DNA from: a virus
Virus record (IMG/VR): IMGVR_UViG_3300031754_000002
Span: 1-64,000 of that record
Length of the DNA stretch: 64,000 bases
Reading direction: 5' to 3' (one strand)
The translations under genes were made by a program, and so were the position numbers. The notes under the pieces are model-generated. The model searched no databases, was not told the DNA's origin, and saw only the letters and a list, made by a program, of their open reading frames with translations. Positions 1-64,000 of the stretch are shown here, piece by piece (within the stretch, counting starts at the first letter, position 1; each line of letters starts with the position of its first letter).

Positions 1-352
1 CGACCACGACCACGACCCCGACCCCGACCGCGACCACGACCGCGACCGCGACCACGACCCCGACCGCGACCACGACCGCGACCGCGACCACGACCACGAC
101 CGCGATCCCGACCACGACCACGACCCCGACCGCGACCACGACCGCGACCCCGACCGCGACCGCGACCCCGACCGCGACCGCGACCGCGACCGCGACCACG
201 ACCACGACCACGACCACGACCGCGACCGCGACCACGACCCCGACCCCGACCGCGACCACGACCGCGACCACGACCCGAGGACAGCCGTGCCGGTCACGAC
301 GACCGCGACCACGACCACGACCGCGACCGCGACCCCGACCACGACCACGACC
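1..352. repeat. Hexamer tandem repeat (CGACCN)n
   Basis: Almost the whole stretch is a run of 6-bp units of the form CGACCA, CGACCC or CGACCG. It is broken once at about 274-299 by a non-repeat insert. No start codon or ribosome site opens a frame in it on either strand, although the repeat keeps several frames open (Gly-Arg or Asp-His/Arg alternations). It lies immediately downstream of the minus-strand gene ending at 356. It could be a noncoding repeat, the end of a low-complexity gene lying to the left, or an assembly-collapsed array; the sequence does not decide. Confidence 0.85.
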
Positions 353-355
353 GCC

Positions 356-619
356 TCACTTCGATGCGGTGGGCAGCTCGTGGTGCCAGGGGATGATGTC
401 CACGACTGCGCCGAGATTGACGCGCACGCCGTCGCCAAGCATCTCCACTTCGTTTAGCTCACTAGGGCCATGCTTGATCGTTTCTCCGAGCCGACCCGTG
501 TCGGCGACCCACGAGGCGCCCTTCAGTTCAAGGAAACCATCCTCCACCGCCGCGACCTCGCCAAGCTGGAAATATGTGACGGTGCGCACTAGCACCCGCT
601 GCCCTATGAGCTTATTCAT
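356..619 (-). CDS. Small conserved phage protein, 87 aa
   Basis: The start at 619 is supported by a strong ribosome site (AAAGGAG, about 8 nt upstream). The protein is predicted to be soluble and beta-rich: it opens with MNKLIGQRVLVRTVTY and ends with a DIIPWHHELP segment, which suggests an SH3-like or LSm-like small barrel. I recall similar short proteins of unknown function from phages and prophages, but no activity can be assigned. It is separated from the ASCH-containing operon by about 70 nt and could be its last gene. Existence is well supported; function is unknown. Confidence 0.75.
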   Translation of the reverse strand: MNKLIGQRVLVRTVTYFQLGEVAAVEDGFLELKGASWVADTGRLGETIKHGPSELNEVEMLGDGVRVNLGAVVDIIPWHHELPTASK

Positions 620-689
620 TGATCTTCTCCTTTGAGGTTTGGCGCCACACGGGATCGTGTCTCGCCAGTTTCGATATGAGATTCTTGCG

Positions 690-938
690 TCAATGCCTGA
701 TAAGGGCCCTTATGACAACCACGAGACGGCGCGCGATTGGCTCAAGCGCGGGCGTCACGACTGCCCACCACGCGGCGCGTAGATCAACCAGCGCGTAGTC
801 CAGCTCGGCCTGGTCAGCCGCCCAGAGCCGCCGGTGGCCGACGCGCACGACTTCGCTGGAGATCCCCACGTCGCCGGCCTTGCAGCAGCCGTAGCGGCAG
901 TCGTCCTCGCGCGGTGCCGGGAAGACATCGATCCTCAC
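690..938 (-). CDS. Hypothetical protein, 82 aa, GTG start
   Basis: A GTG start at 938 overlaps the stop codon of the ASCH gene (GTGA), the same 4-bp coupling used throughout this operon. The N-terminal half has a possible zinc-binding cluster, with Cys at about 14, 18 and 19. The C-terminal half is hydrophobic and basic. A perfect 14-bp palindrome, ATAAGGGCCCTTAT, at 700-713 lies inside the last codons. I do not recognise a family. The coupling and the continued open frame are the main evidence that it is a gene. Confidence 0.55.
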   Translation of the reverse strand: MRIDVFPAPREDDCRYGCCKAGDVGISSEVVRVGHRRLWAADQAELDYALVDLRAAWWAVVTPALEPIARRLVVVIRALIRH

Positions 939-1276
939 CGGAGCACCTCGAACTCGACGCGCCACACGAGCTTGCGCAGCGGCAGGGAGCCATTGATCGC
1001 CTGGAACGCGATGGCGAACTGCTCCACGCTCGGGAAGCCCTCCTTGCGGGCCTCGGCCTTGCTCATGTCGAGCATCTGTTCCTGCGTGCAGGACACCACG
1101 CGCGCGCGTCCGATCGACGGCTTGCCGCGTCCCGGCTGCACGGCGAACTCCTTCCCCTCGACGTAGATGCACCGCTCGCGCCACCACGACGACCGCGCGT
1201 TGTCGCTGACGAGCCGCCGCGTGACCGTCTTCTCGCCAGCCATCACCTTTGCTGCGAGCTCGGGGCGGAAGATCAT
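935..1276 (-). CDS. ASCH-domain protein
   Basis: This 113-aa protein begins [20 protein letters not shown], which matches the characteristic N-terminus of ASCH (PUA-like) domains, where a Lys-Thr-x-Thr-Arg/Glu-Arg segment follows the first helix. ASCH proteins bind RNA or act on nucleosides (for example N4-acetylcytidine amidohydrolases); phage versions are common and mostly uncharacterised. The start overlaps the stop of the upstream 52-aa gene (ATGA), and its own stop overlaps the downstream GTG. It probably acts with RNA or tRNA during early infection, but that is inference. It is of normal length for a stand-alone ASCH domain. Confidence 0.8.
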   Translation of the reverse strand: MIFRPELAAKVMAGEKTVTRRLVSDNARSSWWRERCIYVEGKEFAVQPGRGKPSIGRARVVSCTQEQMLDMSKAEARKEGFPSVEQFAIAFQAINGSLPLRKLVWRVEFEVLR

Positions 1277-1431
1277 CGGCCCCTCGGACGGCCGTGGCGA
1301 CGCTTCTGTGGTCGATTGCGGCGAGCGCGGGCCTGTGCTCGTGCGCCTCGACGCAAGATAAGCCGAAGTCCGGGCGGCGTCCGATACTCCTGCGTCTTCG
1401 CCTCGTCATACACTAGCTCGCCCCGCTTCAC
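1273..1431 (-). CDS. Small basic protein, 52 aa, GTG start
   Basis: The GTG start at 1431 overlaps the stop of the methyltransferase-like fusion gene (GTGA), and the stop overlaps the ATG of the ASCH gene (ATGA). The second half is very Arg-rich (RRGARARARR-type composition), so nucleic-acid binding is plausible. Support comes mainly from the unbroken chain of 4-bp overlaps on both sides. No family is recognised. Confidence 0.5.
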
Positions 1432-2255
1432 GCTGGCTCCAGGGTGTCGAACAGCGAGGACTGGCCCGCATCCGCAAATTCGCGTCTGCGTGCGGCTGAC
1501 TCCGACCTCACCTCAATAGATAGATTCTCGGGGTGCTCGGCCCACCAGGCGATGCGAGCTCGCGCGAGCGCTAGGTAGCCCTGGTCTCGCTCGATGCCGA
1601 GGAACCGGCGGCCCTCGAGCACCGCGGCGCAGCCCGTCGACCCGGAGCCGGCGAATGGGTCGAGCACGAGGGCGCCCGGCGGCAGTCGCAATTCGAGGAT
1701 CCGCTTCGCGGCCACGCGCTCCTCCTCGGAGCCTCCAATCGCAAGCGATCTGACGGTCTCGTCGTCCAAGGCTGATATCTGGCGCTCCATCTCGGGTTGC
1801 GACCGCAGTGCTCCCTCCTCAGCCTCCCGCTCCGCGCGCCGCGCCTCCTCGCACGCGGCCCGGCGTTCCGCTTCGGCCCGCTCCTCGGCTACCCGGCGCT
1901 GCTCGTCAAGCCGAAACTGCTCCTCGGCGCGCAGGCGCTCCTGCTCTTGGTGGAAGGCGAGCAGCTTGCCGCGCACCAGCCCGTCCGCCTCGGTCAGCGG
2001 GAAGATGGCGCCTTTCATCCTCTCGTTGATCGCTTTAACGTGGGCATTCAACGGATCGACGAGAAAGCGACGGGCGCGCTCACTGCGGTCTCGCGCGGCC
2101 TTGATCTCAGCGAGGAACGCTGTTGCGTTCTGTGCTTGGTCGGATGTCTCGACCTCGATCTCCCTCGCCCGCGCCACCACTGCTGAGACCTTGGAGGAGA
2201 CCTCCGCTAGCTTCTCCTGCTCGTCGGTGACGATGGCGCTCACTGAGCTTGCCAT
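1428..2255 (-). CDS. Coiled-coil protein fused to a DNA-methyltransferase C-terminal fragment
   Basis: The first about 160 residues are helical and charged (repeated E/R/A heptads such as [13 protein letters not shown]), as in phage proteins often encoded next to RecT. From about residue 200 the sequence changes to a methyltransferase SAM-binding motif I ([11 protein letters not shown]), then [16 protein letters not shown], typical of the C-terminal end of N6-adenine or N4-cytosine MTases. The catalytic DPPY/NPPY motif and target-recognition region are not visible, so a working methylase is unlikely on its own. It lies between a small gene and RecT-associated genes in a coupled operon. The fusion could be a recombination product or a SAM-binding accessory protein. 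Confidence 0.65.
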
Positions 2256-2440
2256 CCCTCTGACTCGTCGGCGACCGCGTTGAGGGCGGCGGCAATGTCA
2301 CGGGCTTCGGCGGCCGTGATGGTGTAGCCGTCGCCGCCGTCCGGCACGAAGTGGATGCCATCGATGGGGGCACCCACGTCCGTTAGGTCCAGTTCGACCG
2401 TGATGCAGCGCTTCACGGTCGTTACAGCGAAGTCGCTCAT
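2240..2440 (-). CDS. Small protein, 66 aa, next to RecT
   Basis: The ATG at 2440 overlaps the stop of the RecT-type gene (ATGA). The sequence is acidic ([21 protein letters not shown]) with a C-terminal helix ([17 protein letters not shown]). It overlaps the start of the downstream fusion gene by about 16 bp. A small acidic partner encoded directly after a recombinase might be an accessory factor, but no homology is recognised. Confidence 0.6.
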
Positions 2441-3273
2441 GCTCGCGTCCCCGCCATATGCGCCGCCAATGCCTCTCTGAAAGCCGGCAGAGTGGCCTGG
2501 GTCAGTTCGTCGAGCCTGTCCACGCCGGCGGCTAGGCACAGCATCTGCATTGCGGTGTCGTCGAGGCCGTGGGTTGCGGCGGCGATGTCGGAGCGCTGCT
2601 CGTCGGTCAACGACATCGGTCCGCTGTAGATTACGCCGACGGCCGCACCTGCTCCGCCTCGGTTCGGGCCGGCGTCGGCGCGCGATTCGGCGTCCGCTTG
2701 CGCCATCTCGTCCACCGTGTATAGCCCGGAGAGGTCGTTGGGGAACGCGCGGCGCAGCGCCAGCGCCTCCGCGACCTTGGCGAGTTGGTTGGCCGGCATC
2801 TTCTGCCACATGAAATCTTCGGCGGGGACGTACTCGCGCCAGTGCGCGACCGCCGGCGAGTCCGAAACCTGACCGGCGAGAAGCTTGCGGACCGTGACCT
2901 TCGCCGCCGAGGGGTGGCCGTCGGTCAGCCAGACCTCTTTCCAGCGCCCGGATTTGCCGCACCACGCCGTGCTGACCGTCCCGAGGTAGCAGCCGGTGCG
3001 CTCCGCGATCAGGCGGAACCCGTCGATCGAGGTCTGCACCGTCATCACCTCGCGGCGCGCGCGGCGGTCGTAGCGGAAGATGGCGAATATTTGCTTCGAG
3101 AGTGGGTCCAGGCCCGTTCTCTTGGCTTGCCCGACGAATAGTGCCAACTCGTCGTTTGTCGCCTCCCGGTCCTTGGGGCGGCAGATGGTCCGCTTTATCA
3201 ACGCGAGCTGCTCGGGTGTGAAATCCACGAGTGCGGGCGCGCTGCCGTTCGTTGTCGTTGCTGACGCGCTCAT
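2437..3273 (-). CDS. RecT/Bet-type single-strand annealing recombinase
   Basis: The 278-aa protein has the RecT/Bet core: a region around [15 protein letters not shown], the invariant-looking [16 protein letters not shown] block, then [25 protein letters not shown]. These are the hallmark segments of the phage Bet family. It would anneal complementary DNA strands during phage replication and recombination, normally with an exonuclease partner, which I do not see in this window. The start at 3273 ([10 protein letters not shown]) is chosen because it abuts the upstream 84-aa gene with an ATGA overlap; a longer in-frame extension exists but lies inside that gene. Family assignment is firm. Confidence 0.9.
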
Positions 3274-3524
3274 CGGACCGCCCGGCTCTCTTTGGCGTCG
3301 GCGCCGACCGTGCAGTCTACGCCGGGGTGAGACTCGCCCGAGGATGCCCGCAGCCCCGCCGGACACGGGAGCGACCCATGCACGGCCTCGTTTGGGTGTC
3401 CCCCTCGGTTATCCACCCCGTCGTCGGCCGGCTCGGGCCAGCCGTAGAAGTCGGCGTCGCCCCAGCCGTCGCGGAGCGCGTCGTCGAGGCTCACCGGGCC
3501 GTCGTGGTCGGCTAGGCACGACAT
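3270..3524 (-). CDS. Hypothetical acidic protein, 84 aa
   Basis: Start [10 protein letters not shown]; the stop overlaps the RecT-type gene start by 4 bp, and the ATG overlaps the upstream gene's stop (TGATG). It is Asp/Gly-rich ([21 protein letters not shown]) and probably partly disordered. Operon position between a regulator and a recombinase is the only functional hint. Confidence 0.55.
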
Positions 3525-3691
3525 CAGAAGTCCTGCACCTTGCCCGGCCCAAGGCGGTCGGGCGGGGCTGGCGGCACATCGTTCAAGCGTGCCGCGGCTC
3601 GTTGCGCTTTCGGGAGGTCGAGATACGGGCCGCCGACCGCTACGCCACTGACAGGATTGACGACGTGGTCGAACTGGCTGCGGGCGCTCAC
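3524..3691 (-). CDS. Hypothetical protein, 55 aa, GTG start
   Basis: The GTG start at 3691 overlaps the stop of the upstream 67-aa gene (GTGA) and the stop overlaps the next ATG (TGATG). The product has a central PYLDLPKAQRAAARL segment and a Pro-rich tail. No family is recognised. Support is the overlap chain and the open frame. Confidence 0.5.
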   Translation of the reverse strand: MSARSQFDHVVNPVSGVAVGGPYLDLPKAQRAAARLNDVPPAPPDRLGPGKVQDF

Positions 3692-3891
3692 CCCTCAGCC
3701 CCGCCGGTCACACCCAACGCCGCCCGTGCGGCGTGCGCGATCGAGACAGAGAGGTTGGTCGCCTCTTCGAGGTCGAGCACGACCGCGAAGTCCACTACGC
3801 CGCATTTGATCGTGAGGCGCACGAGCCCCGCCGTCTCCAGTGCCTCTGCGTATGCCACGAGGAGAGAGCTCCACGCGGACGCCCGGTCCAT
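3688..3891 (-). CDS. Hypothetical protein, 67 aa
   Basis: ATG at 3891 overlaps the stop of the helix-turn-helix gene (TGATG). The product has an N-terminal amphipathic helix (WSSLLVAYAEALETAGL) and a short beta segment (FAVVLDLEEAT). It is the second gene of the early minus-strand operon. Nothing more can be said about its function. Confidence 0.55.
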   Translation of the reverse strand: MDRASAWSSLLVAYAEALETAGLVRLTIKCGVVDFAVVLDLEEATNLSVSIAHAARAALGVTGGAEG

Positions 3892-4133
3892 CACGCGTCC
3901 TCCGGCGGCCACAGGCTCGTGACGCTCACACCCAACACCTTGGCGATCCTGCGCTGGGTGACGTACATGGGGATGCTGGCGCCTCGTCGCCAGCGTGAGA
4001 CCTGCGAGACGTTGACGCCGAGCTCCTTGGCGAGCCACTGGCCGGTGCGCTCTGCGGCCCATAGGGCCTCGTCGAGCGGCGTGCGGACGGCGCGGCGGGT
4101 CACGCTGAGCACGTTACACGCCAGCTGCGTCAT
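3891..4133 (-). CDS. Cro/CI-type helix-turn-helix regulator
   Basis: An 80-aa product from the ATG at 4133. The centre has a canonical XRE-like helix-turn-helix (WLAKELGVNVSQVSRWRRG), followed by a helix that would complete the domain (QRRIAKVLGVSVTSLW). It heads the early operon (recombinase, ASCH). Its start codon lies inside an inverted repeat (4126-4150), which is the arrangement expected of an autoregulated repressor. A longer in-frame start at 4229 exists, but it would run through the operator and the divergent gene's leader. Confidence 0.7.
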   Translation of the reverse strand: MTQLACNVLSVTRRAVRTPLDEALWAAERTGQWLAKELGVNVSQVSRWRRGASIPMYVTQRRIAKVLGVSVTSLWPPEDA

Positions 4134-4150
4134 GTCAAGCGATTGACGCA
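4126..4150. promoter_or_regulatory. Inverted-repeat operator candidate
   Basis: TGCGTCA and TGACGCA form a perfect 7-bp inverted repeat separated by 11 bp. It covers the start codon of the helix-turn-helix gene and lies in the divergent region before the plus-strand gene at 4219. The spacing of about one and a half helical turns suits a dimeric HTH protein. Binding by the adjacent regulator is inference. Confidence 0.55.
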
Positions 4151-4218
4151 AGTATTGGCCGGTGTTTGCGGGATTAGGCTTTCCCGAAGCCCCAACGGGG
4201 CGAGTAGCTTTAGACCAG

Positions 4219-4638
4219 ATGCAAGCCAAGCCTAAAGCGCCCGACTTTCGCGAGGCTATTCGCCAAGCGGCTCTGCCTCATTTGACAGCCGACGGTGCGG
4301 TGATCGTCCGTCTCGTTGGGCTGACCGGCGGGAAGCGCGGACCCTACTGCGTCAGCCGGCTCTACGCCCGCGCCGACTACGGCAGCGGCTATGACGGCTC
4401 GTGTAAGTTGCGGGCCGTCGTCTGGGGTCGTGTGACGCGGATGTACAACGAGGACACCGTTGGCGCGAACTTCTACGTCGTCTATCGCTACAGCAGCGGC
4501 GCGACGGTCGTCTACCACGACCCCGACAGCATCCTGCTGCATGTAGCCGCGGCTCAAGCTGCTGTGTATGGCTACGAGGAACGCACGCTCTCCGCGAGTC
4601 ACAGCTTGAAGCACTCCGCGCGGGGGAACTGCTCGTAG
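4219..4638 (+). CDS. Hypothetical protein, 139 aa
   Basis: Start MQAKPKAPDF at 4219 is preferred over an upstream in-frame ATG at 4162. The protein looks globular, alpha then beta: GAVIVRLVGLTGG, VSRLYARADYG, and an aromatic stretch FYVVYRYSSG. It is transcribed divergently from the early operon regulator and may be under the same operator. No recognised family. An antisense ORF of similar length on the minus strand lacks a ribosome site and is taken as a shadow. Confidence 0.6.
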   Translation: MQAKPKAPDFREAIRQAALPHLTADGAVIVRLVGLTGGKRGPYCVSRLYARADYGSGYDGSCKLRAVVWGRVTRMYNEDTVGANFYVVYRYSSGATVVYHDPDSILLHVAAAQAAVYGYEERTLSASHSLKHSARGNCS

Positions 4639-4765
4639 AACGCTCGTCTACTCAGGCTTCGGTCATGTCCTGCCTCTCTTCCAGGCGCGCCAGGCGCCTC
4701 TCGTGGTAATCGGCCATCGGTGCTCAGACTACAGCGAGCAGCTATGTTCGGGCGGCGGCAAAACA

Positions 4766-4794
4766 TTGACAAGTTGCCGAACCCGGTGTAGTCT
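4766..4794 (+). promoter_or_regulatory. Sigma70-type promoter for the 4.9-5.6 kb operon
   Basis: A perfect -35 TTGACA (4766-4771), a 17-bp spacer and -10 TAGTCT (4789-4794) lie about 75 bp upstream of the gene at 4871. It is the best consensus promoter on the plus strand of this region and matches the start of a three-gene coupled operon. Confidence 0.65.
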
Positions 4795-4870
4795 CAAGAC
4801 CCAGAACAAGAAAGGCGCCCGCGCGAGTTGAGGTTCGCCGGGCGCCGGGCCACCACGAACAGGAGACGTG

Positions 4871-5083
4871 ATGACAGCCAGCAGCCTACCGAGCGTGACC
4901 GTCGTCTCCGTTAAGTTGAGCCCGGACACGCTCTCGCACTGGCGCGAGGTGATCCGGCGATACCACGAGACCTACCCTCCGGCCTCACCCCAAGACCCTG
5001 ACGACGACGCCAAGCTCGTGTTGCTGTGCGCCTTCCGTGGGGCAGCGGACTATGAGCTAGCAGCGACCGGCGGCCGGACATGA
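4871..5083 (+). CDS. Hypothetical protein, 70 aa
   Basis: The ATG at 4871 is 6 nt after an AGGAG ribosome site; a GTG three bases upstream is in the same frame. The product contains a short helical stretch (DTLSHWREVIRRYHETYP) and an acidic loop. It is the first gene of a three-gene operon behind the promoter at 4766 and ends with an ATGA overlap into the next gene. Confidence 0.6.
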   Translation: MTASSLPSVTVVSVKLSPDTLSHWREVIRRYHETYPPASPQDPDDDAKLVLLCAFRGAADYELAATGGRT

Positions 5084-5304
5084 ACGCCAGCGCAGCATCC
5101 GCCCGTCGGCGGGCGGTGATCCTCACCCGCAAGCTGGCGAGCGCCCTCGCCACGCTCACCGAGAACCTGCGCGCCCCGATCACGCTCGAACAGGTCAACC
5201 ACACGCGGAAAACGCTCACCTACGCCAAGGTCCACAACGGACCGGGCCGAGGGCGCTACACGATCTCGACCGGCGGCCGTGCGCGGCGAATGGGGTCCTC
5301 GTGA
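5080..5304 (+). CDS. Small basic protein, 74 aa
   Basis: Starts by ATGA overlap with the preceding gene. The composition is basic (ASARRRAVILTRKLASAL, GPGRGRY), so a nucleic-acid-binding role is possible. It ends overlapping the start of the next gene. No family is recognised. Confidence 0.55.
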   Translation: MNASAASARRRAVILTRKLASALATLTENLRAPITLEQVNHTRKTLTYAKVHNGPGRGRYTISTGGRARRMGSS

Positions 5305-5603
5305 TGTCCGCCGGAGACCGGGCGGTCCGGGCATACATCGAGTGTCTGCGCGCGTCCGCCGACGACGAACGCGTCATCGAGCGCTACCGGCAGCCAGGCG
5401 ATCAACTCGACCGCGTACGGGCGGCTAACCACTATGCCGCCATGCTAGACGAGGCCGAGCACGAGATCGAGGCAAGGGCAGACGCCTATGAACGGCACCT
5501 CGACGCCATCCAAGACGAGGAGATCATTCCACCGGAGAACGCGGCCATGCGCCGCGAGATTGACCGGGCGTTCGATGCTGTGCTCGGAGAGGGCCGACGC
5601 TAA
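5304..5603 (+). CDS. Helical acidic protein, 99 aa
   Basis: Starts at ATG 5304, overlapping the previous stop (GTGATG); an in-frame GTG at 5301 is an alternative. The sequence is almost wholly helical and charged (AAMLDEAEHEIEARADAYERH), suggesting a helical bundle or short coiled coil. It is the last gene of the operon from 4766; a GC-rich hairpin follows at 5643. Confidence 0.6.
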   Translation: MSAGDRAVRAYIECLRASADDERVIERYRQPGDQLDRVRAANHYAAMLDEAEHEIEARADAYERHLDAIQDEEIIPPENAAMRREIDRAFDAVLGEGRR

Positions 5604-5642
5604 ATGCCGGTTTCACTCTTTCGTGGTCATAACATGGATTAT

Positions 5643-5664
5643 CGAGCGCCGCAACAAGCGCTCG
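5643..5664 (+). terminator. GC-rich hairpin, possible terminator
   Basis: CGAGCGC and GCGCTCG form a 7-bp perfect stem with an 8-nt loop, followed by TTTACGGGGCTTTT. The U-run is interrupted, so termination is plausible rather than certain. A second CGAGCGCTCG palindrome occurs 40 bp downstream, and a related ATTATCGAGCG hairpin occurs at 12142. Confidence 0.4.
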
Positions 5665-5715
5665 TTTACGGGGCTTTTCGGTGCTTGATTGACATAACCG
5701 TTACGAGCGCTCGTC

Positions 5716-6171
5716 GTGTGGCGTGAGTGGCTAGCGTCGCTCGATCCCGGCATCGCACCCTTTGTCGATGTACTGCACGCCCACGGGATCGGGACAACAG
5801 AATCTTGCCAGGGTGGGAAGGGGCATGCGTTCCCTGAGCCAACGGTCTGCTTTGACGGGGATCTCAGTGAGGGCTACCGGGCTGCTGCGATAGCCCTCAC
5901 TCACAGCCTGCCGGTGTCCTCGATCCGCCGCTGCTGGCCGATCCACAGCTCCGGGGAGTTGACTGGGCCGGAATGGCAAATCGTGTTCTCACGGACAGCA
6001 CGCGAGGGCGATGTAAACCCAGACTCGCTGCCGGATGAGATGGAGATGATGGCCCGTGGCTACCTGGACCGGCGTGCTAAGAGGACTGTTGAGCCGTCGT
6101 ATCTAGATCATCGCAGCGTTTGCAGCGTATGCGTCCATTGCGGCCGGGCTCCCGATGACGCTGCTGAATGA
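5716..6171 (+). CDS. Hypothetical protein, paralogue of the 9271-9753 gene
   Basis: The GTG start at 5716 is the first codon of the conserved region (WREWLASLDPGIAPFVDVL). The pattern LDPG-APxVD, ESCxGGxGHxxPEPTVxF and RRxWPxH is shared with the minus-strand gene at 9271-9753, so the two are paralogues with opposite orientation. The conserved Cys-Gly-Gly and His-Pro-Glu-Pro positions suggest a small enzyme-like or metal-binding fold, but I know of no function. The C-terminus (VCSVCVHCGR) adds a Cys-rich tail absent from the paralogue and overlaps a convergent small gene. Confidence 0.65.
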   Translation: MWREWLASLDPGIAPFVDVLHAHGIGTTESCQGGKGHAFPEPTVCFDGDLSEGYRAAAIALTHSLPVSSIRRCWPIHSSGELTGPEWQIVFSRTAREGDVNPDSLPDEMEMMARGYLDRRAKRTVEPSYLDHRSVCSVCVHCGRAPDDAAE

Positions 6172-6268
6172 GCTTCCCGTGGCCGCATTCGTCGCTGTCG
6201 TGGTAGCGACGCTTCTCGTCGGCCTCGTACTCGTCGGAGTTCGTGTGGAACGGCTGCACTTTGGTCAT
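6077..6268 (-). CDS. Small Cys/His protein, 63 aa
   Basis: The ATG at 6268 follows a good ribosome site (GGAAGGA, about 6 nt). The sequence is very polar and contains a possible zinc ribbon: DECGHG and, about 20 residues on, IRCKRC. It overlaps the tail of the convergent gene at 5716-6171 by about 95 bp. A plus-strand ORF from 6155 with a hydrophobic stretch is an alternative for this segment but lacks a ribosome site. Confidence 0.45.
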   Translation of the reverse strand: MTKVQPFHTNSDEYEADEKRRYHDSDECGHGKLIQQRHREPGRNGRIRCKRCDDLDTTAQQSS

Positions 6269-6318
6269 TGCGTGTCCTTCCGGTCGCGGATTCCTCGCAA
6301 CGCTAAAGGACGGGGGAA

Positions 6319-6340
6319 GGCTGCGTCAGCCCGCGTTTTT
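6319..6340 (+). terminator. Rho-independent terminator candidate
   Basis: GGCTG-CGT-CAGCC forms a short GC stem followed by GCGTTTTT. It separates the 5.7-6.2 kb gene from the tRNA leader. Between here and the tRNA at 6618 I see no credible coding sequence; ATG 6515 has a good Shine-Dalgarno (AAGGAGG), but its frame runs straight into the tRNA. Confidence 0.45.
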
Positions 6341-6617
6341 GACCTACTGCTTGTCATAATCTGCATCATCGGGCGTAGGGGAGAAGCCCGCAAAGTTCCA
6401 TGTAATCGACGCTTTCCCCAGTCGTGCTGTATGCTGCCGGCAGTAGAGCGCCCCCCGGCACGAGTGCACCGAACCGAGGGGCTACACCAAGGAGGCCAGT
6501 CCTTGATGTACCAGCATCCTATAACGTCCCGCGCGTCAAGTCCAGATAGCGGACTTTCCACGGACGCGCTTACGACCCCTGTTGTCGTGTCCGAAGCCCT
6601 GTCTAGCGTCTCGCGGC

Positions 6618-6740
6618 GCAGGCGTGGCGGAATTGGTAGACGCACCGGACCTTTAATCCGGCGGCAACACGTCAGAACCCTGAGACCAAGAATCAAGGGC
6701 GTCCTGACCGGCCATGTGGGTTCGACTCCCACCGCCTGTA
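6618..6740 (+). tRNA. Class II tRNA-like gene with oversized variable arm (Leu-like, loop CCTTTAA)
   Basis: The acceptor stem pairs GCAGGCG with CGCCTGT, the D-arm is Leu-like (GGCGGAATTGGTAGACGC), the anticodon stem is CCGGA/TCCGG and the T-arm is GTGGG-TTCGACT-CCCAC. The seven-base anticodon loop is CCTTTAA, giving UUU at positions 34-36 with C instead of the near-universal U at position 33; a shifted reading would be UUA. The variable region is about 54 nt and can fold by GTCAG/CTGAC enclosing CCCTGA/TC-AGGG, roughly four times the normal length. No CCA is encoded. The amino acid cannot be assigned with confidence. Confidence 0.6.
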
Positions 6741-6879
6741 CGCAGGCTATTCGACTCTGCTCCTGCTTGTTCCTGCTTGTGCTCTCGCTGGTGCCCCAAA
6801 CCGTCAGGGGCAACAGGTGAGGCATCCGAAGCCATGTCTAGTTTACGGGGTGCTTCTCGTTCGCGCGGGGAACGATGAC

Positions 6880-6921
6880 CTTCGTAGTTCAGCGGATCGA
6901 GCGCTTTTGTCGCATCCGAAG
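6880..6921 (+). other. Truncated tRNA-like sequence
   Basis: The segment contains a recognisable tRNA D-arm (TAGTTCAGCGGATCGAGC) preceded by CTTCG, but no T-arm (TTCGA with flanking stem) follows. Instead the repeat element at 6915 begins. CTTCG could pair with CGAAG at 6917-6921. It looks like a tRNA 5' half or a decayed tRNA. Confidence 0.4.
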
Positions 6922-6963
6922 CATACTCTAGCCTGCGGGGGCTTCCTTGACGGGGAGCGGTCA

Positions 6964-7036
6964 GCCTCCGTAGCTCAGTGGATAGAGCAGTCTTCTAGCG
7001 ATGGACAGGTCCCGAGTTCGACTCTCGGCGGGGGCG
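6964..7036 (+). tRNA. tRNA with anticodon loop CTAGCGA (AGC as read)
   Basis: The acceptor is GCCTCCG/CGGGGGC, the D-arm GCTC-AGTGGATA-GAGC and the T-arm CCGAG-TTCGACT-CTCGG; all are sound and the total length is 73 nt. The anticodon stem GTCTT/TGGAC ends in a U-U mismatch. Read conventionally the anticodon is AGC, but the acceptor lacks the G3-U70 pair of alanine tRNAs and the whole resembles arginine tRNAs in the D-arm. The specificity is therefore uncertain. Confidence 0.65.
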
Positions 7037-7178
7037 TCAGGCCGGTATTCGGCACGCCACACGCCGCTTCCTGCATAGCTCGATTCCGACCTCTCGCTGC
7101 GGTACGCTTCTCAGTGCTAGAGGACTGCCCACCGGAGCTAGACCACGATCCCTTGTGGTTCGCTTCCGCTAAGGGCTT

Positions 7179-7204
7179 GAGGGGTCTGCTTCGGCAGGCC
7201 CCTC
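7179..7204 (+). terminator. Very stable UUCG hairpin
   Basis: GAGGGG-T-CTGC, a TTCG tetraloop, then GCAG-G-CCCCTC gives a 10-bp stem with one symmetric mismatch. It lies between the tRNA cluster and the gene at 7278, in about 240 bp without a credible gene. There is no U-run, so an RNA-processing or stabilising role is as likely as termination. Confidence 0.4.
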
Positions 7205-7277
7205 ACTATGCTCGCACGCTTCTACTCGCCGTCTCCCTCTCGCTGGTGCTACCAGCTACAGCCCAGGTCTGTAAAGG

Positions 7278-8093
7278 ATGAGGGGCTTCGGCAGTATCGA
7301 GCGCGCGCACGGAGTCGATGAGCCCGACTATGAGCCACCGGCACGCGCCGAGAGGATGGTTGAGACAGGCGACCGCTTGCAGTCGGCTGCCAGCCGGATG
7401 GCATCCTTCGGTGGCTCGCTCGTCCGTCTCGGCTGCTCGGGGTCTGTGCTACTCGCCATCGTTCTGATCGTCGCTGGAGCGTTCTCAAGCCACTCCGCGA
7501 ACAGCAGCCCACCGGAATCCATAACGACAAGCGCCGAAGAACAGACCACGACTGCTGCGAGTACGCCAGCACCAGCCAAGACGGTCGCTAGCAAACTACA
7601 GGCCACGACCTCGTGCGGCAATGAAGGGCAGACCGACTTTGGCGTGTCTGTCAACGCGAACACGAGCTGCCCGTTTGCGATGGCCGTCCTCAAAGCCTAC
7701 GTGCAGGCCGGGTGGGCACCTAGCACGCCGAAGGCCGCAACGGTCAGCGCGTGGAGTCCCACCACACACAAGTCCTACAGCATGTCGTGTGCCGCGCTCT
7801 CAAGCGAAGCCATCGGTTGCTCTGGCGCCAATCACGCGTATCTCACATTTCAGATAGCCGTCGGCAGCGCGATAGCCAGCCAGGAACTTGAAGCCCAACG
7901 CAGTTCCGAAGGCGGCGACCAAGTTGGTTCCCTGAGCCACGCCACGGATGAACAGTTCTGCGAAGAACATGAATGTATCGGTAGTTTCACCAGCGAGGAA
8001 GGCACCGTTGTTGAATGCGCTGACGGCACCTATAGCCATGCGGGCGGTATCTCGGGTGCTTGCTCGGACCATGGCGGGGAGCGAGAAGGGTGA
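7278..8093 (+). CDS. Membrane-anchored protein with DUF3761-like C-terminus
   Basis: The 271-aa product has one membrane segment at about residues 58-75 (LLAIVLIVAGAF), followed by a Ser/Thr/Pro-rich linker, so most of it should be extracytoplasmic. A middle domain has paired cysteines (TTSCGNEG, TSCPFAMAV, SMSCAAL, IGCSG). The C-terminus ECADGTYSHAGGISGACSDH resembles the short DUF3761 module (C-x-DGTYS-x-G-x-C-x-HHGG). It is the first of four plus-strand genes whose products are predicted to be exported. This suggests a cell-surface modification or superinfection-type role, which is inference. Confidence 0.65.
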   Translation: MRGFGSIERAHGVDEPDYEPPARAERMVETGDRLQSAASRMASFGGSLVRLGCSGSVLLAIVLIVAGAFSSHSANSSPPESITTSAEEQTTTAASTPAPAKTVASKLQATTSCGNEGQTDFGVSVNANTSCPFAMAVLKAYVQAGWAPSTPKAATVSAWSPTTHKSYSMSCAALSSEAIGCSGANHAYLTFQIAVGSAIASQELEAQRSSEGGDQVGSLSHATDEQFCEEHECIGSFTSEEGTVVECADGTYSHAGGISGACSDHGGEREG

Positions 8094-9016
8094 AGCCACC
8101 GGTCGCCATCTGCGTCGCTGTCGTAGCACTCCTACTACCGGCTACATCTAGCGCTACGGTCCATGTAGCGGAAATGCGGTTTATCGCTCCGAGCGAACCA
8201 CCGTCCCTCGAAGCACCGCTGCCAGCATGCGAGCCGTCTCACGAGCCGACCATCCAAGAACGTATTGAAGAACACGGAGCCAGCTCGGGAAGCAACTGTC
8301 GGCTTCTCAGTGAGGGCGATCACGTCGTCACAGCTACCTACGATGATGAACAAGGCAGCGTCACAATCGGGCTCGAAGTCTACAACCCCGGTTATTGGGG
8401 TCCAACACACGCCCAGGTAATGTTCGGCCTCGGCGCATCATGTCCTAACCCCGAACTCACTGGCAACGTGGTCGGCCAGTACCTACCACGAGGTGCTTCA
8501 TACACCGAAAGCGAACAAGCCGATACGGTAGCCCTCCAAGGATATACAGGGTCCGTTGAAGGGCACGAAACTTTCTCGGGCACCACGTTTACATGGACGT
8601 TTCGGAGTTCGGCCTTCGCTAACCGTGACTGGCGCTGCTTTTCCTTTGACGGCGGTAGCCAGACTGCGGCGTTCAACGGCTACCCCGAACCGCTGCCACA
8701 GCTCGTGTGCTTCACGGGCCATTACTACGTGGGGCGCCTGCGTCCGCATAACTGCTTGATCGCTCGGCCGAACTCGAATAGCAACGAAGTCTTCGACCTG
8801 ACGCATCTCCACTGGACGAGCTGGAGCGCCACACAAGCCACTGCGACCGGCTATGAGCTCGGCTCGCATCCGGGCATGACCGGCGCGAAACCCTACCGGG
8901 TGCGGCTCCTAGCCTCACGGCCCGGCACCGACCCCACAACTGGCGGACCGATGTTCACACGCATCACTGAGTACTCCAGTGCGCATCCTCACGGCCGAAC
9001 GGTACGACCCTACTAA
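8090..9016 (+). CDS. Secreted protein, 308 aa
   Basis: The GTG at 8090 overlaps the previous stop (GTGA) and gives a typical signal peptide, KPPVAICVAVVALLLPATSS, with cleavage near AxSA. The mature part has several cysteines and a beta-rich look (VTATYDDEQGSVTIGLEVYN, FTWTFRSSAF). An in-frame ATG at 8060 would put charged residues before the signal and is less likely. It is the second gene of the exported-protein cluster. No domain is recognised. Confidence 0.65.
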   Translation: MKPPVAICVAVVALLLPATSSATVHVAEMRFIAPSEPPSLEAPLPACEPSHEPTIQERIEEHGASSGSNCRLLSEGDHVVTATYDDEQGSVTIGLEVYNPGYWGPTHAQVMFGLGASCPNPELTGNVVGQYLPRGASYTESEQADTVALQGYTGSVEGHETFSGTTFTWTFRSSAFANRDWRCFSFDGGSQTAAFNGYPEPLPQLVCFTGHYYVGRLRPHNCLIARPNSNSNEVFDLTHLHWTSWSATQATATGYELGSHPGMTGAKPYRVRLLASRPGTDPTTGGPMFTRITEYSSAHPHGRTVRPY

Positions 9017-9125
9017 TGCGACGCGCTCTCGGCATACTCGCAGTCAGCGCTTGTTGTCTAGCCCTGCTCCCGCTCCCCGCGCTAGCGTTCGGCGCCCACA
9101 ACAAGGAGCAGCCATGTCCTATTAC
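9016..9125 (+). other. Signal-peptide-like open frame without a convincing mature part
   Basis: An ATG coupled to the previous stop (TAATG) opens a frame beginning with a good signal sequence (RRALGILAVSACCLALLPLPALA). After about 35 residues the frame runs through the next gene (9114) and antisense to 9271, with Arg-rich, non-protein-like sequence. It may be a truncated exported gene or a chance frame. Confidence 0.25.
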
Positions 9126-9293
9126 ACGATCGAGGAGCATTTGCCGCACGTCTACCACACCTATGAGACGTGTCCCGCTGGTAAGGCAATCAAGTCAGCG
9201 AACCGGCGCGAGGGAGAGGGTAGCGGCCGACGCCTTTGCGACGACTGCGAATACATCACCAAGAAGCTCGCTAAGGAACAGCAGCAAGGGTAG
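9114..9293 (+). CDS. Small protein with CxxxxK/CxxC pattern, 59 aa
   Basis: The ATG at 9114 has an AAGGAG site 7 nt upstream. The product starts MSYYTIEEHLPHVYHTYETC and contains a further CDDC pair, so it may bind zinc. Its end overlaps the convergent gene at 9271 by about 23 bp. No family is known to me. Confidence 0.55.
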   Translation: MSYYTIEEHLPHVYHTYETCPAGKAIKSANRREGEGSGRRLCDDCEYITKKLAKEQQQG

Positions 9294-9753
9294 GCGGCTC
9301 GACCCATCCTGGATCACGCGGCCCAAGGACCGTGCCGTCCTCGGCGCGCTGGAGCCTGCCGTCTCGGACCAGCCGATCAACGAAAGGCATCGACGGCTCA
9401 TCTACGGCCCACTCGGGATTGCGTTCTCGTGCCTGTGGGTCGTTCGCTGCCCACCAGAAGGCAATCTCCCAATCTGGCACTCCAGCCCCTCCTTCATGCA
9501 CCGGCCAGTAACGACGCAGCGCGCGCACCGGAAAGTGATGGTCGAGCGCCACGGCAAGAGCGCGAAACCCCTCTTCTTGGTCGCCACCGAAGCGCACGGT
9601 CGGCTCGGGATAACAGTGGCCCCGCTCCCTGCCACCTTCACACGACTCGAACGTCTCCACCCCAGCCTCACGCAACGCGTCCACATACGGAGCCACGCCA
9701 GGATCAAGCTCGGGGAGCATCCGCGCACGCCACGCCTCATGGTCAGGGTTCAT
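9271..9753 (-). CDS. Hypothetical protein, paralogue of the 5716-6171 gene
   Basis: The ATG at 9753 follows AAGGAGG. The core matches the gene at 5716: ELDPGVAPYVDALREAG, ESCEGG, a CYPEPTVRF block and RRYWPVHEGG. It differs by a longer, Pro-rich C-terminus. Two copies in opposite orientation 3 kb apart flank the tRNA cluster and the exported genes. The conserved Cys, Glu and His positions suggest a small catalytic or binding fold of unknown role. Confidence 0.7.
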   Translation of the reverse strand: MNPDHEAWRARMLPELDPGVAPYVDALREAGVETFESCEGGRERGHCYPEPTVRFGGDQEEGFRALAVALDHHFPVRALRRYWPVHEGGAGVPDWEIAFWWAANDPQARERNPEWAVDEPSMPFVDRLVRDGRLQRAEDGTVLGPRDPGWVEPPTLAAVP

Positions 9754-9874
9754 CCCACCCTCCTTCTTTCGGCTAAACACCGGCCCGCTACGGCTATTGC
9801 ACACCGGCACAAGCATCACTCACGTGCAGATAGTAAGGCTCTACTAATGCAACCGTCTAAACCGGAGGTCCGCC

Positions 9875-10351
9875 ATGCGGAATAATAGCTCGTGGGTTCT
9901 GTTCCTGCGCTTCCTTGCTAGCGGAGCGATCCTGTTCGGCATAGGCGGTTGTGCAAACAGTTCCGCCCAGGTGTCATCAACCACTGTGGCGTCTACAGCA
10001 CCCACGTATATCCAAGCCGAACATGCCGAGACCGCTTTCGAGACGCGCTTCCGCGCCGAATACATGGCGGGCAAGAACCAAGGCTATCTACGCTCTAGCA
10101 CTGTCCGCTTTAGGACACCTTGCCATAGTGAGGGGAGCGGTAGGTGGACCTGCGAAGGCTGGGGAATGGAAGCTATGGCTGGGAGCGAAAACTGTGTTCT
10201 CGTGACTGCCACTGCGACCGCCAGCGGCGTTGAAGGCGAACTCCATGCCGAAACCGAGTCGCCACAGCAAGAAGGATTCAACGTCTGCCGCGAAGGAACC
10301 AAGGAAGGACAGCCGCTCGGAAACCTAAACGCCGAAGGAGGCACTGAATGA
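9875..10351 (+). CDS. Lipoprotein, 158 aa
   Basis: The ATG at 9875 has a GGAGG site. The N-terminus has a lipoprotein signal with lipobox (ILFGIGGC, Cys at about 26), then an Ala/Ser/Thr linker. The C-terminal domain has four cysteines (TPCHSE, RWTCEGW, ENCVLV, NVCREG) in a plausible two-disulfide fold. It is coupled by ATGA to the next exported protein. It should be displayed on the outer face of the host membrane. Confidence 0.7.
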   Translation: MRNNSSWVLFLRFLASGAILFGIGGCANSSAQVSSTTVASTAPTYIQAEHAETAFETRFRAEYMAGKNQGYLRSSTVRFRTPCHSEGSGRWTCEGWGMEAMAGSENCVLVTATATASGVEGELHAETESPQQEGFNVCREGTKEGQPLGNLNAEGGTE

Positions 10352-10719
10352 TACGCCTACTACTAGCCCTAACCGCCGTCACCGTGCTCTGCATTTCGCC
10401 AGACGCGTACGCAGCTACCCATCACCACAAACACCATGCCGTGCATCGCGCCACAGTTCCAGTCGTCGCCCCAACCGAAACGCTCGATCTAGTCGAGGCG
10501 GCCTACGCCATCGAAACCCAGTCAGTCAAAAACTGGAATACGCCCGGTGTAGAAGCAGCCGTGAGCGAATGTCATTATCTCGCGCACCCCTGGGAAGTCC
10601 AGTGCGTCGTGGACTGGACAGACCCGTCCTGGGTATCGCCTATATGCGGACGCCTTGTGATATCCGGCCTCGATACCGCGATCCTCGAAGACGGTCACAT
10701 CGATGTCTATGCTGCCTAA
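10348..10719 (+). CDS. Secreted protein, 123 aa
   Basis: Starts by ATGA overlap with the lipoprotein gene. The signal peptide is IRLLLALTAVTVLCISPDAYA, followed by a His-rich patch (HHHKHHAVHR) that could bind metal. The mature domain has three cysteines (SECHYL, VQCVVDW, SPICGRL). It is the last gene of the exported cluster and ends 2 bp from the convergent structural operon. Confidence 0.65.
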   Translation: MIRLLLALTAVTVLCISPDAYAATHHHKHHAVHRATVPVVAPTETLDLVEAAYAIETQSVKNWNTPGVEAAVSECHYLAHPWEVQCVVDWTDPSWVSPICGRLVISGLDTAILEDGHIDVYAA

Positions 10720-10721
10720 AA

Positions 10722-11424
10722 CTACAGCAATAGCGTCTGATATTCGACGCTGACATTTTCCACAAGCGCCGCCTGCCATGTCTGACCCGGATTGACATCG
10801 AAGGGACCATAAGGGAGGATGAGATCATTGAGCGACGGAGCCTGGACCTGGAACATTTCGGGTAGTTCGACACCCCCTACGAAGACCCCCAGCCAGCCCT
10901 TCTGGTTTTCTTCCACCCGTACACGCAGCATCACCCGTGCCGGGCGCGTTTTACTGGGTTCGATTTTTTCGGCCGATTTTTCGTACGGTTTTCGCACCGA
11001 CCATAGCTGTTCCCGCTTGGGTTCGCCGAACATGAGCCAGTTGACGCCATCGGGGTACAGGATCGCCCACTGATTCACCGCAAACTTGACTTCCGCTGCT
11101 TCGATTGGACCCCCCCGGATTTTTTCCCCGTGGGTAGCTTTCAAGCTCAACACACCCACCGTACAAAACACCGCCACCGGCAGGTTCGCCGTCGTCGCAG
11201 CAGGCAGATTCACAGTCGCCGTCGCTGTCGTCTCCACCAGTTCCCCGGCTTTCGCCGTCACTTCCACGGCAGTCGATTTGACCGTCAGGAAGCGTTGCCC
11301 GAAGATCACGTTCAAGCGTTCCGCGAGTTCTTTGAAATCCGCCGCGCCTAGTTTGACTTTGCCCGTCGGATCAGGATACGGAAGTGACCATGGAGTAGCG
11401 GTTTCGTGTTCCGGAATAGGTCAT
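10722..11424 (-). pseudogene. Tail-fibre-like protein, apparent frameshift near its start
   Basis: A good ribosome site (AAAAGGAGG) precedes an ATG at 11424, but that frame stops at 11371 after 17 residues. One frame over, without its own start, lies PWSLPYPDPTGKVKLGAADF, which resembles the common N-terminus of phage tail and receptor proteins (LPYP-x-P). That frame then continues for about 220 residues to 10722. A single-base change around 11385-11395 would join the two. The body is beta-rich with a C-terminal domain (WLGVFVGGVELPEMFQV). It is the last structural gene of the operon, as expected for a host-range protein. A TTG start at 11315 would give a shortened product. Confidence 0.6.
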
Positions 11425-11440
11425 CACCTCCTTTTCGCAG

Positions 11441-11971
11441 CTAGTCGTGCATAGACCACGCTTCTCGTGTGATCTCGAAGAACTTCCCGCGCGCTGAGCC
11501 ATACCACCGGACCTCATAGTCACCCGCATAATGGCCGTCCGGCTCTCCCGTCCACTGCACGAAAACTTCACCATCTCCGCGGCTATGAATCTGTCCGTCT
11601 GGATACGTCCGCACACCAGACGGACCCTTCACCACACACTCCATGACTCCGTGAATAGACGATGGCTCATGCGTCGCATCTTCCCTGCGCCTAAGAGCGA
11701 ATTGAACGCCATTACCGGCGATATGTCCAGTAGCCCTCCAACGCTCATTCGACCGCGACCAGCGATAGCACCCCAGCTCGAATAGAAACAGACCACCTCG
11801 AACCACAACGAGCGCTCCAACACCCCCGACCACCGCCGCGAGCAGGATGTCTGACCACGAGGCAGACAGAAGCTCGTGGGTCCGCGTCTGCGCCTCATGC
11901 GTAGCCTGCCAGGTAGCTCCAACGAGTGCACCTAACAACGCAACAACGCCCTGCATAATGGAGCGGCCCAT
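11441..11971 (-). CDS. Two-helix membrane protein, 176 aa
   Basis: Start ATG 11971 with a GAGGAG site (a longer in-frame start at 12052 lacks one). It has two hydrophobic helices near residues 5-22 (MQGVVALLGALVGATWQAT) and 40-68 (ILLAAVVGGVGALVVV), then a soluble C-terminal domain of about 100 residues rich in aromatic and acidic residues. It sits at the distal end of the tail operon. A holin or lysis accessory is possible from location and topology, but the large C-domain is atypical, so I leave it unnamed. Confidence 0.55.
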   Translation of the reverse strand: MGRSIMQGVVALLGALVGATWQATHEAQTRTHELLSASWSDILLAAVVGGVGALVVVRGGLFLFELGCYRWSRSNERWRATGHIAGNGVQFALRRREDATHEPSSIHGVMECVVKGPSGVRTYPDGQIHSRGDGEVFVQWTGEPDGHYAGDYEVRWYGSARGKFFEITREAWSMHD

Positions 11972-12141
11972 GCGCTCCTCGCTGGCCTGATATACCCGCC
12001 ACAACACTCGCCCGCTCGGAAAGCCATCGTGCACGCAGTCATCATCCCGCAATGGCTAGGCGCCTGGTTTTGTGTCTGGGTTTCTCGGCTTCTGCTAAGC
12101 TCGCCGCGAGAGGATAGACCTAGGTTCCATAGCATGAATTA

Positions 12142-12189
12142 TCGAGCGTAGAATAGCATACGCCCAACGTTCACGGGCTTTCCGCTCGA
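12142..12189 (-). repeat. ATTATCGAGCG hairpin, related to the one at 5643
   Basis: TCGAGCG and CGCTCGA form a 7-bp stem around 34 nt. The left arm and flank (CATGAATTATCGAGCG) closely match CATGGATTATCGAGCG at 5635-5650, and both are followed by ACGGGGCTTT-like sequence. It lies in about 250 bp without a gene between the tail protein I gene and the membrane protein. Terminator or processing site is likely. Confidence 0.4.
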
Positions 12190-12219
12190 CGCTAGGTTGC
12201 CATAACATCGCTCTTTGCG

Positions 12220-13392
12220 TCAGAATTCGCCCGGCAGCACGTTTTCCCAGGTCACGCCAGCGCCGACTCCTTCCCACGTCAATGCGCCTTCAATCCAGGC
12301 TCCTTCAACTTCCACGACCTCATAGAACAGTCCGGCCGGCTTGACCGAGTTGATGGCTTCGTACAACGCGTTGCTTGCTTTCCCCAGCGGTACGAGCACC
12401 ACGAAGAAATAGGCGTCCGGTTCGCCGTTGGCGTTCGTCCGCTCCTCGATCGTGAACGGCTCCCCAACACCAAGCACCCGTTCAATCGCTGCTTCCATCA
12501 ACGCCAACGTACCCCGCGCGAACCCGGAGTGTGCTTCCAGGATCGCGCGCGCTTCTGCTTCTGACGCACCAACCGGGATGACGGTCCCTACGAACATCCC
12601 GAGATACGCGAGTGCGTCAGCAGGGCATGTTTCGACGTTGAACAAGGTGCCGAACCCCGGCACGTAGCCCGGTAGGACCGTGACGCTATCGCCTTTTACA
12701 CCGCTCCATTCATAGCCCGGCGAGTCACCATCTACGTATGGTTCGGATGTGGAAACGGCAGCAATCAGGATGTTGACTTTAGCCGCTTCGATAGTGCCTA
12801 CGGAGAATGCTACCATGCCCGAAGCACTCGGTGTCAACGTGACTGAGTGTCGTGTCCATGTGCTGCCACTCTGTGTGATATCGACGCTAGCCGTACCACA
12901 CGCTCCCGAGCCGAGCGATAGCCGCACTTTCACACCGGCCACCGCTTCATACAATGACACGTGAACCGTGATCGGTATGCCTTTCGTAACTGGCAGTATT
13001 TCTGCGGTGTGCGCGCCTTCCTGCGTAGTGCTACCGGCCGTACTGATATCAAGGTAGCTGTCTAGCCCGAAGATCGACGTGGCCTGCGAATACCCAGGGA
13101 TGATATAGACTTTGTTCGTCGCCCCTTCGCCTATCAGCCAGCTCGCGTTGTTAGACCATCCCGCAGCAGCACCAAGATACGTGTCATGCGCAAAGCTCGG
13201 GTTCGGGATCAGGTTCGCCGTCGTGCTCGGAGTGCCGTCGCTGCCCTGTTCTTCCGCTAGTCCCAAGGCCGGCTGAAACATCGCGCCCAGCGCGTTTGTG
13301 AGTCTCGCCAAATCAGTCTTCCCGGCGATCTTCGGGCCGGTATCCCACGGGGCCAGACGTTCTAGCAGGCGTTCACCGAAGGTGGTACTCAT
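12220..13392 (-). CDS. Tail protein I-like baseplate wedge with inserted carbohydrate-binding-like domain
   Basis: Start ATG 13392 has a GGGAGGA site. The N-terminal helix region (FGERLLERLAPWDTGPK, ARLTNALGAMF) and the later segment LGMFVGTVIPVGASEAEARA with GTLALMEAAIERVLG fit P2 gpI-type proteins, which follow baseplate J. Between them, residues about 60-210, lies a beta-sandwich-like region (NLIPNPSF, GWSNNASWL, TRHSVTLTPSAS) typical of CBM or discoidin-like modules. The protein probably connects fibres to the baseplate. It is downstream of the J gene, as usual, separated by a plus-strand endonuclease gene. Confidence 0.75.
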   Translation of the reverse strand: MSTTFGERLLERLAPWDTGPKIAGKTDLARLTNALGAMFQPALGLAEEQGSDGTPSTTANLIPNPSFAHDTYLGAAAGWSNNASWLIGEGATNKVYIIPGYSQATSIFGLDSYLDISTAGSTTQEGAHTAEILPVTKGIPITVHVSLYEAVAGVKVRLSLGSGACGTASVDITQSGSTWTRHSVTLTPSASGMVAFSVGTIEAAKVNILIAAVSTSEPYVDGDSPGYEWSGVKGDSVTVLPGYVPGFGTLFNVETCPADALAYLGMFVGTVIPVGASEAEARAILEAHSGFARGTLALMEAAIERVLGVGEPFTIEERTNANGEPDAYFFVVLVPLGKASNALYEAINSVKPAGLFYEVVEVEGAWIEGALTWEGVGAGVTWENVLPGEF

Positions 13393-13468
13393 GGTATCCT
13401 CCCATGTAAGCGGGCCAGCGACGAGTCACCGTCCTGGCCCATGGCCACACCTAAGCGAGAGGTGCAGT

Positions 13469-14128
13469 ATGAGCAAGACTATCGAGATTCCTCTACTAGC
13501 CGACGGCTCGGTAGCGCTTATCGACGCGGCCGATGCCGTGCAGGCACGGTGGCGATGGACGCGACAAACTAACGGCTATGTTGTCCGCGCCACACCCACA
13601 CGCAAAGCCATTCTCCTCCACCGCGAGATCCTTGGTATCAGCGATGCTGGCTTCTATGTGCAGGCCGACCACATCAACCGGAACAAGCTTGACAACCGCC
13701 GCGTGAATCTTCGCATCGTCACGATCGCACAGAACCGACAGAATCAGCCGGCTCGTGGGGGCACCTCGTCTTATCGTGGCGTCTCGTGGGCTAAGGACCG
13801 TAAGCGCTGGGTCGCGTACGGTGCTATCGACGAACATTTTTACCGCTTTGGCTCCTTTACTGACGAGCTTGCTGCGGCTCGTGCGGCCGAGGCGTTTCGG
13901 CGCGTGCATATGACCCACGCGGTCCCGGACCTCTCTCTCGACCCTCTGCCGCCATGTCCCTGTCGAGACTGTTCACCGCAAATACCACAGTCACCAACTA
14001 CCTGCGATGTCGATGACTGTAAACGTCTGGCCGAGTCGCGCGGCTGGTGCGCGATGCACTATAAGCGCTGGCGGACACATGGTGATCCGCTCAAGATTGG
14101 TCGGTCGGGGCGCCCTAAACGGCAGTAA
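13469..14128 (+). CDS. HNH/AP2-type homing endonuclease
   Basis: Start ATG 13469 follows GAGAGGTG. The 219-aa protein has an HNH core (LLHREILG, then a YVQADHINRNKLDNRRVNLR block) and an AP2-like DNA-binding domain (SYRGVSWAKDRKRW, FGSFTDELAAARAAE). A C-terminal Cys/His module (CDVDDCKRL, GWCAMHYKRW) is the kind seen in phage HNH genes. It is transcribed against the operon, inserted between baseplate J and tail protein I, and overlaps the J stop by 14 bp. It is free-standing, so it probably homes into this intergenic site. Confidence 0.85.
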   Translation: MSKTIEIPLLADGSVALIDAADAVQARWRWTRQTNGYVVRATPTRKAILLHREILGISDAGFYVQADHINRNKLDNRRVNLRIVTIAQNRQNQPARGGTSSYRGVSWAKDRKRWVAYGAIDEHFYRFGSFTDELAAARAAEAFRRVHMTHAVPDLSLDPLPPCPCRDCSPQIPQSPTTCDVDDCKRLAESRGWCAMHYKRWRTHGDPLKIGRSGRPKRQ

Positions 14129-15569
14129 TGATTATTTGCGCCGGTTCGACCAATGGGAGCGGTGCAGCACCCGGAAGGGTCAAATCAAGCGTTTCCGTTG
14201 GAGTGACAGAGAGCCCGATAGCCAATCCAGCACTGCCCGCAGGCACGTAGGCTACGCCCTGGACGGCGCCCATAACCTCGATAATCTGATTGTACCGTAC
14301 GAGATTGAAGCCTTGGGTAGCGTTTAGCCAGACGTTAGACCCGGTGGTTGCACCCGTCGGATTGCCATAGGTTGCGGGGGACAGGTAGGATTCTACCGAG
14401 CTTTTCACATTCGCGGCCACGGTCGCAGCAACATAGCCGGGAAGTGCGTGTATCTCCCCTGTAACATACACTTTTGAGTATTTCGCTGATTCCACGTAAA
14501 TCAAGAATCCCAGCTCGCGCAGCGTCTCCAGCCATTCCAGCAGCTTTTCGCGGGCTTCGGTCGTGAGCGCCAACCCTTGCGGGTTTGTGACGAACACTGT
14601 GACAGTGCGCTGGTTTTCATAAGATCCGGTAGCTGTGATTTCGGTTTCTTCGGTTTTCGTCGCGGCTTTGCTCAACACCAGCGTTTTCGCGCCTTCGTTC
14701 ACAGACACCACTGTCGTACCCGCAACGATCCCGACCCCGGAGAGTTCGGAGCCAGGGTGTATCTGCGGTAGCGCTTTCGATTCCGGCGAGACACCCGTGA
14801 ACGACGTAACAGCCGTGACGCTCGTTTTGCCGTTTTCGATTTTGGCTTTGAATTTGTGGGCTTCTGGGTTATATCCGTCAATCGCTGTGGCCCTGCCAAC
14901 CACTACACCCGACGGGAGAATGCTCGCGGGAGCACCCAGCGCCATTTGCGCGAAGTTTGCTGCGGTGATCGGCCTCGGCGCCTGGAGTTCAAGCTGCGAC
15001 GCGAGCCGGTTCATGTACGTCGCGTCGGTTTCCTGGTTCGCACCCCCAGTCGTTTCCCCCACCACAACGACTTCGCTGAGGAAGTTCAGGTTGTTGACTG
15101 GGGTTAGGCTCGTTACGCCGTTGCCTTCGGTGCCGCGTTCCGATGCGACCACAATGACCGTAGCTTCTTTTTCGCCTTTGGCTACTTTGACTTCTTTTTC
15201 GACGTAGAACGCCAAGCCGGAGCCTTCAAGCTGGAACCCGGCCGGGATCGTTCTTGCAGGGAATTCGCCGCCTTCTTCGAGAAGCTTGAATTTCGCCGTG
15301 ACGGTGGCTGCTGCGCCTTCGTTGTAGAGCAGTTTCAGTAGCTTTGTCCCGAATTGCCGGAACGCCGCTTCCAACAACACGGACTCGATCAATGCGGCAT
15401 TAGCGGCCATTGGTGCGATCACGTTGATAAGAATTACCTCGGGGTTCCCTTCGTTCGGCACCCAGCCAACGATCCCACGCGCTTCGAGTTCTTCCGCGTA
15501 CTTGTCCAGCGCTGTGTCTACAAGCTGGCTGGCTTCGGTTGAGATGGCCACCCGCTGGAATTCACCCAT
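14115..15569 (-). CDS. Baseplate J-like protein
   Basis: A 484-aa protein of normal length for the gpJ/gp6-like wedge. The pattern matches the family: N-terminal AEELEARGIVGWVPNEGN, MAANAALIESVLLEAAF, AGFQLEGSGLAFYVEK, GTEGNGVTSLTPVNNL and a DATYMNRLASQLELQAPRPI block. A Thr/Val-rich insertion at about residues 240-310 looks Ig-like and may be decorative. The start at 15569 has no clear ribosome site, but it lies inside the end of the 27-aa micro-gene, so translational coupling is likely. It forms the baseplate ring in contractile tails. Confidence 0.85.
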   Translation of the reverse strand: MGEFQRVAISTEASQLVDTALDKYAEELEARGIVGWVPNEGNPEVILINVIAPMAANAALIESVLLEAAFRQFGTKLLKLLYNEGAAATVTAKFKLLEEGGEFPARTIPAGFQLEGSGLAFYVEKEVKVAKGEKEATVIVVASERGTEGNGVTSLTPVNNLNFLSEVVVVGETTGGANQETDATYMNRLASQLELQAPRPITAANFAQMALGAPASILPSGVVVGRATAIDGYNPEAHKFKAKIENGKTSVTAVTSFTGVSPESKALPQIHPGSELSGVGIVAGTTVVSVNEGAKTLVLSKAATKTEETEITATGSYENQRTVTVFVTNPQGLALTTEAREKLLEWLETLRELGFLIYVESAKYSKVYVTGEIHALPGYVAATVAANVKSSVESYLSPATYGNPTGATTGSNVWLNATQGFNLVRYNQIIEVMGAVQGVAYVPAGSAGLAIGLSVTPTETLDLTLPGAAPLPLVEPAQIIITAV

Positions 15570-15645
15570 AGTAATAGAGAATGCCGTCGAAGAACCAGCC
15601 TACTTCCGCCGCTAGACGCTTGATGCAATCCCAAGGGTCGCTCAT
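15562..15645 (-). CDS. 27-aa micro-protein resembling part of the tail hub
   Basis: ATG 15645 lies just after the stop of the gp25-like gene, and its stop lies inside the start of the J gene (ATGGGTGA), so it fits the coupling chain. The product MSDPWDCIKRLAAEVGWFF... matches a segment of the hub protein (SWDCIERLAGAVNWF, near residue 392 of the 17288-19432 gene) at about half of positions, in the same order of aromatic and Cys residues. It may be a remnant of a duplicated hub domain or a genuine small peptide. Confidence 0.5.
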   Translation of the reverse strand: MSDPWDCIKRLAAEVGWFFDGILYYYG

Positions 15646-15647
15646 GG

Positions 15648-15950
15648 CTATACCTCGATTGTGATCTGGCGTATCGCCGTGTTCAACGCTTCTTCCTGTT
15701 CGGAAAGCGTTAGGTCCGCCCGTGGCTCCCAGCGGGTGATCTGTTCGTTGAGGGCTTCCAGGTCCAATGGGATGTTCTGGAATGTCTGGTCCGCGATGCC
15801 GAATTCGGGGGAGTCTTCACGAAAGCCCTGTATGCAACTTGCAACGTTGAAGACGCAGTTCGCTATCTCCGCTTCGGAATCCTGTATTGCGGTTGCTGCG
15901 ATGCCTTTAGCGTTGACTGCGTATGGGAAGGTCAGATGTGTAGGCTCCAT
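15648..15950 (-). CDS. gp25/GpW-like baseplate wedge protein
   Basis: The 100-aa size and sequence fit the lysozyme-like baseplate wedge family: LTFPYAVNAKGIAAT, then IANCVFNVASCIQGFREDSPEFGI, then the C-terminal strand LTLSEQEEALNTAIRQITIEV. Position between the spike and baseplate J is canonical for contractile tails. It would form the inner baseplate with J. Start ATG 15950. Confidence 0.85.
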   Translation of the reverse strand: MEPTHLTFPYAVNAKGIAATAIQDSEAEIANCVFNVASCIQGFREDSPEFGIADQTFQNIPLDLEALNEQITRWEPRADLTLSEQEEALNTAIRQITIEV

Positions 15951-15959
15951 TATGGCCCC

Positions 15960-17264
15960 CTACCCGTTTGCCGTCTTTACGAGCTCCGTGATGTTACCTT
16001 CGTTGGCGATCTTTATGAGTGCTGACCCTATGAAGGTGTTGCCGCTTATCAGAACACCCACGATACCCGCAGCAAGCCCGTTGATAGCGTTAGATGCTTC
16101 GGCGTTTGAGCCGCCAAAGTGATTGCCGAGGATCGCGACCCCACGTGTTCCGCCCGCCAACTGGATAAAGTTAGTTGGCTGTTTGGCTCCCGAGTCGAAT
16201 AGGTTGCCCGTGACGGTCACGCCTGAGTATAGACCGCCTAGCGCGAAGCTCCCTGCTCCGGTGACATCGCCCCACCAGTTCCCGGAGATAACATTGGCTT
16301 CTTGTAGTACACCTGCCGCCACAGCACTCGCGTACGGCCCGGAAGCCACTTCGCCAGTGCGCGCAATCGGACATATAGCGCCAGACGCCAACGGCTCGAA
16401 GGTGTTGTTTTCGATCACGACCCCTTGCTGCATGTTCACAATCGCTGCGGTGCCCATTTCACTAAAGCCATTACCCCTAATGGCAATAACGTTAGTCGGT
16501 CCAATACCCGCGCTACCATCCCATCCAACGATACCATATTTCATGGTCTGAAACTGGTTGTTTTGGATCGACCCATTGATTAGCGAAGTGGCGTGAATTC
16601 CACAACTCGTCCCAACGCCCCCCGCAAACCAGTTGTTTTCAACGACCGCCAACGATGACACCCGCGCACTTTCGCCGGGGTTGAAGTCAATCATTGGTCC
16701 CGTGTATGTGGCCGATCCTGCTTCTATCTTTAGCCCCTTGAGTTCCAAGCCCTGGGTCAACTTGGCCGAAATGATTGGCCTACCGTCGGATGGGGTATAC
16801 CTGATCGTCGGCATTGATCCTACGGCCGCGCTACCCGCTAGCCCTTGCAGGCCGACGCTTTTCAGTTTGTCTATCACCAGTGGGTTGGAAGTAATATATG
16901 CGCCGCTTGAGGGCGGGAATACAACCTTCTGACCGGTGGCGATTGCGCCCTGAATTGCTTCAGTGTCGTCGGTCACGCCGTCGCCCTTCGCGCCCCATTC
17001 CTTGACGTTGTTACCTTTTCCTTCCCACCACAGCACGCGAGGTATGTCGCCTTCACCGAACCCCACCTGCACTGCCGCTCCCCGTGCTGGTAGCGCCGTG
17101 CCGTGTATCGCGCCCCACTGGCACGGCCCCAACGGCACATGCGGATCCATTTCCGGCACCACTACCCACAGTAGATCCGTAAACGCTTTCGGTGCGGGCT
17201 TCACAGTCGAGACGTGGCCGTCAACGATCGTCCGCTGGGGCACTGCGTCAACATGGTTCGCCAT
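15960..17264 (-). CDS. Central spike OB-domain fused to pectate-lyase-like beta-helix
   Basis: Residues 1-85 match the gpV/gp5-type spike OB fold (DLLWVVVPEMDPHVPLGPCQ, ARGAAVQVGFGEGDIPRVLW). At about residue 86 the sequence switches to NVKEWGAKGDGVTDDTEAIQ, the standard entry motif of pectin/pectate-lyase-fold tailspikes, followed by about 300 residues of right-handed beta-helix repeats (VVENNWF, VIENNTF, ISGNWWG, LISGNTF). The product would be a baseplate spike carrying its own polysaccharide depolymerase or receptor-binding helix. The start at 17264 has no obvious ribosome site. Catalytic residues cannot be named from sequence alone. Confidence 0.8.
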   Translation of the reverse strand: MANHVDAVPQRTIVDGHVSTVKPAPKAFTDLLWVVVPEMDPHVPLGPCQWGAIHGTALPARGAAVQVGFGEGDIPRVLWWEGKGNNVKEWGAKGDGVTDDTEAIQGAIATGQKVVFPPSSGAYITSNPLVIDKLKSVGLQGLAGSAAVGSMPTIRYTPSDGRPIISAKLTQGLELKGLKIEAGSATYTGPMIDFNPGESARVSSLAVVENNWFAGGVGTSCGIHATSLINGSIQNNQFQTMKYGIVGWDGSAGIGPTNVIAIRGNGFSEMGTAAIVNMQQGVVIENNTFEPLASGAICPIARTGEVASGPYASAVAAGVLQEANVISGNWWGDVTGAGSFALGGLYSGVTVTGNLFDSGAKQPTNFIQLAGGTRGVAILGNHFGGSNAEASNAINGLAAGIVGVLISGNTFIGSALIKIANEGNITELVKTANG

Positions 17265-17287
17265 GACAATCGCGGGATTAGGTATCT

Positions 17288-19432
17288 CTAGCCGCCTTCC
17301 ACATAGGCTTTGAACGCGAGAGCTTCGGGGTCCGGTGGATTACCGCCCTTCCCCTCCTGCGTATTCCCGTATGCTTGGCCGTCCTTGTTTTGCGCAAACC
17401 CTGTCTCGATCCCCGGCGCTCGACCGCTGCCAGTGGCTTCCCCGATCTGTCTCCCCTTTTCGAGCTTACTACCCACCCCGAGACCACCGGATGGCGCAAA
17501 ATCCTCGGCCGTATAGACGAACCGACCCTTCTGCTGTCCTGCCGTGAGTTCGTAGACCATCAGCGCACCTTCACCCGGCCAGCCCGAGTTCGTGCGCTGC
17601 AACCGAGTCACGACACCGCTGTCGAGCGCATACACGGGTGCTGGCCCACCAGTGAAGTCGAGGCCCTGGTCCGGCCCGGCATACGTGGCCTGCGGGCCGA
17701 TGAGCCGACTATAGCCACCCCCTCCTTCCGGTGCCGTCATGCTCGGCACGGACGCGTGTTCTGCCGGGGTACCTTCTTCGTTTTCCGGTATCGGTGCCGT
17801 GGGCGGCTCAAGGAGAAACTGTGTGAACTTGTCTTTGATATACAGCCGCGTCGTGTCCGTGATGATCTGCCGACCATTCAACGGCCCCGAGTTGATGAAG
17901 AAGAACACCTCGCCGGCACGGTACGCGGTTGGTTCGCAGATGAGGTTTAGGCGTATCTCTGACGGACTCTGCGGCTTCGATGTGCGAGAGCGGCGTTGGG
18001 TGCGACCTTTGACCTTGTGGTCCTGCAGGTATTCCAGCGTAGTCTGATCGTATGTGGCGTTTGCCGGAATCTGGATAACCCCGGTTTCGACCACTCTATG
18101 GCCCTGTTTGTCTTCGCGGTAGACCGTGTTCGCGGGCACGTCAATGTAGAGGCTCGGCTTCTGCTGCGCGAGTTCCAGTCCGTTCATGTAGTAGAAGGTG
18201 TGACCGTTTGTGAACGCAAACCAGTTCACCGCGCCGGCTAGACGCTCGATGCAATCCCAGGAGTTCTCATCCGGGTTCGTCGTTGTCCCGCGAGCGACTT
18301 CGCCCTGCTTGCTCTGCGTCGGCGAACCCCCAGCAGTCGCTTTCACGCCACCATACGCCGTGATGATGGCCTGAGCCTCTTTCACCCACGGCCCGTAATT
18401 TGACGCGCCTTCGGATGATGCCCCAGCGCCGCTGGCCTGCTCTTCCTGGGCGATTTTCCAGGCTGGGTAAGTCGGGTGGGCTTTAGCGAGCGAGATCATG
18501 CCACCCTTACCCGACGCCCCCGGATCGTTCAACACGGCATCGACCTGCTGCCCGACATTCCCAGCTTCGACGTTCAAGCCTTTCGCGGTCGCTCCTTCAA
18601 ACTGGAGCAGACCACCACCTTCGGCACCGGGCCGGAATTCGCTCTCCACGATACACGCCACGATCAATGCTTCCGTGGCGAGCTGCCCAGCCTTCAACCC
18701 GTTGGCGATCCCCATAACTTCGTTTATGGTGGCGAGCTGTTCGCTGTCGGCCTTCACGCCCTTGACCGTCACACCCGCACCAGCACTGATACCGCCAGTC
18801 TTGTTGGCGGTCGCCTTCGCTGCTGCTTCGCCTTCAGGCGTCAGGACCGTTGAGACGGCTTGGATTGCCGCCTGCGCCGCATCGAAGGCTTCTTCCCCCA
18901 CTTTCAGTGCAAGGTGTATCGCAGTGATCTCCGCATCGAGTTTCGCCGCGGCGCCTGTCGCGGAGGGGCAGATAAACCGTATGGGCGCTTCTCCGAACAA
19001 CGGGGGTTCCCCCACCAGTTCCTTAATGAAGTTGGCGCGAATGTTGAAGCCCGGCGCAGCGCGCTTACTGCCCCAGCGGTTCTTCAACTCCCTGACAATC
19101 TTGTCCTCAAACGTCAGCCGGAGATTCGGCTGCGCTAGATCATTAGTGACTTCGCAGGCACACAGTAGCCACAGCCACCCCGAATGTTCGGGAAATTCAA
19201 CTTCGATCTCGGGCAGCAATCCTTCGGGGTTCAAATCTACGATCCCGGAGGTTGCGATCTCCCATTGCGGGTCACCCAAATGCACGATAATGAACGATGC
19301 GCCCTTGATCTGCGTGCGGACTTCGACCTCGCAGATAGCTTCCGCAAGTTCCTCGCGCCCCTTTTCATTTACCATGTGCTTCGCTAGGAAATGCGCGACC
19401 GTCGTCGCGGACGGACTAATCACGTTACCCAT
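17288..19432 (-). CDS. Tail hub with lysozyme-like and degenerate M23-like domains
   Basis: A 714-aa protein. The N-terminus (about 1-150) and the segment at 390-550 resemble gpD/gp27-type hub domains (QWEIATSGIVDL, LTFEDKIVRELKNRWG, RLNLICEPTAYRAGEVFFF). Residues about 235-362 form a lysozyme/transglycosylase-like insert with a candidate catalytic Glu in VACIVESEFRP and the GGGLLQFEG motif. The C-terminal 130 residues resemble a lysostaphin-type M23 fold (GLDFTGGPAPVYALDSGVV, KLEKGRQIGEATGSG), but the H-x-H metal motif is replaced (GIETGF), so it is probably noncatalytic. It would puncture the peptidoglycan during injection. It overlaps the LysM gene by 8 bp. Confidence 0.75.
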   Translation of the reverse strand: MGNVISPSATTVAHFLAKHMVNEKGREELAEAICEVEVRTQIKGASFIIVHLGDPQWEIATSGIVDLNPEGLLPEIEVEFPEHSGWLWLLCACEVTNDLAQPNLRLTFEDKIVRELKNRWGSKRAAPGFNIRANFIKELVGEPPLFGEAPIRFICPSATGAAAKLDAEITAIHLALKVGEEAFDAAQAAIQAVSTVLTPEGEAAAKATANKTGGISAGAGVTVKGVKADSEQLATINEVMGIANGLKAGQLATEALIVACIVESEFRPGAEGGGLLQFEGATAKGLNVEAGNVGQQVDAVLNDPGASGKGGMISLAKAHPTYPAWKIAQEEQASGAGASSEGASNYGPWVKEAQAIITAYGGVKATAGGSPTQSKQGEVARGTTTNPDENSWDCIERLAGAVNWFAFTNGHTFYYMNGLELAQQKPSLYIDVPANTVYREDKQGHRVVETGVIQIPANATYDQTTLEYLQDHKVKGRTQRRSRTSKPQSPSEIRLNLICEPTAYRAGEVFFFINSGPLNGRQIITDTTRLYIKDKFTQFLLEPPTAPIPENEEGTPAEHASVPSMTAPEGGGGYSRLIGPQATYAGPDQGLDFTGGPAPVYALDSGVVTRLQRTNSGWPGEGALMVYELTAGQQKGRFVYTAEDFAPSGGLGVGSKLEKGRQIGEATGSGRAPGIETGFAQNKDGQAYGNTQEGKGGNPPDPEALAFKAYVEGG

Positions 19433-20255
19433 TGGTTAGATGATGCAACGCATTGTAGGGGATATAGACGCGTGTCCCGACCGGAAGTTCCTTTCTGGGG
19501 TCGCTACCGATCTTCTTGTTTCCTCGATTGTTTTGGAGGATTTCTTGGGCCGTTGCCGCCGTCTTTGTGTATCGAATCGCTATCCGGTTTATGGTATTCA
19601 ATGCGCTTGTGGTGCTGACGATCATTCCACCGCCCTGATTGCGTGCCCGGAATCGCACGCTCGGCGAATCAAAGCTCGTGCCGGGACTTTCCACATGCTG
19701 CCGAACAAATACCACCGCAAGTTGCCGAACCCGCGCCCCTCCCGTATCACGTTTGCAGCCCGTTTCCGTTTTGTCATACTGAATGTTAGTGATGACCCAT
19801 CGCAGGCTTTGGAACTGAATCGGCATCAATGCGACGTTCTTTGACCCATCCGTGGTGTGTATCTCAAGCAACGGCGAATCACCGAGAGCATCATGCCCCG
19901 GATGACCCGTAAACACGCCGCCCGCTACACCTCCTTTATGCCCTAGCGCGATGCGGCCCCTGCCCGCCATCCATTCAAGCTTCTGAATTTCGCGCTCCAC
20001 ATCCATACGCGGCGGTTTTTCCAACAGCGCCTCAAACCGGACCGGGATTTCCATTTCGATCGGTGGATACGTCTGTAGGGTCGTCAACCCCACGCGCTGC
20101 GCACGGGGGAGCGTCACCCATTCCGGCCAGCCCGCTATTGGTGTAGGAGCACCTTCACCCGCGAGGACCGTAACGGTTTGTTCTTCTGGCGGCTTTCCTT
20201 TCTTACCGTTTGTCAACGTGCCGACGAACACGATGAACTGCGCCTGGATCGTCAT
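19425..20255 (-). CDS. Tail/baseplate protein with C-terminal LysM-like domain
   Basis: The 276-aa protein ends with a LysM-like segment (ALNTINRIAIRYTKTAATAQ, QNNRGNKKIG, LPVGTRVYIP). In contractile-tailed phages LysM-bearing proteins (gp53-like, gpX-like) join tube, hub and baseplate. The N-terminal 200 residues contain PIEMEIPVRFEALLEKPP and a beta-rich WVITNIQYDK segment. Its start overlaps the tape-measure stop by 4 bp and its stop overlaps the hub start, as expected for the tube-initiator position. Confidence 0.75.
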   Translation of the reverse strand: MTIQAQFIVFVGTLTNGKKGKPPEEQTVTVLAGEGAPTPIAGWPEWVTLPRAQRVGLTTLQTYPPIEMEIPVRFEALLEKPPRMDVEREIQKLEWMAGRGRIALGHKGGVAGGVFTGHPGHDALGDSPLLEIHTTDGSKNVALMPIQFQSLRWVITNIQYDKTETGCKRDTGGARVRQLAVVFVRQHVESPGTSFDSPSVRFRARNQGGGMIVSTTSALNTINRIAIRYTKTAATAQEILQNNRGNKKIGSDPRKELPVGTRVYIPYNALHHLTNG

Positions 20256-21847
20256 CGTCTTGCGGCCATCCGTGTTGTTTCGTGCGCGACCTCTTCCGAC
20301 AGGCGTCGTCTCGCGTGGGGGTCTTGGGCAACCGCCTCGGCTAGCTGACGGCCATTCATCTCCACATGCACATGGATCGGCGGCCCCGGCAATGTTTCTC
20401 CCGGATGAACGCGTACCATATGATGAAGGAGCCGGTCAAATACTTCTACCTCACCGCTCCCTACAACTGCTTTTCCCCCGAGATGCGTTCCTCCCATTGC
20501 ATTGATGCCCCATTCGCCCTTACGGCCCGGCTTGAGTTCACCATGTTCTACACGCATACCAGCCATGCTACCTCCACCAGCGATGGCCGCCGTAGATTCT
20601 GCTAGCGAATGCTGCTTCAGAAAGCCTGGGAAAACCGCTTCGATGGCTTCGTGAATGGCCTTGCCGAGCCCCAACACGAGTGCCGCCCCAAAGCCGACCG
20701 CGAGTGCCGCGCCAAGGTTCCCACCGGCGACCCCGAAGGCCGCCCTCTCGCCGCCAATCGCCGCCGCCGATCCCCCGACGACACCCGCTAGCCCACGAAT
20801 CGCATTAGCGAATGCTGTAATCTTGCCGACTGCCCAGAACGCCGCGAGACCGCCCAGCACCAATTCTAGGGCTTTTACTGCGCCAATGTTCTTTTCCACC
20901 CATTGCCATACGCTTTTGAGACCGTAAAAGATGCCTTCCAAGTCTTTTGCTAGATGCCCCCATGTGCCGTGACCCTTCTCCACTTCCAGGATCAGCTTTG
21001 AGAACCAACCCGTGACTGCTGTCACCACGGGGATCAGCTTCATGCCAAGCGTGAACTCCAGCCCTTCCCATGCCATTTTGCCTTCATCCTGCTTTTCCTT
21101 CAATTCCTCCAGCGCCTTGACGCCTTCGCCTTTCAATGTCGGAAAGAACTTTTTCGCCATCTGATCAAAGTGGTTCAGGCTCAACGCGCCTTTGTCCAGC
21201 ACTGGCAGCATTGCCGTCCCACCGCGCCCAAACAACTGCACCGCCAAACGCGTCTTCTGCGCCCCATCCGTCATCCCTTCAAACTTCTTGGTTATCAGTT
21301 CAAACTTGGCCTGTTCGTTTAGCTTCCCAAAGTCCTTGACGTTGATCCCGAGTTCCTTGAACGCATTCGCCTGCACGCCAAGCAACGAAGTGTAAACCTT
21401 GCCTTTTTCAGCCGCCTTCGCCTGACCCGTCGCAAACGTGTGTTCCTGCCGTTCCGCTAGCTGTATGTTCTTCGCTAGGAACTTGAACGCGTTCCCGCCA
21501 GCTTCCGCACCGATACCACGTGCCTTCAACGCCGCCGTATAATCGAGCGATGACTGAGCGCCTATCCCCGTGATCGCATGGAACTTCTCGGTTTCCGTGG
21601 CGACTTCCGAAGTCTTCGAGATGACGCTCTCAAGACCTAGCCCGATGCCGCTGATCCCGATAGCGCCCAGGCCCATCCCGATCATGCCTTTGAGACCGCC
21701 GAAGGATTTCCCCAAACCCTTAACACTGGAGTCGAGCTTCTTGAGCTTTCCTTCGGAGTGCTCCGACTCTTCCCCCGCACGGTGAAGGACTTTCACCGAT
21801 CCGTGATCATCGATGATTAGGCTCACGCGGACTTGTCTGTCGGGCAC
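20252..21847 (-). CDS. Tape measure protein
   Basis: A 531-aa helical protein with an N-terminal charged coil (GEESEHSEGKLKKLDSSVKG), a glycine-rich hydrophobic stretch (GMIGMGLGAIGISGIGLGLE), a second hydrophobic region around residues 330-420 (LVLGGLAAFWAVG, AALAVGFGAALVLGLG) and a coiled C-terminus. It lies downstream of the tail-assembly chaperone and one intervening gene, as tape measures do. From about 1.5 angstrom per residue the tail would be about 80 nm, a rough estimate. The start at 21847 is 28 bp from the divergent HNH gene. Confidence 0.85.
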   Translation of the reverse strand: MPDRQVRVSLIIDDHGSVKVLHRAGEESEHSEGKLKKLDSSVKGLGKSFGGLKGMIGMGLGAIGISGIGLGLESVISKTSEVATETEKFHAITGIGAQSSLDYTAALKARGIGAEAGGNAFKFLAKNIQLAERQEHTFATGQAKAAEKGKVYTSLLGVQANAFKELGINVKDFGKLNEQAKFELITKKFEGMTDGAQKTRLAVQLFGRGGTAMLPVLDKGALSLNHFDQMAKKFFPTLKGEGVKALEELKEKQDEGKMAWEGLEFTLGMKLIPVVTAVTGWFSKLILEVEKGHGTWGHLAKDLEGIFYGLKSVWQWVEKNIGAVKALELVLGGLAAFWAVGKITAFANAIRGLAGVVGGSAAAIGGERAAFGVAGGNLGAALAVGFGAALVLGLGKAIHEAIEAVFPGFLKQHSLAESTAAIAGGGSMAGMRVEHGELKPGRKGEWGINAMGGTHLGGKAVVGSGEVEVFDRLLHHMVRVHPGETLPGPPIHVHVEMNGRQLAEAVAQDPHARRRLSEEVAHETTRMAARR

Positions 21848-21860
21848 CGTGACCTCCCTA

Positions 21861-21869
21861 TGCTAAGCT
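21861..21869 (+). promoter_or_regulatory. Leaderless extended -10 promoter (TGC TAAGCT)
   Basis: TGC-TAAGCT is followed by exactly six bases (ATCTTG) and the ATG at 21876. The same geometry, TGC-TAnnnT-N6-start, occurs before the endonuclease genes at 37952 and 53745. No Shine-Dalgarno is present, so transcription should give a leaderless mRNA. It lies in the 5' region of the tape-measure gene on the opposite strand. Confidence 0.6.
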
Positions 21870-21875
21870 ATCTTG

Positions 21876-22457
21876 ATGCCGGGGAAACCCGAATACAGCA
21901 GGGAGGGTCCATGTCGCGCACCGGCTTGCAAACGCTCGCGCCACGCCAAGGGTCTTTGCGTCGGGCATTACGAGCAAGCCAAGCGCGGTGTTCCGTTTGG
22001 TCCTATAGCCTCACGAGATGGCACGCGCCTGAATGTAATGAAGCCATGCCGCTTCCCACGCTGTGACCGTCTCCGTTTTGCCGGCGAACTATGCAACGGA
22101 CACTATGCGCAGCAGCAAAAGGGACAAGTTCTGAAACCACTCAAACCGAAGGGCCGTAAGAAGGGCACCGGGAGCATAAAAGACGGCTACCATTACATCT
22201 CGGTGGGCTCCGGTGGCCGCCACAAAGTCTTTACGCACCGACGCGTCATGGAAGAACACCTCGGACGGACCCTTTCGCCCGATGAGAAGGTCCATCACAT
22301 CAACGGCGTCAGGGACGATAACCGCATCGAGAATCTAGAGCTATGGCTCAGCAAGGGGGGACACAAACCTGGGGCGCGGGTCGAGGATCGTGTCCGGGAC
22401 GCACTGGATATCCTGCGCCGCTATGCCCCTGATCACTTGACTCGCAAGATGCGCTAG
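21876..22457 (+). CDS. HNH homing endonuclease with zinc fingers
   Basis: The 193-aa protein starts at ATG 21876, six bases after a -10 hexamer. The N-terminus has two Cys/His modules of type C-x4-C-x8-C-x2-H (PCRAPACKRS...LCVGHY; PCRFPRCDRL...LCNGHY). The C-terminal HNH core reads THRRVMEEHLGRTL, then VHHINGVRDDNRIENLELW. It is inserted antisense between the 22454 gene and the tape measure and overlaps the former's stop by 4 bp. It is a free-standing endonuclease, likely mobile by homing into virion genes. Confidence 0.85.
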   Translation: MPGKPEYSREGPCRAPACKRSRHAKGLCVGHYEQAKRGVPFGPIASRDGTRLNVMKPCRFPRCDRLRFAGELCNGHYAQQQKGQVLKPLKPKGRKKGTGSIKDGYHYISVGSGGRHKVFTHRRVMEEHLGRTLSPDEKVHHINGVRDDNRIENLELWLSKGGHKPGARVEDRVRDALDILRRYAPDHLTRKMR

Positions 22458-22885
22458 CTCACCTCGAAGTCTCGTTCGCGGAACGCCTCCGCTACAGCCA
22501 CCCCCTCAAGCCGCTCGATATTCCGCGCGTTCTTGACCACCGAGCGCCAGAGAAACGGATGACGAGGCTGCTCAACCCACACATCTGAGTTGAACACCGG
22601 GTGCCGGAAGGAGTCGGGCTTGCTACGCCCCTTGTTGCCCTCCTCGTACAGGCCCGCTATAGGCGTTTCGGCGTCACCAGCCCGTACCGTCAACCGGGTT
22701 TTCGTCACCCGCAGCTTGATCGTAGGAGGGATGCTTTTGGAGTGCTCCGAAGCCATTAGCTTCGCGTCATCGACAATCAGCCCACCGGCCACGCGGAGAG
22801 CTTTGTGGAGTTGCTTGTCGGGCTTCCATGCCTTGAAATCGCGGGTGAGCTTGCGAAGCTGCGTCGTGTCGATGCCGTCAGCCAT
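22454..22885 (-). CDS. HK97 gp10-like / minor tail completion protein
   Basis: The 143-aa protein starts at 22885 (MADGIDTTQLRKLTRDF), 4-9 bp before the stop of the -1 chaperone frame. The pattern (LHKALRVAGGLIVDDAKLMA, PIAGLYEEGNKG, HPFLWRSVVKNARNIERL) fits the HK97-gp10 family: an N-terminal helix, a beta barrel, then R/HPF near the C-terminus. These proteins complete the neck or tail. Its place between chaperone and tape measure is unusual for that family, which normally sits near the connector. Confidence 0.65.
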   Translation of the reverse strand: MADGIDTTQLRKLTRDFKAWKPDKQLHKALRVAGGLIVDDAKLMASEHSKSIPPTIKLRVTKTRLTVRAGDAETPIAGLYEEGNKGRSKPDSFRHPVFNSDVWVEQPRHPFLWRSVVKNARNIERLEGVAVAEAFRERDFEVS

Positions 22886-23069
22886 GCGCACTCCGTTCCC
22901 GTTCGCGTAGCTCAATCCGGCGCCGTTGAACAGTGTCCGCGACCTCCTCAACGAACAACGCATAGGTCGGGTCAGGGTCATCGAACAGCCTGCCTAGGTC
23001 CATGCGAACGTCTTCCAAACAGCAAAAGGCGGCCAGCTCGACTAGCGAGTGGCCGCCCCTTAGTTTTCC
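22878..23069 (-). other. -1 frame extension of the tail assembly chaperone
   Basis: One frame back from the end of the 23060-23533 gene an open frame runs without its own start from the stop region to 22878 (LRGGHSLVELAAFCCLEDVR, then GRLFDDPDPTYALFVEEV). The last codons GCG-GAA-AAC-TAA contain a candidate slip site GGAAAAC at 23063-23069. A ribosome shifting back one base there would make a fused product about 60 residues longer, as in lambda gpG-GT and other chaperone pairs. The slip site is not a perfect XXXYYYZ. Confidence 0.6.
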
Positions 23070-23533
23070 GCTAGTTCACCGTCGATCTCGTCATCGGCCG
23101 CAAGCTGTAGGGCTGATAGCTGCTCCACATGCGCCATCAATGACAGTTGCGAAGGGAAGATCAGGAAGATAGCCTGCCGGTCTGTCTCGGCACCGTCCTG
23201 CCCGAGGTAGTCCGCTAGGGCCTTCCCGAGCTTCAACGGTGTCTCACCGTCCTTGACAGGCACCACCTGGCCGTCCACATGCGCGTCCACACCAACACAA
23301 GCCCGCACGAGCATGTCCGCTGCCGCGTCAAGTTCCCTCGCTGGGACGCTAGGCCCTTTGACGCCTAGCCCGATCTGCCGACGCTCCACATAATCCAGGT
23401 TGCGGTAGCGAGCAACAAGCTGACCGCCGTAGCCGGGGATTGGCAGTTCCTCGATGTGCTCGGCTTGTTTCGTTGCCCTCGCGGCACGCAGCCTATCGCG
23501 TAGCGAGCCCTCCAGCGGCATACCTTCGTCCAT
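23060..23533 (-). CDS. Tail assembly chaperone (gpG-like)
   Basis: The 157-aa acidic protein starts at 23533 after a very strong site (GGAGGAGGAG). Its position between the tube gene and the tape measure, its size, and the open -1 frame at its end identify it. It has the typical helical pattern (RLRAARATKQAEHIEELP, LDAAADMLVRACVGV, LGKALADYLG). It would coat the tape measure during tail assembly and is not expected in the virion. Confidence 0.8.
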   Translation of the reverse strand: MDEGMPLEGSLRDRLRAARATKQAEHIEELPIPGYGGQLVARYRNLDYVERRQIGLGVKGPSVPARELDAAADMLVRACVGVDAHVDGQVVPVKDGETPLKLGKALADYLGQDGAETDRQAIFLIFPSQLSLMAHVEQLSALQLAADDEIDGELAEN

Positions 23534-23562
23534 CGCTCCTCCTCCGATTTGCTAGTGATTCT

Positions 23563-23955
23563 CTACGCAATTTCGCCGTTTAGTCCCAAAATCAGAGACC
23601 ATTTAGCCTCTTCTGATTTCCCAGCCTGATAGTTCGGCCGCGTCGAGGAAGTCACAATCCCCGTGTAAGAGATCACTGGCCCTATCGGTTCCTTGTTGGC
23701 GTTCGTGAGCTGGTAGGACACTTTGCCTTCAAGACTGCCGACTTTCGGGAAGACAGTCTTGTACGCCACGATCAGCAGGTCCGACCACGGCCGCGCCACT
23801 GTCAGAGGGCTTGGCTTCGCAAACCCCCCCAGCTCGGACACGGGCCTTGAGCCACCGGGAAACGCTTGCACTGATTCCGATACCGGGTCGCCGCCCTCTA
23901 GCATCGCCCACGGTTCGTGGTCGATCGGGACGCCCGTGAGTTCCACATAGATCAA
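23563..23955 (-). CDS. Tail tube protein, start codon uncertain
   Basis: It lies directly after the sheath gene, as tube genes do, and is about 140 residues with a beta-rich C-terminus (KVSYQLTNANKEPIGPVISY). The frame is open upstream of the TTG at 23955 to codon GTA at 23988, reading VAIPILRSDQALIYVELTG. A ribosome-site-like GAAGGTGAG lies just before GTA, where an ATG would be expected. Either a non-standard start (TTG, ATT or ATC) is used or one or two bases are missing here. Confidence 0.7.
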   Translation of the reverse strand: MIYVELTGVPIDHEPWAMLEGGDPVSESVQAFPGGSRPVSELGGFAKPSPLTVARPWSDLLIVAYKTVFPKVGSLEGKVSYQLTNANKEPIGPVISYTGIVTSSTRPNYQAGKSEEAKWSLILGLNGEIA

Positions 23956-24003
23956 TGCTTGGTCGCTACGGAGAATAGGGATTGCTACTCACCTTCCCTT
24001 CGA

Positions 24004-25482
24004 CTAGACGGGTTCTGCGACCGAGCTGGACACGATCGTCAAATTGATTGCTTCGGCGTATGGAGAGAGCCGTACGCGAAGTTCGGCGTTCAACTGACCT
24101 TCGGACTGCGTTGTCAGCGTATTGACGGGTTCCGCGAGATTTACGAGAAACGCTTCCTGCGCGGTTTCGCCAAACAGGGCTTTCAGGTTGTACTGCCTGA
24201 GGAGCATTGCCTGCAGGGCGTTCTGGAATGCGCTGAATAGCTGCTTGCGTCCGTCGATCGGGAGGAACAGGAAGCCCTCAGCGACTTCTTCCGCCGCCCA
24301 CACTAGGTGCATTCGCTCACGTGATGCGGAGAACTGGCAGAAAATCTTGTCCGTCGTGCGCGGTAGCGCAGACACGAAGTCGTAGAGCACGAGTTTGGTC
24401 TGGCGTTCCGCGAACGGGTTGATCCCGTTTTCCGCCAACAGTTCCATGTTGGTCTTCGAGAAGGTGTTTGTAAAGCCCGTCACGACTCCCGCTAGCCCCT
24501 GTCCCGCACCTGTCCACTGCACGCCAGCGGGTGCCTGGTTGTCGTTTTCGGTCTTCGCTACCTGAGCGCACAATCCAGCGGCAATAACCGATGCCGGGAT
24601 CGTGCGTGTCGTGCCGAGCGTCACGCCTGCGATGACACAGGAGCTTGAGAAGAACGCCATGTAGCCCGCAATCCCCGCCGCATACGTTTTCTTGTTGCCG
24701 ATCAATGTTGCCGTGACTGCGGAGTCCGCGATATCGCAGAGCGCCACACGGTTCGTTTTCAGGCTGTGTTCACCCATGAGGATATGGACTTTTTCTTCCA
24801 CGGGTTCACCGGCAGTGGCAGGAATGAGCACCTGTCCAGGACCGAGCGTTTTCGGCAGCAGTTCCAGGGCTTCTTTGACAAGCGCTTCCGTAATCGTTGC
24901 TGACGGGTTCACGCCACCTTCGAGTTTTTTCGCGGCGAGTTTTTCGAGTTTTTCCGTTTTGCCTTCCGCGTATTTCGTGCCTTCTTCGTAGATCACGTAA
25001 GGTGAGGTAAGGCCGATAAGCTGCTTGGCTTCTTTGAGTAGCCCTGTCGTTTCGAGCACTTCCGAGGCAGCGTTCAGAATGACGACTTCATATTCCGCGC
25101 CAGATTCCTTGACTTCGACCTGGAGTTTATTGCCGAGCGTACCCACATACTTCGCCACGACTTTGATCGCTTCGGCATGAGCCGCCGCTTTCAACTGGGC
25201 AGCGGGTTCCGCACGTTTCCCCGACGCTTCTTTACCCACCCGCAGAAAGTAGCACCGCGCGCCGTTCAGGTTGAAGAATGTGCTCACCGCATCAAACGAC
25301 ACGCTAGAGGTCGCAGTCCGTTCCCCATACAGGCTGACGTAGGCAGCTTCGCTCCCAATCAACTGTGGCGTCGATGGCCCCGAGTCAGTCAAGCCCAGGA
25401 TGAACGCAGTGCCGGTCTGGATGGATACCCCAGCGGACCCGGCCGTCTCACTTGTCGCTACTGCTATGCCCAATTTGCCCAT
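24004..25482 (-). CDS. Tail sheath protein
   Basis: A 492-aa protein with a GGAGGA site before ATG 25482. It fits the contractile sheath family: an N-terminal insertion arm (GTAFILGLTDSGPSTPQLIG, AYVSLYGERT, FFNLNGARCYFLRVG), a variable middle domain and a conserved C-terminus (NDNQAPAGVQWTG, LLAENGINPFAERQT, INLTIVSSSVAEPV). This is the gene that most firmly marks the phage as myovirus-type. It is followed by the tube gene. Confidence 0.9.
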   Translation of the reverse strand: MGKLGIAVATSETAGSAGVSIQTGTAFILGLTDSGPSTPQLIGSEAAYVSLYGERTATSSVSFDAVSTFFNLNGARCYFLRVGKEASGKRAEPAAQLKAAAHAEAIKVVAKYVGTLGNKLQVEVKESGAEYEVVILNAASEVLETTGLLKEAKQLIGLTSPYVIYEEGTKYAEGKTEKLEKLAAKKLEGGVNPSATITEALVKEALELLPKTLGPGQVLIPATAGEPVEEKVHILMGEHSLKTNRVALCDIADSAVTATLIGNKKTYAAGIAGYMAFFSSSCVIAGVTLGTTRTIPASVIAAGLCAQVAKTENDNQAPAGVQWTGAGQGLAGVVTGFTNTFSKTNMELLAENGINPFAERQTKLVLYDFVSALPRTTDKIFCQFSASRERMHLVWAAEEVAEGFLFLPIDGRKQLFSAFQNALQAMLLRQYNLKALFGETAQEAFLVNLAEPVNTLTTQSEGQLNAELRVRLSPYAEAINLTIVSSSVAEPV

Positions 25483-25514
25483 GCGATCCTCCTGGGTATG
25501 ATGGTCCCGCTGGC

Positions 25515-26186
25515 TTAGAGCGGCGTGGTTACGGGTTCGCCCTTGACGGTCACAGTCTCAGTTTTCGCTTCGGGGTTATCCTTGAACGGTTCTTCCGGCC
25601 CGCCATAGCCGGGTGATTCCTTCGGCGTCGGTCCGCGCGGGCCACCGTTTTCGAGGACGATCCCAACAACCCACGCCTCAAAGCCCGTCACGACCTGTGC
25701 TATCGCGCGTCGGTCAGGGTCATAGAGGCTCGGGTCGGGTGCGGAGGTCATCCACAATCGCTCCGCTAGACCACCAAGCGTTGATTGATGCACAAGCAGC
25801 ATTGAGGCAGCACCAAGATAGGAGGCGATGATCCGCGCGTCATCCTCTTGACGTTCGGCGAACAAGCCACCTGGGCCTATGCAGAGACATCCAACCTCGA
25901 TGCTGTAGCCCTGTGTGTAACCCGTTGCTGGGTCAATCTCCGGTGAGCCAGTGGGTTTGACCACAACCATCACCTCGGGACTCTCCGAGCCTATCCATGA
26001 GTCAAAATCGAGCCCCCCGTGATAGCTCTCAGGCGTCGGGGGACGAGGGATTCTGCGGTGCTGAATGCCTGCTTTCCGCTCCTGCTCCGCCAAGTATTCT
26101 GGCATCCACAGGCGCAGAGTGCTGACCGTCGCCTGGGTAACGTCCTCCGGCGTGACGAGCGGCCCGAACTGGTTGAGACTCGGCAT
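25515..26186 (-). CDS. Probable tail terminator/neck protein
   Basis: The 223-aa protein precedes the sheath gene in transcription order. The sequence reads VSTLRLWMPEYLAEQERKAG, GYSIEVGCLCIGPGG, ARIIASYLGAASMLLVHQ, with an acidic low-complexity tail. Size, position and the mixed alpha/beta pattern suit a tail terminator or neck protein, but no diagnostic motif is visible, so this is a positional call. Confidence 0.5.
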   Translation of the reverse strand: MPSLNQFGPLVTPEDVTQATVSTLRLWMPEYLAEQERKAGIQHRRIPRPPTPESYHGGLDFDSWIGSESPEVMVVVKPTGSPEIDPATGYTQGYSIEVGCLCIGPGGLFAERQEDDARIIASYLGAASMLLVHQSTLGGLAERLWMTSAPDPSLYDPDRRAIAQVVTGFEAWVVGIVLENGGPRGPTPKESPGYGGPEEPFKDNPEAKTETVTVKGEPVTTPL

Positions 26187-26258
26187 CGTACCCTCCCCCC
26201 GTCACTGCTTCTTCGACGACATCCTCCACCCCAATGATCGAGCCGAACGGGTCTATGG

Positions 26259-27947
26259 TCATGGCCCGACGGTGCCTTCTTCATACCCAGCCCCGCCTTC
26301 AACGGTAACCCCTTCGGGAATGTAGTAGCCCGCTGGCGGGTCGGGGAAGTGTTTGCCTTCTTCATTGACTTCTTTGAAGACATTCCACGTGGTGTTTTTC
26401 CATTTGGGCGCCCATTCGACCTGGTTATCGACGCCTTCCCATTGCTGACTGCTTTTGTCGGTCGCAACGTTATGGTTCCAGTGGACGAACACGGTGGGTT
26501 TTTCGCCGGTTCCGAATGGAGATGACGCGATGAGGTTGTGTTCGGTTGTCATTTCCGTGCCGGCCCCACGGCAAGCATTTTCCGATTTCAGACCGAGCCC
26601 AATGCCGAATCCCGCGCTTCCCATGAGTGGCATCGTGTTACGGGCGACCGTGAGACCTTCCACTTTCCAAATGTGCGATCCACCGCCTGCATAGGGCCCA
26701 AAGAGGTTGTCTTCGACATGTATGTTCTTAAGGGTCGCCGTACAGCTAATGGACCCTCCGCCATTCTCAAACTCAAGCGCGTCGTCCGACGCATATTCCG
26801 AGCCGTTTTTATACGGCCCCACGCCCGTCCCTTCGCCTTTGCCAATAACCACGTTGTGCTTGAAGTAAATGTTTTCGCCGCCCGTCTCCTGCCACACGTT
26901 CAGGTGAGCGCAGGGGAGGGCCCCAATGCCCATGAACAAGTTGTGTTCGACGTAGGCGCCTTCTTCACCACCGCCGTACTGCAGGTAGTGCCACTCAACT
27001 TCGTTGACCGTGTTATGGCTGAACGTGGTCCCCGTTACCAGTTCGCCAGCAGTAAAGGCCTGTCCGCTCGCTCCGGCTTTACATTTGGTGCCTTCGGCTT
27101 CGATCCCCGATTCGGGAAGGTCGATATTGTGAAAGTAGTTGTGTTCGATCGTGACACGTCGCATCATTCCTTCTTTTGTGGGTCCCTTCGCCACAACCCC
27201 ATTAGTCCCTTCGAATTCATCGTAGTACACCTCATAGTCATGGCTCCCTTTGTACGGAATCGCGTCTATGAATTCGAGCCCTTCGCCTTTGAACTTTAGG
27301 TGCTCCCAACGCTCGAACGAGCTCTTGCGCGGCTCAACCCTGGTGAGCGTTACTTTCCCTTCCGCGCCCGCACAGGGCCGGAAGCTGACGTATTCGGTGC
27401 GGTTGCTTTCGCCTTCGCCGCCGCTCCACGTCAGAAACGGGTATTCGCCTTCCTTGAAACAGAGCGTCTGCCCGTTTTTGAGCGCCTTCGCGTCCGCCTC
27501 GATCGTGGCAGCAGGCGTGGCCGGTTCGACTTCAAACGTCGGGGTGAAGCCTCCACCGCCTTCCACGATCCCCGTCGCCGCGCTAGTTGCAGTCAACACG
27601 CCAAACCCATTCGTAGCGGTGACTGCCGAGCGTAGCCTATGGCCTTCATCAGCTATGACAACCATGTATTTCTTCATGGTCGCTTCCCCGATATTGACGC
27701 AGGCTTCGCCTGCCGTATTGCAGCGCTTCCATTGATATGTGAACGTAGGGTTGCCCGTCCAGCGGCCGTCGGTGGTCGTAAAGACCTCACCTATGGAGGG
27801 GGCTGCTACCGAGCCAAAGCGAATATTCTGATCGAAATGGCTGAACGCGAGGGGTCGCCCCCTCAGTGCTGGCCCTGAGCCACCGCATCCCGCGATAAGG
27901 GCGAGCAGCACAACCCACCATATAGCGCGCTCGTGATTATTCGACAC
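26259..27947 (-). CDS. Lipobox-containing right-handed beta-helix protein
   Basis: The GTG start at 27947 is coupled to the stop of the fibre gene. The N-terminus looks like a lipoprotein signal (AIWWVVLLALIAGCGGSG), which is odd for a virion protein. A domain of about 90 residues with TYQWKRCNTAGEACVNIGEA is Ig-like, common in actinomycete surface proteins. The remainder, about 380 residues, is a parallel beta-helix (IEHNYFHNIDLPES, TFSHNTVNEVEW, YVEHNLFMGIG, HVEDNLFGPY). It may be a membrane-bound enzyme expressed during infection or a tailspike; polysaccharide binding or cleavage is likely. Confidence 0.7.
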   Translation of the reverse strand: MSNNHERAIWWVVLLALIAGCGGSGPALRGRPLAFSHFDQNIRFGSVAAPSIGEVFTTTDGRWTGNPTFTYQWKRCNTAGEACVNIGEATMKKYMVVIADEGHRLRSAVTATNGFGVLTATSAATGIVEGGGGFTPTFEVEPATPAATIEADAKALKNGQTLCFKEGEYPFLTWSGGEGESNRTEYVSFRPCAGAEGKVTLTRVEPRKSSFERWEHLKFKGEGLEFIDAIPYKGSHDYEVYYDEFEGTNGVVAKGPTKEGMMRRVTIEHNYFHNIDLPESGIEAEGTKCKAGASGQAFTAGELVTGTTFSHNTVNEVEWHYLQYGGGEEGAYVEHNLFMGIGALPCAHLNVWQETGGENIYFKHNVVIGKGEGTGVGPYKNGSEYASDDALEFENGGGSISCTATLKNIHVEDNLFGPYAGGGSHIWKVEGLTVARNTMPLMGSAGFGIGLGLKSENACRGAGTEMTTEHNLIASSPFGTGEKPTVFVHWNHNVATDKSSQQWEGVDNQVEWAPKWKNTTWNVFKEVNEEGKHFPDPPAGYYIPEGVTVEGGAGYEEGTVGP

Positions 27948-30900
27948 GGCCGATGATGGTGTATACAGGTGATGTGCTCTGTTCAAGTTCGGCCTCGGTG
28001 AGTTTGGCGCCAGCGGCTCCGAATGAAGTCGCCCCATATTTGTGCTTGCCGATGATCTTTGGGAGACTTTCACCCGCGACGGGCAAAAAGTTCGGGGGCA
28101 ACTGTGTTCCGGCCACGTTGATGGCGACGGTAGCCTGCGATTGCCCATAGGTCTGCGTGGCACCGCTATTCATCACAGCTGCGAGCAGTTCCTGGCCCGC
28201 CGTTACCGCCAATTCCGGTTTCTGTATAAGCCATGCGCCTGTGCCAGCTTCGACTTCGGCACCTTCCCACAACACCGTATACTGTTTTGCGGTGGTAGCG
28301 CCACAGTCGAAAATCGCGAGCCGCGTCGTTCCGTTGTGCGTTGCGGACCATACCGCCAGTTCCTTCAACGTGCCCGCCTTATATATCGGGTTCATGCGCA
28401 TAAACACGGCAAGGTTACCTTCCCCGATTGCGCCGTTCAATATCGGCTCTGGTGACCCTTTAGCCGCTATGGGCATCCAGACCGGGAGTATGCCAGCGCG
28501 GCCTTCCCCAACTGCTTCGATCTTAGCCGTTTGGACGAAGGCTGTTGTAGCGAGTTGTTCGGTATTCGTTTTCGCAGTCGCCGTCGGGCCTTTTGGCGTG
28601 CCAGTCAATACAGGCGAAGCGCGTGGGGCCTTCAGCGCCTCCGCCGCTTCCGCGCGTTCTTTCTCCGTTTTGACTTCGGCTTTAGTTGCTTCTTCCGCTT
28701 CCGTCTTTGTGGTCTGCGCGAACGCCGTCGTAGCCAACTGTTCGGTATTCGTTTTCGCGGCAGCACTCGGGGCTTTCGGGGTTCCGGTCAGCATGGGGCT
28801 GGCCAACGGTGCCTTCAGCGCCTCCGCCGCTTCTGCGCGTTCTTTCTCCACATTGACGCCCGCCGCACTCGTCCCAGCCGGATCGGACGCTGCTTCTGCT
28901 TCCGTCTTGGTCGTCTGCGCGAACGCCGTCGTGGCGAGTTGTTCGGTATTCGTTTTTGCGGCAGCCGTGGGGGCTTTCGGCGTACCCGTTAGAACAGGAC
29001 TGGCAAGAGGCGCCCTCAGTGCCTCGGCGGTTTCCGCCCGTTCTTTCTCAGTTTTGGTCGAGGCCGTCGCGATAGCTTCAGCTTCAGCTTTGCTGACTCC
29101 ACCGGGGTTTTCGGCTACAGCGCCCGTTACGAACGCGGTGGTCGCCACCTGTTCCGTGTTGGTTTTAGCGGCGGCTGTTGGTGCCTTCGGAGTGCCTGTA
29201 AGCACCGGGCTCGCTAGGGGTAGAAGGGGTATGCTTGAAGCCTCCGGCCCCGACCCCGATCGGCTCGCTGCGAGCACTCCCCATGACGGGAAGGGTTCCG
29301 GGATGAGATCCCCGGACCAAAACAATGGCCGTGGTCCATTCGGCGGCTTCGCCAGCACCGCAACACCAGCAGTGAAGATTCCAGTGCCCCCTGTGCAGCC
29401 TTCGAGTTTTTTGCCCGTGATTTTCGCGTATTTGACCGACTGTGGTTTCGTACTGAACGGGTTGACGACGACTTCGCCTTCCGCGTTGAAGCCCGTCGCG
29501 CTTTCGATTTCCATCGTGGCCGCCGGCAGCGTCACTTCGGCGTTGAGTGCTGTCGCACCCCCTTGGAAGGTCGATGCGTTCGTCATCCCCCATGTGGCGA
29601 GCCCGGAACCAGTCAGTTCCGCTGCCTGCACCATCGCGGCTAGCGCTTCGCTTTGCTGCGCGAACGTACCGCCTTCTTTGATCTTAACGTCTAGCTCACT
29701 GATGCGCGTTTTGCAACCCAGCGCCTGAAATTCCCGCATATGCCGGGCGAGTTCCGCCGTGCTCGGATAGTTCACACCCGCCGCGCCCGTTTCGCGGTGG
29801 CACTCAAAGCCCACGTTTAGGACTGTGGTCGGGACACCGATTTCGGTGAACACTTCCTTGAGCACTTCAACGAATTGCAGCGCCGCGAGGCCCTTTTCTT
29901 TTCCCGCTTTCCCCGCTTCATACTGGCTGTCCAGTTCAAGGCTGGCATCGTTATAGTAAAGCGGTAGAGTGGGCGTGATTTCCCAGCACCACTTGAAGCA
30001 TTCGGCGTAGAACCTCACGGCCGGGTTTGTCTTGACAATTTCGAGCGAGCCGCCGAAGTGTTCAGTCCAGAACGTTTCCCGCAGTTTGTTCGTCGCCGAG
30101 GTCAGGACCTCGTTTATCACATCTATCGAGACGATACGCGCTTTCGTTAGCGCTTCGGTAAGCGTTGACTGGATGTACACCTTCGCCGCGGCGCGTAGTG
30201 TTTCTTCCGTCCACGCCACAAGCGGGTTCGTCAACCATTCAGGGTTGTTGACATGCCAGATGAAGGTATGAAGATGTAGGGGAGTTGTCGTGCCGATGGC
30301 GGTGAGCATTTCCGCCATCAAGTGAAGGTCCGGCCCCGATGGTTTAGTGCGCCGTTCAGATTCAAGCGGCTTTGAGTTGTTCGAGAACGTCTTTTCGATC
30401 TTGCACTCGTTCTCGCACACCAACAGCTTCCAGAACTGCTGAAACAACGGCACGTAGCTCGTCCCGTGCTTGCCTTCAACGGTGCCCTGGTAGTTCAAGG
30501 CCGCCCCGAGAGCAATACCCCCCGTTGCTTCGCTAGCCGCCTTACCCACAAAGGCAGTCGTAGCGATCTGCGTCGTTTTCGTCCCAGGCGTAGCCGTAGG
30601 CGCTACTGGAGTTCCAGTCAGAGTCGGCGAGGCCAAGGGTGCCTTTAGGGCCTCGGCAGCTTCCGCTCTTTCTTTCTCGGCTTTCGCTTCGCCCGCTTTA
30701 TCAGACGCAGTTTCCGCGTCTTCCCTTGCCTCATCCGCCGCGCGATCAGCGTACGCAGTCGTAGAGACCTTCATGGAATTATCGCCTTCCGCTGGTGTCG
30801 GAGCGGTAGGAGTCCCGGTTAGTGCTGGGGATGCTAGGGGTGCTCTTAGGGCCTCGGCAGCTTCGGCGCGTTCGCGCTCGCCGACCACGTTACCGGCCCC

Positions 30901-31140
30901 GGTGGCTTCCGCGTTAGCCTGCGCAGTATTGGCTTTCGCTGTGGCGGCAGTGATTGCTTTGCCTTCGGCTGTCGTTGCCGAACCGAGAGGATCAGACGCC
31001 GCTTCCGCCGCTATCCGCGCAGCCATAGCCTGTGCTTCGGCGTATTCCGCGATCTGCTGACGGTCCTTCTCCAGTTCAACCGGCGAGAGCCACGGTGCTT
31101 TGTTTTCTTTCCATCCAAAGGGGCTAATCGGGGACAACGA
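27937..31140 (-). CDS. Tail fibre with embedded GH10 xylanase domain
   Basis: Start is chosen at TTG 31140, after GAGGAGG; ATG 31155 is an alternative. Six copies of a fibre repeat (LASPxLTGTPxAPTA...ATTAF) occur, two before and four after a domain at about residues 220-500. That domain has GH10 signatures: HTFIWHVNNPEWL, the acid/base region SIDVINEVL and the nucleophile region TRISELDVKI, with both Glu residues kept. The C-terminal region (LKELAVWSATHNGTTRLAIF) resembles a module in other proteins of this operon. It should bind and hydrolyse xylan-like or other beta-1,4-glycans during adsorption. The domain architecture is rare. Confidence 0.85.
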   Translation of the reverse strand, partial: SLSPISPFGWKENKAPWLSPVELEKDRQQIAEYAEAQAMAARIAAEAASDPLGSATTAEGKAITAATAKANTAQANAEATGAGNVVGERERAEAAEALRAPLASPALTGTPTAPTPAEGDNSMKVSTTAYADRAADEAREDAETASDKAGEAKAEKERAEAAEALKAPLASPTLTGTPVAPTATPGTKTTQIATTAFVGKAASEATGGIALGAALNYQGTVEGKHGTSYVPLFQQFWKLLVCENECKIEKTFSNNSKPLESERRTKPSGPDLHLMAEMLTAIGTTTPLHLHTFIWHVNNPEWLTNPLVAWTEETLRAAAKVYIQSTLTEALTKARIVSIDVINEVLTSATNKLRETFWTEHFGGSLEIVKTNPAVRFYAECFKWCWEITPTLPLYYNDASLELDSQYEAGKAGKEKGLAALQFVEVLKEVFTEIGVPTTVLNVGFECHRETGAAGVNYPSTAELARHMREFQALGCKTRISELDVKIKEGGTFAQQSEALAAMVQAAELTGSGLATWGMTNASTFQGGATALNAEVTLPAATMEIESATGFNAEGEVVVNPFSTKPQSVKYAKITGKKLEGCTGGTGIFTAGVAVLAKPPNGPRPLFWSGDLIPEPFPSWGVLAASRSGSGPEASSIPLLPLASPVLTGTPKAPTAAAKTNTEQVATTAFVTGAVAENPGGVSKAEAEAIATASTKTEKERAETAEALRAPLASPVLTGTPKAPTAAAKTNTEQLATTAFAQTTKTEAEAASDPAGTSAAGVNVEKERAEAAEALKAPLASPMLTGTPKAPSAAAKTNTEQLATTAFAQTTKTEAEEATKAEVKTEKERAEAAEALKAPRASPVLTGTPKGPTATAKTNTEQLATTAFVQTAKIEAVGEGRAGILPVWMPIAAKGSPEPILNGAIGEGNLAVFMRMNPIYKAGTLKELAVWSATHNGTTRLAIFDCGATTAKQYTVLWEGAEVEAGTGAWLIQKPELAVTAGQELLAAVMNSGATQTYGQSQATVAINVAGTQLPPNFLPVAGESLPKIIGKHKYGATSFGAAGAKLTEAELEQSTSPVYTIIGRVE

Positions 31141-32449
31141 CTTCCTCCTCATAATGCGCCGGCCGGGGGTTACTGCGCCCGGCCCCACCGCCCTTGACAC
31201 CCATACCCGACGGTGCTAGACCGATTTTCGGTGCTAGACCCACTTTTGGGGCGAGCCCCGCGCTTCTCCGGGCGCTCGTGGGGTTCGACCGACCCGGTAG
31301 TCCAAGCGCGCCACGGAAGCGATGGAAGCCCTCCCGTATCCTCGAAGCTACCGACAGCACCGCTTGGCCTGATGCGCCCTTCCTACCCACGTTCGTAGTG
31401 ATTAGCGCTGCCCGTATCTGCGCTTCACCCTGAGTGCTCCTGCCACCAGCAGCCCCGATGACCCTCGCTGTAGTCCGGATCACGGCGTTGCCTTTGAACA
31501 CCGGTTCTTCGCTCGTTGCTTCAAGTTCAGTCGCCGCACGCAGGATCGCGGTGCCCGCAGCCGCCTTGACACCCGAAGCAGTCGATGACGCCGCTGCACG
31601 TAGACGGCCTACCCCACTCGCAAGCTTGACCCCAAGCGCCGTAGAGCGAGCGCCAAGATCTAGCGCAATCGTCCCTGCTGCCATCTTGCTACCGGATGCC
31701 GTATTCTTGGATGCCGAGTGGATTGTAGCTGTGCCTGTGGCGACCTTGCCGCCCACTGGCCGCAACCCTGCACCCGCGCGTAGGACAGCCGTCCCGGAGG
31801 CTTCCTTGGTCCCCGTCGCGGTCATCCTCACCGCAGCACTGACCATAGGGGCTTCTTCTTCGATTTCGGGTGGTTCAAGGATGCCAGGCGGTGGGTTCAG
31901 CCCAGCAGCTACTCGTAGCACACCGGACCCGATCCCGGTCTTCGAGCCGGTCGTTATGATCCGCGTCCCGCCACGAAGCGTCGCCGTGCCACCGAGTCCT
32001 TCCGTCCCAAGGCCAGCAATAGCCATCGGCCCGAAGCTCACCGGGGCGTTCCATGTCGCTTCGCTGACTTTCGTTATCGCCGCGTTGCTCGATTCGGCGT
32101 CCTTAGTGCCGCCTGCGCCGTGATCTTTGACATGGCAATTGCCCGCGATCGGCAGCAACGTCAGCCAGTAGAAGGTTCCTTTCACCACTTCCTGTGGCGT
32201 GATACTCACTTCGACTTCGATGCCCGGCAGTGCTTTTTCGCCTTCCGCGAGCACCGTCCCCGGTTTTTCCGCGTTATCGGCGAGCAGCGCAAGGACCAGA
32301 TGCGTACCCAAGATCGAGACAAGTTTGACCTTGAGCGTTTCCACCGTCCCGGTCACAGCAGCTTCAAACCGGAACGCTACAGCCTTCCCGGCTTTGATTT
32401 CCGCAGAAGTGGACGGCCCTTCGGCTTCGCTGCCTACTAGCAGCGTCAT
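31124..32449 (-). CDS. Repeat-containing structural protein, 441 aa
   Basis: The N-terminal 140 residues (KAVAFRFEAAVTGTVETLKV, GTFYWLTLLPIAGNC) form a beta-sandwich-like module. The centre contains about seven imperfect repeats of TASGxKxASGTAxLRA type, about 30 residues each, which may form a fibrous trimer. The C-terminus is Gly/Pro-rich with a triple SAGLAPKVGLAPKIGLAP unit. It overlaps the fibre gene by about 17 bp and supplies that gene's ribosome site. Likely a fibre or capsid-fibre component. Confidence 0.6.
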   Translation of the reverse strand: MTLLVGSEAEGPSTSAEIKAGKAVAFRFEAAVTGTVETLKVKLVSILGTHLVLALLADNAEKPGTVLAEGEKALPGIEVEVSITPQEVVKGTFYWLTLLPIAGNCHVKDHGAGGTKDAESSNAAITKVSEATWNAPVSFGPMAIAGLGTEGLGGTATLRGGTRIITTGSKTGIGSGVLRVAAGLNPPPGILEPPEIEEEAPMVSAAVRMTATGTKEASGTAVLRAGAGLRPVGGKVATGTATIHSASKNTASGSKMAAGTIALDLGARSTALGVKLASGVGRLRAAASSTASGVKAAAGTAILRAATELEATSEEPVFKGNAVIRTTARVIGAAGGRSTQGEAQIRAALITTNVGRKGASGQAVLSVASRIREGFHRFRGALGLPGRSNPTSARRSAGLAPKVGLAPKIGLAPSGMGVKGGGAGRSNPRPAHYEEEVVVPD

Positions 32450-32451
32450 CT

Positions 32452-33057
32452 CTACGGTGCCGGTGTACCTTCGGCAAGGTTCATGTCAGCCTCAGACGAT
32501 TTCACTTCATAGGTGCCTTCCGCGCCGAACGCCTCTGGGGTCGTAAGCACACTGATCCCCAGCAGCTTTTTCCCGACACCCTGCCCGGTTTCCGTTTCCC
32601 AGTAACCCTCAGCGCTGATCGTTTTCCCGGCAGGGATTTTCAGCGAGTGCGCGGTTACGTCTTCTGTCTTGCCTTCCGCCGCCGCACCAAAGTTCGTTTC
32701 TTTACGCGCATACGCCCCACCGGACATCTCGGTCAGGACAATGTATTCGCTTGACGCTTTGAGTTCTGTGGTGAATTCGACGGCTGTGCCGCCTTCCGTT
32801 AGCGACACTTCAAAATGCGCGGCGTTTTCCCCAATCACATAGTAGGGCCGCAAAGCAACCAGACCCGCGCCCCCGGACAGAACGCTGAAATACACCACGT
32901 TCCCGTTTTTCAGCGACTGCGCCTTTTTGATCTGTTTCCCCGCCACGCTCGCTTCAACCGCAGTAGCAACCGAAGACGAGTACGCACCGATCCACCGGAC
33001 GCTATTGTGCCACATGGCGTTCAGCCCAACGTTCTTCGCCTCACCAGTACACGGCAT
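32452..33057 (-). CDS. Structural hypothetical protein, 201 aa
   Basis: Start ATG 33057 overlaps the previous stop (TAATG). It begins MPCTGEAKNVGLNAMWHNSV and is beta-rich (EASVAGKQIKKAQSLKNGNV, RPYYVIGENAAHFEV). A decoration or collar role is likely from its neighbours. No family is recognised. Confidence 0.6.
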   Translation of the reverse strand: MPCTGEAKNVGLNAMWHNSVRWIGAYSSSVATAVEASVAGKQIKKAQSLKNGNVVYFSVLSGGAGLVALRPYYVIGENAAHFEVSLTEGGTAVEFTTELKASSEYIVLTEMSGGAYARKETNFGAAAEGKTEDVTAHSLKIPAGKTISAEGYWETETGQGVGKKLLGISVLTTPEAFGAEGTYEVKSSEADMNLAEGTPAP

Positions 33058-33287
33058 TACGCCACCTCCCCGTCCACGGTCGCAACACCCGTGATCACAT
33101 GCGCCGCGAGCTGGCACCAGCCCAAATCAAGCACCACATCCCGTGCTTGCTCCACGCCACCCTCCCTGAACCGCACACTCATCACGCCCTCGACACGCGC
33201 CTGCTGCTGTTCACACGCAGTCTGACCCATCTCCGGAGACTCCAACGTAGGGTTTTCGCCTTCCTTTTGGATCACCAGCTTCGGCAT
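33057..33287 (-). CDS. Small structural hypothetical protein, 76 aa
   Basis: ATG 33287 (MPKLVIQKEGENPTLESPE) follows AAGGAG. The C-terminal half (VVLDLGWCQLAAHVITGVAT) may form a strand-helix unit. It lies between the connector and a decoration-like gene and is coupled to the next gene by TAATG. Function unknown. Confidence 0.6.
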   Translation of the reverse strand: MPKLVIQKEGENPTLESPEMGQTACEQQQARVEGVMSVRFREGGVEQARDVVLDLGWCQLAAHVITGVATVDGEVA

Positions 33288-33300
33288 TAGCAGCTCCTTT

Positions 33301-34254
33301 TCAAGCAATTGCGGGGTGAACGCGCTGAGGCGCAAGCATTTTCATGGCATGAGGAGGAATCGCGGTCATCGGCAGCGCCACTTCCGCGTCAGCGGCCGTC
33401 ATAAGGCCTCGCCCGCTTGGCTGGGTGGTCTGCCACCACCAGCGCAACGTCTCGATAGCGGCCATTTGCACATTGCCGGGAATCACGGCCTGTGAGGATT
33501 CGTAGACCACATGCACAGCGTTCCGGCCGGGCATGAACGCGATCACGCCACCGCCCGCTGTCCTGCGTGTTAGCTCACCGAACTGCGGGTTGACTTCCAC
33601 GCTATAGATCGAGCCGAACACAGGGTTAGCCACCAGGGAGAGAGGGTACTCTATGGGGCCACGGAACTCTGATGCACCAAGGATGTTTAGGACCGGACTC
33701 GTGCCATACCCAAACGTGGGTGGGTGTAGCAGGCTAATGATGTTTGAGCCACCGTCGAACTTTTCGTTGTAGATGCGTGGTGTGATCGGCCCAACCACAT
33801 GTTCTATCAACGGACCGATAGCACTGATCCATTCCCGGAGTTTCGCGTCCTGCGTACGATCCTGCGCGGGTATCTGCAGACGATCCAAGACTTCTGGTAG
33901 ACCGACGATCATCCCCGTCGAAGCAGTCGTTAGGTTCGGCTGCACTTCAAGCCACAGGTAACCCTCAGTCGGGAAGGTCTGTTCTTCCCCACCAGCGAAC
34001 GTGACATGCCAGCTTGCCAGATAGTTCCCCGGCGCCGAGGTATCCGCTTTGCTTGGGGCGTAGTACAGCTTGCCTTCTGCCGCGTTGACCGTCACCACTT
34101 CGCCACTCAATGGCGCGGGTTCCCTTGCCGTGAGTGAGCGGAGGATGAACTTGACCGTCGCGCCTTCTAGGTTGACTACTTCCGAATTGGCGTATTCCAA
34201 CTGGTCGTATAGTAGGGGCTCAGTATCTCCAGCGACTACCTTCCAATCGGCCAT
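33301..34254 (-). CDS. BppU-like domain fused to head-tail connector
   Basis: Residues 1-115 resemble the BppU N-terminal/IgG-like baseplate module (DWKVVAGDTEPLLYDQLEYA, ATVKFILRSL, YYAPSKADTSAPGNY). Residues about 118-317 fit a gp6-like head-tail connector (IVGLPEVLDRLQIPAQD, KLREWISAIGPLIEHVVGPI, RRTAGGGVIAFMPGRNAVHV, MAAIETLRWWW). The fusion would place an Ig-like module on the neck. It begins ATG 34254. The order connector-then-tail genes fits morphogenesis operons. Confidence 0.7.
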   Translation of the reverse strand: MADWKVVAGDTEPLLYDQLEYANSEVVNLEGATVKFILRSLTAREPAPLSGEVVTVNAAEGKLYYAPSKADTSAPGNYLASWHVTFAGGEEQTFPTEGYLWLEVQPNLTTASTGMIVGLPEVLDRLQIPAQDRTQDAKLREWISAIGPLIEHVVGPITPRIYNEKFDGGSNIISLLHPPTFGYGTSPVLNILGASEFRGPIEYPLSLVANPVFGSIYSVEVNPQFGELTRRTAGGGVIAFMPGRNAVHVVYESSQAVIPGNVQMAAIETLRWWWQTTQPSGRGLMTAADAEVALPMTAIPPHAMKMLAPQRVHPAIA

Positions 34255-34262
34255 AGCTCCCC

Positions 34263-34607
34263 CTACACGCTCCGCCAGACGCCGTGCTCAATGAAGCCGT
34301 GGTAGCCCCCACAGCCGTGGACACCGTTGCAAAGCACGCTTGGACTGATCGTGAGCGGTTCCCAGCTCGCGACGGTCCACGTCGGGCCTGCCTTCTCGCT
34401 GTCCGGGTCGAAGTTGACATAGCCGCCGCACGCGCGACCATCCTGCGCGCGGTGCCAGAAGATGATGCCGACGCGCTCGCCGCTCGCGCTCCCGCGACTC
34501 CATTGGAAACAGCAGTCGGTCCCGATCCTCGTCAGCTTGACCTCTCGGTCGCGCAACAGGTCCTCGTATGTGTATGGGTCGTCGGCTGAGCTGATTGGGT
34601 TGCCCAT
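34263..34607 (-). CDS. DUF6527-like protein
   Basis: The 114-aa protein ends with a pattern I associate with DUF6527 (LTISPSVLCNGVHGCGGYHG, then FIEHGVW), where conserved Cys and Gly residues precede a His-Gly-Phe. The N-terminal half has strands with paired Cys (GTDCCFQWSRG). It could bind metal. It is unusual to find it inside the head-gene block. Function unknown. Confidence 0.55.
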   Translation of the reverse strand: MGNPISSADDPYTYEDLLRDREVKLTRIGTDCCFQWSRGSASGERVGIIFWHRAQDGRACGGYVNFDPDSEKAGPTWTVASWEPLTISPSVLCNGVHGCGGYHGFIEHGVWRSV

Positions 34608-34613
34608 CGCTCC

Positions 34614-34976
34614 TCAGATGAAGCGAATGGAGATAGGCGAGCTAGTCGGTGCCGACGAATGCACGATCAGCACCGTCGGCACCGTTTTCGCGAACGACAG
34701 CAACGTCGGGTTCGATTCGCCTATCAATAGACCCCCGTCCGCTTCGTTCACATTCGTACGCAGCTTCAATTCCGCCGACACGTTCACCGGAGGCATAATC
34801 AGGCACGCGGTCGCTTCCCCGTTCCCTGGCACCGTGAAACGGTTATCGCCCATCACAAGATTCGACACAAGGGTCTCGCCGATCACCACCTTGCCGATGA
34901 TGCTCAACGGGCCAGTGTTGGTTTCCCCCAGGGGCTCCGTCTCCGAATGCCCCGTAATGTTCAGGGAGCCCGGCAC
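34614..34976 (-). CDS. Structural hypothetical protein, 120 aa
   Basis: The protein (PGSLNITGHSETEPLGETN, GKVVIGETLVSNLVMGDN) is beta-rich, with no charged helices, and suits a capsid-surface or fibre domain. It starts two bases after the stop of the preceding gene. No known family. Confidence 0.55.
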   Translation of the reverse strand: MPGSLNITGHSETEPLGETNTGPLSIIGKVVIGETLVSNLVMGDNRFTVPGNGEATACLIMPPVNVSAELKLRTNVNEADGGLLIGESNPTLLSFAKTVPTVLIVHSSAPTSSPISIRFI

Positions 34977-34977
34977 G

Positions 34978-35763
34978 CTACACCAGGATCATCAACGGGG
35001 CTTTAGCGATAGCCGTCAGCGTCGTTTCGAGTTTAGCTTCGGGTTTAACGCCTTCTTCCGCCGCCGGTTTATTCGATGCGGCAATGAACAATGGAGTTTC
35101 CTTGCCCGCCACTTTCTCGCCTTCTTTAGCGATCACCGCGAGCTTTACTTCCGTCGGCGAAATCAGACAAGTACCAATCGTGCCCACAGCCACATAGTTG
35201 ACGTAGATAAAGCCGTTGGGTGCGTTGGTTTCTGTGACCGTCAACGCGGCTTTCAACGTCCAGAAGAAGATTTCGTTGGCTTTCAGTTCCGTTGCCACAC
35301 TCGTTGATTCCGCGAGCAACGCTGGTTTCGCACCTTTGCCTTCATACAACGCCGCCTGCGAAGCGGTCATTGTTGAGAACGCGGTTTCCCCGACAAACAA
35401 CCCGATTTTCGAGATGACATCACCGGCCTTGACCGGGATCGGCACCGACACCCCGAATTTCGTGGCTGCCCCGGTCGCTTCATCTTTGCATCCAGACAAG
35501 CCCAGGTAGTCAAGATTCGACCGTCCCGGCCGTGACGTGTTCCCGACCTGTCGCTGGTTGCCGTACAACGCTGCGGCCTCACCGCCGGGCGATGTTTCCG
35601 CACCAGCGATGGGGGATACCGCCGCGGAAGGACCAGCCGACAGGTTCGCCAGCACCGATTCAACCATTGCCTGGCTGATACCGAGAATATCAGCGATTGT
35701 CGCCGTACCGTACTTTGCACCATACGCTAGATCAAAGATACGTTCGTTCTGCGTGATCGCCAT
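34978..35763 (-). CDS. Decoration-type protein, paralogue of the 36134-36754 gene
   Basis: The 261-aa protein has an N-terminal helical part (QNERIFDLAYGAKYGTATIA) and a beta-sandwich (KFGVSVPIPVKAGDVISKIG, AALYEGKGAKPALL, VTETNAPNGFIYVNYVA). The same order of motifs (VPIPV-GD-ISK, LYxGxxxKPxxLLAxS, TNAPxGxIY) is found in the protein at 36134, so the two arose by duplication. Probably decorates the capsid. Confidence 0.65.
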   Translation of the reverse strand: MAITQNERIFDLAYGAKYGTATIADILGISQAMVESVLANLSAGPSAAVSPIAGAETSPGGEAAALYGNQRQVGNTSRPGRSNLDYLGLSGCKDEATGAATKFGVSVPIPVKAGDVISKIGLFVGETAFSTMTASQAALYEGKGAKPALLAESTSVATELKANEIFFWTLKAALTVTETNAPNGFIYVNYVAVGTIGTCLISPTEVKLAVIAKEGEKVAGKETPLFIAASNKPAAEEGVKPEAKLETTLTAIAKAPLMILV

Positions 35764-35775
35764 TCGTGTCTCCTT

Positions 35776-36075
35776 TTATTCGGTCACAGCCTCGGGCGAC
35801 GTGACGGCCGTAAGGGTCTCCTCCCGATTGCAAATCTCGCAGCGGTCCGCGATGGCTCCATGCTCGCAGCGCGGCATCGGCCTGCGACCCCTCCGGGGAC
35901 GCTCAGCCATCGTGTTCTCCATCGGCTCCGGGGTCACGGTTTCCAACGGGCCAGCTGTCTCACCTACCCCTAGACGGCCAAGTTCGATCTTCATACACCG
36001 GACCATTGACGCATCGCCGCGCGAGCGGGCGCTAGCGAGAGCCTGTCGAAAACTGGCGATACGCGCTGCACTCAT
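35776..36075 (-). CDS. Hypothetical protein with C-terminal zinc-knuckle-like motif, 99 aa
   Basis: The N-terminal helix (SAARIASFRQALASARSRG) is followed by a Pro-rich linker and a basic segment (RPRRGRRPMP) next to RCEHGAIADRCEICNRE. This gives a C-x-H...C-x2-C pattern that could hold zinc. It follows a strong hairpin (36096-36121) in the operon. The function is unknown. Confidence 0.6.
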   Translation of the reverse strand: MSAARIASFRQALASARSRGDASMVRCMKIELGRLGVGETAGPLETVTPEPMENTMAERPRRGRRPMPRCEHGAIADRCEICNREETLTAVTSPEAVTE

Positions 36076-36095
36076 TTACTGCTCCTTATCCGGTG

Positions 36096-36121
36096 GAGGG
36101 CCGGCATAAGCACCGGCCCTC
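36096..36121 (-). terminator. Intercistronic hairpin
   Basis: GAGGGCCGG and CCGGCCCTC form a perfect 9-bp stem with an 8-nt loop between two structural genes. There is no U-run. It may protect upstream RNA or attenuate transcription after the abundant decoration gene. Confidence 0.5.
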
Positions 36122-36133
36122 ACTATCGAGTGG

Positions 36134-36754
36134 TTAGGTCAGGAAGACAAGCGGCACTTTTTCAGTCGCTTTACCTTCGATCGTGATTTCAGTTGCCGCT
36201 TCCCCGGCGCCTTTCTGTTCCAATTCGACAGCGAATGCTTCCGGCGCCCCCGTGAACCATTCATACTGCACGCCGGTTTTGCAGGCGAAACCAACCAGTG
36301 TCTCGATCGTGGTCGCTTCGACCGTCAACCCAGCCCATATGTAGCCGAACGGCGCGTTGGTGGTCGTGACAAGCACCGATTTTTCGAGTTCGACCGTCAG
36401 CGCTTTCGAGGCTACGATTTCCACTTTCGCCACTTTGCTCTGAGCAAGCAGCAAACCTTTGCCTTTGGGTTTCGAGGCGCCCCCGTATAGCGACACGAAC
36501 GATTCGACACCCGTTTTGCCCGCCGTGGCACCAACGAGAACAGACACCTTCGAGATGATGTCGCCATATTCCACCGGGATCGGGACGAACACACCTTTTT
36601 TCGTCGCGGCTGTCGCCTGATCCGTCAACAGGTTCAGCGAGGTGTAGTAGAGGTTGCTCCGTGCCGGAATGTTGCTCTGCGTAGCGTTCGAGACACCCCC
36701 AAGGATGCGGTCCAGCGGGCTGTACTGTGGCCAGCGGCCACCCATAAGATCGGT
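36134..36754 (-). CDS. Decoration-type protein, paralogue of the 34978-35763 gene
   Basis: ATG 36754 (MTDLMGGRWPQYSPLDRILG) follows AAAGGAG. The 206-aa product shares KKGVFVPIPVEYGDIISKVS, VSLYGG, KGLLLAQSKVAKVEI and TTTNAPFGYIW with the 34978 paralogue. It lies directly downstream of the second major capsid gene behind a long hairpin, as for an abundant capsid-decorating protein. Confidence 0.65.
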   Translation of the reverse strand, partial: TDLMGGRWPQYSPLDRILGGVSNATQSNIPARSNLYYTSLNLLTDQATAATKKGVFVPIPVEYGDIISKVSVLVGATAGKTGVESFVSLYGGASKPKGKGLLLAQSKVAKVEIVASKALTVELEKSVLVTTTNAPFGYIWAGLTVEATTIETLVGFACKTGVQYEWFTGAPEAFAVELEQKGAGEAATEITIEGKATEKVPLVFLT

Positions 36755-36774
36755 CATTCTGCAGCTCCTTTGAG

Positions 36775-36823
36775 AGGCGACCCCTTGGGATCGCTGTTTC
36801 ACCCTTGCGGTTGAGGGTCGCCT
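36775..36823 (-). promoter_or_regulatory. Long inverted repeat between second capsid gene and decoration gene
   Basis: AGGCGACCC and GGGTCGCCT make a perfect 9-bp stem enclosing 31 nt, ending just before the ribosome site of the 36134-36754 gene. It could be an mRNA-stabilising or translation-control hairpin. There is no U-run for termination. Confidence 0.5.
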
Positions 36824-36890
36824 TACTAGTCGTAGGTTTGTTTTTCACGACGGGAGGGAGCCAGCCATTGCCGACCCCCTCCCTGCCTGA

Positions 36891-39433
36891 TTAGATCGTC
36901 GGCGCGTACACCGATGATGTGAATTTGATCGTCGTGCCGATGCCAGCGCCGACAGGCGGGGCGAAGCCCGTCCCCGACGCAATTGCTAGCGACTGGCCGT
37001 AGCGCATCAAAAACGCGTAGTACGAAAAGACCTGGAAGCGAATCTCCAGTGTCCCGGACAGTACCTCGCTGAGTGCCCGCGTACGCAGCAGACCCTCAAA
37101 CAGCCATGCGTCGTCGAACTTCGCGGCCAGCGCAATGTCGGCTGTACCGGCGCCTGGCACTCCTTCTTTGTCTTTCGTCGGGATGTTCGCGTCAACATAA
37201 ACGTTGTGCGGGCCGAACGGCAGTGAAGCGACAAGCCCCTCTGCGGGATCTTCGCCAGCGCCGTACAGCGCGTCGATGTTGAACGGACCGAAGTCCGAAC
37301 GGTTAGCCAGCACACGGCCAGCCTTCCCTTCCAGACCATCCAGCTGTGTCCCGAACCAGTACCAACGGCGCGGGTTCGTGACCACATGCACGTTCTGCAC
37401 GCTGAACCGGGTTGTGGCGATCTGCGACACCATCGCCGCCATCGCCATGTTGAACGCCTGACCAACTGGGGCTGCTTCTTCCCAGTTGACTTCGTTTGCC
37501 TTCCAGTTCGACGCCGGGTACAGACCCTTAATCAAACCAGCGTTCAACGCACCAGTGTTCGTGCCCGGTGCTGTAAGAACTTCCCTGTCGAGCTGACGGT
37601 TGAAGTCAGCGATTAGATCCTCCATGATCGCCTCGTCCAGGTGGTACGGCGACTGCTCCAAAAGCTGGATAGCGATGTCGCTCTGGCCCGCCAACGTCTT
37701 CACGTTCGCGGTCACAGCTTCATCCGTCCAGTCCTTTTCTTCCACGGGCGCCGAGTCCGCTGTCTGCGGGCGAACCGCAGTCAGTTCCTTCAGCTTCGGC
37801 AGGTTGATGCTATCCGTGCCCTCCGGGAGTGCCATCCTACGACACAGGTCCGCAGTGATTCTACCGGCACGGAGACCCTTGACGAACTCTTTCATCCAAA
37901 GCGGCGGAACAAAGACGATGTGTTACCGCGCGAACCTGCTAGACTATTAGGGTGGCTCACCAACCGACTCCACTACAAGCCGCCTGGTTCGCCGGACTCT
38001 TTGAGGGCGAGGGTTGCATCTCTATCGAGAAGAATGGGGCCGTCGGCCTAACGGTCAAAATGACCGACCGGGATGTCATCGAGCGTGTCAACGCTCTCTT
38101 CCCCTGCAACAAGATCGGCGTAATCGATCCGAAGCCAATGCGACCTCACTACAAGCAGCCGAAGCGCGCTTATACTTGGCGCATACGTAAGCCGGATACG
38201 GTTCGGGACATACTCGAACTGATCCTGCCCTATCTCGGGGAGCGGCGCAGCACTAAAGCTATAGCCCTGCTAACTCACCTCGATACTCGGCCTGGTACCG
38301 GCGGCACCCACCGCGCGAGGACCCATTGCGCCAAGGGGCATGAATACAGCCCCGAGAACACCTATGTGAATCCCGCCAATGGCTACCGTAGCTGCCGCAC
38401 TTGCCAACGAGCATCGGCAGCAGCCCACCATCGCGCGCACCGTGACGAGCTGAATGCCCGTCAGCGGATACCAGGTGGTCGCGGTCCCTACAAAAAACGC
38501 TCTGTTTCCTAGTCTGTGTTTTTCCTAGTCTGTGTTTCGCGTGGGCTAGGTCATTTCTGCCTAGCTCTTGCGGTTTACCATCCCGCAAGACCGGACTATA
38601 TCTTCACCCTCAGATGTAGGGTGCAACGGTATCTAGTCTCTACGGCGCCCGCAGTACTTCGCGGTTCCCTCGGTATTAGCCGGTACTTCCCTTTTGGTGG
38701 CCTTCACCGATATCCCGTTGAGTTTGCCTGGCGCTTACGCGGCCAGGAGGGCCCTTGACCCGCCTTGTCCCGGCAACCGGTTAGGGTTGACGCGCTGCTC
38801 TTCCACTGCCTGGCGGACGAACGGATCGCCTTCCAGACCATGCGCACGGATACCCAACGGTCCTGACAGGTCACGGGTGATACCCCGCTCTGCCCGGTCC
38901 ATCTCCTCAAGCGTGCGAACTTCCTGTCGCTTGACGATCTCGGGGATCTCCACCCGCATCTCCGTCGTGTGTTTGTCGATGCGCTCCTCGCACGACGGGT
39001 CATTCAGGGTCGCCCGAACTCCAGGGAGATCCCTTGCTGCGAGATCACGGAAGAACGAGTGCCCGTTACCGCGTTCGTACGTCAGTGGCTCTTTGACCAC
39101 TTCGATACGCTCGCGTGCCTCCGGCCGTGAAGCCTCCTGCGCGTCTGCTTCCCTGCGCGCAAGCAGCTCCTCCTCGTCGATCCGGCGGTCTAGCGTTTTG
39201 ATCTCCGCCATCCGCTGGTCGTGTGCTGCCTCGAACGCGCCTTCGTCAAGCGCGAACTGTGAACGCTCATCCTCCGTAACCTCGTCGGCCTTGCGGCCCT
39301 CGAAGGTCTCGCGCTCTTTACGACGAGCAGTCAACGCTACTGCTGCAGCATCGACTAGATCCTTGCGTTTGTCCTGCAACTGCTCAAGGATCGTACGCTC
39401 CTCGGTCACTACCTCCTCTGTATCAGCGTCCAT
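36891..39433 (-). CDS. Second major capsid protein, split by a group I intron
   Basis: Exon 1 is 39433-38758 (ATG after AAAGGAGG) and exon 2 is 37915-36891. Splicing joins GQGG to FFVPPLWMKEF in frame and gives 566 residues. The N-terminal about 150 residues are a scaffold-like charged coil (delta-domain type). The rest is an HK97-fold capsid: RVNPNRLPGQGGF, KDWTDEAVTANVKTLAGQSD, LLEQSPYHLDEAIMEDLIAD, RWYWFGTQLDG. The same landmarks occur in the capsid protein at 44755-46059 (RVNPSRVTGGEFF, FTDAAVESW, QLEQSP), so they are paralogues. Without splicing exon 1 ends after 17 extra codons' worth of intron sequence, and only a truncated protein would be made. Confidence 0.85.
37937..37945 (+). promoter_or_regulatory. 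Leaderless extended -10 promoter (TGC TAGACT)
   Basis: TGC-TAGACT is followed by six bases (ATTAGG) and the GTG at 37952. It matches the geometry before the endonucleases at 21876 and 53745. It lies inside the 3' end of the group I intron, on the antisense strand. Confidence 0.6.
37952..38512 (+). CDS. LAGLIDADG-type homing endonuclease, antisense within the intron
   Basis: The GTG start at 37952 is six bases from a -10 element. The 186-aa protein begins with a LAGLIDADG-like helix (AAWFAGLFEGEGCISIEKNG) with the acidic Glu pair, and a second part (VRDILELILPYLGERRSTKA) typical of single-motif enzymes. The C-terminus has a Cys/His module (HCAKGHEYSPENTYVNPANG, then CRTC) seen in phage endonucleases. 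It is encoded opposite to the intron and capsid gene, so its expression is independent of capsid transcription. Confidence 0.85.
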   Translation: MAHQPTPLQAAWFAGLFEGEGCISIEKNGAVGLTVKMTDRDVIERVNALFPCNKIGVIDPKPMRPHYKQPKRAYTWRIRKPDTVRDILELILPYLGERRSTKAIALLTHLDTRPGTGGTHRARTHCAKGHEYSPENTYVNPANGYRSCRTCQRASAAAHHRAHRDELNARQRIPGGRGPYKKRSVS

Positions 39434-39506
39434 AAGACGCCTCCTTTGTGTGATGCCCACTGAGGGCTTTTACTGGCCCCCAGGCGATGCTCGACCAGCG
39501 CGAAGG

Positions 39507-39535
39507 CTCACACCCGGCGATCAACGGGGTGTGAG
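39507..39535 (-). promoter_or_regulatory. Hairpin upstream of second capsid gene
   Basis: CTCACACCC and GGGTGTGAG form a perfect 9-bp stem with an 11-nt loop, between the tRNA-Met gene and the capsid start. It may aid tRNA release or stabilise capsid mRNA. Confidence 0.45.
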
Positions 39536-39573
39536 GCAACGCTCGGGCAGAACGTCAACGCGGGTTTACTGCA

Positions 39574-39645
39574 TGGCGGAGCTGTGACTCGAACACAGTC
39601 CCTCGGCTTATGAGGCCGAGATGGTAACCCTTCCACCACTCCGCT
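39574..39645 (-). tRNA. tRNA-Met (CAU), embedded in the structural operon
   Basis: A complete cloverleaf: acceptor AGCGGAG/CTCCGCC (one A-C mismatch at the end), D-arm GTGG-AAGGGTTA-CCAT, anticodon arm TCGGC-CTCATAA-GCCGA and T-arm CTGTG-TTCGAGT-CACAG. The anticodon is CAU. CCA is not encoded. It could be elongator Met or an Ile2 tRNA needing lysidine; sequence alone cannot tell. It lies 7 bp from the gene upstream in the operon. Confidence 0.85.
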
Positions 39646-39651
39646 ACGACA

Positions 39652-40365
39652 CTACTGTCCTCCGAAAACCTGCGACCATTCCTCCGTACCTTCCGGAGCC
39701 ACGGAGATGTATCCGTTCGGTGCAAGCTCAAACGGTTCGGTGACGCTCGACCGCCAAGACATCTGCGTCGGGTTCACCAACTGTGGGTACCCGAACCATG
39801 CGGGGAGCGCAAAGTCTGCAACCCACACATCACCGATCTGATACCCGCAGCCCTGCACGGGGTCGCCGACCTCCACGATGACCTTCTGTTTCTTCGCCGG
39901 GTTGATGACCGTACGCACCGATCTGGTCACATTGGGATCTACACACATCTCGCATGCCTCGTGGCTCAGCACTTCCCCTGGATGCTCATTGGCTTCCATC
40001 GTGGTCTTCACAAACACCTTCGCCAACGGTGTTTCGGGTGCGTCAGCCCTCAACCCACGCGAGGAGTGCATGGACGCTTTCTTCGGTCCAGCGGACTGCG
40101 CGTCGAATGCCCGGTCTTCGTGATAGCCCAAGGCTCCCTGCTGGTCACTCGTGTCCAGCAGTTCGATATGCCATGTGCCTGCCGGTAGCGGCTCACCCTT
40201 CGGGATGAACTCTGCACTCGCGGGGGCCGATAGGCCCTGCGTCACCCAGCATGACGCACCATATTCCGTGGTCAACTGTGTGTTCAACGCTGCTACCACT
40301 ATGGCTGCGCGCTCATCGGTCATCACGGTTGAGAGGTTCTGCACGGTGATCTTTACGGGTTCCAT
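39652..40365 (-). CDS. Structural protein with HExxE-like metallopeptidase motif
   Basis: The 237-aa protein has a GGAGGA site before ATG 40365. The central segment PGEVLSHEACEMCVDPNV resembles the SHExxE-x-x-DP motif of a group of phage and actinomycete proteins often described as peptidase-like. A zinc-site His/Glu pair (HEACE) is kept, but there is no classical HExxH. Preceding strands (CWVTQGLSAPASAEFIPKG, GTWHIELLDTSDQQGALGYH) and a C-terminal aromatic region suggest a globular capsid-associated protein. Function is inferred only. Confidence 0.6.
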   Translation of the reverse strand: MEPVKITVQNLSTVMTDERAAIVVAALNTQLTTEYGASCWVTQGLSAPASAEFIPKGEPLPAGTWHIELLDTSDQQGALGYHEDRAFDAQSAGPKKASMHSSRGLRADAPETPLAKVFVKTTMEANEHPGEVLSHEACEMCVDPNVTRSVRTVINPAKKQKVIVEVGDPVQGCGYQIGDVWVADFALPAWFGYPQLVNPTQMSWRSSVTEPFELAPNGYISVAPEGTEEWSQVFGGQ

Positions 40366-40377
40366 TGAGTCCTCCAG

Positions 40378-41649
40378 TTATGAGACGCGTGGCGCCAGAA
40401 GTTCGAGTGTACGCCATGGCTGTTCCCACAGCACACCCATCGTGCCATTGAGTTCCCCGGTGAACACTGTGAGCGTCGGGTCAGTCCACGCTTCCCGGAG
40501 CACCGTAGCGAGCGCTTTTTCGCCGGGTTCTTCACCGAACACGTACTTTTTGAAGTAGCTGCTGCCATTCAGCGGGTTGATGCCGCCACCCTGACCGCCA
40601 GTAATATCGTAGGGAGTGAACAGTGTGCGGGGGTCGGCCATGTTGAAGTTCACGCCGCCGCCCTGATCGGTCACGACATAGCCGTATTCGCGGCCCGCTT
40701 CATAGATCGCTGCTGCCAACCGGCCAGTGATACCCTGTTCGGACGCAGTTGATGTTTTGGGCCACGCGAACCACGAACCCTCCGGCACACCGTCAAACGA
40801 GCCTTTCCCTTCTGGCCCTTCAGTCGTGTACGCCGGGTTTGGCGTCACTTCATCTTCAAGGGTTTCGTGCGTGTTCTTTTTCGGGCTACTGTCGTTATGT
40901 GTGGCGGGTGCAACATGTTCGTTTAGCGTAACCTCGATGCTGAGGTTCAGCGCGTGTTCGATTTTCCCGCCGCGCGCCACCTTCACAAGGTCCAGCATCG
41001 TGATCGCACCTGAGACGTAAGAGAGATGCGACGCCGACACCTGACCCGTTTCCGCAGGACAGATGCCATTCCATTTCGAGGCTTCGGGGATGTGAACGCC
41101 GTAGCCGAACTTCCATTCGCCTTTGTGGGCACCAGCTAGGAACGTGCCGAGCCGGTGCATTTCCCAAAGCTCATCCGTCGCCGGACACCAGATGACCGCC
41201 ACACCATCGCTGCCGAGCGCCTGTATGCGCCCCTTTGGGACCGCCGACAACGTTGGCAGCGGGACCGCATTGAAGCCTTCCTGGATGTGTTCGTTGAATT
41301 CGCCCGTCCTGAGCGTTTCTTCCGCCCCGCCTTCTTCGACGAGCCATATCTTCACGCGCGGCTGCTGGTAGGGGACGACCCATATCGGGACCGAGAAGTT
41401 CTTCCCGTTGATGAACGGGTAGGCGCCTTCGGCCGCGCCGCCGTAGCCGAGCCCCGCGTAGCCGTAGAACGTGCCAGCCTTGGCCGCGCGGTTGTAATAC
41501 ATCTGGTTGGCGAGCTTCCCCACGCGTTCTTCGGAGACTGCTTTTTCGGCGCGGGCGAGGACTGTCGCGTTCGCCCGGAAGATACTGGACGCACTGACCA
41601 AGCTCTGCCGCCTCGGCAACACAAGGCCGGATGCGGCAATGCCCAGCAT
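40378..41649 (-). CDS. Large capsid-region hypothetical protein, 423 aa
   Basis: ATG 41649 immediately follows the stop of the previous gene. The protein is beta-rich (PFINGKNFSVPIWVVPYQQP, FLAGAHKGEWKFGYGVHIPE, ASHLSYVSGAITMLDLVKVA, KIEHALNLSIEV) and resembles actinomycete proteins with an ARGGKIEHA pattern of unknown role. It may be a surface or adhesion protein. Position between two capsid genes points to a head decoration. Confidence 0.6.
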   Translation of the reverse strand: MLGIAASGLVLPRRQSLVSASSIFRANATVLARAEKAVSEERVGKLANQMYYNRAAKAGTFYGYAGLGYGGAAEGAYPFINGKNFSVPIWVVPYQQPRVKIWLVEEGGAEETLRTGEFNEHIQEGFNAVPLPTLSAVPKGRIQALGSDGVAVIWCPATDELWEMHRLGTFLAGAHKGEWKFGYGVHIPEASKWNGICPAETGQVSASHLSYVSGAITMLDLVKVARGGKIEHALNLSIEVTLNEHVAPATHNDSSPKKNTHETLEDEVTPNPAYTTEGPEGKGSFDGVPEGSWFAWPKTSTASEQGITGRLAAAIYEAGREYGYVVTDQGGGVNFNMADPRTLFTPYDITGGQGGGINPLNGSSYFKKYVFGEEPGEKALATVLREAWTDPTLTVFTGELNGTMGVLWEQPWRTLELLAPRVS

Positions 41650-42639
41650 CTATGTCCACCCAACCGACATCGGAAGTACGATTGTCGTGGTACCTAGAAC
41701 GCCAGCTTCCGCTAGTTCTTTTGGACCCCCCGCTTCTTTGAACGCCGCTTCACTGAACGTTTTCGCGCCATTGAGCGCCAGTTTCGTTAGGCCCGACGCC
41801 CCGTTATAGAGAGCACTCGGCACAGCGCCATATGTTGCTTTCTGGAGCGCGGTCGAGTTGCAGAATTTGATCGTCGCATTATCCGCCCCGATACCAACGA
41901 GGATTAGTTCACCGGGTTCCCATTCTTTGGCATCTTTGCGTTCCAGAGTAGCGACCAGCTCGGGGAATTCTTTTTCTTTTGGTTCATACAATTCGGTGCC
42001 ACTTGACACCGCGAGACATGTGTAAACGGCGGCTTTGGCGACCCCGCAGTCATACGCCCAGGTCCGCACATGGCCGCTCACTGATTCAAAGACCATGTAG
42101 ACCCGCAGTTTTTTCGCTTTCACCGGCACGACAAACAGCTCGTAATACACCTGCCACTGGGTGGGAGCGAACGCGCCTATGACCTTTGCGTTACCCGTGA
42201 TCTCTGGATAACAATGGCGGGTCATCGCCTCGATGCTCGACGGGCCGACTTCTCCCGTGGTCCCTTTCGGCCCTTCCGGGCCAGTAGCGCCCGTTTCGCC
42301 CTTCCCGACAACCGCGAGGAATTTGCCTGCTTCCTTGGCGATGATCGTAACGATATATTCCTTTTCGCTGCCCGTCGCAAACGTCGGTTCCGTGCCGATC
42401 CAGGACAACCCTTCAAACGTCAGCGCATAGCCAGCAGCCCCCGTGTTGACGACCACCTGTGCGATATATGGATAGCCTGGCGCATTTTCCGGGGCTGTGA
42501 ACGTCAGCGCGCCAGTAGCTTTCGCCGTAAAGAAGTTGCCTTCGGCCAGGTTCAACGCGTGCGAACCCGAGACATTCCCCAATGCCTTGAGACTCCGTTT
42601 TTCCACCGACACCGGCAGTTCGATCGGATTGCGGACAGC
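41650..42639 (-). CDS. Head fibre/decoration protein with collagen-like segment
   Basis: The GTG at 42639 lies behind GGGAGG and starts VAVRNPIELPVSVEKRSLKA, the same opening as the 42883-44451 gene. A domain with FTAKATGALTFTAPENAPGY follows, then a collagen-like Gly-x-y stretch (GETGATGPEGPKGTTGEVG), then a C-terminal beta-sandwich (YMVFESVSGHVRTWAYDCG). Collagen-like stretches usually trimerise phage fibres. Likely an exposed head fibre. Confidence 0.65.
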   Translation of the reverse strand, partial: AVRNPIELPVSVEKRSLKALGNVSGSHALNLAEGNFFTAKATGALTFTAPENAPGYPYIAQVVVNTGAAGYALTFEGLSWIGTEPTFATGSEKEYIVTIIAKEAGKFLAVVGKGETGATGPEGPKGTTGEVGPSSIEAMTRHCYPEITGNAKVIGAFAPTQWQVYYELFVVPVKAKKLRVYMVFESVSGHVRTWAYDCGVAKAAVYTCLAVSSGTELYEPKEKEFPELVATLERKDAKEWEPGELILVGIGADNATIKFCNSTALQKATYGAVPSALYNGASGLTKLALNGAKTFSEAAFKEAGGPKELAEAGVLGTTTIVLPMSVGWT

Positions 42640-42643
42640 CACC

Positions 42644-42886
42644 CTAGCCTCCCGCACGCGCTTCGGCGCACGCCTCATCAACGAGCTGCGCCACCCGGCC
42701 AAAGTTCGCTCGGTAAATCGCCACGTCCCCCATAGGCTCCTCGCTGACTATCTCACCCTCCGGGTTACGGCGCACGCCGATGAGCTGGCCCACGATCTTG
42801 AACGGCTCAAGCGGCATCTCCGCGACCGGGCTCTTAGCCTTGCGGGGCGACCGGGCGTTCGGCCTGCCCGTATGCGGCTGGCTCAT
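42644..42886 (-). CDS. Small hypothetical protein, 80 aa
   Basis: ATG overlaps the stop of the preceding gene (ATGA). Basic N-terminus (GRPNARSPRKAKSPVAEMP), then a predicted small barrel (FKIVGQLIGVRRNPEGEIVS) and a C-terminal helix. It supplies the ribosome site of the next gene from its own last codons (GGGAGGCTAG). No family recognised. Confidence 0.6.
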   Translation of the reverse strand: MSQPHTGRPNARSPRKAKSPVAEMPLEPFKIVGQLIGVRRNPEGEIVSEEPMGDVAIYRANFGRVAQLVDEACAEARAGG

Positions 42887-44451
42887 TCTGTTATTCCGAT
42901 CCCTCTACTGTCGTTTATCAACGAATTGATGAGCTTTTTCAGCTCGTTGACCGCTTTGTTCGTCTTGTTCAGTTCAGTGTCGAGTTCTGTCACGAGGGCG
43001 ACTGTGATCGTCGTCGAAAGTTCCGGTTCGGCATGGGTGCGGGCGGCCGTGGCGTACGTCTGTGTGTATTTCGCCGCACGTTCGACAGGTGCCACGCCAA
43101 ACAGGCCGATGGCTTTTTCGCTAATCCTGAAAATGCTCGTCTTAGTCTGCGCTCCGATGTGGAAGGTCTGGCCGGGCGTGAAGTTGAAGCCCGTGTCGCC
43201 TTTGACGGTGCCTGTGAGGAAGCCGCCCGTGGAGTTCGAGACGAACCACTTGGCGTTACCGGTCACGTTGTGGATCTGCGCACTGAAGGCGCTGCTTTCC
43301 GCTGACCCGACCAGGAGGATCGGGTCGAGGTTGCGGACGCCGCCGAACAGTTCGAGCAGCGGCGTGACGGAGACCGGTGTTGCAGCCCCGATCACGACCT
43401 GTTGTTCCGTAGCTGGCGCTAGCCCCACGGCCTTTTCTGAGAGCCGCACGAGGGAGGTCTTAGTTTGCGCGCCGAAGTGGAACGTCTTCCCGGGCGTGAA
43501 GTTGATGCCCGTATCGCCCTGGACGGTCCCAACCAGGTATTGGTTGGCCGCGTTGCACACAAACAGCTTGAACTGGCCGCTCGCGTTACGCCAACGCGAA
43601 GAGTGCGAGGTCGAGGTGCCCGAGCCAACATCAAGGATCGGATCGATCGTCGAGGTCCCCGAGTAGACGACGAATAGCGGGCCCGCTTCTGGCGCTTCGA
43701 GCGCGCCGATCACGACCTGTCCCGCCCCCTGCGCGACGGCGAGCGACGCCGTCGAGTGCGTCCCGTTGACCTGTATCGAGGTCAGCGCTTCGGAGTCGTC
43801 ACGAAAGCTCTGGCCGGTCACCGCTTCCTTATTGACGCCGATCCCGACCGCCCAGTGCGCAGCGGCGGTAGTATGGCCGATCTGTAGCCCGCAGCCAGAA
43901 TCAGCTGTCCCGACCGGGTGCAGCCAGATACCACGGGTGCTAGACGCACCTTCTTTGTTGTAGATGCCGGCTGTTTCCGTCTCGTTGTCGCAGACCGTCT
44001 CGTTACCCACCGCGACACCTTCCGCAGATTCACGACGGCCGCTTGCGAAGATGCCCTGCCCCGACCGCGTGGATACCGCCGAGGATCGGCCGATGAAATA
44101 GCCACCAATCCCGTCAGCGTGTGACGCCGCCCCAACATACGTGCCATCCGTGGACGCGCCTCCAAACACGCCGATCGCCTGTGCTTGCGAGCCAGCTACC
44201 GCATGAGTGACCCCCGCGAGGGCCGCCAAACCATCGGCACCGTCCCCCGTAAACGCAGATTCTAGGATTTTGGTGGTACGCGACGCCTTTGCCGCCGTCC
44301 CGAAAGCTTCATCAGGAGCCGCCGCTTTACCCAAGCTGATCGACAGATTGCGCTTAGGCGAAGCCTGGAAGATATGCACTTCTTCGCCCGTTTCAAGCTG
44401 ACCACTAGTTATCACCGATGATGGCAGTTCAGCCGGGTTGCGCACCGCCAC
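42883..44451 (-). CDS. Repeat-containing head fibre protein, 522 aa
   Basis: The GTG at 44451 has the same leader as the 41650 gene (GGGAGG...TAGGGTGGC). The N-terminus is VAVRNPAELPSSV. The body has two long internal repeats at about residues 280-350 and 355-430 (WRNASGQFKLFVCNAANQYL, GDTGINFTPGKTFHFGAQTK versus HNVTGNAKWFVSNSTGGFLT, GDTGFNFTPGQTFHIGAQTK). The C-terminus is a coiled coil (DTELNKTNKAVNELKKLINS), consistent with trimerisation. Probably a capsid-attached fibre. Confidence 0.7.
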   Translation of the reverse strand: MAVRNPAELPSSVITSGQLETGEEVHIFQASPKRNLSISLGKAAAPDEAFGTAAKASRTTKILESAFTGDGADGLAALAGVTHAVAGSQAQAIGVFGGASTDGTYVGAASHADGIGGYFIGRSSAVSTRSGQGIFASGRRESAEGVAVGNETVCDNETETAGIYNKEGASSTRGIWLHPVGTADSGCGLQIGHTTAAAHWAVGIGVNKEAVTGQSFRDDSEALTSIQVNGTHSTASLAVAQGAGQVVIGALEAPEAGPLFVVYSGTSTIDPILDVGSGTSTSHSSRWRNASGQFKLFVCNAANQYLVGTVQGDTGINFTPGKTFHFGAQTKTSLVRLSEKAVGLAPATEQQVVIGAATPVSVTPLLELFGGVRNLDPILLVGSAESSAFSAQIHNVTGNAKWFVSNSTGGFLTGTVKGDTGFNFTPGQTFHIGAQTKTSIFRISEKAIGLFGVAPVERAAKYTQTYATAARTHAEPELSTTITVALVTELDTELNKTNKAVNELKKLINSLINDSRGIGITE

Positions 44452-44452
44452 C

Positions 44453-44752
44453 CTAAACCTCCCTGACCGTCAACACGCTATTCGCCGCCGTAGCAATCGC
44501 GTTTACTGAGCCCGTCCACACCATCGGCCCCACCATCCCATTCCACGAGCCACCACCCGACGCCAAGAAAATCCCCTGTTTCAACACAGCCGCCCCACCA
44601 AGTTCCAGGTAGATCGACGCTGTAGACGCGTTCACGAGTTCCAGACCCTCACGAGCCAGGTTTTCAGCCACGACCGCCGTCGATGCTCCTTCCACTTCGA
44701 CTTTCGGCCCCGCACTCGTCAGAATGTTGGCTTTGTTACCCGTGTCAGGCAT
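44453..44752 (-). CDS. Small capsid decoration-type protein, 99 aa
   Basis: It starts two bases after the capsid stop (TAG-TC-ATG), giving MPDTGNKANILTSAGPKVEV. It is beta-rich without charged helices (LELVNASTASIYLELGGAAV, SWNGMVGPMVWTGSVNAIAT), and its place right after the capsid gene is typical of a decoration or stabilisation protein. Confidence 0.65.
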   Translation of the reverse strand: MPDTGNKANILTSAGPKVEVEGASTAVVAENLAREGLELVNASTASIYLELGGAAVLKQGIFLASGGGSWNGMVGPMVWTGSVNAIATAANSVLTVREV

Positions 44753-44754
44753 GA

Positions 44755-46059
44755 CTAGTATTCCGCACTCACTTCTAGTCCACTGCCTTCCATATAGGCA
44801 AGGCCCGTCGGATAACGATGCAACGCTGCCGCATAGCCATGAAGCTGGAACCGTGCCTGCAACGTCCCGGACAGAACCTCCTTGAACACGCTCGTATGCT
44901 TCGGCGACTCGAACAACACACTGTCGGTCGGACGTGCGCACACAATCACGTCGCGGTTTTTCCCTGCCCCAAGAGTCGCAGGAATCGCATCTGACAAAAA
45001 TGTCGGCCAGCCAAGGATCGGGGGAGCGACAGCAGGCCGCGAGTCATCGAACGTGTACGCCACGGGAGGGAGCGCTTGATGCCCAGGAACCGCGAGAGGG
45101 AGGTTCTGCAAATCCTCAGCACCCCCGAGATAGCACCAGCGAGCGGTCCGCATCAACCACACCTCCGGCGGACAGTTCCGTGCATCCCCCAGCTTTGCCG
45201 CGACCTGCGACAGCGCAGCGAACATTTCATAGCCCTGTTTACCCGTGTACTGCACTACCGACACGCCACCCGCACCGGTAGTGAGATTCAGCACACCCGC
45301 GATTCGCTGGTTCGCTTTCCCCGTGCCAGTAAACAGCGACTCCTCAAGCCTGCGGTCATAGGACTCCAACAGGTCCTTCAACACCACTACATCCAAGGCG
45401 GCAGTAGCCGGTGATTGTTCAAGCTGCTGCATCGAACAATCCGCCTGCCCCGCGAACGTCTCACACCACGATTCAACCGCCGCATCCGTGAAGTCCCGTT
45501 CCGGCGCAGGCGTGACATCAGATACTCCCGGCGCGTGAGTGCCTTCCACGATACGCGGCAGGTTCACTTCAACCACGCCCGTCGGCAAATCGAAAGTAGG
45601 GATCATGCTCGCGTAAACCCGCTTGGCCCTCGCGGCAGTGGCAAAATACTCATTGGCCCACCACGGCACCCCAAAAAACTCGCCACCAGTGACACGGCTA
45701 GGGTTCACACGAAACTCCGCGCCCTCAAGCCTCCGCTGCTGCAACCTTTCACTCTCAACAGCAATCTCTTTGGCGTGACGCTCCAACCGTGCTCTCGCCC
45801 GCTGATCATTGCTGATCTGCGCACGCGCCACGTCCGCGAAGTAGCTTGCCTGCTCCTCGCGTGGAAGATGACCCTGAAAGCGTTCATACACCATCGGCTC
45901 ACGACGTATCTCAACGCGCGGTGAAAGCCGCTGTAGCTCAGCATGGTACGCACGAGCGCTAACAACCGCTTCCGCCTCGATACGTGCCCGGACTTCGGCC
46001 GGGATCGCAGCGCCACGGTCCTCCTCGACAGTCTCGTCAAGCTCTAGCGTGTCGCTCAT
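44755..46059 (-). CDS. Major capsid protein, HK97 fold (first copy)
   Basis: A 434-aa protein following the prohead protease with an overlapping start. The N-terminal about 100 residues are helical (ERLQQRRLEGAEFRVNPSRV), the usual delta-domain/N-arm. The HK97 core follows (FFGVPWWANEYFATAARAKR, DAAVESWCETFAGQADCSMQ, QLEQSPATAALDVVVLKDLL, MRTARWCYLG, FKEVLSGTLQARFQLHGYAA). The second copy at 36891-39433 has matching landmarks. Its stop is TAG, which matters for codon-use arguments. It is presumably the principal shell subunit. Confidence 0.9.
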   Translation of the reverse strand: MSDTLELDETVEEDRGAAIPAEVRARIEAEAVVSARAYHAELQRLSPRVEIRREPMVYERFQGHLPREEQASYFADVARAQISNDQRARARLERHAKEIAVESERLQQRRLEGAEFRVNPSRVTGGEFFGVPWWANEYFATAARAKRVYASMIPTFDLPTGVVEVNLPRIVEGTHAPGVSDVTPAPERDFTDAAVESWCETFAGQADCSMQQLEQSPATAALDVVVLKDLLESYDRRLEESLFTGTGKANQRIAGVLNLTTGAGGVSVVQYTGKQGYEMFAALSQVAAKLGDARNCPPEVWLMRTARWCYLGGAEDLQNLPLAVPGHQALPPVAYTFDDSRPAVAPPILGWPTFLSDAIPATLGAGKNRDVIVCARPTDSVLFESPKHTSVFKEVLSGTLQARFQLHGYAAALHRYPTGLAYMEGSGLEVSAEY

Positions 46060-47837
46060 CGCGCCAACCTCAACATGTCCAGTTCCTGCTCAGCACGACG
46101 CGTCAGATCAACCACAACAGCCGAGCGACCGTTCGTCTCCTCACTGTCATCAGCACCCTGAGCCTCATCAGCCTTACCGAGCGCGGTAGCAGCCGCTTCC
46201 AAAGCCTTCGTGACCTTCTCGTCGGACGGACTGTCCATATCACCGGTCTGTTCGGCTAGCGCCTTAGCAACAGCCTCTTTCGCCTCGTCGATCGAGTCAG
46301 ACACACCCTCGTCAGCATCGTCTCTGGCCTCAGCCTCATACTCGGCGCGTAGCTCACGCACGCGCTCCGTGTACTCCTCGCCCTTCGCCGCTGCCTTCGC
46401 TTCCAGGCCCTCCCAGAACGATGCAGGCTCAGACTCCGACGGCAGTAGACCCGAAAGCTCGTCTCCGGCCTCCGCGAGCTTATCCACCAAGCCCTGAATC
46501 AACTGTTCCTTCGCAGACGACAACGCTTTACCCGCACGGAACTCATACTCGCCATCCGTTGAGCGAATACTTGTCGTGCTACCCGTTGACGGTGATGCGC
46601 CGAATGTGACGGCACTCACATCTCCGCCGTGCAAGGTCACACCCTTCACTTTGCGGTCAGTTAGCTCATCATTCCAGTCATCATCGGTGCAGCGAAACGC
46701 GAAACTCATCTGATCCACGAGCCCGCGCTCCATCTTCAGCTTTAGCCTCTGTGCATCCACGTCCCGCGGGTCAAAGGTCGCGTTCACGAGCAGCCCCTTG
46801 GATGTTTCCTCCAGCCTCAACGTGCCCGGAATGTCCGAGTCCTTACGTTCCGTTCGTGCAAGCGGCAAGCCTTCGTGTTCCACTCGAAACACGCAATCCG
46901 GTTCCTCTTTCAATGTGCGGCGAAAACTGCCACGGGAAATAGTCTCCGTGAAGCCACCAACCGAATATGGCACATCAAAAAGTGACGCATATCCTTCAAA
47001 ATGGAACATGCCATCATCGTCTTCGCTGCCGTCCCGGAACTCACATTCACGCACCGAGAACTGCCGGTGCTCCAAGCCCTTCGCGTTACGCAGATTTTCG
47101 ACCCGCCGCTTACGCAGCTCAAACTGTGCGGCGCTACGCGAATCCTTCTCGATTTCGCCCGTGCCATCACAATCCGGGCACTCCTTACCCTTCACCTTGC
47201 CACTACCATCACACGTCGGGCACGTTTCCATGTCCTCAGTGTCGTTTTCCACCGCACGCCGACCATTCGCCTCCGGCGCATATGTGGTGACACGCCGCAC
47301 CTTCTTAGGCGTCCCCAACGTCACATTATCATCGGCGTCCACCATGTACGTCACCTGCCACAACACGTCTTCGCGTTCATACACCGCCCACTCGTCAGTC
47401 ATGTCCGAGATGTAGACGTAGGAATATTCGCCCTTTTTAGGCTTCGGGAGCGATTCGACTATCGCCTGCTGCACCATCTGGCGACGGTCATTGTAGGTTT
47501 CGCGCTCCTCAAGCGTTGACCACACCGACTTTTCTTCTTTCAGCGATCCATCACTAGACCAATTGTCGGGTATGAGCGAACTGAGTTTCAGCGCCTTGGC
47601 ACGCTTAATGATGTGCGCACGGATTGAGTCATGGCTCGCATCTCCACGTCCGACCGCTTTGATCGCTTTTTTTAGGTCGTCTTCGTCCCCGATCGGGTAC
47701 GAGCCATCGGCCATTGCTTCGCCTTTTTTTGCCATTTCGTCACGGTCGGCCTTCTTGTACTTCGCGCGCCACTCCCGCTCAAGTGACCGTTCGACCGTCA
47801 CGATGTCAGTCTCGACCGGCTCAGTCTCAACACCCAT
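46056..47837 (-). CDS. Prohead protease with N-terminal DUF6582-like and zinc-finger domains and scaffold tail
   Basis: ATG 47837 follows AAGGAGG. Residues about 20-95 (ADGSYPIGDEDDLKKAIKAV, IRAHIIKRAKALKL) resemble the DUF6582-type module found in phage proteases. Residues about 190-220 have two CxxCxGxG motifs (CPTCDGSGKV, CPDCDGTGEI) as in DnaJ zinc fingers. The HK97 protease core follows (RQFSVRECEFRDG, FEGYASLFDVPYSVGGFTET, FRVEHEGLPLARTE, DQMSFAFRC). The last about 170 residues are acidic coils that probably act as scaffold. Such a zinc-finger insert before the protease is unusual. It ends overlapping the capsid gene by 4 bp. Confidence 0.85.
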   Translation of the reverse strand: MGVETEPVETDIVTVERSLEREWRAKYKKADRDEMAKKGEAMADGSYPIGDEDDLKKAIKAVGRGDASHDSIRAHIIKRAKALKLSSLIPDNWSSDGSLKEEKSVWSTLEERETYNDRRQMVQQAIVESLPKPKKGEYSYVYISDMTDEWAVYEREDVLWQVTYMVDADDNVTLGTPKKVRRVTTYAPEANGRRAVENDTEDMETCPTCDGSGKVKGKECPDCDGTGEIEKDSRSAAQFELRKRRVENLRNAKGLEHRQFSVRECEFRDGSEDDDGMFHFEGYASLFDVPYSVGGFTETISRGSFRRTLKEEPDCVFRVEHEGLPLARTERKDSDIPGTLRLEETSKGLLVNATFDPRDVDAQRLKLKMERGLVDQMSFAFRCTDDDWNDELTDRKVKGVTLHGGDVSAVTFGASPSTGSTTSIRSTDGEYEFRAGKALSSAKEQLIQGLVDKLAEAGDELSGLLPSESEPASFWEGLEAKAAAKGEEYTERVRELRAEYEAEARDDADEGVSDSIDEAKEAVAKALAEQTGDMDSPSDEKVTKALEAAATALGKADEAQGADDSEETNGRSAVVVDLTRRAEQELDMLRLAR

Positions 47838-47850
47838 GCGGACCTCCTTC

Positions 47851-47877
47851 GGAAACGAAAAGCCCGCAATTTGCGGG
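47851..47877 (-). terminator. Rho-independent terminator candidate ahead of the protease gene
   Basis: On the minus strand CCCGCAA-A-TTGCGGG is followed by CTTTTCGTTT. It lies just upstream of the protease ribosome site, so it may separate the portal-side transcription from the capsid operon or act as an attenuator. Confidence 0.45.
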
Positions 47878-47896
47878 AAGTGAGCACAACGCACCT

Positions 47897-47912
47897 GTTA
47901 GCGTGTGCTAAC
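47897..47912 (+). promoter_or_regulatory. Palindromic operator GTTAGC-N4-GCTAAC
   Basis: A perfect 6-bp inverted repeat overlaps a -10-like TGCTAACGT element upstream of a ribbon-helix-helix gene. This layout suggests autoregulation of the accessory cassette. The binding partner is inferred. Confidence 0.55.
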
Positions 47913-47924
47913 GTCTGCGCGAAT

Positions 47925-48086
47925 GTGAAACAAACTGGGCTTCGACTAGAAGATGATCTACTTGCGCGGGTAGAAGCTGCTCGTGGTGACGTGCCACGTG
48001 AAGTGTTCCTTCGTCGCGCAATCGAACTTATGCTCAACACTAAACGAGAGGACTCCGATGGCAGCACGACCCGCACTGGTTCCTGA
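47925..48086 (+). CDS. Ribbon-helix-helix (CopG/Arc-like) protein, 53 aa
   Basis: GTG at 47925 is just downstream of the palindrome and a TGC-TAACGT element. The sequence KQTGLRLEDDLLARVEAARG, then DVPREVFLRRAIELML, has the strand-helix-turn-helix pattern of MetJ/Arc proteins (alternating TxLRLEDxLL strand, then RxxFLRRAIE helix). It is the first gene of the plus-strand cassette and probably represses it. It overlaps the next gene by 29 bp. Confidence 0.7.
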   Translation: MKQTGLRLEDDLLARVEAARGDVPREVFLRRAIELMLNTKREDSDGSTTRTGS

Positions 48087-48588
48087 ATCCGGCCCGTATG
48101 AGATTCTGCAAGGACTCATAGCCGAGGTGCTAGCCAACGGTGACTTTGTACCTGCGGAGGAAGCCCTGCGTATCGACAGGCTCATGCGCGAGAAGCATCC
48201 AAGACAACATGCTGCGTTTTTGGAGGCCCAGTCCTATCGCCTTTACTACGAGATACTGCAAGGTGCCTACCAAAGCCAGCGGCAGCGTTCGCGTCACCAC
48301 GCTCCCGCTAGTGAATTCGGCCGACGTGCTACCGGCAAGCACGATGATGTCTCAGTGTTTATAACGTGGCGCTGCAAGGTAGACGATGCCAACACTCAGC
48401 GAACGATCGGCGACATGACCGGAGCCGATCATCTCTATGTCGCCGACAGCTATCGCGGCGATAAGCAACGCGCAGCGATGCTAGAGGCATTTCACCGTGC
48501 AGTCGCAAAGAAGGCTGGTAGGCGCAAAACAAGCGAGGTCTTTTCAGAGGACCAGTTCCTCGCACTCTACGAAAGCATCGCTAAATAG
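48058..48588 (+). CDS. Hypothetical phage protein, 176 aa
   Basis: ATG 48058 is preceded by GAGAGGA and gives MAARPALVPESGPYEILQGL. The protein is helical at both ends with a beta region (DDVSVFITWRCKVDDANTQR, TIGDMTGADHLYVADSY, then EAFHRAVAKKAGRRKTSEVF). Similar small proteins of unknown function are, as I recall, widespread in actinobacteriophages. Second gene of the cassette. Confidence 0.6.
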   Translation: MAARPALVPESGPYEILQGLIAEVLANGDFVPAEEALRIDRLMREKHPRQHAAFLEAQSYRLYYEILQGAYQSQRQRSRHHAPASEFGRRATGKHDDVSVFITWRCKVDDANTQRTIGDMTGADHLYVADSYRGDKQRAAMLEAFHRAVAKKAGRRKTSEVFSEDQFLALYESIAK

Positions 48589-48599
48589 CACGACGGCCC

Positions 48600-48771
48600 T
48601 TGTTGACTGGCCCAGCCGTTGCACCTCCCCGCTGCCTTTCCGACTCCGCTGCCCACACTGCTCCTGCCCCGCCCCACGCTCCCGACTCGTCATCACAGCT
48701 CCCAGCCGAACAGGCCTGCCCAATCCTCCCGACCTCCTGAACTATTACTAACCAAAACACGAAAGGCCAAC
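48600..48771 (+). promoter_or_regulatory. C-rich, G-poor leader (rut-like)
   Basis: About 170 nt of untranslated sequence on the plus strand is strongly enriched in C and U and depleted in G (CCTCCCCGCTGCCTTTCCGA and similar runs). Such stretches are typical Rho-utilisation regions. It precedes the gene at 48772 and may regulate it. No gene is seen in it. Confidence 0.45.
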
Positions 48772-49485
48772 ATGACCAGCATATTCGAGCCATACCGGCG
48801 CAAGAATTATCCGTATGTATTCGTCGCCTCGATCCACCTGCACACGATCGCGGGCGGCGTGCCCCTAAACGAGACAATTCTTGAGGGACACCTCAAGCGC
48901 AAGACCGCCGCACCCGATGACCTAATTCGCTCCGAGGTCGCCTCAATCATGGTCGAGGAGGGACTAAGTGCCGATGAGGCCATTGAGCGTGCCGCGAAAC
49001 GCAAGGGCCTTGTGGGCTTTGCGAAGGACAGCAACGGCCTTTATGTGCGCGGCTTTCAAGTCAAGGCGATGCTTGTAGAATCGGCGTGCATCGCTGCCGC
49101 CGAGGGACGCATCCCGAAGAAATGGGGCCAAATGTCCGAGCAAGGAAAGGCACTCAAGAGTTGGTTTCCCGAGCATGTGTTTGTTCTCGATGACCGGATT
49201 CACCTCGGCGTGGACGAGCCCACCGAAATTCCACAGTCGTTTATACACAAGGTAGGCCCGAAGGGGCCGATGAGCGCTATCCAGTACACGGAGCTCGTCC
49301 GCGATGCCGACGTATCCTTCGCGGTCGAGACAGACCACGACTTTCCCGAGGATGTTTGGGCCGCGATTTGGCTCACAGCCGAGCGTAACGGCCTTGGCGC
49401 ATCACGCAAGCTCGGCTATGGCACTTTTGAGAGCCGCAAATGGCAGAAAATGTCATCCCGTACCCGTAAACTTAAGGCCGCATAA
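48772..49485 (+). CDS. RAMP-like phage protein, 237 aa
   Basis: ATG 48772 (MTSIFEPYRRKNYPYVFVAS) follows AAAGG. The body contains GGVPLNETILEGHLKRKTA, VRGFQVKAMLVESACIAA, ETDHDFPEDVWAAIWLTAER, and ends GLGASRKLGYGTFESRKW, which resembles the Gly-rich loop of RAMP/Cas7-like ferredoxin folds (GASRxxGYGxFE). No CRISPR array or other Cas gene is nearby, so a CRISPR role is not supported. It probably belongs to a phage-specific family. RNA binding is possible. Confidence 0.6.
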   Translation: MTSIFEPYRRKNYPYVFVASIHLHTIAGGVPLNETILEGHLKRKTAAPDDLIRSEVASIMVEEGLSADEAIERAAKRKGLVGFAKDSNGLYVRGFQVKAMLVESACIAAAEGRIPKKWGQMSEQGKALKSWFPEHVFVLDDRIHLGVDEPTEIPQSFIHKVGPKGPMSAIQYTELVRDADVSFAVETDHDFPEDVWAAIWLTAERNGLGASRKLGYGTFESRKWQKMSSRTRKLKAA

Positions 49486-49741
49486 TCTCTCGACACCGCC
49501 CGCTCGAAACACCGCACGAACCTGTCAGCCCATCCGACCAGTCAAACCAATCCGTCGCGCCTCGATACTATGCGCCGCACCCGACATTCCTCCTCGTCGA
49601 TACCCCTCGGCCCCGCCTATCTCCCCATCCCTTCCGACAGCCCCCCGTCGCCCTCGCCCTCACAGTACGCCCCCTCTCTCTCGACACCCCTGCCGCGACA
49701 CTCCGCACCCCTCCGCTTCCGACTAACCGAAAGGACCACCG
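49486..49741 (+). promoter_or_regulatory. Second C-rich, G-poor leader (rut-like)
   Basis: About 255 nt between two cassette genes is even more C-rich and G-poor than the leader at 48600 (for example CTCTCTCGACACCCCTGCCG). A purine-rich ribosome site (GAAAGGA) appears only at its end. No coding sequence is credible. It may load Rho or keep the mRNA unstructured. Confidence 0.5.
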
Positions 49742-50779
49742 ATGACCGATGAGCCGAGTCGAAGCGACGAGATCAAGCACGTAGAAGGAGAGCTAAAGTC
49801 CCTTGCGAACCAAGTGGGCGTTGCGATAGGGCGTCTCCGTGCATTGCTCGGGGACGAGTTCGTCAAGAAGGTCCATGCCGCCGTGACTGGACGAGTTGCC
49901 TTTGACGAGGCGCAGCCGCTCACAGATGCGGATGCACGGGCATGGAGCGAGGCGAACCCCGGCAAGCAGGTACGTTTTACGGTGGAGTCCGAGGTCAAGC
50001 CCACAGGCGCCCGAAAGTTGGATGACTGGCTGGACGTGAAGGCACCCAAGGGCACCGTCGAGATCCGCAGCAATGAGATCAAGGAACTGGAGAAACAGCT
50101 AAAGGCGATCCCCGGTAAACTCACCGTTGCGGAGCTAGGCTGGATTCACAATCGTCTTGGCGAACTCTATAGGATGCCGGTGAAGGGCAACGCGGCACAG
50201 CAATCCTTTGCGCAAGCCTTCGGTATGGCACCATCGGAAATACATACGATCGAGGACGCGATTGTTGAGCTAGCCGACAAGCTCGGCGAGATGCGCACGG
50301 ACATTACATCGCTCCGTCAGACCGTGGGCGAGCTGCAAACCCCGTTTGAGCCATACGAGCCGCCAGTGCTCGCCAAGATACTTCGTCCGCATCTGCTCGC
50401 GCTAGACGATCACGGTGAGGACGAGTGGGCTGAGGGATCGTTCGGCTGGGGTGAGTGTTTGTGGGTGCCCGGCAAGGTGGGCATTGATGTGACGGAGATC
50501 AAGGTTGAGGCGCTGGCCGCCGGGACGGACAATATACACGGCGCGCAAGTGAAAACCTACGCCACCTATCGTGAAGACCACCACGATACCACACAGCGCG
50601 AACTTGTTGAGTGCATCGCGCGGGAGGCAGCTAAGCGGAACGCAACTGTTGTGTATCTCAGTAAGCCGGCGCATCGCCATATCCACGGCGACTATCCTGG
50701 CGACACGCCGCGTTTCCTACAGCACTGGTGTTATGCGGCGTTTTTGAGTGCGGCCCGCGCCGCCGGAGACGAGCAGTGA
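49742..50779 (+). CDS. Two-part hypothetical protein, 345 aa
   Basis: ATG 49742 follows AAAGGA. The N-terminal half is a coiled helical region (DEIKHVEGELKSLANQVGVA, EIRSNEIKELEKQLKAIP). After a Pro-rich hinge (TPFEPYEPPVLAKILR) comes a compact alpha/beta domain (GECLWVPGKVGIDVTEIKVE, ELVECIAREAAKRNATVVYL, HRHIHGDYPGDTPRFLQHWC). The last part has a plausible nucleotide- or nuclease-type layout, with several His residues, but no catalytic signature I can name. Third gene of the accessory cassette, between portal and protease. Confidence 0.6.
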   Translation: MTDEPSRSDEIKHVEGELKSLANQVGVAIGRLRALLGDEFVKKVHAAVTGRVAFDEAQPLTDADARAWSEANPGKQVRFTVESEVKPTGARKLDDWLDVKAPKGTVEIRSNEIKELEKQLKAIPGKLTVAELGWIHNRLGELYRMPVKGNAAQQSFAQAFGMAPSEIHTIEDAIVELADKLGEMRTDITSLRQTVGELQTPFEPYEPPVLAKILRPHLLALDDHGEDEWAEGSFGWGECLWVPGKVGIDVTEIKVEALAAGTDNIHGAQVKTYATYREDHHDTTQRELVECIAREAAKRNATVVYLSKPAHRHIHGDYPGDTPRFLQHWCYAAFLSAARAAGDEQ

Positions 50780-51063
50780 GTGACGACTTCGGCAAACTGC
50801 ACCAAGCCGACAACTCCGCCAGCCTCAACGGTGTGACACTCCGCGACCTTACCGAGGCTTTCGACGCCGAGTTTGAGAATCGCCTCATCGCAGGCATCTA
50901 TCATCTACGCGAAGGAGACACCATGACCACAACCCCGAACCCCTTGAAGCTGAAAGGTATGCGCCAAATCGGTCCGCGACGCGGACTATGCCTTATCCCT
51001 CGCCACAACGGCGTAGGCGCCCTGCTCGGCGCAGACATAGAAATCACTACTACCGAACCATGA
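50776..51063 (+). CDS. Hypothetical protein, 95 aa, possible internal start
   Basis: The GTG at 50776 overlaps the previous stop (GTGA). A second ribosome site (GAAGGAG) and an in-frame ATG at 50923 could make a shorter 46-residue form (MTTTPNPLKLKGMRQIG). The N-terminal part has a helix (GVTLRDLTEAFDAEFENRLI). No family is recognised. Confidence 0.5.
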   Translation: MSDDFGKLHQADNSASLNGVTLRDLTEAFDAEFENRLIAGIYHLREGDTMTTTPNPLKLKGMRQIGPRRGLCLIPRHNGVGALLGADIEITTTEP

Positions 51064-51220
51064 ACCTGAGCATGTTAGCCGTGCCGTCTATGAACTCGTG
51101 TGCGATTCGCTACTCGACAGACGGATAGATAATCCACACGACCCCGCTCAGCGCAAGGTATGGGTGCGCTGCATGACCGAGGAGCACGAGCAGGAAAGCA
51201 ATCGTCTCGCCGGGTTCTGA
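51060..51220 (+). pseudogene. Short gene with an apparent frameshift at its start
   Basis: ATG 51060 overlaps the previous stop (ATGA), but its frame stops after about 22 codons. The -1 frame from the same position is open for about 50 codons and has protein-like helical sequence (EHVSRAVYELVCDSLLDRRI, VWVRCMTEEHEQESNR). One missing base around 51064-51067 would restore it. It lies just before the convergent portal gene. Confidence 0.4.
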
Positions 51221-51225
51221 GGGGC

Positions 51226-53704
51226 CTACTTAGCTGGCGTCAACACCTTCCCGTCACCGTTCGATGACGGCACAGCCGGCTCCGGTGCATACTTCGCTTC
51301 GATGGCCTGTTCCGCTTCCGCCATCACTTTTTCAAGTAGCGTCGTGTTAATCGGCGAGTTCAGTTTATCGCCGTCCGGCAACGCCGGCAGGTCGAACAGT
51401 GCTCGTGCGTCGTTCGGCGTGAAGTAGCCTCCGAGCGTCCCGAGCGAGCCAGCGTTCGCGCGCTCAAGGGTATCCCCGCGCAGACGGTGGCTCATGTCGA
51501 TCGCCACGAACTGCCCTGGCGGGTGGATCGCGGTCATCGCGGCTTCGTAACGGCCCGTATAGTCCTGCAACGTGTTTTTCGTAAAGCCTAGCTCCTGCTG
51601 CTCGATCCCCCGATAATCGACCCCACGAGTTGTGAACAACCACGCCTTCGGCTAGGAAGGAGTGATTACCCGCAACCGCGAGGTCATAGACTGGCACCTC
51701 AACTTTCGAGCGGTCGATTTTGATTACACGCTGCAAGATAACGTCGTCGTACTCCCAACCGTAGCTCGGGCTCTGCCGGCGACCATCCCAGCCGCCAACG
51801 TTGCCGCCCGTCCATCCCTCGTCATAGCGCCCTAGTCGTATTGCTGGTCGAGTGACGAGTCGCGCCCGCTTACGCGCGCTATTGGCACCGATACGACTAT
51901 TGAAGAACACAGTCGAGAGAGCAAGTTGATACTTCTGGCCCGACCGCACACGACGGCCAGCAATCACCGCGTCACACGGCGGTCGTCCCAGGTGGACTCG
52001 TCCAGCCGGAACACCCACTTGGATGCACAAGTGGCGGATATCCTCTAGCAGGAGTCGGTTACACGATGCGAAGCTAATCGCCCCTGCCTTGTTGACACTC
52101 CCGTCTGCGTCGAGATATCCGCGCAGGAATGCTAGCTGTAGCTCCGGCTTGAGTTCGTACACCCAACCCGGCACTCGCTTTGTATGCGCGTCGCCCGTGA
52201 ACCCGCAGTCGTCAAGCAGTTCGCGTGCGTCGGCCGACGAGAAGCGCGTCCTCGTGCCTGTGCGTATCCCCCGATTGGGTGCGTTGTCTGTGTAGGGTTC
52301 TACGCCGAACTCATCGCGTACGACCTGGCAGTAGTGCTCCATGTGATCGGGCTTGCTCTCGTGGGCGAGCTCGAAACGGTTTTTGTCCTGTGAGCCATCG
52401 CCCGTGTAGAGTCCACAAAGCTCCATCGCGCCGACCGTAAGCTGGCGCCCATTGGGCGCATACTCATCACCCTGGTCCCCGAAGCCATGAGGCACGAGCA
52501 GGTAATCCTTGATCGTAACCTCATCGGCGCGAACCCAAACCGTTTCCCAGGCGCAGTCGCCACTCGCACGGCCCTCTGGCCGTCCAAAGTATCGGCGCAC
52601 TGGCAAAACATGGTTTGCCGTCAACTTGACAGTGCGAGCCGATGTCTGGATGCTCAGGAGAGGCTTGTGGCCGGTTAGTTGCCGCGAGACGACCGTTGCA
52701 GGCTCGATCCCGCGCTCACCGAGCGACCAAACCTCCTCGCCAGCCTGAATCTCGCAGATTGGCCGTGGTCCCTGCGTCGTGAACACCTGCGCTTCGGCGG
52801 GCAGACACGAAACTCGTTCAGTCAGTCCGATCATGTGCGGGGGGCACCGAAAGATCGTGGATGCGATCTCTGATGCCGACCATTGAAGCGATTCTAGGAA
52901 TTGGGAGTCCTGCGGGGATATCGTGATCGGCTTGATTTCCGTGTCACCCGTCACGACGGCTGGAAGATGCGAGCTATTCAAGCCCTGGTGCGCCGCCATA
53001 AACGAGCGAACCATTTTCTTTGTCTGGTCCGGCGACAGGTCACCCTTGACCTGGATCACGATCGACGGGTTCGCGCTATTGCGGAAGTACTGTAGCCCAT
53101 AGGTGGACTGCGAAAGCGACTTGCTAAACGCCAAGCGCTGCGCCTCAATTGGGTTAATGCCTTCCAACATTCCCGGAAGCCAGAGGAGCTTGACGTGAAA
53201 TACATCTTGCCTTGGCACAACTTTATTGAAGAACCGATACTGGAGTTCTCCTTTACGCAGCCGTTCGACATGCGCACTGTCGGCCGGTATGGGCTTGATC
53301 TGCGTCGGGTAGAGCTGCTTGTCGCGGCTGATGATCTGGCCGAAGAAGTTGCCACGAATGGCGAGGGACGCGACGAACTGGACGATCCAGTCGAAAAGCC
53401 CAATCTCGCAGTATGGTTCGGTGAGGAGGGGAGAGGGTTTTAGCTCTTTCGCCTTTCGTAGTACCCTGTTGTTGAGCAGCAGAACGGGGGAGTTCGCTAC
53501 CGAGCTAGAAAGAAGGTTAGCGCATGAGTAGACGGTCGCTATCGAGAGCGCCGCCTCTTGGCTTACACCCATGCCTCCAGACCCACCGAATCCCCCGATT
53601 TCTGAGTTCGTAGGCTACGGGGGAACGCTGTTGCCCCATTCGGTGCCCGGCCGCGCCGCGCGTGCGTCCATTGTCTGTGACAGCGCGCGAAGGATCAACG
53701 ACAT
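51226..53704 (-). CDS. Portal protein with intein, an in-frame stop and a frameshift
   Basis: The start ATG 53704 (MSLILRALSQTMDARAARPG) reads 29 codons to an in-frame TAG at 53615-53617, then continues PTNSEIGGFGGSGGMGVSQ. The portal body has family hallmarks (AALSIATVYSCANLLSSSVA, FDWIVQFVASLAIRGNFFGQ, DVFHVKLLWLPG, FRCPPHMIGLTERV). An intein interrupts it after TERVS. After the intein the frame is off by one base near a run of five Gs (51607-51611); the correct C-terminus, GIEQQELGFTKNTLQDYTGR, lies one frame over and runs to 51226. Whether it is functional depends on whether the TAG and the extra base are real. Confidence 0.8.
51629..52807 (-). mobile_element. LAGLIDADG intein in the portal (393 aa)
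   Basis: It begins at Cys (CLPAEAQVFTTQGPRPICEI) after TERVS and ends VHN before Ser of the C-extein. Splicing block A (Cys1), block B (the conserved THxxH-like region is here LTANHVLPV), block F (VYDLAVAGNHSFLAEGVVVH) and block G (HN|S) are all present. The endonuclease motifs are LCGLYTGDGSQDK and FLRGYLDADGSVNKAG, the two LAGLIDADG helices with their acidic residues. The insertion point in the portal lies next to a conserved pore-region motif, where inteins commonly reside. Confidence 0.9.
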
Positions 53705-53729
53705 TCCCCTAAACCACCTCCCCCACTAA

Positions 53730-53738
53730 TGCTATAAT
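53730..53738 (+). promoter_or_regulatory. Leaderless extended -10 promoter (TGC TATAAT)
   Basis: A consensus TATAAT with an extended TGC is followed by six bases (GGGTTT) and ATG 53745. It is the cleanest of three promoters with identical geometry in front of plus-strand endonuclease genes. No -35 or Shine-Dalgarno is evident. Confidence 0.65.
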
Positions 53739-53744
53739 GGGTTT

Positions 53745-54389
53745 ATGACCAAACCAAAGGATGACCAACGCTGTCCGCGATGCCTTATCCGCCCCAAGAT
53801 ACCTGGGGTCGGCCGCCGTGTTACGGCACTTGCCGCACATGTGGCAAGCCGGCGCCAAAAGAGGGTAAGTACTACCGAACCTACTGCCGTAGCTGCGAGC
53901 CTAAGCGCGAAAACTGCTCGCAATGTGGCAAGCCACGCGATGGCTCACATGCTTCATATTGCGTCGCGTGCTTCAAAGAATATGAGCGAGACTGGGCGAA
54001 GGCGAATCCCGAGAAAGTCCGCCTCAAGGAAAGGGGATGGCGCAGCCGTAACGTAGAAGCACTTCAGCGCAAGGAACGCCGTCGGACTCTAGCCAAACAT
54101 GATCTCACAACCGATGAGTTCGCCACGATGCTCGCCGCTCAAGACAGCCGATGTGCCATCTGTCACCGAACGGCCGCAGAAGCTGGGCGGCCGTGGGACC
54201 CGTCTCCACGTCGATCATTGCCATGCGACGGGCGCGATTCGCGCATTGCTCTGCAATCATTGCAATATCGGGCTCGGGTGTGCTGGCGATAGTCCCGAGC
54301 GTCTGCGTGCCATGGCTGACTACCTCGAACGGCACTCTAAGAAGCCTGTCGAGTCCGTCGCGCCTGACGTTCTACCCGTTTCAGCTTGA
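53745..54389 (+). pseudogene. Endonuclease VII/HNH-type gene with two frameshifts
   Basis: The leaderless start ATG 53745 opens one frame. From about 53780 the protein-like sequence is in another frame (TCRTCGKPAPKEGKYYRTYC, HDLTTDEFATMLAAQDSRCA, ending CAICH). The HNH core then returns to the first frame (RLHVDHCHATGAIRALLCNH, then CNIGLGCAGDSPERLRAMAD). The Cys/His pattern and DHCHATG are those of the recombination endonuclease VII family, often free-standing homing genes in phages. The two indels (around 53770 and 54200) compensate. Either this is decayed or the sequence has errors. Confidence 0.65.
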
Positions 54390-54573
54390 TCTTCGCACGC
54401 AGGTCATGCTGCGCGGTCATAGCCAGCTTGATTGGATTCAGTCCCTCAACCGCTATGCCCACGATCACAAGCAGGAAGGCGGCGGCGATAAGCGCCCAGC
54501 CTCGGCCCGCAAGTTCGTAGATGCCGAGCGTAAAGGCGGCGATGGCTATGGCGTCGATGAGATTTGAGAGCAT
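54337..54573 (-). CDS. Small two-helix membrane protein, 78 aa
   Basis: ATG 54573 overlaps the stop of the preceding 38-aa gene (TGATG). Two hydrophobic helices (IDAIAIAAFTLGIYELAG, LIAAAFLLVIVGIAVEG) are followed by a basic tail (LRAKIKLKRVERQARRTRQA). The topology is holin-like, but it sits upstream of the portal rather than by a lysin, so I do not call it. It converges with the endonuclease VII gene with a 53-bp overlap. Confidence 0.55.
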   Translation of the reverse strand: MLSNLIDAIAIAAFTLGIYELAGRGWALIAAAFLLVIVGIAVEGLNPIKLAMTAQHDLRAKIKLKRVERQARRTRQAS

Positions 54574-54689
54574 CAGCACGCGCCTGTGTACTCGTGGCGT
54601 GTTCTTCCCGCGAAGCGGCACTCGATGCTGGGGCCGTCCTTCAAGTGCATACGGACCTTCTTGTGCTGCTTGTTTAGGCCCAACATCAT
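54573..54689 (-). CDS. Small protein, 38 aa
   Basis: The ATG overlaps the stop of the upstream Ntn-type remnant (ATGATG). The product MMLGLNKQHKKVRMHLKDGP, then IECRFAGRTRHEY, resembles small barrel proteins encoded near phage head genes. It may be truncated at its C-terminus. Support is the coupling. Confidence 0.45.
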   Translation of the reverse strand: MMLGLNKQHKKVRMHLKDGPSIECRFAGRTRHEYTGAC

Positions 54690-54878
54690 GCACTGACAAC
54701 CTTGAACGGGCCATGCACATAAGGCGTTAGCTCCTCTACCGCACCGAGAGCAGTAAGGAGCTTTGCTTCCGGCGTCTGTTTGGTATCCCGCAACGCATAG
54801 AGCGCGTCCGTTGCTTCCTGCCGAGTCGCCGCCAACGTAGACCTTGCCATCGTGCTCGATGCCCGCAATACAGGTCAT
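54686..54878 (-). pseudogene. Remnant of an Ntn-hydrolase (proteasome-like peptidase) gene
   Basis: The N-terminus MTCIAGIEHDGKVYVGGDSA matches phage Ntn-hydrolases (MTCIxGxxxxGxVYIGGDSA). After 20 residues the frame changes, and the C-terminal signature (EATDALYALRDTKQTPEAKL, then AVEELTPYVHGPFKV) follows at once in another frame. About 120 central residues expected for the family are missing. This looks like an internal deletion that fused the two ends out of frame. It is coupled to genes on both sides by 4-bp overlaps. Confidence 0.6.
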
Positions 54879-55068
54879 CGCTGCACCGTCTCTCGAGGCG
54901 CGAAGTCCCATACCGACTTGCCGATGACCGGCCCCATTACCTCATGGTGCCCTGTCTCCTGCGTCTCCGTCAAATACAACATGACGGTTTTCCAGCCCCG
55001 ATCATCGTTCCATGTACGGTAGATGACGTTGCCTGCATCGTCGGTGACTTGTTGCCGAGGTCGCTCAT
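54875..55068 (-). CDS. Hypothetical protein, about 64 aa, apparent frameshift near start
   Basis: ATG 55068 overlaps the previous stop (ATGA; MSDLGNK), but the protein-like sequence continues one frame over (QVTDDAGNVIYRTWNDDRGW, TETQETGHHEVMGPVIGKSV, WDFAPRETVQR). One missing base near 55050 would join them. The body is beta-rich with an acidic-aromatic pattern. Its stop overlaps the Ntn remnant's start. Confidence 0.45.
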
Positions 55069-55520
55069 CCGCGCACTTCTTTGGCTTTCGCCGGAGCGAA
55101 TGGCTGATCGGGGGATTGCGCAAGCCGATGTTTGTCAGCCTTCGGCAGACGAGCGAACCATGCTCGCATCACCTTCACTTCGTCGTTGCTCATAGTCCCA
55201 CCAACCAACACGCCAGTCGGCGCCGCGTCAGGACCAAAGAAGCTCGTAGGGTACAACTCCGTGAGTACCTGGAGCTTGTCCACCGCAACGCCGAGGGCGA
55301 CGGCTATGTCCTTGACTTCGCCGCTCTTGTATGGTCGCCCGGTCGATTCGTGGACGACCGCTAGTTGCAGCGAGTGAACCACGGCCTCCTGTGCTGCGAC
55401 TAGTTGCTCACGCCAGTCCTCGTCCCAGCCATAGTCCTTAGCCGCAGTCTTCCGCACGTGCGTTGTTTTACTGCCGCCTTCCAGTGTCACCTTTACAGCG
55501 CTTGTTTCGTGGCTTGCCAT
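55065..55520 (-). CDS. Hypothetical protein, 151 aa, upstream of the portal region
   Basis: ATG 55520 follows AAAGGA. The sequence is mainly helical (KDYGWDEDWREQLVAAQEAV, DIAVALGVAVDKLQVLTELY) with a basic C-terminus (KADKHRLAQSPDQPFAPAKA). A helical DNA-binding small-terminase role is possible from its place upstream of the portal block, but there is no diagnostic motif and no large terminase follows, so it remains unassigned. Confidence 0.6.
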   Translation of the reverse strand: MASHETSAVKVTLEGGSKTTHVRKTAAKDYGWDEDWREQLVAAQEAVVHSLQLAVVHESTGRPYKSGEVKDIAVALGVAVDKLQVLTELYPTSFFGPDAAPTGVLVGGTMSNDEVKVMRAWFARLPKADKHRLAQSPDQPFAPAKAKEVRG

Positions 55521-55636
55521 CTCGTCCTTTCCTGCCCAAACGGGCGATTGTGTAACACCGTCTCGCTATCTAGCGCGTTCACAAGACTGCAACTGAAGTT
55601 TTACCCTATCGGTCATTGTCCGCTAGTCCTCCTCCA

Positions 55637-55662
55637 CTCGCTGTTATTTCTCGGTCAGCGAG
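55637..55662 (-). terminator. Hairpin just downstream of the tRNA-Glu-like gene
   Basis: CTCGCTG and CAGCGAG form a 7-bp stem with a 12-nt AT-rich loop. It lies about 20 nt past the tRNA 3' end on the minus strand. There is no U-run; it may be a processing barrier. Confidence 0.35.
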
Positions 55663-55681
55663 AACCGTACTAATGAGTAAA

Positions 55682-55773
55682 TGCGCCAGATGGGACTCGA
55701 ACCCACATCCGCCTCCTTGAAAGAGAGGTGCTGGGGACCGGGTTACGGTCTCTACCAATTCAGCTACTGACGC
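55682..55773 (-). tRNA. tRNA-Glu (UUC)-like with an expanded D-loop
   Basis: The acceptor GCGTCAG/CTGGCGC, D-stem GCTG/CAGC, anticodon arm CCTCT-CTTTCAA-GGAGG (anticodon UUC) and T-arm GTGGG-TTCGAGT-CCCAT all fold. The D-loop is 27 nt instead of 8-11 and contains a GACCG-TAACC-CGGTC hairpin. The total length is 92 nt. The normal AATTGGTAG D-loop start is kept, so the extra about 17 nt looks like an insertion. CCA is not encoded. Function depends on whether the D-arm insert is tolerated or processed. Confidence 0.65.
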
Positions 55774-55904
55774 AAGATGAGTAGGGCGGCTAAGAGCGAG
55801 TGGCCCTCACCGCGCCCGAAGAGAAGCGTTACTGCGAAGGGATGGCCGGGACTCCCGATTCGCATGCTTACCTATTGATCGTTCGTTGCACCACACCCCC
55901 AATG

Positions 55905-56063
55905 CTACACCAGTGGCGTATGCTTTACCTTATAGCAGCGACCAAGCCACATCCACCACCTGGAGAACATCGGCGTCCACTCAGTCTCAGGCTCCTCGCG
56001 GGTCTCATAGCCCGTGGCGAACTTAATGGGAATGAGCTGGCGAATACGACGAATGCATTGCAT
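55905..56063 (-). CDS. Hypothetical protein, 52 aa
   Basis: ATG 56063 follows a strong CCGGAGGAG site. The product MQCIRRIRQLIPIKFATGYE, then TEWTPMFSRWWMWLGRCYKV, is Trp-rich and basic, possibly membrane-associated. A plus-strand ORF over the same segment lacks a ribosome site and is taken as a shadow. Confidence 0.55.
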   Translation of the reverse strand: MQCIRRIRQLIPIKFATGYETREEPETEWTPMFSRWWMWLGRCYKVKHTPLV

Positions 56064-56134
56064 GGTTTCTCCTCCGGTCTAGAATAGTCCGGCTCGACCA
56101 GCCATTATCGAGGTACGCTCTAAGCTGGCCCATT

Positions 56135-56434
56135 TTACAAGCCTGATGCGATCAAGTCACGCTCGATCGCCGCCCGGCGAGTGTTCGCCCGATTCTTCGG
56201 ATAATAATACTTGTCCCAATGACACAGCATGCAACGTGCGTTGCCACAGCTATGAGGGGTGCGCTTGCGCATGAACCCCATACCGAGATAACAGTGACAG
56301 GAATCCTCATCCGCTGTTGGTGGTACTGGCGCGAGTGCGCAGTAAGAGTAGGCGCCGTCGAATGCCTCGTGCTTGGCGATCTCTTCCCGCCATCTACGGA
56401 GCATCAAGTCCCGCTCTGCGTGCCAGCGCTGCAT
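56135..56434 (-). CDS. Cys/His-rich hypothetical protein, 99 aa
   Basis: ATG 56434 follows GGTGAGG. A helical charged N-terminus (RWHAERDLMLRRWREEIAKH) is followed by a Cys/His-rich part (EDSCHCYLGMGF, HSCGNARCMLCHWDKYYY) that could bind one or two zinc ions. A basic helical end follows. Possibly a small nucleic-acid-binding protein. No family named. Confidence 0.55.
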   Translation of the reverse strand: MQRWHAERDLMLRRWREEIAKHEAFDGAYSYCALAPVPPTADEDSCHCYLGMGFMRKRTPHSCGNARCMLCHWDKYYYPKNRANTRRAAIERDLIASGL

Positions 56435-56585
56435 ACCATCCTCACCTTAGAAACGCGCCCCGCTGCTTGCCTACCGGCTGCGATCCGGCTTCAGCGACTA
56501 CCGGCTCGTAGGCTGGTCCTCTTTTTGCTCACCGCCTCACGACGGATCAATGCTTGGCGTCTGAGGTAGGGCCGCAACCCCCATG

Positions 56586-56915
56586 CTACCAGACCTGTTC
56601 GTACAGCGCAATCTCGCTTGACCGAACCGTGAACGTCTTCTCATCCAGCCCCGTCAGCTCGACGGCTTCGTCCTTCTCGAAGGCCACAACGACTGGCCTG
56701 ATGTCCCGGACTTCACGGGCGAGCCCGCAGTGGAGCATGATGCGACCCGAGACGGGCTCCAGGGGTTCCGGTGCTGGTTCGGGAGCCGGGCTTGGCGTCG
56801 GTTCGCCTACGGGTTCCGGCGTCGGAGTCGATTCTGGGATAGGAGCAGGGCTCGGTTCCAGGGCTGGTTCCGTGGCCTCAGCGACCGGCTCCGCGAGTGC
56901 GGTTGATGCCTCCAT
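56586..56915 (-). CDS. Pro/Glu-rich protein with C-terminal domain, 109 aa
   Basis: ATG 56915 follows AAAGGAAGG. Residues 1-58 are a low-complexity Pro/Glu/Ala/Thr stretch; residues 59-109 (SGRIMLHCGLAREVRDIRPV, KTFTVRSSEIALYEQVW) look like a small beta-barrel. The low-complexity part probably acts as a flexible linker. No function can be assigned. Confidence 0.55.
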   Translation of the reverse strand: MEASTALAEPVAEATEPALEPSPAPIPESTPTPEPVGEPTPSPAPEPAPEPLEPVSGRIMLHCGLAREVRDIRPVVVAFEKDEAVELTGLDEKTFTVRSSEIALYEQVW

Positions 56916-57145
56916 TGACAGCCTTCCTTTCATCGAGTAACGTATGTAAGTACATGGTCGAGCCGACCGTAGGACAACTCATGGGTATTGGTAGACGTGA
57001 CCGGGAAGCCCGAATGGTAGTGTCTCAGTTTGGGATTCGTCCCCACGGGACAGGTTGCGGGGTCTAGTGTCGCTGGCAACCAATCCAGCGGCCCCGGCGC
57101 GGACGGTAATCCAACGCCGGGGCCTTGACACCGGGAGGTCCCCCG

Positions 57146-57412
57146 ATGCCCGACGAGAACCCTACCCCCGACGAGCCTGCGCGCGACTTCGGCAACCTCG
57201 AACGCGACGCGCTGTATCTGTTGACCGATCCCGGCCGTCTGCCGCCGCTCTGGGCGGTCCCGGACATGGGACGGGAGCTGAACTACTTCGACCCGGACTG
57301 CGTGATCGAACCCCTGCTCCGCGCCGGGTTGATCTACCGGACCTCGGATGGGTTCGTGTTCGCCACACCCGCCGCGTACCATCTGGTCGCGTTGACCGGC
57401 CACGTGATCTGA
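57146..57412 (+). CDS. Winged-helix-like transposon cargo protein, 88 aa
   Basis: ATG 57146 follows GGGAGG. The pattern LERDALYLLTDPGRLPPLWA, PDMGRELNYFD, VIEPLLRAGLIYRT, FVFATPAAYHLVAL is that of small winged-helix proteins that are frequent, as I recall, in Solirubrobacterales. It is the first gene of the cargo block and is followed 3 bp later by an XRE regulator. Probably a transcription factor. Confidence 0.6.
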   Translation: MPDENPTPDEPARDFGNLERDALYLLTDPGRLPPLWAVPDMGRELNYFDPDCVIEPLLRAGLIYRTSDGFVFATPAAYHLVALTGHVI

Positions 57413-57415
57413 CGG

Positions 57416-57646
57416 ATGCCTGCCAAGAAATCGGCGGCGATCCAGGCCGTCGGCGAGGCGATCCGGTCGGCTCGGCGAGAGCGCGGGTACGCACAAGAGG
57501 CGTTCGCGGCTCGCGTGGGGTTGGATCGCAGCTATCTCGGGGCGGTCGAGCGTGGCGAGTTCAACATCACCATCGACACGCTCTTGAAGATCACGGACGG
57601 CCTCGGCGTGTCCGCGAGCATGCTGCTTCGCCGAGCACGGCTCTGA
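57416..57646 (+). CDS. XRE-family regulator, 76 aa
   Basis: The ATG is 3 bp after the previous stop. A complete Cro/CI helix-turn-helix: AIRSARRERGYAQEAFAARV, GLDRSYLGAVERGEFNI, then TIDTLLKITDGLGVSASMLL. It is of minimal length with no effector domain. It probably controls the transposon cargo. Confidence 0.8.
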   Translation: MPAKKSAAIQAVGEAIRSARRERGYAQEAFAARVGLDRSYLGAVERGEFNITIDTLLKITDGLGVSASMLLRRARL

Positions 57647-57773
57647 GCATCCCAGGGGCGCCATGCCGCAGGGCCGGGCGTGGCGCCGTACCGCTGGACA
57701 TCACAGTACCTCGGAGTTCTAACAGATGGGCGTAGGCTGTGCCGCTTGCGATCAGCGAGCAAGGAGAAGCCAA

Positions 57774-58472
57774 ATGGCGCTGCTGTTTGACGAGTTTGGG
57801 ACGAGGCGGATCGAGCTGGATGTCTTGATGTGGCCTGGATTCGACCATGGATTCAAGGAAGGCGAGCTGTCCGGTCTGTACGGAGCGCTCAACACCGATG
57901 ATCTCTTCGAGTCCTGTGAGCTGCGCGCCAACATCGGAGCGGAGTTCGAGAGCGAGCATTGGCGGTACGACATCTCCACGACTCGCATCCACGTGTCGAG
58001 TAAAGCCTTCCAGGACTTCAACCAGCTCGACAAGCGCGTTTTGGTCCTTCTTGAGGAAACGAAGCGCTTTCTAACGCCAGCTCGGCTCCCATTCTTGACG
58101 GCGAATCGCGCTCTTGTGGCGGGTGTCATCCCCGAGGGAGACCCGGAGAAGGACGTGGCGGAGCGTGTCCGGGCGAAGCTCCTTTCACGACGTATCACGC
58201 AGGGAGCCGACGGGGAGCGCGCCATAGATGCCCTTCCTGGCGAGCTGGCCGGAGTTGGCCTAACGCTTGTCGGAGATACTGAGACCTATCACTGGCACGC
58301 CAACATCGGTCCAGTTCATTCTCCGACCTCAGACCTTACGATCAGCGCGGATCTGTATTTTCCACCGCCAGATGAGCGTCCAGAGGAGGCCATGATCTCC
58401 GACAGGCTACGAACTGCCTACGACTTCCTCAGAACAAACCTATTGGAATTTGCCGAGAAGAGCCTAAGCTAG
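57774..58472 (+). CDS. Transposon cargo protein of unknown function, 232 aa
   Basis: ATG 57774 follows AAGGAGAA. The body is beta-rich with a helical centre (LDVLMWPGFDHGFKEGELSG, YDISTTRIHVSSKAFQDFNQ, LVLLEETKRFLTPARLPFLT, ISADLYFPPPDERPEEA). The acidic composition and alternating strands resemble immunity- or TIGR04255-type proteins, but I cannot place it. Cargo of the IS1-type transposon downstream of an XRE gene. Confidence 0.6.
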   Translation: MALLFDEFGTRRIELDVLMWPGFDHGFKEGELSGLYGALNTDDLFESCELRANIGAEFESEHWRYDISTTRIHVSSKAFQDFNQLDKRVLVLLEETKRFLTPARLPFLTANRALVAGVIPEGDPEKDVAERVRAKLLSRRITQGADGERAIDALPGELAGVGLTLVGDTETYHWHANIGPVHSPTSDLTISADLYFPPPDERPEEAMISDRLRTAYDFLRTNLLEFAEKSLS

Positions 58473-58489
58473 TCATCAGGAGCCGAACA

Positions 58490-58693
58490 ATGCCCGAACA
58501 TCTCCGCAACGACGACCATCCCAGTGGCGAAAGCTCCCGCGTTGCTCGTGCCCGCCGACGTGACGCTCGCAGGCATCATTGCGACGTTGCAGAGCCCGAC
58601 CGAGCGACCGAGTTCGAGCGCTTCAAGACGCTCGCCGGACGCCGCACCGAAGCCCTGGAATCAGAGGAAGACGAGCCAAGCACAGACAGCTAG
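58490..58693 (+). CDS. Small cargo ORF, 67 aa, frame uncertain
   Basis: AGGAG precedes ATG 58490. The first half is Arg-rich (SRVARARRRDARRHHCD) and unconvincing, the second (ATEFERFKTLAGRRTEALES) looks like a protein helix. A second frame over the first half (VAKAPALLVPADVTLAGIIA) looks better, so a single-base error between them is possible. Unassigned. Confidence 0.35.
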   Translation: MPEHLRNDDHPSGESSRVARARRRDARRHHCDVAEPDRATEFERFKTLAGRRTEALESEEDEPSTDS

Positions 58694-58696
58694 GGA

Positions 58697-58942
58697 TCAG
58701 CGATGAGCTGCCTTGCTCCACCGCGCCTTCGCGGCGCGTTTGGCGGACTCGCTTCGCTCCTCGGCTGTCAAGGTTGCCGCGCGGGCCTTCCCGCCCTTCT
58801 GACCGCCCTTGCGCCCGCGTGCGATGGCTTTGGGGTCCTTCCCGGCATTCGGGTCGGGGTCCTCGACCTGCCCCGTGGCGATGTCCACGATGAGCTTTCC
58901 GAGCTGGTTCGGGTCGCGCGGCCGTCGTGGATGCGTGGTCAT
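58697..58942 (-). CDS. Small basic KGG-type protein divergent from the transposase
   Basis: The 81-aa product (from MTTHPRRPRDPNQLGKLIVD) contains ARGRKGGQKGGKARAATLTA, a Lys/Gly repeat like bacterial histone-like or KGG proteins, then RSESAKRAAKARW. It is read away from the transposase start, 67 bp apart. The second transposase in this window has a similar Lys-rich divergent partner. A DNA-binding partner of transposition is inferred. Confidence 0.65.
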   Translation of the reverse strand: MTTHPRRPRDPNQLGKLIVDIATGQVEDPDPNAGKDPKAIARGRKGGQKGGKARAATLTAEERSESAKRAAKARWSKAAHR

Positions 58943-59009
58943 ACCGAGCATCGTAGCGCTGCTGTTGGAGGGAGTTTTTCCGTCCGACGTATCACGCATA
59001 ATGTTCAGT

Positions 59010-59849
59010 ATGAACAGGTTGTCCACCGAGAAGCGCGCCGCGATCCTCGGAATGATGGTTGAGGGCAACAGCCTTCGCGCGACGACCCGCATGGCAGGCT
59101 GCTCGATCAACACCGTCTCGAAGCTGCTGCTGGACATTGGTGAGGCATGCGCCTCCTACCAGGACGAGCATCTACGGGACCTGCCATGCAAGACGATCGA
59201 GGCAGACGAGATTTGGTCGTTCGTCGCCTACAAGGAGCGAAACAAGCCAGCCGAGATGAAGGGCACGTTCGGCACCGGCGATGTCTGGACATGGACGGCG
59301 CTCGACGCCGACTCCAAGCTCATCGTGTGCTGGTACGTGGGCGACCGGAAATACGAGGACGCCGCCGCGTTCATGCTGGACCTCAAGGACCGTCTACGCG
59401 ACCGCATCCAGCTCACGACGGACGGGCACGCCGCCTACCCGAATGCGGTCGGCCTGGCGTTCCGCCACAACATCGACTTTGCGCAGCTCATCAAGCAGTA
59501 CGCAGCGGACCCACGCACCGGACAGGCTCGCTACAGCCCGCCAGTCTGCACAGGAGCGCGCGTCCGTGTCGATCGCGGCAACCCGGACCCCGCGAAGATC
59601 AGCACGTCCTACGTCGAGCGCCAGAACCTCACGATGCGGATGGGTATGCGCCGCTTCACACGGCTGACCAACGGCTTCTCGAAGAAGCTCGACAACCACA
59701 TGGCCTCCATCGCCCTGCACTTCATGCACTACAACTTCGGCCGTCCGCACACCAGCCTCAAGAACCCCTACCCGCGCACGCCAGCGATGGCCGCAGGCGT
59801 CGCCGACCACATCTGGACCCTGCAAGAGATCGCGGGGCTACTCGATTGA
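59010..59849 (+). CDS. IS1-type transposase, 279 aa
   Basis: ATG 59010 (MNRLSTEKRAAILGMMVEGN) is chosen; a start three codons earlier exists. N-terminal HTH (LRATTRMAGCSINTVSKLLL) is followed by the DDE domain: ADEIWSFVAYKERN (first Asp), LTTDGHAAYPN (second Asp) and SYVERQNLTMRM (Glu). It is single-frame, unlike the two-frame insA/insB arrangement of classical IS1. It ends 15 bp before the right inverted repeat, so the element is complete and probably active. Confidence 0.85.
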   Translation: MNRLSTEKRAAILGMMVEGNSLRATTRMAGCSINTVSKLLLDIGEACASYQDEHLRDLPCKTIEADEIWSFVAYKERNKPAEMKGTFGTGDVWTWTALDADSKLIVCWYVGDRKYEDAAAFMLDLKDRLRDRIQLTTDGHAAYPNAVGLAFRHNIDFAQLIKQYAADPRTGQARYSPPVCTGARVRVDRGNPDPAKISTSYVERQNLTMRMGMRRFTRLTNGFSKKLDNHMASIALHFMHYNFGRPHTSLKNPYPRTPAMAAGVADHIWTLQEIAGLLD

Positions 59850-59898
59850 AACTGAGGCACTACCGCCCGAATACGCGGTGATCTTCTGCGCCGGCATG

Positions 59899-60060
59899 AT
59901 GAGGAGGCCAAAGAGCTTCGGATCGTTGAAGGCTAAGGATCTAAACGAGCGCAAGCTAATCTTCGGATGCGATTGTGGTTGTCGTGGCGACTGGTCACTC
60001 GATGATGCGGGGCTATATGAGCGTCCGGCCCTCGACTCGCTGCTGGGGAAAGCGACGTGA
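59899..60060 (+). CDS. Small protein with CxCxC motif, about 53 aa
   Basis: The frame from ATG 59899 reads MRRPKSFGSLKAKDLNERKL, then FGCDCGCRGDWSLDDAGLYE. The paired Cys could bind metal. It overlaps the end of the interrupted 32-aa gene in another frame; a shorter start is possible. The stop overlaps the next GTG (GTGA). Confidence 0.5.
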   Translation: MRRPKSFGSLKAKDLNERKLIFGCDCGCRGDWSLDDAGLYERPALDSLLGKAT

Positions 60061-60383
60061 GACGCAACCTAAGCATCAGCTTCGAGGAAGCCTTTATCGA
60101 ACGCCTAGACTTGGAACGTGGCACTATCTCGCGGGGCCGCTGGATCGAAGGCGAGCGAGCAATCGCGCCAAATACTACCGCTGCCGAGATTGGCTCAATG
60201 GCCGCCAATGCCTTCGGTGCCATGGTTGCCGCCGAGAACGATAACCTCCGGGCAGCACGCGCTCAACCATCACCGCTCGCCCATCCCGTCGAGACCCTTG
60301 GCGAGATCGATGAGCACGTCACCGTGGAAACCCGCAAGCCCTCCTCGGTATCCCCTAAGCTGAGCGCAGACATCAAACCCTAA
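60057..60383 (+). CDS. Hypothetical protein, 108 aa, GTG start
   Basis: GTG 60057 overlaps the previous stop. The N-terminus reads RRNLSISFEEAFIERLDLER and GRWIEGERAIAPNTTAAEIG; the C-terminal third is Pro/Ala-rich. It is followed by an A/C-rich unstructured leader (60384-60421). No known family. Confidence 0.55.
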   Translation: MRRNLSISFEEAFIERLDLERGTISRGRWIEGERAIAPNTTAAEIGSMAANAFGAMVAAENDNLRAARAQPSPLAHPVETLGEIDEHVTVETRKPSSVSPKLSADIKP

Positions 60384-60421
60384 CCGAAGCAAACCAAACC
60401 CAAAACACGGAGACAAACACC

Positions 60422-60883
60422 ATGAGGCAGCTACAACGACAGGGCGACGTACTTCTAATCCCTATCGACAGCATCCCCGCGAACGCAACAGCCGTCGCCC
60501 GGGACGCCCGCGGGCGAATTGTGCTCGCTGAGGGTGAGCGCACTGGGCACGCGCACTGTGTTCTCGACGATGCCGCGACACTATTTCGCCAGGATGATCT
60601 CGACGAGATGGCCGACCGTTTCCTACATGTGCAGGCCGAGTGCGGACTTATCGACGCTTGGCGGTGCCGTGACCGGCGGCGAGACATCGTATGCTGGATG
60701 CCCGCATACCAAAACACGGACCGCATCGAAGCGGCCGACTATGCAATTCTCGCCCGCGAAGACATACCTGGCGTCATTGTCGAGCACGAGGAGCACCTAC
60801 ATTTCGTCGTGCTGCCCGGGGACCACATCATCCGGCCGAAGCGTGAATACCAGCCAGAGGCCCCACGTCAGGTGATGGACTGA
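60422..60883 (+). CDS. Conserved phage hypothetical protein, 153 aa
   Basis: ATG 60422 (MRQLQRQGDVLLIPIDSIPA). The pattern QGDVLLIPxxxIP, IVLAEGERTGHAHCVLDDAA, EEHLHFVVLPGDHIIRPKRE and QPEAPRQVMD is typical of a widespread phage family of unknown role. The His pattern (GHAH, EHEEHLH) suggests metal binding in a cupin-like barrel. Confidence 0.65.
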   Translation: MRQLQRQGDVLLIPIDSIPANATAVARDARGRIVLAEGERTGHAHCVLDDAATLFRQDDLDEMADRFLHVQAECGLIDAWRCRDRRRDIVCWMPAYQNTDRIEAADYAILAREDIPGVIVEHEEHLHFVVLPGDHIIRPKREYQPEAPRQVMD

Positions 60884-60917
60884 TGGCGGCTCTAATTGGT
60901 GACAGGATGCTTCGCTG

Positions 60918-62270
60918 ATGGGCAAGCTCACGAAACTAACCCCAAGCCAAACCAAGCATCTCGCGGCGAGTTATGAGGAATGGCTATCCGTCGGCCGCTG
61001 CACCGAACCAGCCGATCGGCCAGCAATGGAGACAGCGGTCCGCGCGATGTACGCCGAGATTGGCCAGCCTCCACCAGCAGTCGTCTGGCTGGACTCTCCG
61101 TTGGCTGGCGTGTGTGGCTCCTGGTTCCTATCAAACCTGTTGAAGACGTTGCGCAACGACGCAAACCAGCTCGGGGACCAGCTCAGGGACCAGCTCAGGG
61201 ACCAGCTCGGGGGCCAGCTCAGGGGCCAGCTTGGGGACCAGCTCAGGGGCCAGCTCGGGGACCAGCTCTGGGACCAGCTCTGGGGCCAGCTTGGGGGCCA
61301 GCTTGGGGACCAGCTCAGGGACCAGCTCAGGGGCCAGCTCAGGGACCAGCTCAGGGACCAGCTCTGGGGCCAGCTCGGGGGCCAGCTCAGGGGCCAGCTT
61401 GGGGACCAGCTCAGGGACCAGCTCTGGGGCCAGCTTGGGGACCAGCTCAGGGGCCAGCTCGGGGGCCAGCTCAGGGGCCAGCTCGGGGGCCAGCTCAGGG
61501 GCCAGCTCGGGGGCCAGCTCAGGGACCAGCTCAGGGGCCAGCTCGGGGACCAGCTCTGGGACCAGCTCTGGGGCCAGCTTGGGGGCCAGCTTGGGGACCA
61601 GCTCAGGGACCAGCTCGCACAATGCTGGTGGGCACAGCATGAAGCCGCGTGGATCGCATTTTACTTGTGGCCCGAGACGAACCTAGCCGTCAACTACAAG
61701 GAACAGGTAAGTCGGCGTCTCGCCCTTTGGGAGACAACCGCGCGGTCTAGCTCATGGTGGTGGCCGATGATCGGCTTGGTTGTCCTTACGGAGCGACCAT
61801 CCAACGTGTCCGTAGATGGTGAGGGCCGGCTACATGACGAGCGAGGTCCAGCGCTCGGCTACCGGGATGGGTGGGGCGTATGGTCGATCCACGGTGTACG
61901 AGTGACACCAAAGATTGTCGAGCACCCAGAGAGCCTAACGGTGCAAGAGATCCGGGACGAGCCGAACGTGGAGGTTCGACGGGTGATGCTCGAACGGTTC
62001 GGTGCGGACCGCTTCATGGCGGAAAGCAACGCTGAGCTTATCGGCGAGGATGATTGGGGGAAGCTGTGGCGGATACCCGACGCGCCAGATGAGCCAGACG
62101 GTAAGCCGCTGGTGCTCGTTGAGATGCTGAACTCAACCCCGGAGCCAGACGGCTCGGTACGCACATACTATGAGCGTGCTCACCCTGACGTGCAGACACC
62201 TTTGGCGGCGTTGGCTTGGCAGGCGAACATGAGCGAGAGCGAGTACATGCAGATGGGGGCGCAAACGTGA
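60918..62270 (+). CDS. DUF6745-like protein with about 38 four-residue repeats
   Basis: ATG 60918. Residues 1-80 form an N-terminal domain; residues about 84-235 are about 38 uninterrupted tetrads of type [D/G]-Q-L-[R/G/W]; the C-terminal about 210 residues match a DUF6745 pattern (AQHEAAWIAFYLWPETNL-type Trp-rich start, RGPALGYRDGWGVWSIHGVR, VRRVMLERFGADRFM, LVLVEMLNSTPEPDGSVRTY). DUF6745 proteins often carry QVWDQV-type repeats of variable number. The function is unknown; the repeats probably form an elongated helical or coiled structure. Confidence 0.7.
   Translation: MGKLTKLTPSQTKHLAASYEEWLSVGRCTEPADRPAMETAVRAMYAEIGQPPPAVVWLDSPLAGVCGSWFLSNLLKTLRNDANQLGDQLRDQLRDQLGGQLRGQLGDQLRGQLGDQLWDQLWGQLGGQLGDQLRDQLRGQLRDQLRDQLWGQLGGQLRGQLGDQLRDQLWGQLGDQLRGQLGGQLRGQLGGQLRGQLGGQLRDQLRGQLGDQLWDQLWGQLGGQLGDQLRDQLAQCWWAQHEAAWIAFYLWPETNLAVNYKEQVSRRLALWETTARSSSWWWPMIGLVVLTERPSNVSVDGEGRLHDERGPALGYRDGWGVWSIHGVRVTPKIVEHPESLTVQEIRDEPNVEVRRVMLERFGADRFMAESNAELIGEDDWGKLWRIPDAPDEPDGKPLVLVEMLNSTPEPDGSVRTYYERAHPDVQTPLAALAWQANMSESEYMQMGAQT
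61165..61620 (+). repeat. 12-bp tandem repeat, about 38 copies
   Basis: Units of type GGACCAGCTCAG or GGGCCAGCTTGG encode the [D/G]QL[R/G/W] tetrads of the gene at 60918. All three forward and at least two reverse frames stay open through it, so shadow ORFs here are not evidence of genes. Confidence 0.9.
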
Positions 62271-62434
62271 ACCGCATCCTGAATGCGCCGGATGACTCGT
62301 TCGCTGGTGTAAGTGCGATGATACCCGCAGAGCTTGGCCGTGTCGGCTACTCTTTCAACTCCGATATCCCCGTGCCGGCCGGCAGCACAGTCATCGGGGA
62401 TTATCCCCTTGACACAGGGTCGGATATCAGCTAG
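62267..62434 (+). CDS. Hypothetical protein, 55 aa, GTG start
   Basis: GTG overlaps the previous stop (GTGA). The product NRILNAPDDSFAGVSAMIPA, then VPAGSTVIGDYPLDTG, is acidic. It ends at a transcription terminator. Likely the last gene of the operon from 60422. Confidence 0.5.
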   Translation: MNRILNAPDDSFAGVSAMIPAELGRVGYSFNSDIPVPAGSTVIGDYPLDTGSDIS

Positions 62435-62579
62435 AGTCCTTCTTAGTGGACTCTTTTGCCTTTGGTTTCCGGGCTTTTTGGGCCTCTGCGCGCACCGCTT
62501 CCCGTGCTTGCTTGGGGAACATTCGCTGCGCGACCTGCTCGTTTGTGAGGTCGTGGGCCTTGGGCTTCGCTCGTGGCAT
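62427..62579 (-). CDS. Small Lys-rich protein divergent from the second transposase, 50 aa
   Basis: ATG 62579 lies 12 bp from the transposase start and is read the other way. The product MPRAKPKAHDLTNEQVAQRM, ending RKPKAKESTKKDSS, is highly basic and analogous in place and charge to the KGG-type gene of the first transposon. Its end lies within the terminator. Confidence 0.5.
   Translation of the reverse strand: MPRAKPKAHDLTNEQVAQRMFPKQAREAVRAEAQKARKPKAKESTKKDSS
62433..62456 (+). terminator. Rho-independent terminator
   Basis: GAGTCC-TTCTTAGT-GGACTC followed by TTTT. It directly follows the 55-aa gene and separates the phage operon from the second transposon region. Confidence 0.65.
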
Positions 62580-62591
62580 GGTGGCTCTCTG

Positions 62592-63563
62592 ATGGAGTCT
62601 ACGACGCTTGTGGGCCTGATCGAGGAGTTCGGCAGCGAGGAGAAGTGCCGCGCCTATCTTGAGGATCTGCGTTGGCCCGCTGGCCCCGAGTGCCCGCGCT
62701 GCGACGAGCCGACCACCGTTTCGCGGATCGCCTCGCGCAACCAGTTCGAGTGCGACAAGTGCCGCTACCAGTTCTCGGTCACGGCTGGGACGCTGTTCCA
62801 CGACTCGCACCTGCCGTTGTGGAAGTGGTTCCTCGCGGTCTACCTGATGTGCGAGAGCAAGAAGGGCATCAGCGCCAAGCAGCTACACCGGATGCTCGGC
62901 GGCTCGTATAAGACGAGTTGGTATCTCTGCCACCGCGTCAGAGCGGCAATGGGCGAGGACGAACAGCCGCTACTGACCGGCACGGTGGAGGTTGACGAGA
63001 CCTACGTCGGCGGCAAACGCAAAGGCTACGGCGCCGGATATCGCGGGAACAAGGTCATCGTGGCCGGTGCGATCGAGCGCGGCGGCGACATACGCCTACG
63101 GCTCGTCCCGAACACCCGCCGCCACAACCTGGAGCAGTTCATCGACTCCACCGTCTCAGACGACACGGAGGCGGTCTACACGGACGAGTTGAAGTCCTAT
63201 GACGGCATCGCGGGCGAGAACCACCAGACCGTCGAGCACAAAGCCGAAGAATGGGTGCGGGGCGAGGTTCACACGAACAGCGTCGAGTCTGCCTGGAGCC
63301 TGCTCAAGCGCTCGATCGTGGGGACCTACCACCATATGAGCGTCAAGCACCTGCCCGCGTATCTGGCGGAGATGGAATGGCGCTTCAACCGCCGCGAGAA
63401 CCCCTACCTATTCAGAGACACGCTGCTGGTGCTCCTCCACGGAGACGCGCTGCCCTACAGCGTTCTGATCGAACGCGACGACCCCGGCGAGCGCCAGCGC
63501 GAGAACGACGCACTCATGCGGCGAGAGGCGAAGCGTCAGGCACGCCAGCAGCGCCCGTGCTAG
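62592..63563 (+). CDS. ISXO2/IS1595-type transposase, 323 aa
   Basis: ATG 62592. An N-terminal zinc ribbon (CPRCDEP, then FECDKCRYQFS) is followed by WKWFLAVYLMCESKKGISAK and the DDE-type domain: VEVDETYVGGK (first Asp), VYTDELKSYDG (second Asp), VHTNSVESAWSLLKR (His/Asn...Glu). These are the landmarks of the IS1595 family. I could not find its inverted ends with confidence. Its length is normal. Confidence 0.85.
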   Translation: MESTTLVGLIEEFGSEEKCRAYLEDLRWPAGPECPRCDEPTTVSRIASRNQFECDKCRYQFSVTAGTLFHDSHLPLWKWFLAVYLMCESKKGISAKQLHRMLGGSYKTSWYLCHRVRAAMGEDEQPLLTGTVEVDETYVGGKRKGYGAGYRGNKVIVAGAIERGGDIRLRLVPNTRRHNLEQFIDSTVSDDTEAVYTDELKSYDGIAGENHQTVEHKAEEWVRGEVHTNSVESAWSLLKRSIVGTYHHMSVKHLPAYLAEMEWRFNRRENPYLFRDTLLVLLHGDALPYSVLIERDDPGERQRENDALMRREAKRQARQQRPC

Positions 63564-63796
63564 CGGCCTTCGCCGCGCTCGATCTCGGCCGCAAGGTCTG
63601 CGAGGGTCGCTCCGTAGCACCGTAGAAGGGCCATCATGGTCGGGTAGGCGATGCCTGCGCCATGCTCAACCGTGGATATGTGCCGTCCGCTGACGCTCAC
63701 GGCTTCGGCCGCCTGCTCCTGCGTCTTGCCAGCCTTGCGTCTGATCGCCGCGAGCGCCCCGCCGAGAGCGAGGTAATCATCAGCGGCGCCCGTCAT
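63560..63796 (-). CDS. XRE-family regulator, 78 aa
   Basis: ATG 63796 is about 16 nt after the stop of the upstream gene. The HTH reads GGALAAIRRKAGKTQEQAAE, VSVSGRHISTVEHGAGIAYP, then MMALLRCYGATLADLAAEIE. It is closely similar to the next gene upstream, so the two are a tandem duplication. It converges with the transposase gene, overlapping its stop. Confidence 0.75.
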   Translation of the reverse strand: MTGAADDYLALGGALAAIRRKAGKTQEQAAEAVSVSGRHISTVEHGAGIAYPTMMALLRCYGATLADLAAEIERGEGR

Positions 63797-63812
63797 GCGC
63801 AGCGCAGCGTAT

Positions 63813-64000
63813 CTAGCCGCGTTCGACCTCGGCGGCCAGCTCCGCGAGACTCGCCCGGTAGAACCTCAGCAGCGCCATCATCGTCGGGAAGGCGATCCCG
63901 GTCCGGCCCTTCTCGACCGTCGAGATATGACGGGCGCCAACATTGACGGCCGCGCCCGCTTCGGCCTGGGTGCGGCCTGCTCGGCGACGTAGCGCCGCGA
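63813..64000 (-). CDS. XRE-family regulator, partial at window edge
   Basis: The frame ends at 63813 and runs off the right end. Visible: AALRRRAGRTQAEAGAAVNV, GARHISTVEKGRTGIAFPTM, MALLRFYRASLAELAAEVER. It is the tandem paralogue of the 63560-63796 gene (same ...HISTVE...FPTMMALLR... order). The N-terminus is outside the window. Confidence 0.65.
   Translation of the reverse strand, partial: AALRRRAGRTQAEAGAAVNVGARHISTVEKGRTGIAFPTMMALLRFYRASLAELAAEVERG

Follow-up and report, generated by a model that had tools for sequence, protein, structure and literature searches.

Organization of the capsid locus

The 64,000-nucleotide stretch of viral DNA analysed here (the window) is included in a 105,858-bp IMG/VR virus record. 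Its minus strand carries portal and protease genes, two capsid genes and a tail-fibre-like gene, and one of the capsid genes is interrupted by a group I intron that holds a homing endonuclease gene (HEG) on the opposite strand. A previous sequence-only reading had proposed this intron, and its coordinates, splice sites, P7, P8 and the U-G pair of P1 all proved correct to the base. The features are listed by position in the window.

36891-37915, minus strand: capsid exon 2, the HK97-type major capsid fold region, beginning UCUUUG
37916-38757, minus strand: group I intron of 842 nt that interrupts a Phe codon behind its first base (phase 1)
37916-37926, minus strand: conserved 3' terminal element GUAACA-N-G, GUAACACAUCG, with the terminal guanosine last
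37937-37945, plus strand: predicted extended -10, TGCTAGACT, six bases before the GTG start at 37952
37952-38512, plus strand: antisense homing endonuclease gene, 186 aa, with a single LAGLIDADG motif, WFAGLFEGEG
38545-38589, minus strand: P9 and P9.1 hairpins, with the HEG cassette following P9.1 and preceding the conserved 3' terminal element
38618-38623 and 38605-38610, minus strand: P8 of the catalytic core, CACCCT/AGGGTG (CACCCU/AGGGUG)
38634-38638 and 38594-38598, minus strand: P7, GACTA/TAGTC (GACUA/UAGUC), from the core R and S segments, enclosing P8
38746-38764, minus strand: P1, exon GGCGGGU (38758-38764) with internal guide GCCCUCC (IGS, 38746-38752), U.G at the splice site
38758-39460, minus strand: capsid exon 1, including an N-terminal delta-like region, 3' end GGCGGGU, assigned from the joined-exon translation
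44755-46089, minus strand: second HK97-type capsid paralogue, uninterrupted (phrog_2263, E 2.2e-20)

Exon 2 matches Pfam Phage_capsid (E 1.7e-8) and the major head protein phrog_2263 (E 2.3e-26). Joined to exon 1, for which the open frame offers GTG at 39460 or an ATG ten codons later as start codon, it forms a 576-codon open frame running through GQGGFFVPPLW, NPNRLPGQGGFFVPPLWMKEF. Because the uninterrupted paralogue is also present, the earlier description of the split gene as a second capsid gene is fair wording; two related viral contigs, L024 and L025, likewise have two capsid paralogues. At 45678 the window's uninterrupted paralogue reads VTGGEFFGVPWW, versus GQGGYFSPPLW and GQGGYFAPPLW in the first paralogues of L024 and L025, so its homing-site-like sequence has diverged. 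The DNA at 45678 differs from the intron insertion site, and we considered that this sequence might have diverged to escape cleavage. The portal gene (51464-53614, minus strand) contains an intein (Intein_splicing PF14890, E 9.4e-12, and LAGLIDADG_3, E 7.3e-12), a second splicing parasite within the same structural region as the capsid intron; the stretch after the intein shows no obvious continuation of the portal protein and may be frameshifted.

Identification and structure of the intron

Searching the region against phages with megablast returned no matches, and Rfam at its gathering threshold reported no group I match there. The gathering score of the general model RF00028 is 50 bits, a working threshold and not a biological one, and at a lower threshold the model aligned to 38567-38769 with 31.8 bits (E 4.8e-6 when 1 kb was searched). 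An ordinary annotation run would therefore miss the intron. Related introns also score poorly with RF00028 (44.2 bits for L003 and 39.0 for intron 2 of L004, both below 50), with intron 1 of L004 passing at 53.9. Since these relatives fall short too, and a family model that includes the experimentally spliced intron of mycobacteriophage LittleE gives 120 bits, we attribute the shortfall to the limits of the general model.

This family covariance model was built from the intron cores of six relatives, with the window left out of the alignment and the group I helices drawn on the LittleE row. It matched the window once, at 38538-38770, with 120.1 bits and an E value of 8.5e-40; the covariance search that had been suggested as a check thus bears out the intron, although RF00028 stays below its cut-off. 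Among the six relatives, 92.4% of cells were paired, and 27 pairs had changed on both sides versus 13.5 in shuffles, a number matched or exceeded in none of 500 shuffles. The signal is present in P1, P2, P3, P8 and other helices and was lost once pairing partners were slid by one base.

The window's copy has the P3-P8 catalytic core of a group I intron, with conserved P7 (R/S) and P4. Between P7 and P3 there is no visible P7.1/P7.2 insertion, a point against subgroup IA. P1 comprises seven positions with one internal mismatch, and P10 has 4 bp. Exon 1 ends in the U that forms the U.G wobble in P1, and the last base of the intron is the G at 37916. With its helices in place, a family-model match and joined exons that match intronless homologues, the second capsid gene does contain the group I intron first read from its sequence.

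The splice junction and intronless alleles

The exact junction is set by natural alleles of the same site. L024 and L025 lack the intron and read GQGGFFVPPLW, as do the joined exons, with 79% and 78% identity to the window across exon 2 and identical junction codons, GGG TTC. The empty site therefore occurs in nature and fits exactly. The exons had been predicted to join in frame to give FFVPPLW, and both contigs match them exactly at the junction. Capsid homologues aligning without a gap at this point had also been named as evidence that would count against an intron; L024 and L025 are such homologues, yet they are intronless alleles and support it.

In LittleE, L003, L027, L032 and L034 the intron lies between GGT and TAC, in phase 0. 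The window's intron is one base off, in phase 1, because the codon here is GGG, so that the U with which exon 1 must end comes from the first position of the following codon. In most relatives P1 and P10 match each intron's own exon pair.

An antisense LAGLIDADG endonuclease

The plus-strand gene within the intron was expected to encode a homing endonuclease, and Pfam, PDB profile searches and the predicted fold all place its product among LAGLIDADG proteins. Pfam LAGLIDADG_3 (PF14528) scored 25.4 bits over a cut-off of 22.5, phrog_5046 matched at E 3.8e-29, and the PDB profile matches were I-AniI, I-HjeMI, I-CvuI and other LAGLIDADG proteins. An AlphaFold model (pLDDT 88) found I-CvuI and I-CreI in Foldseek, with E about 1e-5, probability 1.00 and TM-scores of 0.4-0.56. 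These LAGLIDADG homodimers are the best fold matches of the model, at about 10-21% identity over the matched part, and the match stops before the zinc-finger-like tail. The acidic residues and motif of the LAGLIDADG domain are invariant in all 22 aligned relatives. The zinc-finger-like C-terminal region, HCxxGHEYxxxNT..CRTC (HCAKGHEYSPENT...CRTC), also occurs in the phage 'HNH' proteins phrog_826 and phrog_1492. Its presence there is probably why databases use the label HNH; the N-terminal domain belongs to the LAGLIDADG type. The gene is the sole copy in the whole record. A direct repeat, TTCCTAGTCTGTGTTT, occurs twice with slight overlap at 38506-38541, at the endonuclease stop codon and between the endonuclease and P9.1.

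The best database match of the endonuclease is LittleE gp14 (58.9% identical), which is encoded on the strand opposite the capsid gene gp13, whose annotation notes a putative group I intron. The arrangement had implicitly been presented as new; it is already known in kind, since gp13 with its antisense gp14 was published in 2013 by Pope et al. (PMC3706429). Splicing in LittleE was shown by RT-PCR and protein N-terminal sequencing, and its virion capsid protein co-migrates with that of intronless Omega, from which those authors infer very efficient splicing (PMC3706429).

A predicted promoter before the endonuclease start

The GTG at 37952 is the first ATG, GTG or TTG after an in-frame stop 12 nt upstream, and no spaced Shine-Dalgarno sequence precedes it. 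The -35 position matching the predicted extended -10 (about 37917-37922) overlaps the intron/exon 2 junction. TANNNT hexamers 5-7 nt before the start occur in six of eight antisense HEGs versus one of 73 control starts, the controls being LittleE genes (Fisher 5.9e-7; 4.9e-5 after collapsing close pairs), a contrast inflated because the range was picked after some sequences had been seen and the controls lie mostly inside operons. Within the HEG upstream regions TANNNT is concentrated at 5-7 nt from the start (6.6e-7), and in L027 a TTGACA lies 17 bp upstream of TAGACT. An inverted repeat, GTACCAC-AAAG-GTGGTAC, precedes the antisense HEG start of L003 (3936-3991).

The principal -10 motif in Mycobacterium tuberculosis is TANNNT, and roughly one in four of its genes that have a primary start site lack a leader (PMC3898074). 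Leaderless genes as mapped in mycobacteria have a TANNNT centred 7-12 bp before a transcription start that is at most 5 bp from the start codon; the window's hexamer would lie at a fitting distance if transcription began at or near the GTG. The host of this phage may be another organism, and we treat the parallel as an analogy. Together with the start codon context, these comparisons support the sequence-only reading in predicting a leaderless promoter of the endonuclease's own.

A family of introns around one capsid site

Nine HEG-bearing introns of this family, on eight partly related contigs, carry the HEG eight times in antisense and once in sense (L002). The antisense set consists of the window, LittleE, L003, L027, L032 (with a near-identical contig, L031), L034 and two introns in L004. 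Every HEG found that shares at least 43% identity with the window's over most of its length lies inside a capsid-gene intron. Eight of the nine introns are inserted within 9 nt of one another (0 nt for LittleE, L003, L027, L032 and L034; +1 for the window; +8 for L004 intron 1; +9 for L002), and L004 intron 2 lies elsewhere in the gene. Its core fit to the family model and an insertion site 1 nt from that of LittleE place the window's copy in this LittleE-type family.

GTAACA-N-G forms the 3' end of all nine compared introns and of most related HEG-less ones. A pattern scan for the S segment combined with the family model yielded several dozen related introns in 63 viral contigs, and in most tabulated relatives GTAACA-N-G follows about 14-37 nt past P9.1, so that these introns are compact and HEG-less. 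In L128 the copy at the shared capsid site is 271 nt long and lacks a HEG. To judge from these sequences, the HEG looks like a cassette placed after P9.1, ahead of the 3' end, in a small intron that was already complete without it.

The sense HEG of L002 (3746-4525), the only one of its clade, has its TAA stop codon within the conserved GTAACA element. The LAGLIDADG gene tree has few supported branches, and it did not separate inversion from independent capture for this copy. Distantly related LAGLIDADG genes in L117, L148 and L149 are in sense, just upstream of the S segment. Distant HEGs in L035-L045 (mostly 31-41% identical) were kept out of the orientation counts because no group I core was detectable around them. 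L004 (2951-5140) has two group I introns in one capsid gene with an antisense HEG in each, the first HEG being a fusion of two LAGLIDADG domains. Family introns are dense in L150 (five), L155 (three) and L173 (three), within a few kb each.

Comparison with known systems

LittleE and the window share the host gene, an insertion point at most 1 nt apart, a homologous core, the GTAACA-N-G 3' end and a homologous LAGLIDADG HEG on the opposite strand. They differ in phase (GGGU|UC in the window, GGU|UAC in LittleE), in the shorter P8 region of the window's intron and in the predicted -10, which lies 10 nt before the LittleE ATG and 6 before the window's GTG. We know of no assay of LittleE gp14. The HEGs of T4 introns are, as far as is known, read in sense. 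Like the intron described here, the T4 td, nrdB and nrdD introns with I-TevI, II and III are phage group I introns with the HEG under its own promoter, but their enzymes are of the GIY-YIG or HNH type, and it is the timing of promoters and hairpins that hide the RBS, and not the strand, that separate enzyme expression from that of the host gene (PMC2988022). An intron in the minor tail gene of BAKA and Optimus shares a 156-bp segment with the 5' part of the LittleE intron at 98% identity, but is 265 bp long, has no HEG and occupies a different host gene (PMC3706429). Antisense HEGs are also known from nuclear rDNA introns (PMC9548176). Those of the Didymium Dsq.L2066 type also have an antisense HEG in the P9 region and, as here, sense and antisense versions occur at one insertion site; they differ in being eukaryotic, with a His-Cys box enzyme and a HEG split by a spliceosomal intron (PMC9548176).

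Proposed mechanism and alternatives

The best explanation, and one we hold with high confidence, is a mobile LittleE-type group I intron in the capsid gene with a separately expressed endonuclease. The minus-strand structural transcript would fold into the ribozyme and excise the intron through P1/P10 and the terminal G, restoring a continuous capsid reading frame. Plus-strand transcription of the endonuclease would probably begin at a promoter of its own close to the 3' end of the intron and give an mRNA with no leader or almost none. Where a co-infecting phage has the intronless capsid allele, the enzyme would cleave it at the conserved GQGG/FFVPPLW codons, and repair of the cut allele would copy the intron in. 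Three points count against this explanation: the RF00028 score below its cut-off, the mismatch in P1, and a splice site 1 nt off those of LittleE and L003. That the insertion is instead a broken capsid gene with a free-standing intergenic endonuclease and no intron has virtually no likelihood; only the missing Rfam gathering match speaks for it, and we rejected it in view of the full set of group I helices, the family-model E value, the exact empty-site alignment and the spliced LittleE homologue.

Capsid and endonuclease expression are uncoupled by construction, as had been claimed, because the genes lie on opposite strands. We think it improbable that the intron splices while the endonuclease is unexpressed or inactive, a passenger kept by chance or for an RNA role of its strand. 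The sense HEG of L002, which indicates that antisense orientation is not essential, would suit such a passenger, but all nine introns keep the ORF intact, the relatives' copies share 43-60% identity with that of the window and retain the LAGLIDADG and cysteine motifs, and a -10-like box precedes HEG start codons far more often than those of control genes. Antagonism, which the sequence-only reading had raised and in which transcribing the endonuclease from the other strand would disturb capsid expression or splicing, seems to us no likelier. The transcription units are opposite and overlapping by construction, and for antisense HEGs of nuclear rDNA introns such interference has been named as a possible difficulty (PMC9548176). 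Yet the HEG lies downstream of P9.1 and outside the catalytic core, the co-migration of the LittleE capsid with that of Omega points to very efficient splicing (PMC3706429), and a split between early and late timing would avoid a clash; no observation demands antagonism.

Reversed orientation would keep translation from colliding with ribozyme folding, since ribosomes making the endonuclease would never be on the splicing RNA. A stronger proposal is that the orientation is a selected regulatory design and not an accident, with the HEG held in antisense and its leaderless promoter placed over the intron/exon 2 junction. Because the upstream half of the predicted promoter overlaps this junction, half of the enzyme's homing site would lie over its promoter. 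We regard this proposal as speculative and rather doubtful. If it is true, expression would be independent of the late structural transcript and possibly self-repressed, and translation would never cross a folding ribozyme.

Implications

Since the general Rfam model misses part of the LittleE-type phage introns at its standard threshold, annotation may wrongly present the capsid genes of such phages as split or truncated. What is new here is the recurrence of these introns around one capsid site in several phages, together with a conserved promoter-like motif before the HEG start. LittleE, previously a single published oddity, thereby joins a family whose introns at or near one capsid site may carry the HEG in sense or in antisense, be doubled, or have no HEG. 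With such a family, the expression of an intron endonuclease without disturbed ribozyme folding becomes directly testable.

Follow-up and report, generated by a model that had tools for sequence, protein, structure and literature searches.

The portal gene of the phage studied here, which was recovered by sequencing of environmental DNA, may have been the target of two different homing elements: a LAGLIDADG intein that interrupts it, and an adjacent homing endonuclease gene (HEG), free-standing and of the Endonuclease VII type. The same gene contains an in-frame TAG at codon 30, which recurs in one distant phage and is lineage-specific and probably homing-associated, and a break in the reading frame after the intein. 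We assign a probability of roughly 45% to the full account, in which two homing elements on one portal gene are combined with a homing scar, a likely restart of translation and a post-intein lesion.

The stretch analyzed, here called the window, covers positions 1 to 64,000 of IMG/VR record IMGVR_UViG_3300031754_000002, which is 105,858 bases long. Arrays of CGACC-type hexamers are present at both ends of the record (window positions 1-354 and the end of L011). No exact terminal repeat was found at the record ends, but since both sit in the same CGACC-type repeats, the record looks near-complete. It encodes a tail sheath, a tape measure protein, a head protease, and two capsid-like genes, and its 105,858 bases contain a single portal gene, with no second intact copy. 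Only a distant relationship (38%) links this portal to that of Omegavirus, the cluster J mycobacteriophages. Transposase-like genes (IS1/rve-like and IS1595-like) were observed at window positions 59010-59849 and 62592-63563 on the plus strand, and at L010:5683-6525 on the minus strand. A 390-aa gene at 12220-13392 (minus strand) carries an in-frame insertion of about 160-190 residues relative to its 203-aa homolog in a related phage (G001). Elsewhere in the record, at L010:9326-12480 (minus strand), a gene for an RtcB ligase adjoins a Ro60/TROVE gene, with a sub-threshold match to YrlA (Y RNA-like) at L010:12358-12480; together, these may form a phage Ro60-Y RNA-RtcB module.

The portal gene lies on the minus strand and starts with an ATG at 53704 (Pfam Phage_portal, 3.7e-45). 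For domain searching only, the frame from 53704 was read through the TAG, which yielded the portal, the intein, and an out-of-frame tail. The HK97-family portal profile (PF04860, 321 positions) matched on either side of the intein, at profile positions 2-245 and 244-320. No single continuous frame encodes this portal as deposited, given the TAG at codon 30 and the change of frame after the intein. The first 29 codons (53618..53704, minus strand; MSLILRALSQTMDARAARPGTEWGNSVPP) form a leader that represents the portal N-terminus: it has a positive codon score in its own frame, and ends in EWGNSVPP, a stretch common to L053 and L033 and fused to the portal in relatives. The N-extein (52808..53614, minus strand) matches portal proteins in both Pfam and PHROG and shares 77% amino acid identity with the closest relative, L002. 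The C-extein (51226..51612, minus strand), which accounts for the second Pfam match, is out of frame with both the N-extein and the intein, and its codon score is best in its own frame. In comparisons with L002, dN/dS was approximately 0.14 for the N-extein and 0.17 for the C-extein; purifying selection thus acts on both (dN/dS ~0.15).

The intein itself (51629..52807, minus strand) is almost certainly real. The initial annotation had described a complete 393-residue LAGLIDADG intein, running from Cys1 to HN|S, and both the translation and the Pfam matches (Intein_splicing, 1.1e-11; LAGLIDADG_3, PF14528, 8.4e-12) bear this out. Cys1 lies at 52807 and Asn393 at 51629, directly followed by Ser. 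All residues of a class 1 intein are present, including C1 in block A, TANH in block B, and VYDLAVAGNHSFLAEGVVVHN followed by S in blocks F/G (HN|S), a complete set from which we infer that it is self-splicing. Two LAGLIDADG motifs with their catalytic acids, LCGLYTGDG and FLRGYLDADG, are also retained. The insertion site lies directly before a near-invariant [TS]xWGxG[IVL] motif of the portal, which 137 of 145 distinct relatives have at the same spacing. Comparison with intein-free portals, which the annotation had proposed, showed a seamless extein in L002 (TEKT|TAWGRGIEQ) and many others, apart from a 7-nt difference discussed below, and the portal matches of the best 80 relatives all had the intein-free length.

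Portal-protein inteins (PORT) have been described in cluster C1 mycobacteriophages (PMC5050341), where, as here, an intein resides in a phage portal protein. The best phage match of our intein, however, was not a portal but an intein-like stretch in the tape measure protein of Gordonia phage BearBQ (28.6%). In the PDB, its sequence weakly matched DnaB inteins and PI-PkoII, an intein endonuclease; no relatives were found among viral contigs, and AlphaFold, run on the lone intein sequence, gave a pLDDT of 29.

Two further self-splicing elements were detected. The capsid gene (36894-39436, minus strand) is split by a group I intron of about 845 bp, located between GQGG and FFVP; it matches Rfam RF00028 at 38567-38769 (E 2.9e-4, below the gathering score), and a LAGLIDADG ORF lies at 37952-38512 on the strand opposite the capsid gene. 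The gene for TerL, outside the window (record positions 65545-68298; L009:1545-4298, minus strand), contains an intein as well. TerL of a related phage, G002, also carries an intein, homologous to this one (32%) but occupying another site. The annotation had counted two essential virion genes with different self-splicing parasites; the portal intein stands, but the TerL intein brings the number of such elements to three. Among cluster J mycobacteriophages, which have genomes of about 110 kb and portals 38% related to this one, most carry a TerL intein, and LittleE combines a capsid group I intron with an opposite-strand LAGLIDADG ORF, at a site motif similar to that of the capsid intron here (PMC3706429). 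The phage in this study differs from cluster J in its contractile-tail (sheath) gene set and in its portal intein. In addition, the capsid-like genes at 36891-37895 and 44755-46059 (minus strand) form a paralogous pair, about 30% identical, that G001 and G003 have as well.

The TAG at codon 30 (53615..53617, minus strand) follows two proline codons and, as originally annotated, is in frame with both flanks. We surveyed viral and bacterial contigs for stops and frameshifts at 162 portal loci. Besides the window phage, only one phage, G002 (contig L053/L127/L122), had a stop within the portal proper; L175 showed another, but this lay where its alignment ends, near the C-terminus. A search along the TerL lineage added five contigs with a portal match, whose N-termini were outside the residue-by-residue stop check, and a search by DNA pattern for further portals with the TAG returned G002 only. 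In G002, too, the stop is a TAG and falls at codon 30; the sequence leading up to it reads GAA TGG GGn AAC AGC GTn CCn CCG, so that EWGNSVPP precedes the TAG in both phages. At this site, 24 of the 27 bases GAATGGGGnAACAGCGTnCCnCCGTAG are identical between the two, and every difference falls at a third codon position. Since the two portals are otherwise only about 50% identical, a shared sequencing error is not credible, and by our own reckoning the match in position would arise by chance about once in 400. From these comparisons, the TAG is very likely real. The annotation had considered both breaks in the gene to be signs of either decay or sequence errors; the recurrence of the stop in G002, next to an HEG in both phages, argues against this for the TAG.

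Both phages contain extra nucleotides at the TAG: 6 in the window phage compared with L033 or L002, and 9 in G002 compared with L126. A genome-wide reassignment of TAG was rejected, because TAG is a common true stop, ending 21 of the 59 strong ORFs in the genome, and no tRNA with a CUA anticodon was found in the phage. Two tRNA-like genes that default ARAGORN missed were observed at 6618-6740 (plus strand) and 55682-55773 (minus strand), with odd insertions (51 nt in the variable region; about 20 nt in the D-loop). Neither has a CUA anticodon, and both were rejected as suppressors. No unusual or conserved RNA structure was detected at the TAG (z-scores of 0.20 for the window and -1.63 for L053).

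The two phages with the TAG also share an unusual neighbor. Divergent from the portal, an Endonuclease VII-type free-standing HEG lies at 53780..~54350 on the plus strand, with its frame broken at around 54163-54168. Its homolog in G002 (L122:6063-6659) is intact (PF02945, 1.6e-23) and also divergent from the portal; F-CphI, which cyanophage S-PM2 encodes as a free-standing homing endonuclease, was among its best named phage matches. Among all loci fetched, an HEG adjoined the portal only in these two phages, where the portal is the first gene after the divergent gene. In several close relatives that lack the TAG, a same-strand small ORF runs directly into the portal. Because only the two phages with the TAG carry the adjacent divergent HEG, the TAG insertion can be read as a homing-associated scar, a reading we consider about evenly balanced. 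When G002 is compared with L126, the relative with the closest portal, pS jumps between the body (0.41) and the leader (0.75). The shift falls at the TAG, as would be expected of a conversion tract that ends at a cut site.

We therefore considered a scenario of "intronless homing," in which the HEG would have homed into the 5' region of the portal gene, carrying its flank along, and the TAG insertion would mark the edge of the converted tract, spoil the enzyme's own cut site, or both. The "collaborative homing" of F-CphI and the "intronless homing" of SegF (PMC6083498) offer precedents, in which a free-standing Endonuclease VII-type enzyme similarly adjoins its probable target gene. For F-CphI, an intron in psbA interrupts the target gene and blocks self-cleavage (PMC6083498). 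Here, by contrast, the supposed blocker is a TAG insertion of 6-9 nt, the target is putative, and the enzyme gene in the window is broken, which counts against the homing account. The link between HEG and TAG could also reflect ancestry alone, since only two genomes with both features are known and these belong to one TerL lineage (72% over the extein they have in common).

If the leader ends at the TAG, portal translation would most likely restart at codon 45, an in-frame ATG (53570..53572, minus strand) with which a 702-aa ORF (53572-51464) begins. This candidate start is upstream of the Pfam portal domain and would keep it whole, because the domain begins at residue 57, but its Shine-Dalgarno spacing is poor. 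Restart is the simplest route to a portal protein, and we give it even odds. Leaky passage of the Pro-Pro-UAG would be the next option, and competes with restart in that conservation of the peptide extends across the TAG, the insertions keep the frame, and Pro-Pro slows termination; readthrough nevertheless appears unlikely, at about half the weight given to restart.

A more specific version of the latter is that the TAG is a programmed leaky stop, at which low-frequency readthrough or ribosome sliding sets a low dose of portal protein (12 per virion), the portal gene now being first in its operon. Termination is known to be poor when Pro-Pro precedes the stop (PMC3985003; PMC7246954), and the codon and its context have been kept in two phages, with the peptide conserved in frame on both sides. 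The lengths of the inserts, 6 and 9 nt, are multiples of three, and a homologous stop is very unlikely to arise by chance. However, no phage suppressor tRNA was found, the TAG of the window is free of unusual RNA structure (z 0.20), and a C-terminal PP only modestly affected expression in published work (PMC7246954). As a leaky stop would also leave the correlation with the HEG unexplained, we consider it improbable.

The break after the intein is of a different nature. The stretch directly following the intein (51613..51628, minus strand) is 7 nt longer than in L002. The extra nucleotides lie between W-G-R and G-I-E, where L002 reads W-G-R-G-I-E; their exact placement is ambiguous due to local repetition, and they may reach a few nucleotides into the G run that follows. 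An extra base in this run of five Gs had originally been proposed as the cause of the frameshift, which the comparison with relatives contradicts: with one G removed, the loop (W-G-R-L-S-G-I-E) still contains two residues that all of 145 distinct relatives lack. A single extra G was therefore rejected. None of the 162 portal loci surveyed had a frameshift, and because both exteins are under purifying selection, the break should be recent, an error in the consensus, or recoded. We consider it highly probable that it is a lesion or an error, in line with what had been annotated for this site, and in its deposited form the portal probably does not function.

The breaks in the HEG, at the TAG and after the intein cluster within 51.6-54.2 kb, while the other genes that were aligned, about 21 kb in total, contained no real break on inspection. 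One stop seemed to be present when the capsid was aligned (38759-39511), but it precedes the likely start of the capsid and was dismissed. Such clustering would fit a sequence or assembly error in a low-coverage stretch, by which the post-intein shift and perhaps that of the HEG arose while the gene is intact in nature. That this is the sole portal of a near-complete-looking record, and that the frameshift occurs in none of the 162 other loci, also speak for an error. On the other hand, a 7-nt addition is atypical of homopolymer errors, and the shared TAG would be left unexplained, making this explanation doubtful on balance. The same three breaks, together with the transposase-like genes close by (59010-59849 and 62592-63563), could instead indicate that the portal and the HEG are pseudogenes in a defective copy, with the TAG, the HEG shift, and the post-intein shift as successive lesions. 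This is less plausible still, as the exteins remain strongly conserved, the TAG recurs in the otherwise intact portal of G002, and a search for integrase or prophage evidence found none.

Two further readings deserve mention. The C-terminal part could be translated separately from a TTG at 51639 and assemble with the N-terminal part, as there is an open ORF at 51639-51226 with a Shine-Dalgarno-like GAAGG five bases ahead of the TTG. No relative among the 162 loci has a split portal, however, and splicing would give the N-terminal part an out-of-frame tail of 54 residues, rendering this highly implausible. Alternatively, programmed recoding at either site, or at both, could allow the portal to be expressed, which would make these sites a family of very short elements for translational bypass within an essential structural gene. 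The extra nucleotides lie between synonymous codons (CCG TAG CCT in the window, CCG TAG GTT CCA in G002, and CGA TTAT CGG after the intein), so that the pattern of the relatives would be restored if the ribosome made a short hop. This is reminiscent of bypassing in T4 gene 60 (PMC11194080), where a UAG also directly follows the take-off codon and matching codons flank the gap. The likeness is geometric only, as the gaps here are 6-9 nt, no stable stem-loop was found, and there is no known signal in the nascent peptide. Recoding at the post-intein break, while possible, would be without parallel here, and we regard the proposal as a whole as very unlikely. Within the homing account, the seven extra nucleotides would be either a lesion that arose recently in this copy or a consensus error, and not a case of programmed recoding.

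Two distant phages that have an in-frame stop at equivalent positions of the same essential virion gene, with a free-standing HEG linked to it, provide a concrete and testable case. Frame errors in metagenomic sequences should not be dismissed automatically when they occur near homing elements, while the break after the intein holds the opposite caution. If the stop is a leaky one, phages would set the dose of their portal by it; if the homing reading is true, homing would leave tolerated stop-codon scars in essential genes.
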